Shown: piece by piece, positions 1 to 13,497 of the stretch
How positions within the stretch are numbered: position 1 is the stretch's first letter
How the letters are laid out: each line of letters begins with the position of its first letter
Origin: Pleurocapsa sp. MO_226.B13
Lineage (GTDB): Bacteria > Cyanobacteriota > Cyanobacteriia > Cyanobacteriales > Xenococcaceae
Assembly: GCA_030064795.1 (NCBI GenBank)
Contig: JASJEI010000183.1
Span: 1-13,497, forward strand
Reading direction: 5' to 3'
DNA: 13,497 nt
Made by a program: the position numbers and the translations under genes
Notes under the pieces: generated by a model
Database searches by the model: none
Told to the model about the DNA's origin: nothing
Seen by the model: only the letters and a program-made list of their open reading frames with translations

Positions 1-373
1 CTTAAATGCTTGCTTTGAATTCATCTGATTCAGTAGTAAATTGAAGCTTTATTATACTACAAATTGACCTCAAGTTTTTGCAACAGTACCGTCATAAGTA
101 TCTCCTCGATCGATTTGTGCCACATTGACCATCGTTTTATAGAAAACCTGGTTTCTAGTAATTTCAATCTAGAAAGTGATCGAGAATAACTGGGGATTAC
201 AAGCGCAATTTATAAATGAATAAATAGTGAATATTTTCAATCTGGTAAAATTCGATATAAATTTCAGTAGATTGTAGGTTGGGTTTAACGAACTGAAACC
301 CAACACCAGTAGCGGTTTCGTTGGGTTAAGCTACCGCTAACCCAACCTACGAAAAACTAAGTGTGATCGCCAG
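1..373. other. AT-rich intergenic region
   Basis: No convincing gene lies here apart from the palindromic repeat at 274-350. Two tiny minus-strand frames can be read. One has 12 codons (57-95) behind a good AGGAG ribosome-binding site at about 102-106. The other has 20 codons (70-132) in an overlapping frame and could be the tail of a decayed gene. Neither is long enough to call. Near 137-155 there is an imperfect palindrome around AGAAAACCTGGTTTCT, similar to short palindromes scattered in many cyanobacterial genomes. Confidence 0.5.
274..350. repeat. Palindromic interspersed repeat (MITE-like) with GTAGGTTGGGTT ends
   Basis: The outer arms GTAGGTTGGGTT (274-285) and AACCCAACCTAC (339-350) are perfect 12-bp inverted repeats. 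Inside are further arms: GGGTTT/AAACCC (281-286 and 296-301) and TAGCGGT/ACCGCTA (310-316 and 333-339). The transcript would therefore fold into a multi-stem structure. Elements with GTAGGTTGGGTT arms are widespread non-autonomous repeats in cyanobacterial intergenic DNA (established knowledge). This one lies just downstream of the small peptide genes, where it could also act as their transcription end. Confidence 0.75.
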
Positions 374-374
374 A

Positions 375-515
375 TTAATTATTCGCAACACACTCAGGAC
401 ACATTTCAGGTCCGATATCTCCACCAGCAAACTGTTCTAGATCTTCTAAACGAAGTTGTTGAAGCTGTGGGAGTTTCTTGTCTAGATCTTTTTTGGAACT
501 TTTGATTTTTTTCAT
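375..515 (-). CDS. Small CPxC peptide with GG-type leader, copy 2 (candidate peptide precursor)
   Basis: This is a 46-residue peptide if translation begins at the ATG at 513-515. The N-terminal half is lysine-rich. Next comes the leader-like stretch PQLQQLRLEDLEQFAGG (residues 16-32), resembling double-glycine leaders of bacteriocin-type precursors. The 14-residue tail contains CPEC four residues before the end. It is clearly paralogous to the peptide at 629-778: the same PQLQQL-LE-LEQ-AGG block and CPxC tail. I chose this start because it aligns with the start of the paralogue. In-frame starts also exist at 620 (ATG, 81 residues) and 626 (TTG, 83 residues), but the extra segment has no counterpart in the paralogue, and no start has a clear Shine-Dalgarno sequence. 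No processing protease, transporter or modifying enzyme is visible nearby. The family is not identified. Confidence 0.6.
   Translation of the reverse strand: MKKIKSSKKDLDKKLPQLQQLRLEDLEQFAGGDIGPEMCPECVANN
421..471 (-). repeat. 51-bp direct repeat, copy within the CPEC peptide gene
   Basis: This segment matches 672-722 at 46 of 51 positions in the same orientation, 251 bp apart. It encodes the conserved PQLQQL...AGG leader region of both small peptides. The match is at nucleotide level, so it indicates a fairly recent tandem duplication of the peptide gene. Confidence 0.85.
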
Positions 516-628
516 CTGTTTCTGTTGCTGTTTATGTTTGAAATTTCTGATAGATTTTGCGATCGCTAAAAATCCTAATTTGCTAGATTTTTGTTTGAGG
601 ATAACTTCAGGCGATCGCATTGCCAAAA

Positions 629-778
629 TTATTGGCTAACAATACACCACGGACATCCATCACCTGCTGGACCACCAGCAACCTGTTCTAGCTCTTCTAA
701 CTGAAGTTGTTGAAGTTGTGGGGGCTTTTTCACTTTTGCTGTTTTTAGGTTGATTGTTTTTGAAGTATTATTTTTCAT
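629..778 (-). CDS. Small CPxC peptide with GG-type leader, copy 1 (candidate peptide precursor)
   Basis: This is a 49-residue peptide starting at the ATG at 776-778 and ending in TAA at 629-631. Residues 1-18 are polar and lysine-rich. Residues 20-36 (PQLQQLQLEELEQVAGG) look like a bacteriocin-type double-glycine leader. The proposed core is 13 residues, PAGDGCPWCIVSQ, with a CPWC motif. The gene is in tandem with the paralogue at 375-515 on the same strand. The combination of conserved leader, variable short cysteine-containing core and tandem duplication is typical of ribosomally made peptide precursors (inference). No maturation gene is present in the window. It could instead be a small redox or metal-binding peptide. 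No clear Shine-Dalgarno sequence was seen, which is common in cyanobacteria. Confidence 0.6.
   Translation of the reverse strand: MKNNTSKTINLKTAKVKKPPQLQQLQLEELEQVAGGPAGDGCPWCIVSQ
672..722 (-). repeat. 51-bp direct repeat, copy within the CPWC peptide gene
   Basis: Partner of 421-471, with 46 of 51 bases identical. It covers the leader-encoding part of the peptide gene. Confidence 0.85.
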
Positions 779-1119
779 AAAGAATAATGTTTGATACTAG
801 ATAAATATGCAGTTTTAGAGTTGAGGTTTGCTCAATAGAAAACTCAAGAAATTTTCAAATATCTTGATAAGTAAAATAAGAAGCTCGACAGAGACGCAAA
901 TCCTCAAGACCTCTGTTAAATTACAATCTAAGAATCAATCGGGAAGAACTAGGGAACAAAAAAGCGATGCGGAAAAAATAGATAGTAAAACTTTTTTTAT
1001 CTGGTAAAGTATCTAGTAACCGTAAACGTAAATTAGATAGTAGTCAGCAATAAAACAACTGACAAATCAACATTTATTAACTATTACTTATTACTTAGTT
1101 ACGCAGTGACACTAGTGCC
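779..1119. other. Intergenic region upstream of the small peptides
   Basis: This AT-rich stretch lies between the start of the CPWC peptide gene and the end of the biosynthetic operon. It should contain the promoter for the peptide pair, but I see no convincing -35/-10 pair. Near the right end are heptamer repeats (1083-1103) and an 8-bp palindrome CACTAGTG (1110-1117). No strong rho-independent terminator for the operon was found. Confidence 0.5.
1083..1103 (-). repeat. Heptanucleotide tandem repeat (AAGTAAT type)
   Basis: On the minus strand this reads as two tandem AAGTAAT units (1083-1096) preceded by a related TAACT. The same 14 bases occur in the opposite orientation at 5307-5320. Heptameric tandem repeats (STRRs) between genes are a known feature of filamentous cyanobacterial genomes. 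Confidence 0.5.
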
Positions 1120-1212
1120 ATGACAGACAAAGCTCTACGGGAACTCGCCTCAATACTCAATCCCACCGCTGACATTCCCCAAGGAGAAACGGTATTATGC
1201 CAGATGTGCTAG
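1120..1212 (+). CDS. Possible 30-residue peptide ending in CQMC
   Basis: This short plus-strand frame starts at ATG 1120-1122 and stops at TAG 1210-1212. The product begins MTDKALRELASILNPTADIP and ends in CQMC. It has protein-like composition and a C-terminal CxxC, as in the two peptides to the left. However, it has no leader GG, no ribosome-binding site, and its last 18 bases overlap the convergent DUF2515 gene. It may be a gene, the surviving 5' end of a truncated gene, or chance. Confidence 0.25.
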   Translation: MTDKALRELASILNPTADIPQGETVLCQMC

Positions 1213-2403
1213 AGTAGGACGGCTTCGATCCTTTTTCTTCATCATACGTTGAAGGAGAATGGAAAATTGTAGTGTTTGTGAATTACCAAGAAATGTCTCT
1301 GCAGAATCTGTTAAAGTTTTTAGCTTTAGAGGGTGAACGGGTACATCGAGCGGAGCCAGGAGGTTTTCAACCATCGCCCCCCGTTCCCGTACGGTTACTG
1401 GTAATGGTACGGGCTTATCGTGTAGGTGGCCATAAAAACGCATTTGAGTCGCATCGATAGGCCAAGCGGGGGGCTGATTTTGCCAAAATACCAGGGGCGG
1501 ACTATATTTTTGCTCCTTGTTCGCTCGAGGCCTCACACTAAAGCGATGAGGGTTATACTCGACCCTAGTGCCTCGGAATCGACGATTGGTCTTGGCCCAG
1601 GTAATCACCTGCTGTCGCCTTGTTTCTTCCCCAAACAGTCCCACATAAAGATCGCGCCCGATATTAACTCGGTTTTCGTAGATATTGAAATCACATGACA
1701 TGGTGTAAATTAGGAGGTGGTCAGTGTCGGGGTTGGTTTCAGATTTGGCAGCTGGAAAGCAGAGTTTGGCTAGCCCTAAAGCGGTCGATGCTAGGAAAAT
1801 TTGTTTGTTGATTGAGGAGAGCGCCAACCCCAAATAGGTATGTTTTGGATCGTGGAGCAAGCGATCGTGAATTTGATTTTGCTCGTTGGCGATTTGGGCA
1901 AAGGCCTGTCGCTGTACATCGGGTTCTTTCCACCAATAGGGAAACCATTGGTTTGCCCGTGCTTTTTTAAAAAAACTTTGCCAATGCTCAACTATAAATG
2001 GATCGACGTCAAACTGCGGATCGTCCTTGAGGAGAGCGAAGAAAATCTCATGATGTTCTGGATAGCGTTTGGCCCAGTCATAAGCTTCCATCTGAGGAAA
2101 GACATCTCGAAAGATCAGAAAGTTACCCATCTCTAAAAAGACGAAAAAGGCCTGATAATGGGCTGGCGGAAATCCAGGAAGTTTCATCCCATGGGGGGCC
2201 AATCGGGAAGCACGGAGCGAGTCGGACATGAACCAACCCGTATTGCGGGAAACCATATTGGCTAGCAGTGCCCAACTAATTTCAGGATGCTTTTGCCAAA
2301 AGGCCAGGTAGTAATCGGTTCGTCTGGGGTTATTGAGGGCAAAATGTTGGCGGCGAGCGAGGGTTAAACGCCGAAACTGTTCTTTTAGGGTTTGTGTCTT
2401 CAT
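1195..2403 (-). CDS. DUF2515 (YppC-like) family protein
   Basis: This is a soluble protein of about 402 residues and the last gene of the biosynthetic operon. The segment HPEISWALLANMVSRNTGWF near the N-terminus matches the signature of the DUF2515/YppC family known from Bacillus, where the function is unknown. The rest is rich in aromatic residues (FPYWWKEP, FGEETRRQQ). No signal peptide or membrane segment is evident. I chose the ATG at 2401-2403; a TTG at 2455-2457 would add 18 residues and bring the start to 12 bp from the end of the oxygenase gene. Neither has a good Shine-Dalgarno sequence. Its G+C (26 of 60 bases at 2041-2100) is lower than in the genes upstream, so it may have joined the cluster separately. 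The family assignment is from recognised motifs; the role in the pathway is unknown. Confidence 0.75.
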   Translation of the reverse strand: MKTQTLKEQFRRLTLARRQHFALNNPRRTDYYLAFWQKHPEISWALLANMVSRNTGWFMSDSLRASRLAPHGMKLPGFPPAHYQAFFVFLEMGNFLIFRDVFPQMEAYDWAKRYPEHHEIFFALLKDDPQFDVDPFIVEHWQSFFKKARANQWFPYWWKEPDVQRQAFAQIANEQNQIHDRLLHDPKHTYLGLALSSINKQIFLASTALGLAKLCFPAAKSETNPDTDHLLIYTMSCDFNIYENRVNIGRDLYVGLFGEETRRQQVITWAKTNRRFRGTRVEYNPHRFSVRPRANKEQKYSPPLVFWQNQPPAWPIDATQMRFYGHLHDKPVPLPVTVRERGAMVENLLAPLDVPVHPLKLKTLTDSAETFLGNSQTLQFSILLQRMMKKKDRSRPTLAHLA

Positions 2404-2469
2404 GGCACGTTGAGGGGTAAGGTTAGGTGGACGAAATATTTGTGTCAGAGCTGACAATTTCTTATGTTG

Positions 2470-3531
2470 CTACTTCAGGCTACTCAAGCAAGTGCCAGCC
2501 TCAATCTCACTCCTGGTTCTGTCGTCCTGTTGAGGCAGAGGTAGTAGCTGTCGCCGGTAGAGTCGCTGCAGTCGTTTGCGATATTCGACTAAAATTCGGT
2601 CAAAGCGACCTAGGCACATGCCGGTGAGATCTACCCGCATATCGGCAATTTGTTCCAGCATCTGTTTGTCCCGCTTCACCTCACGATCTAGAACCCATTG
2701 CAAAACCTGTTTCTGCACGAGATGGAAGATTAAACGTCCCCAACGAGGGGCTGCTAGGTAGTGCAGAGAGAGGCACTGGGTTTGGCGATCGTCTATGGGG
2801 TTGAAGAAAAACACTGAGAGCAGCCGTTCCTGGCGAGGCTGGCCAGTTTTGGCATTTTCCCAATAAATTTCGTAGGTGTGGTAAACCGGAGAGAAATGCA
2901 TGGTCAGGTGATTGAAAAAGCGATCGCCGCCGTGAATTCCAAACAGCTTTTCCAGGAGCCAGGGCAGGGGTCGCTGGGGTACAATCGACAGCAGATGGAT
3001 GCGCTCCTCATGGCTAAAGTCGAATATCGGCTCAACAGCAGCAGTATCAGCCAGGTTATAACCAAAAAAGGTATGGCTTGTGGGGGCGTGTTCCATCTCG
3101 GCAAAGATATCCACCACCAGTTCTAATGGAGCCTCAATCCGATGCTCTAGGGCGCAGGCCAACTCGTACTCGGGAAAATCCAGTTGTGGGAGCTGAGCGT
3201 TGCTGCCAGCGGCTTTGACCCAGATCCACCCGTACCGCTCCGCCGTCTCCAGGCTGTGGGCGCAGGGCTTGAGACTGGGGGTGCTAGGGCTATGACCCTG
3301 ACCGTCGGGGGCATAGCTCCAGCCGTGGAAAGGACACACCAAGCGATCTCCCTCTACCCAACCTTGGCTGAGGCGCATCCGGCGGTGGGGACAGCTATCC
3401 TTGAGCGCGCCAATCTCATCGGTCTGGATACGAAACAGGACAAATTCCTGTCCACAGAGCTGGATGGCAACGGGGTGCTCAGTTAAAGCCTGACTTGGTA
3501 GTACAGGATGCCAGTGATTGAGTTCAGTCAT
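2470..3531 (-). CDS. Rieske [2Fe-2S] non-heme iron oxygenase
   Basis: This 353-residue protein has the two-domain layout of Rieske oxygenase large subunits. The N-terminal Rieske cluster is bound by C47-x-H49 and C66-x2-H69, within CPHRRMRLSQ and CPFHGWSY. The catalytic domain shows a mononuclear iron site around residues 141-153 (DIFAEMEHAPTSH, with H148 and H153 as likely ligands). These enzymes use O2 and electrons from a reductase to hydroxylate, demethylate, desaturate or oxidatively cyclise a substrate. No dedicated reductase or ferredoxin gene is in the window, so electrons presumably come from host ferredoxin. The ATG overlaps the stop of the upstream ligase gene (ATGA, 3528-3531), implying translational coupling and joint action on the ligase or carrier product. 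The substrate cannot be told from sequence. Confidence 0.9.
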   Translation of the reverse strand: MTELNHWHPVLPSQALTEHPVAIQLCGQEFVLFRIQTDEIGALKDSCPHRRMRLSQGWVEGDRLVCPFHGWSYAPDGQGHSPSTPSLKPCAHSLETAERYGWIWVKAAGSNAQLPQLDFPEYELACALEHRIEAPLELVVDIFAEMEHAPTSHTFFGYNLADTAAVEPIFDFSHEERIHLLSIVPQRPLPWLLEKLFGIHGGDRFFNHLTMHFSPVYHTYEIYWENAKTGQPRQERLLSVFFFNPIDDRQTQCLSLHYLAAPRWGRLIFHLVQKQVLQWVLDREVKRDKQMLEQIADMRVDLTGMCLGRFDRILVEYRKRLQRLYRRQLLPLPQQDDRTRSEIEAGTCLSSLK

Positions 3532-5204
3532 GAGATCCCTCCTGGGGTGAAATGGTTTGGGGTGGAACGGTCTGGAGTGGCCTGGTACAGGCAGTCAATG
3601 GCTGCCTGAAAGTGAGCCTCGATGGCGGTACGGCGGAGCTTGCCATTGGCGGTGAGTAAGCCATTGACCTGGCTGAAGGGCTTACGGGTGTAGTAGAACT
3701 TGCGGATTTTTTGATAGTGGGGAACGGTCGCGTTGAAGCGCTCAATGGCTGTCTCTAGAGCGGATTCATCTGCTGAGCCGGAGAGAATGGCACTGAGAAA
3801 GGGGCGGCCATGGCCCACCACTATGGCGTGTTCCACCCCTTGACAGGCATCGATCAGCCGTTGTTCTAAGGGTTCCGGGGCAATGTTGTGGCCTGAGGTG
3901 GGCACCAGCAGATGTTTTAGTCGACCGACGAGCCGCCAATTGCCTGATGCGCTTACCTCGGCTCGATCGCCAGTATGGAACCAGCCATTGTCCATGACCT
4001 GGGCCGTAGCTGCTGGGTTGTTCCAGTACCCGGCAAAGATATTGGGACCCCGGCAAACCAGTTCTCCTTGCCTGGTTAAACGCACCTCACAGCCTTCAAT
4101 GGCGTGACCGACGTAGCCAGGGACTTGTCCCTGAAGCCGCTCGAGGGTGACCAGACCAGTGGTTTCCGTCAGTCCATAGCCCTGGTAGACTGGGATCCCG
4201 AGCATGGTAAACCAGCGCTGGGTTTCCACCCGCAGGGGGGCCGAGCCGCAGATGATTAGCTGGAGACTGGGGGCGATCGCCCGTTTAATTTGAGCCAGCA
4301 GAGTTGCCCTTATCCCCCTGAAAATCGGGGCGTCAATCCAGGGATTACCAGTCAGGGAGTGTCCATAGGCCCGCTGACCAACTGCGAACAGCCATTGGGG
4401 GATGGAGCCCCGCTGCTTCAGAGCCTGCTCAATTCCGCTGCGGAATCGCTCCAGCACCATGGGCACCGTCAGAAAGAACGACGGATCGGCGCAGCGGAGG
4501 TCGGCAGCCAGATTGTCTAACTGCGTCGATAGGGTCAACAGACGACCCTGATATAGTTGAGCCCAAAGGATGAGATGGGCCGGGGCAAAGCAAAACGGCA
4601 GAAAGTGAAAGGCTCCGCCACTGCTACTTGAGGGCTGAGTAATGGCCTCAAGCCGCTGGCTGACCAGGGGAATCATGTAGTCAAAGTTGGCACGGGTGAG
4701 CATGACCCCCTTGGGAGAACCGCTGGTGCCCGAGGTATAGATCACGGCGATCGCTGCATCCGCCGGAATGGGGTAAGGCTCTGCCTGGGTCGGTTCAGCG
4801 CCGAATACATCATCGACCAAGGCTATGGCACTGGGGGTAGGCCAGGCGGCTCGAATGGCCTGTTCGAGGGCGGCATCACCGATCAGCAACAGCTGAGGTT
4901 GGCAGTCGGCAAGCATTTTGGTCAGTTCCTGGGGACTCTGGCGACTATACAGAGGTACCACAATGGCCCCTTCTGCCAGAATGGCCAACTCGATCGCGAT
5001 CCAGCGGGCCGAGTTGGGAGCCAGTAGCGCCACTCGCTCGCCGGGGCATATCCCCTGAGCAGCGATAAAGGTGCGGGCGCGGCGGAGCTGCAGCGCCAAA
5101 TCTGCCGCTGAGATGTCCACCGATTGCTGGTCATGGATTTCTCTGAGAATCGGCCGATCCTCCAGCTGATACAAGTTTTGGTAAATTGTTTCCAGGAAAT
5201 TCAC
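3528..5204 (-). CDS. AMP-dependent acyl synthetase/ligase (long-chain acyl-CoA synthetase or acyl-ACP ligase type)
   Basis: This 558-residue adenylate-forming enzyme should activate a carboxylic acid with ATP and transfer it to a thiol. All core motifs are present: the P-loop TSGTSGSPKG (157-166), YQGYGLTET (340-348), TGD (411-413), the hinge region GRLK (427-430), and the C-terminal catalytic lysine K522 in LLTANGKLRR. The GRLK...LVPTSGHNIAPEPLE pattern is closer to long-chain acyl-CoA synthetases than to NRPS adenylation domains. With a carrier protein in the same operon, the acceptor may be ACP rather than CoA (inference). The start is GTG at 5202-5204, with GGAG nine bases upstream. A 126-bp gap precedes it, the only large gap inside the operon. 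Its stop overlaps the oxygenase start. Confidence 0.9.
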   Translation of the reverse strand: MNFLETIYQNLYQLEDRPILREIHDQQSVDISAADLALQLRRARTFIAAQGICPGERVALLAPNSARWIAIELAILAEGAIVVPLYSRQSPQELTKMLADCQPQLLLIGDAALEQAIRAAWPTPSAIALVDDVFGAEPTQAEPYPIPADAAIAVIYTSGTSGSPKGVMLTRANFDYMIPLVSQRLEAITQPSSSSGGAFHFLPFCFAPAHLILWAQLYQGRLLTLSTQLDNLAADLRCADPSFFLTVPMVLERFRSGIEQALKQRGSIPQWLFAVGQRAYGHSLTGNPWIDAPIFRGIRATLLAQIKRAIAPSLQLIICGSAPLRVETQRWFTMLGIPVYQGYGLTETTGLVTLERLQGQVPGYVGHAIEGCEVRLTRQGELVCRGPNIFAGYWNNPAATAQVMDNGWFHTGDRAEVSASGNWRLVGRLKHLLVPTSGHNIAPEPLEQRLIDACQGVEHAIVVGHGRPFLSAILSGSADESALETAIERFNATVPHYQKIRKFYYTRKPFSQVNGLLTANGKLRRTAIEAHFQAAIDCLYQATPDRSTPNHFTPGGIS

Positions 5205-5216
5205 GGGGTTGTTCTC
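5202..5216 (-). promoter_or_regulatory. Ribosome-binding site deciding a GTG start
   Basis: On the minus strand GGAG lies nine bases before a GTG, supporting GTG at 5202-5204 as the ligase start in the absence of an upstream ATG. Confidence 0.5.
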
Positions 5217-5290
5217 CGAGTAGGTCGTCTCTGTGGTTACAATGGGGGGTCTTTAATATCGATTACCTAAATGTTTGCTACAAATACTTT

Positions 5291-5323
5291 TTAAGTAATA
5301 AGTTTTAAGTAATAAGTAATAAG
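5291..5323 (-). repeat. Short tandem repeat in the operon gap (TAAGTAATAAG)
   Basis: TTAAGTAATAAG occurs at 5291-5302 and again at 5305-5316, running on as heptamer AAGTAAT units to 5323. It lies in the only sizeable gap in the operon, between the pyruvyl transferase-family gene and the ligase gene. An inverted copy of its 14-bp core is at 1083-1096. Confidence 0.6.
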
Positions 5324-5330
5324 CAATGTT

Positions 5331-6758
5331 CTAGGCGTATTGCTCTAGCAGCGCGATCGTGGTGGCCGATAGAGGGGGCAGATACGCCTCCCAGGAGGGC
5401 GATCGCTCGATTTGGGGAAAGTCTGGATACACTCGGGCTACTTCGCCCATGAATTCCCGGCCCATCTGTCCCATTAGCTGCAACTGGCGGACCACGGTCT
5501 GGGCAATCCTCTGGACAATGACCTCTCGGTCTTGTTCCAGGCGATGCAGCATGGGCAGCAGCTTGTCTCCCAGATCTGGGTCGTCCACCTCCAGCAGCAG
5601 GTCAGGGTGGTGGCGATCGCCCATCAAGTGACGAATGCGTTCATCCATAGTGACCCCCACCGACGGCACCAGACCCGTCATGGAAGTGACTATGGCGTGG
5701 AAACGGGAGCTGACTAGAAACGCACTATGGCGTAAAATACTCACCAGCTCATGCATGGTGTACTGGTCGCTAATAAAACAGGGCGGTGGAGATAAAAGCT
5801 GGGCAGCGAGGTCTTGGCAGGCCTGGCGATCGAGGCGTTCCATGCCCACCACAACGGGGAAAATATCTCGCTGCTGGCTAAAGGCATTAACGGCCTGGGC
5901 TAGTCCTTGAATGTAGGCGCGATAGCTGCGAGCGGCTGCTGCTGAATGGTGATGAAAGTAAATGGATTTGTAGTGGCGATCCCGGTACTTACCTGTGAAA
6001 CAATGGTGGGCAAACTTGCACAGACTGGGCTTTACCGGCCACCAAAAGGGATTAATCGGGCAAAGGGTCAGAATCGGCCGGAGCCCATCCCAACCCGCCT
6101 GTCTCAGCAGGTCGGTTCCCCGCTGGGGGGAATCGGGTTCAAAGGTCCAGGCGGTGTCGGCTCCTCCCGTACTGCGAATTCCCAGGTCTTGACTGAGCAG
6201 ATCATGGGAGGGTTGATTACGGCAGAGAATCAGCGAATTTTGGCACTGGCGGCGGACGAAGCGGCGCAAACTGGCACTCATAGCCCCCGCTTCGGCTCCA
6301 TAGCCGACGCTGAGCTTTCCCTCAATGGCGGCTAACCCCAAGGAAGCTGCCATCATGGTGGACAGACTATCGGCAAATTTGGACTTAAACATAGAGCCTT
6401 CACAGGCAATCACCCCATGGTGTTGGGGGCACTCGCGGTAAAGAAACTGCGGAAACAGGTGGGGTAGCCGTACCTGCTTGGCTCCTTGAAAATAGCCTGC
6501 CGTCAGGGTTGGATCCAGGGTCATCACCGTCAGCTCTACTGGCTGGCCCAGGAGGTGCTGCAGTTGCCGAACAATCTCGGCCACCCGTACATCGGCACCT
6601 GTGTTGCGAGCACCATTGTAGCCCGCGAGCAGGAGTTTGAGCGGCTTGCCAAGTCGCCACTGTTCCCGGGATAATCCCAGAGTGCGTTTGACTCGGGTGG
6701 CCTGGGCGTAGCCATGGGCCACCAGCTGTAGAGTTTGGTCTAGGTCTAGGAGGTTCAT
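5331..6758 (-). CDS. Polysaccharide pyruvyl transferase family protein
   Basis: This 475-residue protein has the hallmarks of the pyruvyl transferase family (PF04230, CsaB-like). The N-terminal nucleotide/sugar-binding glycine-rich stretch is GYNGARNTGADVRVAEI from residue 46. The late conserved block SSRFHAIVTSMTGLVPSVGV starts at about residue 350 and is followed by MDERIRHLM. Family members transfer pyruvate from phosphoenolpyruvate to a sugar hydroxyl, or use the same GT-B-like fold for related ligations. The protein is cytoplasmic, with no signal or membrane segment. ATG 6756-6758 is preceded by AAGGA at good spacing and lies about 20 bp after the SDR gene. Its presence suggests that the acyl product is joined to, or modified like, a glycan (inference). 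The acceptor is unknown. Confidence 0.85.
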   Translation of the reverse strand: MNLLDLDQTLQLVAHGYAQATRVKRTLGLSREQWRLGKPLKLLLAGYNGARNTGADVRVAEIVRQLQHLLGQPVELTVMTLDPTLTAGYFQGAKQVRLPHLFPQFLYRECPQHHGVIACEGSMFKSKFADSLSTMMAASLGLAAIEGKLSVGYGAEAGAMSASLRRFVRRQCQNSLILCRNQPSHDLLSQDLGIRSTGGADTAWTFEPDSPQRGTDLLRQAGWDGLRPILTLCPINPFWWPVKPSLCKFAHHCFTGKYRDRHYKSIYFHHHSAAAARSYRAYIQGLAQAVNAFSQQRDIFPVVVGMERLDRQACQDLAAQLLSPPPCFISDQYTMHELVSILRHSAFLVSSRFHAIVTSMTGLVPSVGVTMDERIRHLMGDRHHPDLLLEVDDPDLGDKLLPMLHRLEQDREVIVQRIAQTVVRQLQLMGQMGREFMGEVARVYPDFPQIERSPSWEAYLPPLSATTIALLEQYA

Positions 6759-6778
6759 CTTTGGCTTCCTTGAGGTTC

Positions 6779-7906
6779 TTATCCAGCCTGGGTTTCAGGC
6801 CAGGACTGATAGGGGAACTGGCAGCGGTGTTCAACTAAAAAGCGATAGAGGGGAGCTGCATAGGTGATGAAGGACGGAGGAGGGCTCCCCAGTTCCTGGA
6901 TGACTCGGGTATTGTCAAAGACGGTATTGAACACCAGATAGGGCATGAATACTTTGAGCCGGGTGGCTGACCGCGCGATTCCCCACTGACGGGGGGTGGC
7001 GGCTAAGGTCTGGATTAGCCAGGTCAAGGGCGATCGCAGCTCGGGCAAAAACAGGGGTGGTAACCCTCGGGTATCGGCGGTCAGACTCTGGACAATCTGC
7101 CGGTAGGTGGGGGAGTCTGCCCCTGCACTCAGGTGGTAAATGGTATAAGCCAGCTGCTTTTTTTGGTGTAAAATGGCGATCGCCCGTCCCACATAGTCGG
7201 CAGGCACAATGTCGATGCGCCAGTCCGGTTGCAGTGGTATCACCCTCACTCGATCTAGCAGGGCAAGAACCCTAGCCGTGTCGAACTGAGTGGTTTTGGG
7301 AAAGCGGCTATCCCCCAGCACCGTACTGGGACGAAAAATTGTGTAGGGAATATCCGGCAGTAGCTCTTGGACGAGATGCTCACAGAGCTTTTTGGTGGCT
7401 CCGTAGGGGTCGTAGTCTGGCTGTTCCCACTGAATGGCGTCAGCCTCAGTCACCACTTCGTTTTGGCGGACCCCGGCGACGGAGATGCTGGAGATGGCGC
7501 TGAAGCGGCGCAGGCCGTGCTCGGCATGAGCGGCGCGGGCCAGTTGCAAGACTGCTAGGGTACCGCGCACATTCACGTTAAGGCACCCCTGAGTTGACTT
7601 GCGGTTCACGAGCGCCGCTCCGTGAATTATGGACTCAACTGAACTCACGATTCGGTTCCAATCCTGTGGCGACAGGTCCAGGCGAGGCCGAGTCAGGTCC
7701 CCCAGATAGAGATCCATGCGGCTGAGTGCCTGCAGAAATTGCTCCGGGGTCATGTGCAATTGGAATGCCTGCCACAGGCGCGAGCGCGCCGCTTCGGTAG
7801 ACGGAGCCCGGACTAGCAGAGCCAGGCGCTCGCGGGTCGTAGCTAATAGTTCAGCGGCAACATAGGCTCCGATATAGCCCGTTGCCCCTGTCAAAAAAAT
7901 AGTCAT
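6779..7906 (-). CDS. Extended SDR / thioester-reductase-like NAD(P)H oxidoreductase
   Basis: This 375-residue Rossmann-fold enzyme has GATGYIG (residues 7-13) for NAD(P) binding, the SDR active site with SAISSIS and Y168-x3-K172 (YGATKKL), and the GDLTRPRLDL motif typical of the thioester-reductase-like branch of extended SDRs. It lacks a carrier-docking extension, unlike the gene just upstream. It probably acts on a released or carrier-bound acyl or aldehyde intermediate, for example a second two-electron reduction (inference). ATG 7904-7906 has a strong GAGAGGAG ribosome-binding site and lies 18 bp after the upstream reductase. It could alternatively be an epimerase/dehydratase-type SDR acting on a sugar, but the motif pattern favours reductase. 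Confidence 0.85.
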   Translation of the reverse strand: MTIFLTGATGYIGAYVAAELLATTRERLALLVRAPSTEAARSRLWQAFQLHMTPEQFLQALSRMDLYLGDLTRPRLDLSPQDWNRIVSSVESIIHGAALVNRKSTQGCLNVNVRGTLAVLQLARAAHAEHGLRRFSAISSISVAGVRQNEVVTEADAIQWEQPDYDPYGATKKLCEHLVQELLPDIPYTIFRPSTVLGDSRFPKTTQFDTARVLALLDRVRVIPLQPDWRIDIVPADYVGRAIAILHQKKQLAYTIYHLSAGADSPTYRQIVQSLTADTRGLPPLFLPELRSPLTWLIQTLAATPRQWGIARSATRLKVFMPYLVFNTVFDNTRVIQELGSPPPSFITYAAPLYRFLVEHRCQFPYQSWPETQAG

Positions 7907-7924
7907 GGGGTGCTCCTCTCGAAT

Positions 7925-9355
7925 TTACGCCGTGCGCTTCTCTAGCAAAGTGGGTTCGGGTTCGGGCTGCTGGCCACCGACTAAAAACCCTGTCCGCAGA
8001 AAATAAGCAAAATAGGTGCGCAGCAGTTGGTCATCGATCCTGGGGCAGGAGATGCCGGCTCCAGCCAGTGCGGCTCGGGTCTTCTGGCAGCTGAACTGGG
8101 GCCGTCTGCTCTGCTGGTATAGCTCTGGCAGGGTCAGATCTGTGCCTGGCAGCCGCCGCCGAAAAAAAGGTCGGAGCGGCACCAGGGGATTGTCCTGGGA
8201 GGACAGTCGGTGGAGCCGCTCGAGCCAGTCGCGGTAGGCAATCCGCTCCACGGCAAATCCCAAGGATTGCGATTGCATCCAGTCAATCAGCTGATGCCAG
8301 TGGTAGGTATGGGGATTGGTGAGATGGAAGGCTTGGCCCCTGGCCCCTGGCTGCTGTGATAGGTAGACAATGCTGCGGCTGACATAATCTACAGGAGCCA
8401 GATCTAGCCGATAGTCCAGGTCAGGGGCAGTGCCCATGTTCAGACAGCCCTTGAGCGTGCGACAGATCAGGTCATAGGTATTGACGACCCCCGTCTGGCT
8501 ATGGCCAGAGATAAAGGGGACTCGGTAAATACAGACGGGCAGACCGCGATCGCGGGCCATCATCACCAGCTTCTCGGCTACCCACTTACTCTGGGAGTAG
8601 CCTAGGCCCATTCCCTGGCTGTAGACCAAGGGATCTGACTCCAATATCTGTTTTTGGGCATAGGCGGGGGAGTCAAACACCGCGACGCTGGAAATATAGT
8701 GAACCGGCGCTGTCTGGCTGCAACTAGCGAGCCGTAAAACCTCCTGGGTACCTTGGACATTGACTGACCGCAAGCGAGGGTAGGAATAGATATAATTCAG
8801 CAACGCCCCACTGTGGTAAATGCAGTCAATTCGAGCGGCTAGCTGCTGAAATTGCTGGGACGAGAGCCCTAAGTAGGGCTGGCCTAAATCTCCGACTACG
8901 GGAATGATGCGATCGCCGTCAGGCTTACCCCAGATACCGTAGGCTTGGAGATTAGCCTGAATTCGCTTCTGCCCCGAGGGGACATCCACTGCCCGCACCA
9001 GGCAGTAAATGTTGGCTCTAGTCCGTTGCAGCAGTTCTTGGAGGATAAAGGCTCCTAAAAACCCGGTGGCTCCAGTCAAGAAAATAGCTGACGGTGGATT
9101 CTGCGAGACTGGGGATATCGCTTTTGGTCGAATGCTCGGCTCCAGCACGACTTCTGAGGTTAAATCCTCTGACCAGGCTGGGATTGCTTGCTGCTGCTGG
9201 ACTAACTTCAGTAGGGCGGGTTTGTGTTGGCGCAGAGAGAATCGTAGCTCCGCATTCAAGACCCCCTTGGGGGCCTGAATGCGGAGCTGGTCTCCATTGA
9301 CCCAGAGCGTTGCCCCTTGTTGGCGGAGATGAATTAGCAGTTGATGGGGTTTCAT
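7925..9355 (-). CDS. TubC-type docking domain fused to a thioester reductase
   Basis: This is a 476-residue protein. Residues 1-52 match the TubC N-terminal docking domain of NRPS/PKS proteins (LLIHLRQQGATLWVNGDQLR, then APKGVL and LRQHKPALLKLV). After a linker (about 53-88), residues 90 onward form a thioester reductase of the Lys2/CarA type: GATGFLG (95-101), VVGDL, SSVAV and the active-site Y253-x3-K257 (YSQSKW). Such domains use NADPH to release a carrier-bound acyl thioester as an aldehyde or alcohol. TubC domains normally sit at the N-terminus of condensation or other assembly-line modules, so a stand-alone docking-reductase fusion is unusual. Its ATG overlaps the ACP stop (ATGA, 9352-9355), consistent with the ACP as its partner. 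The C-terminus is Glu- and Arg-rich and has no membrane segment. Confidence 0.9.
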   Translation of the reverse strand: MKPHQLLIHLRQQGATLWVNGDQLRIQAPKGVLNAELRFSLRQHKPALLKLVQQQQAIPAWSEDLTSEVVLEPSIRPKAISPVSQNPPSAIFLTGATGFLGAFILQELLQRTRANIYCLVRAVDVPSGQKRIQANLQAYGIWGKPDGDRIIPVVGDLGQPYLGLSSQQFQQLAARIDCIYHSGALLNYIYSYPRLRSVNVQGTQEVLRLASCSQTAPVHYISSVAVFDSPAYAQKQILESDPLVYSQGMGLGYSQSKWVAEKLVMMARDRGLPVCIYRVPFISGHSQTGVVNTYDLICRTLKGCLNMGTAPDLDYRLDLAPVDYVSRSIVYLSQQPGARGQAFHLTNPHTYHWHQLIDWMQSQSLGFAVERIAYRDWLERLHRLSSQDNPLVPLRPFFRRRLPGTDLTLPELYQQSRRPQFSCQKTRAALAGAGISCPRIDDQLLRTYFAYFLRTGFLVGGQQPEPEPTLLEKRTA

Positions 9356-9690
9356 AGGACGATTTCTTCCACGTCGCCACAGTGCTGGGCCAGAGCTGCG
9401 ATCGTGGGATAGGTATAGGGTAGGGTGGGCTCCAGTTCCTGACCCAGCCAGCTTTCCAAATCTCCAGTCATCCCAAAGACCGTGACCGAATCCAGACCGT
9501 AACTGTCAAAGGAGGCGTGAATGTCAATGTCGTTAACCGACACTTCCAGGAAATCGGCTAGGTAGGAAACCAGCCACATTTGAATGTCATCGGGGGTTCG
9601 GGTCAGTTGGGAGCCGTAGGCCGTAGGGCCAGAGCGATGATCTGACAAGAGGGGGACTTGTTGGAAGATTTGAGGATGCAAGCGATTCAT
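9352..9690 (-). CDS. Acyl carrier protein (phosphopantetheine-binding)
   Basis: This 112-residue protein is the first gene of the operon. The carrier domain spans about 33-104, with the attachment motif FDSYGLDSVT (S68 carries the 4'-phosphopantetheine) and the PTIAALAQH helix of PKS-type ACPs. About 30 extra residues precede the domain. A short acidic-hydrophobic tail, GDVEEIVL, follows it and could be the linear motif recognised by the TubC domain of the next gene (inference). The protein would carry the acyl group activated by the ligase for reduction by the thioester reductase. ATG 9688-9690 has no evident ribosome-binding site. A phosphopantetheinyl transferase is not in the window and must come from elsewhere. 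Confidence 0.92.
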   Translation of the reverse strand: MNRLHPQIFQQVPLLSDHRSGPTAYGSQLTRTPDDIQMWLVSYLADFLEVSVNDIDIHASFDSYGLDSVTVFGMTGDLESWLGQELEPTLPYTYPTIAALAQHCGDVEEIVL

Positions 9691-9704
9691 GGCAGATGGC
9701 TTTT

Positions 9705-9734
9705 GACTTTAGCTTTAGACTTTAGACTTTAGAC
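9705..9734. repeat. Heptanucleotide tandem repeat (GACTTTA)
   Basis: About four units of GACTTTA, the second shortened to GCTTTA, lie 15-45 bp upstream of the ACP start codon, inside the likely 5' leader of the operon transcript. This is an STRR-type cyanobacterial repeat. Confidence 0.75.
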
Positions 9735-10020
9735 TGAATGGCACTAAGATAAGGGCGATCGCCTGTGCTTGTAGCTCTAGGGCTTGATAGGTCAAATGCT
9801 CAGATTTGACTTCCCCGTCTGTCAAAAAGATCTAGGCAATTTGCTCAGGCTGGTGTGAAGCTCTATAGCGTAAAAGATCGATTAAGGTTGAGCACCGCAT
9901 AGGTTCAAAATCTCTATCCGAATCCGGCAGTTGTCTTTCCCTTGAGTTATTTACAGTATGTCTAATGATTTAAATGAATAGTTGAGTCAAAATCAGGAAT
10001 ATTAGAATTAAATTCATTTC

Positions 10021-10060
10021 AGATAATTCAGGATAATTCAGGATAATTCAGGATAATTCA
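10021..10060. repeat. 10-bp tandem repeat, four units of GGATAATTCA
   Basis: Four consecutive 10-mers, the first beginning AG instead of GG. One unit is close to one helical turn. The array lies 50 bp from the left end of the IS element. There are no spacers, so it is not a CRISPR array. Confidence 0.85.
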
Positions 10061-10206
10061 GGGCAGATTCTTAATTCATAGACCGAACTTAACCATAGCC
10101 CTATCACATTGGTTCTGTCGCAAAAAAGAGGAAGGAGCATGTAGTACAATATAACTTAAGCAATCATACTCACGCCTTTCATCCTTCAATGAATCCCAAA
10201 GAACCT

Positions 10207-10250
10207 GACGGGGCTTTCAAGGTGGCGAACTAAATTCGCCACACAGCCCC
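10207..10250. repeat. Palindromic insert 1 in the transposase gene (frame-breaking)
   Basis: The outer stem is GGGGCT (10210-10215) with AGCCCC (10245-10250). The inner stem is GTGGCGAA (10222-10229) with TTCGCCAC (10235-10242), around a CTAAA loop. It interrupts the transposase between MNPKEP and LFKWRHF, introduces a TAA in the loop and shifts the frame by one. The architecture (outer stem, asymmetric internal loop, inner stem) is shared with the insert at 10535-10588. Confidence 0.8.
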
Positions 10251-10294
10251 TCTTCAAATGGCGACATTTCCAAAAAGAAATTATTTTGCTCCTC

Positions 10295-10336
10295 GCGCAT
10301 TCCCTTGCGCCTTACGTCGGCGCGGGGTCGCTCGTC
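10295..10336. repeat. In-frame GC-rich insert 2 in the transposase gene
   Basis: About 42 bp encoding AHSLAPYVGAGSLV between EIILLL and NVRWYLRY, two segments that are contiguous in IS6 transposases. It keeps the frame. It folds less perfectly than the other inserts: GCGCC (10307-10311) pairs with GGCGC (10319-10323), and CCC (10302-10304) with GGG (10324-10326). Its G+C is far above that of the surrounding transposase. Confidence 0.65.
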
Positions 10337-10534
10337 AATGTTCGTTGGTATCTTCGCTATCCTTTGAGTTATCGAAATTTGTCAGAAATGATGAAAGATC
10401 GAGGTTTGAAAGTAGATCACTCTACTATCGGGCGTTGGGTTCTGACTTATTCTCCCGAAATAGAGAAAAGAACTCGTCGTTTTCTCAAGCCTACCAACGA
10501 TTCTTGTCAAGTAGATGAAACCTACATTAAAGTG

Positions 10535-10588
10535 CGGAATGCACCGCCGCTTGCGAACTGGATTTTAAATCCAGTTCGGTCGGCGGTG
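10535..10588. repeat. In-frame palindromic insert 3 in the transposase gene
   Basis: About 54 bp (18 codons, RNAPPLANWILNPVRSAV) between DETYIKV and NGKWKYLYRAV, flanked by GTG on both sides. The outer stem CACCGCCG (10542-10549) pairs perfectly with CGGCGGTG (10581-10588). The inner stem AACTGGATTT (10556-10565) pairs with AAATCCAGTT (10567-10576). It preserves the reading frame and adds residues right after the first catalytic Asp region. Confidence 0.8.
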
Positions 10589-11057
10589 AATGGGAAATGG
10601 AAATATCTGTATCGCGCCGTAGATAGTGAGGGCAATACTTTGGACTTTATGCAAGCGTGCGAGAAGAAATAAAAAAGCAGCAAAAAGGTTTTTTAAAAAA
10701 GTACTAAAAGCTAGACAAAACAAACAGCCTAGAGTTATAAATGTAGATAAAAATGCGGCTTATTCGACCGCCATTGATGAACTTAAAGAAGACGAACTCT
10801 TAGAAGAAAATAGTGAATTAAGGCAAGTCAAATACCTCAATAACTTAGTGGAACAAGACCATAGAGGAGTCAAAAAAATTACAAATTATGGTCTAGGATC
10901 TAAGTCATTCCATACAGCTTGTCGGACGATTAGAGGCATTGAAATCATGCACATGATTAATAAAGGTCAGGTGGAAGGAGTTAGTAAAAAAGATGTTTTA
11001 GTCCAAAAGAAATTTGTCGAATCTCTCTTTAGGATTGCTGTCTAAAAAATTAGATAA

Positions 11058-11327
11058 TCATCGGGTTATTTTGTCTTTCTCTACTTTTTGCGACAGAACC
11101 ATGATTTCACCTTTTTCTATCCGTTCCCCTTCAGTGACTTTGAGGTCGTCTGGTTCGGTGACTTTAACGGTAATATTTAAACGTTTGGGTGTAGTAGTTT
11201 CTGTCTGTGTTACTTGAGCGATGTCTGTTGCCCAACTGGGTAGGGGATAAACATCACTAAAGATTATGGCGATCGCCATGCTGATTATGACCAGCCCATA
11301 AATGACTAACTTGCTAACCCGATTCAT
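11058..11327 (-). pseudogene. Membrane-anchored protein truncated by the IS element
   Basis: The frame of 89 codons starts at ATG 11325-11327. Residues 1 to about 24 form a signal peptide or signal anchor (KLVIYGLVIISMAIAIIF). Then come a Thr-rich linker and the segment NITVKVTEPDDLKVTEGERI followed by EKGEIM, which resembles the biotinyl-lipoyl-like hairpin of periplasmic adaptor or envelope proteins. The IS boundary at 11100/11101 falls right after this. The last 13 residues (VLSQKVEKDKITR) are encoded by the IS end, so the native C-terminal part is missing. No matching continuation was found left of the IS. The G+C and the signal anchor suggest a host gene. The original function is unknown. 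Confidence 0.7.
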
Positions 11328-11454
11328 TAATTGCTTAACCTCGACTACGGTAGAACTTTAGTACTCTTTATTGTTCCCACGTTAGATTAAGTTATTAGCA
11401 GAGTGATTTCAAGTATCTAAAAGCAAATATTCCCATAGTGAAGCGACAAAGATC

Positions 11455-12972
11455 ATGAATGCCAAATCAAAAAAACAACGGTCGATTAGTGCCTATAGCG
11501 ATTTTTTAAATACCTCCTTAGACGCACTCCTACAAAAAACTCTCAACACTAACGCCGAATCGGTAGCTCTCTCATTATTTCACGACGTAGCGAAGAGCGT
11601 TCCTGCATACAGAAATTTTTTAGCAGAACGAGAGATTAAGCCAAACTCTATCGAAACTTTTGAAGATTTTCAAACACTACCTTTAATTACCAAAGAAAAT
11701 TATCTTCAACCTCATCCACTATCTGCTTTGTGTCGTCAGGGACAAATAGATTCTTGCGATCTGATCGCCGTTTCCTCTGGTTCGACGGGAAAACCAACAT
11801 TTTGGCCGCGTTTCTTTACAGATGAGTTGCAAATTGCCATCCGTTTTGAGCAAATATTTCACGATAGTTTTGCTGCCGATAGGAGAAGAACCCTCGCAGT
11901 AATTTGTTTTAGCCTCGGAACCTGGGTAGGTGGAATGTATACAACTAGTTGCTGTCGCTATCTCGCCAGCAAAGGCTATCCCATCACCTTGATTACCCCA
12001 GGCAATAATAAAGAAGAAATTTTGCGAGTAGTAGAGGAAATCGGTAGTAACTTCGAGCAAATCGTACTACTGGGATATCCACCATTTCTCAAAGATGTAA
12101 TTGATACTGGTATTAGTCGTGGGATTGAGTGGCGACAATATCAAATAAAATTGGTGATGGCGGGTGAGGTATTTAGTGAAGAATGGAGGAATTTACTAGG
12201 TGAAAGAATTGGTTCTCAAAATCCTTACTACGATTCTGCCTCGCTTTATGGTACGGCAGATGCAGGGGTTTTAGGTAATGAAACACCGTTAAGCATATGC
12301 ATTCGGCGGCATTTAGCAGCTAATCCAGTAGCAGCGAGAACTTTATTTGGCAAATCACGTTTACCCACCCTCGTACAATACGACCCAATCGCCCGATTCT
12401 TTGAAGTCAAAGACGGAGTATTATTTTTTTCTGGAGACAACGGTATTCCTCTGGTGCGTTACAACATCTCGGACAATGGCGGGATAATTACTTACGATGC
12501 CATGCTTGAGTTTTTAGCGGGGTATAGTTTTAATCCCATAGCAGAGTTACAAACCGAAAATGACAGAGGTGCGCGTCCGTTGCCTTTTGTCTATGTTTTC
12601 GGACGTTCTAATTTTACGGTTTCCTACTTTGGTGCTAACATTTACCCAGAAAATGTGTCCGTGGGATTAGAACAGCCAGAAATTCGAGATTGGGTAACGG
12701 GTAAGTTTGTCATGCAGGTAAAAGAAGACGCAGACAAAAATCGATTTTTATCTATAGTTGTAGAATTAGCTCCAGGGGCAACAGACAATAAAGCTAACCC
12801 AGAGGCGGTAGCCTCTTCTATTTTGACTCAACTCTCACGTCTTAATAGCGAGTTTTCTAATTACGTTCCCGAAAAATACCAAATGCCACGAGTAGTATTA
12901 GCCCCAACTGGAGATCCTGAATATTTTCCTGTGGGGGTAAAACATCGATATACACGAAATCCGAATCGGTAG
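11455..12972 (+). CDS. Phenylacetate-CoA-ligase-like (PaaK/CapK) adenylate-forming enzyme
   Basis: This 505-residue protein resembles the PaaK/CapK branch of adenylate-forming enzymes. The ATP-binding loop is SSGSTGKPTFWPR (107-119). Downstream come MAGEVFSEEW and SLYGTADAGVLGNETP, matching the aromatic-acid-ligase pattern, then FSGDNGIPLVRYNISDNGG and a C-terminal subdomain ending near KHRYTRNP. These enzymes activate aryl or other carboxylates as acyl-AMP and usually make the CoA thioester; in secondary metabolism some load carriers. The substrate is unknown. ATG 11455-11457 has no strong ribosome-binding site. The gene is divergent from the truncated membrane protein. It is much AT-richer than the ligase of the operon, so it probably belongs to the host background rather than to the cluster. 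Confidence 0.85.
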   Translation: MNAKSKKQRSISAYSDFLNTSLDALLQKTLNTNAESVALSLFHDVAKSVPAYRNFLAEREIKPNSIETFEDFQTLPLITKENYLQPHPLSALCRQGQIDSCDLIAVSSGSTGKPTFWPRFFTDELQIAIRFEQIFHDSFAADRRRTLAVICFSLGTWVGGMYTTSCCRYLASKGYPITLITPGNNKEEILRVVEEIGSNFEQIVLLGYPPFLKDVIDTGISRGIEWRQYQIKLVMAGEVFSEEWRNLLGERIGSQNPYYDSASLYGTADAGVLGNETPLSICIRRHLAANPVAARTLFGKSRLPTLVQYDPIARFFEVKDGVLFFSGDNGIPLVRYNISDNGGIITYDAMLEFLAGYSFNPIAELQTENDRGARPLPFVYVFGRSNFTVSYFGANIYPENVSVGLEQPEIRDWVTGKFVMQVKEDADKNRFLSIVVELAPGATDNKANPEAVASSILTQLSRLNSEFSNYVPEKYQMPRVVLAPTGDPEYFPVGVKHRYTRNPNR

Positions 12973-13119
12973 TTCTTCATACGATCATGTCAAGTAGATA
13001 GCGATAGTAGAATAATTGAATGGAAGAACAAACAACAATCTTTACTATCGTCATCGCTCTTAGGCAGAAATTATTAGCCACTATGTTTAGCGACGTTGGT
13101 GAATTAAAATTGAAATATA

Positions 13120-13374
13120 TTATGTTTGAGAGCGCATTATCCTAACTTCAACCGTCCCTACTGCATACTGCTCCCTCAACAACGCGATCGCCTTATCTAA
13201 AGGACAGTACGAAAGCTTTAGTGTAGTACCATTTAAAGACGCTGTAGCATAGTGATTTTTCTTTAAAGGGATCTGGATATCTTCGGGAAAATCAACTGCT
13301 AAATCTCCGCTTATAAATACGTCTGAGTTGGGGTAGTTCTGTTGTATTTCTTGGAGTGCGGGAATCAGGACCAA
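13120..13374 (-). pseudogene. Hypothetical protein, probably a C-terminal fragment
   Basis: The frame of about 84 codons ends in TAA at 13120-13122. No family was recognised. The product has a plausible globular composition (VFISGDLAVDFPEDIQIPLK, then YATASLNGTTLKLSYCPLDK). The only usable start is a TTG at 13372-13374; the frame stays open further upstream to the window edge without an ATG. This, with the different character of the DNA to the right, suggests that the 5' part was replaced, perhaps by an inserted element. It could also be a short intact gene with a rare start. Confidence 0.4.
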
Positions 13375-13391
13375 TACTGTTCGGTTAACGA

Positions 13392-13497
13392 CTAAGCAGC
13401 CTGTGGAGCGAGGGCCAAGGTGAGTGGTTGAAGTTGGGTTGTGCCACTTCTGTGTGAGCGTTTCTTGCTCTTGAATTTGGAGCGAGGCTTTTTGACC
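13392..13497 (-). CDS. Partial basic C-terminus running off the window, possibly a transposase end
   Basis: A minus-strand frame open to the right edge ends in TAG at 13392-13394. The visible 34 residues are very basic (VKKPRSKFKSKKRSHRS) and are followed by a Leu/Ala-rich end. Basic tails of this sort occur at the C-termini of some cyanobacterial transposases, but no family motif is inside the window. It overlaps the upstream extension of the fragment at 13120-13374 in another frame, so only one of the two can be real there. Confidence 0.3.
   Translation of the reverse strand, partial: VKKPRSKFKSKKRSHRSGTTQLQPLTLALAPQAA

Follow-up and report, generated by a model that had tools for sequence, protein, structure and literature searches.

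Since genes for acyl activation, carrier loading and reductive release are packed side by side in a cyanobacterial contig, we wondered whether they form a pathway of their own or the arm of a larger synthase. To answer this, we considered contig JASJEI010000183.1 of Pleurocapsa sp. MO_226.B13 (assembly GCA_030064795.1) as a whole; its 13,497 nt are referred to here as the window.

Results

Organization of the operon

Seven minus-strand ORFs are tightly packed from position 9690 down to 1195 (Table 1). By Pfam, their order is ACP, TubC_N-thioester reductase (ThR), a second ThR-like reductase, a polysaccharide pyruvyl transferase (PPT) family protein, ligase, Rieske oxygenase and DUF2515. The first-pass annotation had placed these seven families in one operon, which the ORF list and the Pfam matches bear out. 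Genes overlap by 4 bases at the ACP/ThR and the ligase/Rieske junctions; the gaps are short between the two reductases (18 bp) and between the second reductase and the PPT-family gene (20 bp), and wider between the latter and the ligase gene (126 bp). The gap between the Rieske and DUF2515 genes is 12 or 66 bp depending on the DUF2515 start, for which, judged from an alignment, the ATG at 2403 is more likely than the TTG at 2457. No promoter-like site was found on the operon strand in 9600-10400, and no Rfam family matched within the window.

Table 1. Coordinates and defining matches of the features in the window.
Feature	Length (aa)	Coordinates	Strand	Defining matches
Discrete ACP	112	9352..9690	-	PF00550 (PP-binding), 51.7 bits; GLDS phosphopantetheine site
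TubC_N + thioester reductase (ThR)	476	7925..9355	-	PF18563, 59.4 bits; PF07993 (NAD_binding_4), 238.2 bits
Second ThR-like short-chain reductase	375	6779..7906	-	PF07993, 151.2 bits
Polysaccharide pyruvyl transferase family protein	475	5331..6758	-	PF04230 (PS_pyruv_trans), 37.9 bits
Acyl-activating AMP-binding ligase		3528..5204	-	PF00501, 185.9 bits; PF23562 (AMP-binding_C_3), 41.8 bits
Rieske non-heme iron oxygenase	353	2470..3531	-	PF00355, 69.5 bits; CxH...CxxH
DUF2515 protein		1195..2457 (likely start 2403)	-	PF10720, 73.1 bits
IS6/IS240-family insertion sequence		10110..11101	+	Perfect 17-bp terminal inverted repeats; DDE_Tnp_IS240

A predicted docking pair between carrier and reductase

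The ACP, whose nearest PDB relative is Asl1650 (68.1 bits), ends in ...GDVEEIVL, a tail that had been missed in the first pass, and TubC_N (PF18563) spans residues 4-54 of the ThR. According to parts of PMC9113145, beta-hairpin docking domains pair with the last five residues of a tail and are found on thioester reductases too. Both elements of such a pair were found in the window, namely TubC_N on the downstream protein and a short charged/hydrophobic tail on the carrier. Carriers that precede a TubC_N protein end in EEIVL (window), EEITL (Dulcicalothrix), EEIEL (L072) or SEFLEI (L106/L107); the last of these does not fit even a looser acidic/hydrophobic pattern. The other discrete ACP of L106/L107, which has no TubC_N protein after it, ends in KNFND. 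EEIxL was the C-terminus of three out of 684 complete distinct ORFs (loci L001-L083, L108, L109 and the joined L104/L105, a set that leaves out the window and the remaining loci), and in all three a TubC_N protein came next; these ORFs represent two distinct proteins, L045 being a piece of L072. Because the ACP ends in EEIVL and because EEIxL occurred elsewhere, among the ORFs checked, only just before TubC_N proteins, we read the ACP tail and the TubC_N domain as a predicted carrier-reductase docking pair. The earlier proposal of a carrier-docked reductase would thereby be strengthened. A relative of the ThR from Leptothoe (P0005, 395 aa) has no TubC_N, so that either some members of the group do without docking or the P0005 start was misread.

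The first reductase scored 349.6 bits with the NCBIfam thioester reductase model TIGR01746 (cut-off 213.35), and in a family-profile search its nearest PDB entry was the MxaA reductase. The second reductase stayed under the same cut-off (146.7 bits); its nearest PDB entry was likewise MxaA (82.4 bits), and Pfam matched no carrier or docking domain in it. GxxGxxG and YxxxK motifs are present in both. A tblastn search of plasmids with the ThR matched 867 records, every one below 60% identity, and among the 20 matches listed most carry NRPS, PKS or thioester-reductase annotations.

The ligase and the tailoring proteins

The ligase carries the motifs YTSGTSGSPKG, TGD and NGK, and its C-terminus is by family of the long-chain acyl-CoA-ligase type (AMP-binding_C_3). 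Its best curated family was the FadD11 fatty-acid ligase (171.9 bits against a cut-off of 950), and its top PDB relatives were tied between a feruloyl-CoA synthetase, so called by name (122.1 bits), and a fatty-acyl-CoA synthase (122.0 bits). PF23024, which we take as the mark of a FAAL, had no match in the ligase at E 0.001 and was present in the Dulcicalothrix ligases (L104 and L105). The first-pass label of acyl-AMP ligase is thus not established, because the protein has AMP-binding_C_3 and no PF23024 domain, and its product could be acyl-CoA instead of acyl-ACP. In a genome search with the ligase at E 1e-45, one of 106 genomes gave a match (32% identical).

In the Rieske protein C47, H49, C66, H69, E145, H148, H153 and D311 are invariant across 26 aligned sequences. 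The mononuclear-iron pattern [DN]xx[ED]xxH gave no match, and the family has E145-x-E147-H148-x4-H153 instead; H148, H153 and D311 are candidate mononuclear iron ligands. The best PDB match by family profile was SxtT (101.1 bits), and NdmA also matched; both are oxygenases of small substrates. A sterol reading was rejected, as the Rieske protein scored 55.6 bits against SdmA, and the second and first reductases 33.9 and 23.7 bits against SdmB, with cut-offs of 600.

The PPT-family protein belongs to PF04230, and its score with the CsaB equivalog model (66.2 bits) lay under the cut-off of 213.1. It had no PDB sequence relatives at E 0.1 and no match in any of 106 genomes at E 1e-20. Since Pfam matched no glycosyltransferase family among the seven operon proteins, the sugar-type decoration suggested earlier is a guess.

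An alignment of the DUF2515 protein revealed a conserved NEQNQ-x-x-DR helix. AlphaFold2 gave confidence (pLDDT) values of 86.2 for the window protein and 89.2 for its relative P0252, and Foldseek matched neither model to the PDB at E 0.001, which is not proof of a new fold. Assignment as an isoprenoid synthase was considered and not kept. No DUF2515 relatives were found among viral contigs, in 63 genomes of the order of Leptolyngbya SIO4C5 (E 0.001) or in 386 genomes across the whole phylum (E 1e-10); as these genome searches had no positive control genome, the rarity of DUF2515 is suggested rather than proven. A paper-library search found nothing on it.

Condensing enzymes and Rieske neighborhoods

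Searching the window by tblastn with three ketosynthase (KS) and two C-domain queries gave no match to either domain, and control loci were matched; the C-domain queries were the less sensitive, with cross-locus matches of just 52-107 bits. The first-pass statement that there is no ketosynthase or NRPS module is therefore correct across the 13.5-kb contig, and the window does not contain the KS or C domain that defines a PKS/NRPS cluster. As the window is a single contig, the absence holds within 13.5 kb only.

KS genes adjoin a Rieske relative in 5/9 cyanobacterial loci versus a KS match in 1/35 non-cyanobacterial loci (L039, 95 bits), and two of the four KS-free cyanobacterial loci are short (L003, 5.8 kb; L004, 7.9 kb). 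With such neighbors in the majority, a partner synthase may lie elsewhere in the Pleurocapsa genome. The first-pass annotation had set a PKS/NRPS megasynthase beside homologous operons against its own reading; this was found for the Rieske relatives and not for the whole operon. At L002 and L083 a KS protein ending in a ThR lies beside the Rieske relative, and at L001 two fatty-acid desaturases do. The Rieske genes of PKS/NRPS clusters (L001, L002, L081, L083 and L074) belong to the same subfamily as that of the window, to which four of them are 55% (L001), 43% (L002), 32% (L081) and 34% (L083) identical, but unlike the window these loci have adjacent KS modules and no blastp match to DUF2515.

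In the Rieske genome scan, which gave 39 loci, the other window genes did not turn up together at any of them. Clustering covered 32 of these loci, four of them cyanobacterial, and left out the seven in which the Rieske frame was not picked. A flavin-monooxygenase-like family adjoins the Rieske gene in seven of the 32 (two of the seven were Pfam-scanned). The remaining neighbors scanned outside cyanobacteria were varied.

Flanks and distribution

The insertion sequence, with its transposase split over two frames (10286-10672 and 10626-11045), lies 419 bp upstream of the operon. GC3 is 0.47-0.65 in the operon versus 0.29-0.46 in the flanks, with the DUF2515 gene intermediate (0.469), and the cluster was probably gained horizontally. 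The operon as a whole was not recovered in any search, and megablast against plasmids returned just two pieces, both inside the IS element, in two records. Three of the operon's genes appear to be present on a contig of Leptothoe spongobia, and other contigs encode proteins nearly identical to the Rieske (98% over 82%) and DUF2515 (97% over 96%) proteins, as compared at the protein level. The seven-gene operon is apparently cyanobacterial, and the evidence suggests that it is rare.

Discussion

Comparison with known systems

TamA and TamH convert a fatty acid into an amine via acyl-ACP, as stated in parts of PMC9594044, and belong to the biosynthesis of tambjamine YP1 (parts of PMC9594044 and PMC5939613). 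As far as these parts describe them, they resemble the operon in fatty-acid adenylation, ACP loading and release by a thioester reductase. TamA is there a fused adenylation and ACP protein and TamH a fused transaminase and ThR, whereas ACP, ligase and ThR are separate in the operon, which adds the TubC_N docking domain, the Rieske oxygenase, the PPT-like protein and DUF2515. A carboxylic acid reductase (CAR) is an A-T-R polypeptide comprising adenylation, carrier and reductase; the operon shares these three functions, but on three separate proteins. The CAR model NF041592 gave 116.1 bits for the ligase and 149.6 bits for the ThR against a cut-off of 1300, and PF00501, PF00550 and PF07993/TIGR01746, the families by which a split CAR is recognized, are together in this one operon.

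The Dulcicalothrix desertica PCC 7102 locus has the order FMO-FAAL-ACP-TubC_N-ThR-MFS plus a fused FAAL-ACP-ThR, and no KS or C domain was matched in its 36 kb. Like the window, it has a discrete ACP (EEITL tail) followed by a TubC_N-ThR, 50% identical to ours, with the ligase next door; unlike the window, it has a FAAL-type ligase, an FMO in place of the Rieske oxygenase, and MFS and desaturase genes, and blastp matched none of the window's Rieske, PPT and DUF2515 proteins there. The window ThR shares 53-56% identity with proteins named HglB (query coverage 83-89%). In heterocyst glycolipid synthesis, as described in part of PMC8064123, HglB carries an ACP fused at its N-terminus and acts with Hgl polyketide synthases. 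The window ThR is homologous, but it has a TubC_N domain, a separate ACP and no KS in the window, and so does not make up an Hgl system.

A search of one open-access library returned no published description of the seven-gene combination, in agreement with the first-pass view that it is not a recognized pathway, and in the main text of PMC8225149 the words 'thioester', 'orphan' and 'Rieske' do not occur. What is not new is the logic of ligase, carrier and ThR without chain extension, already seen in TamA/TamH, carboxylic acid reductases and the Dulcicalothrix locus. It seems that the chemistry resembles known systems, while the gene combination and one protein are uncharacterized.

Proposed pathway and alternatives

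The families and motifs support the core proposed in the first pass, namely activation, carrier loading and reductive release. We give about even credence to the operon encoding a carboxylic-acid-reductase pathway that is split over separate proteins and assembled by docking. The ligase, judging by its family, would adenylate a free, probably fatty, acid and load it on the discrete ACP, whose EEIVL tail would dock on the TubC_N of the thioester reductase. With NAD(P)H, the latter would release the chain from the carrier, either as an aldehyde or as an alcohol; the second reductase may then finish or add one reduction, the Rieske oxygenase may put on a hydroxyl group, and the PPT-family and DUF2515 proteins may decorate or handle the product. 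Chain building on site would not be needed, and the expected product is a specialized lipid of the oxygenated fatty aldehyde or alcohol type.

It is possible, if doubtful, that the operon instead serves to tailor and release the product of a PKS/NRPS whose synthase genes lie elsewhere in the genome or were lost beside the IS element; the ACP would then take over a chain made in trans, for which the ligase would supply a starter. The shortness of the contig (13.5 kb), the IS element upstream, the KS neighbors of the cyanobacterial Rieske relatives, including the KS-ThR proteins of L002 and L083, and an unfused 457-aa ThR among KS genes at L108/L109 all fit this arrangement. The operon, however, has its own activating ligase, its EEIVL tail suggests that the ACP pairs with the encoded ThR and not with an outside module, and in Dulcicalothrix ligase, ACP and TubC_N-ThR occur together in a 36-kb stretch where neither KS nor C domains were matched. 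That the ligase activates an aryl or small acid, making the operon a split aryl CAR with a small oxidized aromatic aldehyde or alcohol as product, we consider improbable: although the feruloyl-CoA synthetase heads the ligase's PDB relatives by a tie, and the Rieske profile matches SxtT and NdmA, the ligase's FadD11 match and AMP-binding_C_3 domain, the HglB and FAAL-linked Dulcicalothrix proteins among the close ThRs, and the two desaturases at L001 argue against it. Very unlikely indeed is a mis-assembly in which a GC-rich operon and a GC-poor flank were joined at the IS element; the abrupt GC shift and the IS element on one side would agree with it, but on the DUF2515 side, where GC3 is intermediate, we noticed no such element, and the near-identical Rieske and DUF2515 proteins come from other contigs.

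Returning to the split-reductase reading, its boldest form is one that we hold to be rather unlikely in full. The operon would be a self-contained, KS-free cyanobacterial lipid pathway, shared with sponge-associated Leptothoe, in which a docking tail hands acyl-ACP to a stand-alone reductase, and the Rieske oxygenase, the PPT-like enzyme and a catalytic DUF2515 of unrecognized fold then yield fatty alcohols of a new class, oxygenated and possibly pyruvylated.

Altogether, the locus offers a compact system in which the reductive release of an acyl chain without a megasynthase can be tested. The docking signal (EEIxL tail plus TubC_N) is readable in two small proteins, and reconstitution might take few genes only. 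In addition, DUF2515 is now tied to a specific operon, and the Rieske subfamily stands out as an apparent cyanobacterial recruit to specialized metabolism. Should the operon turn out to make a new lipid in sponge-associated cyanobacteria such as Leptothoe, it would be a concrete target for genome mining.

Gene content and ligase

The gene list and coordinates of the first-pass annotation agreed with the ORFs found: seven minus-strand genes, all of secure family by Pfam and NCBIfam, for an acyl carrier protein (ACP), a TubC_N-thioester reductase (ThR), a second reductase, a pyruvyl-transferase-family protein, a ligase, a Rieske protein and a DUF2515 protein. The ACP, both reductases, the ligase and the Rieske protein carry motifs of their families. 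Four-base overlaps occur at ACP/ThR and ligase/Rieske; the pyruvyl transferase-ligase gap is 126 bp, and the three remaining junctions are short. The claim that no condensing enzyme is present also held for the contig, since ketosynthase (KS) and condensation-domain (C) queries matched control loci and nothing in the window, a complete contig of 13,497 bases. The operon strand showed nothing promoter-like from 9600 to 10400, and no Rfam families were found across the window.

Against a cut-off of 213.35 bits, the first reductase scored 349.6 bits and the second 146.7 on the curated model for thioester reductases, so that the latter is best called ThR-like; its nearest PDB relative by sequence was the MxaA reductase domain, which was also the nearest for the first reductase with the family profile. 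The ligase falls among the acyl-CoA ligases, with FadD11 as its top curated model at 171.9 bits (cut-off 950), and has an AMP-binding_C_3 C-terminal domain, whereas the ligases of Dulcicalothrix desertica PCC 7102 bear a PF23024 domain that it lacks. Judged from these families, a fatty substrate is favoured, which the ligase may load directly onto the ACP; the substrate, the order of steps and the product are what we infer from the gene set.

Features in and around the operon
Feature	Coordinates	Strand	Remarks
83-aa ORF	375-626	-	ends LEDLEQFAGG plus 14-residue two-cysteine tail
Seven-gene operon	9690-1195	-
IS6/IS240-family element	10110-11101		perfect 17-bp terminal repeats; transposase in two reading frames
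PaaK-like adenylating protein, 505 aa	11455-12972	+	low-GC flank

Flanks and origin

GC3 is 0.60-0.65 in the genes from ACP through Rieske, 0.47 in the DUF2515 gene and 0.29-0.46 in the flanking ORFs, and the IS element lies upstream of the ACP gene at a distance of 419 bp. Horizontal gain is the simplest reading of the operon's origin; the nearest named relatives of the window proteins are cyanobacterial. At its left end the IS element shares 96 bases, at 80% identity, with plasmid sequence from Chondrocystis that carries an integrase annotation. The 83-aa ORF had no supported Pfam or NCBIfam match and looks like a double-glycine leader plus core, as in a RiPP-type precursor. The PaaK-like protein had no supported Pfam domain, and its NCBIfam matches were all far under cut-off (best 43.2 bits, cut-off 700).

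The ACP tail and TubC_N

According to the review PMC9113145, TubC_N-type (beta-hairpin) domains bind short C-terminal carrier tails, contact in one solved pair is confined to the final five residues, and such domains are known on thioester reductases. The window ACP ends in GDVEEIVL and overlaps the TubC_N-ThR gene. In Dulcicalothrix the ACP ends in GELEEITL, 21 bp ahead of a TubC_N-ThR, and in Leptolyngbya SIO4C5 an NRPS-like protein, its carrier end judged by eye without a Pfam scan, ends in REEIEL and overlaps a TubC_N protein. Two related genomes (L106/L107) have a discrete ACP with a SEFLEI end and a TubC_N protein 205-292 bp downstream; their second discrete ACP, with no TubC_N after it, ends in KNFND.

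An EEIxL terminus was found in 3 of 684 complete distinct ORFs (two being copies of one protein), all preceding TubC_N; this sample comprised ORFs of at least 90 aa from loci L001-L083, L108, L109 and joined L104/L105, with the window, L110 and the rest of L084-L107 outside the count. A looser acidic/hydrophobic pattern matched the same three and missed SEFLEI. The association is specific, though the sample is small and clustered. ACP and ThR may accordingly be predicted, from these termini, to dock through tail and TubC_N; the recorded Leptothoe spongobia ThR lacks TubC_N, which argues against docking being essential. In an Hgl-like PKS locus, a 617-aa protein with TubC_N as its sole Pfam domain (L108:5407-7260) is encoded a short way downstream of a discrete ACP whose tail is acidic.

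Relatives and precedents

Leptothoe spongobia has relatives of the ThR (P0005; 62% identity over 80% of the query), Rieske (P0123; 74% over 93%) and DUF2515 proteins (P0240; 60% over 95%), and because all three are listed with the same longest contig, 99,444 bases, they probably share one contig. Other close relatives bear the names of unclassified cyanobacterial MAGs. A large protein search with DUF2515 yielded 25 proteins at E 0.001. The Rieske subfamily is uncommon: genomes with a match at E < 1e-60 numbered 2 among 388 taken from the class, 5 of 388 from one order and 2 of 299 from another, in draws that overlap and whose positives include draw centres or already known genomes (G001, G002, G003, G358); at 1e-30, 35 of the 388 class genomes matched.

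Relatives of the Rieske gene elsewhere comprised 39 loci from a genome scan (four cyanobacterial by title) and five further cyanobacterial loci (L074, L080-L083) from genome searches. Of the nine cyanobacterial loci, five (L001, L002, L074, L081, L083) had a KS match, against one of the 35 non-cyanobacterial loci. Rieske neighbours include KS-AT, ACP-aminotransferase-C and two desaturases in Moorena (L001), an NRPS and a KS-AT-ACP-ThR protein in Calothrix (L002), and KS-KR-ACP-ThR, a P450 and a glycosyltransferase-like gene in L083. In cyanobacteria this Rieske group often accompanies PKS genes, which counts against treating the lack of a condensing enzyme as fundamental to this pathway. Outside cyanobacteria, 7 of the 32 loci that were clustered have a flavin-monooxygenase-like gene directly 5' of the Rieske gene (L017:8840-9991, L030:8814-10004 and five others like them), with 4-base overlaps in four (L007, L029, L030, L032); its product is perhaps an oxidation or electron-transfer partner.

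Systems without chain extension are known. The 36-kb Dulcicalothrix region (L104 and L105), with no KS or C match, encodes PEP mutase, radical SAM, flavin monooxygenase, fatty acyl-AMP ligase (FAAL), ACP, TubC_N-ThR, MFS, carotenoid-synthesis-type protein, desaturase, alcohol dehydrogenase, FAAL-ACP-acyltransferase and FAAL-ACP-ThR, a putative lipid or phosphonate-like cluster. The two fused proteins adjoin the desaturase, carotenoid-synthesis-type and alcohol dehydrogenase genes (L105:5217-11335); the PEP mutase gene is on the opposite side, in L104. TamA and TamH, as PMC9594044 describes, jointly convert fatty acids to amines via ACP loading and a ThR domain. The logic that the first-pass annotation did not recognize was therefore already known, while no description of this particular enzyme set was found in the open-access literature searched. 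PMC13291983 mentions that some hybrid lipid clusters have a conserved pyruvyl transferase for which a tailoring function is proposed, which gives this family at least one other proposed role of the kind.

Altogether, the original observation stands and its interpretation is partly supported: the operon is a rare variant of the known ligase-carrier-thioester reductase systems without chain extension, with tailoring genes in an unusual combination, a docking signal that lends itself to testing, and the uncharacterised DUF2515 protein.
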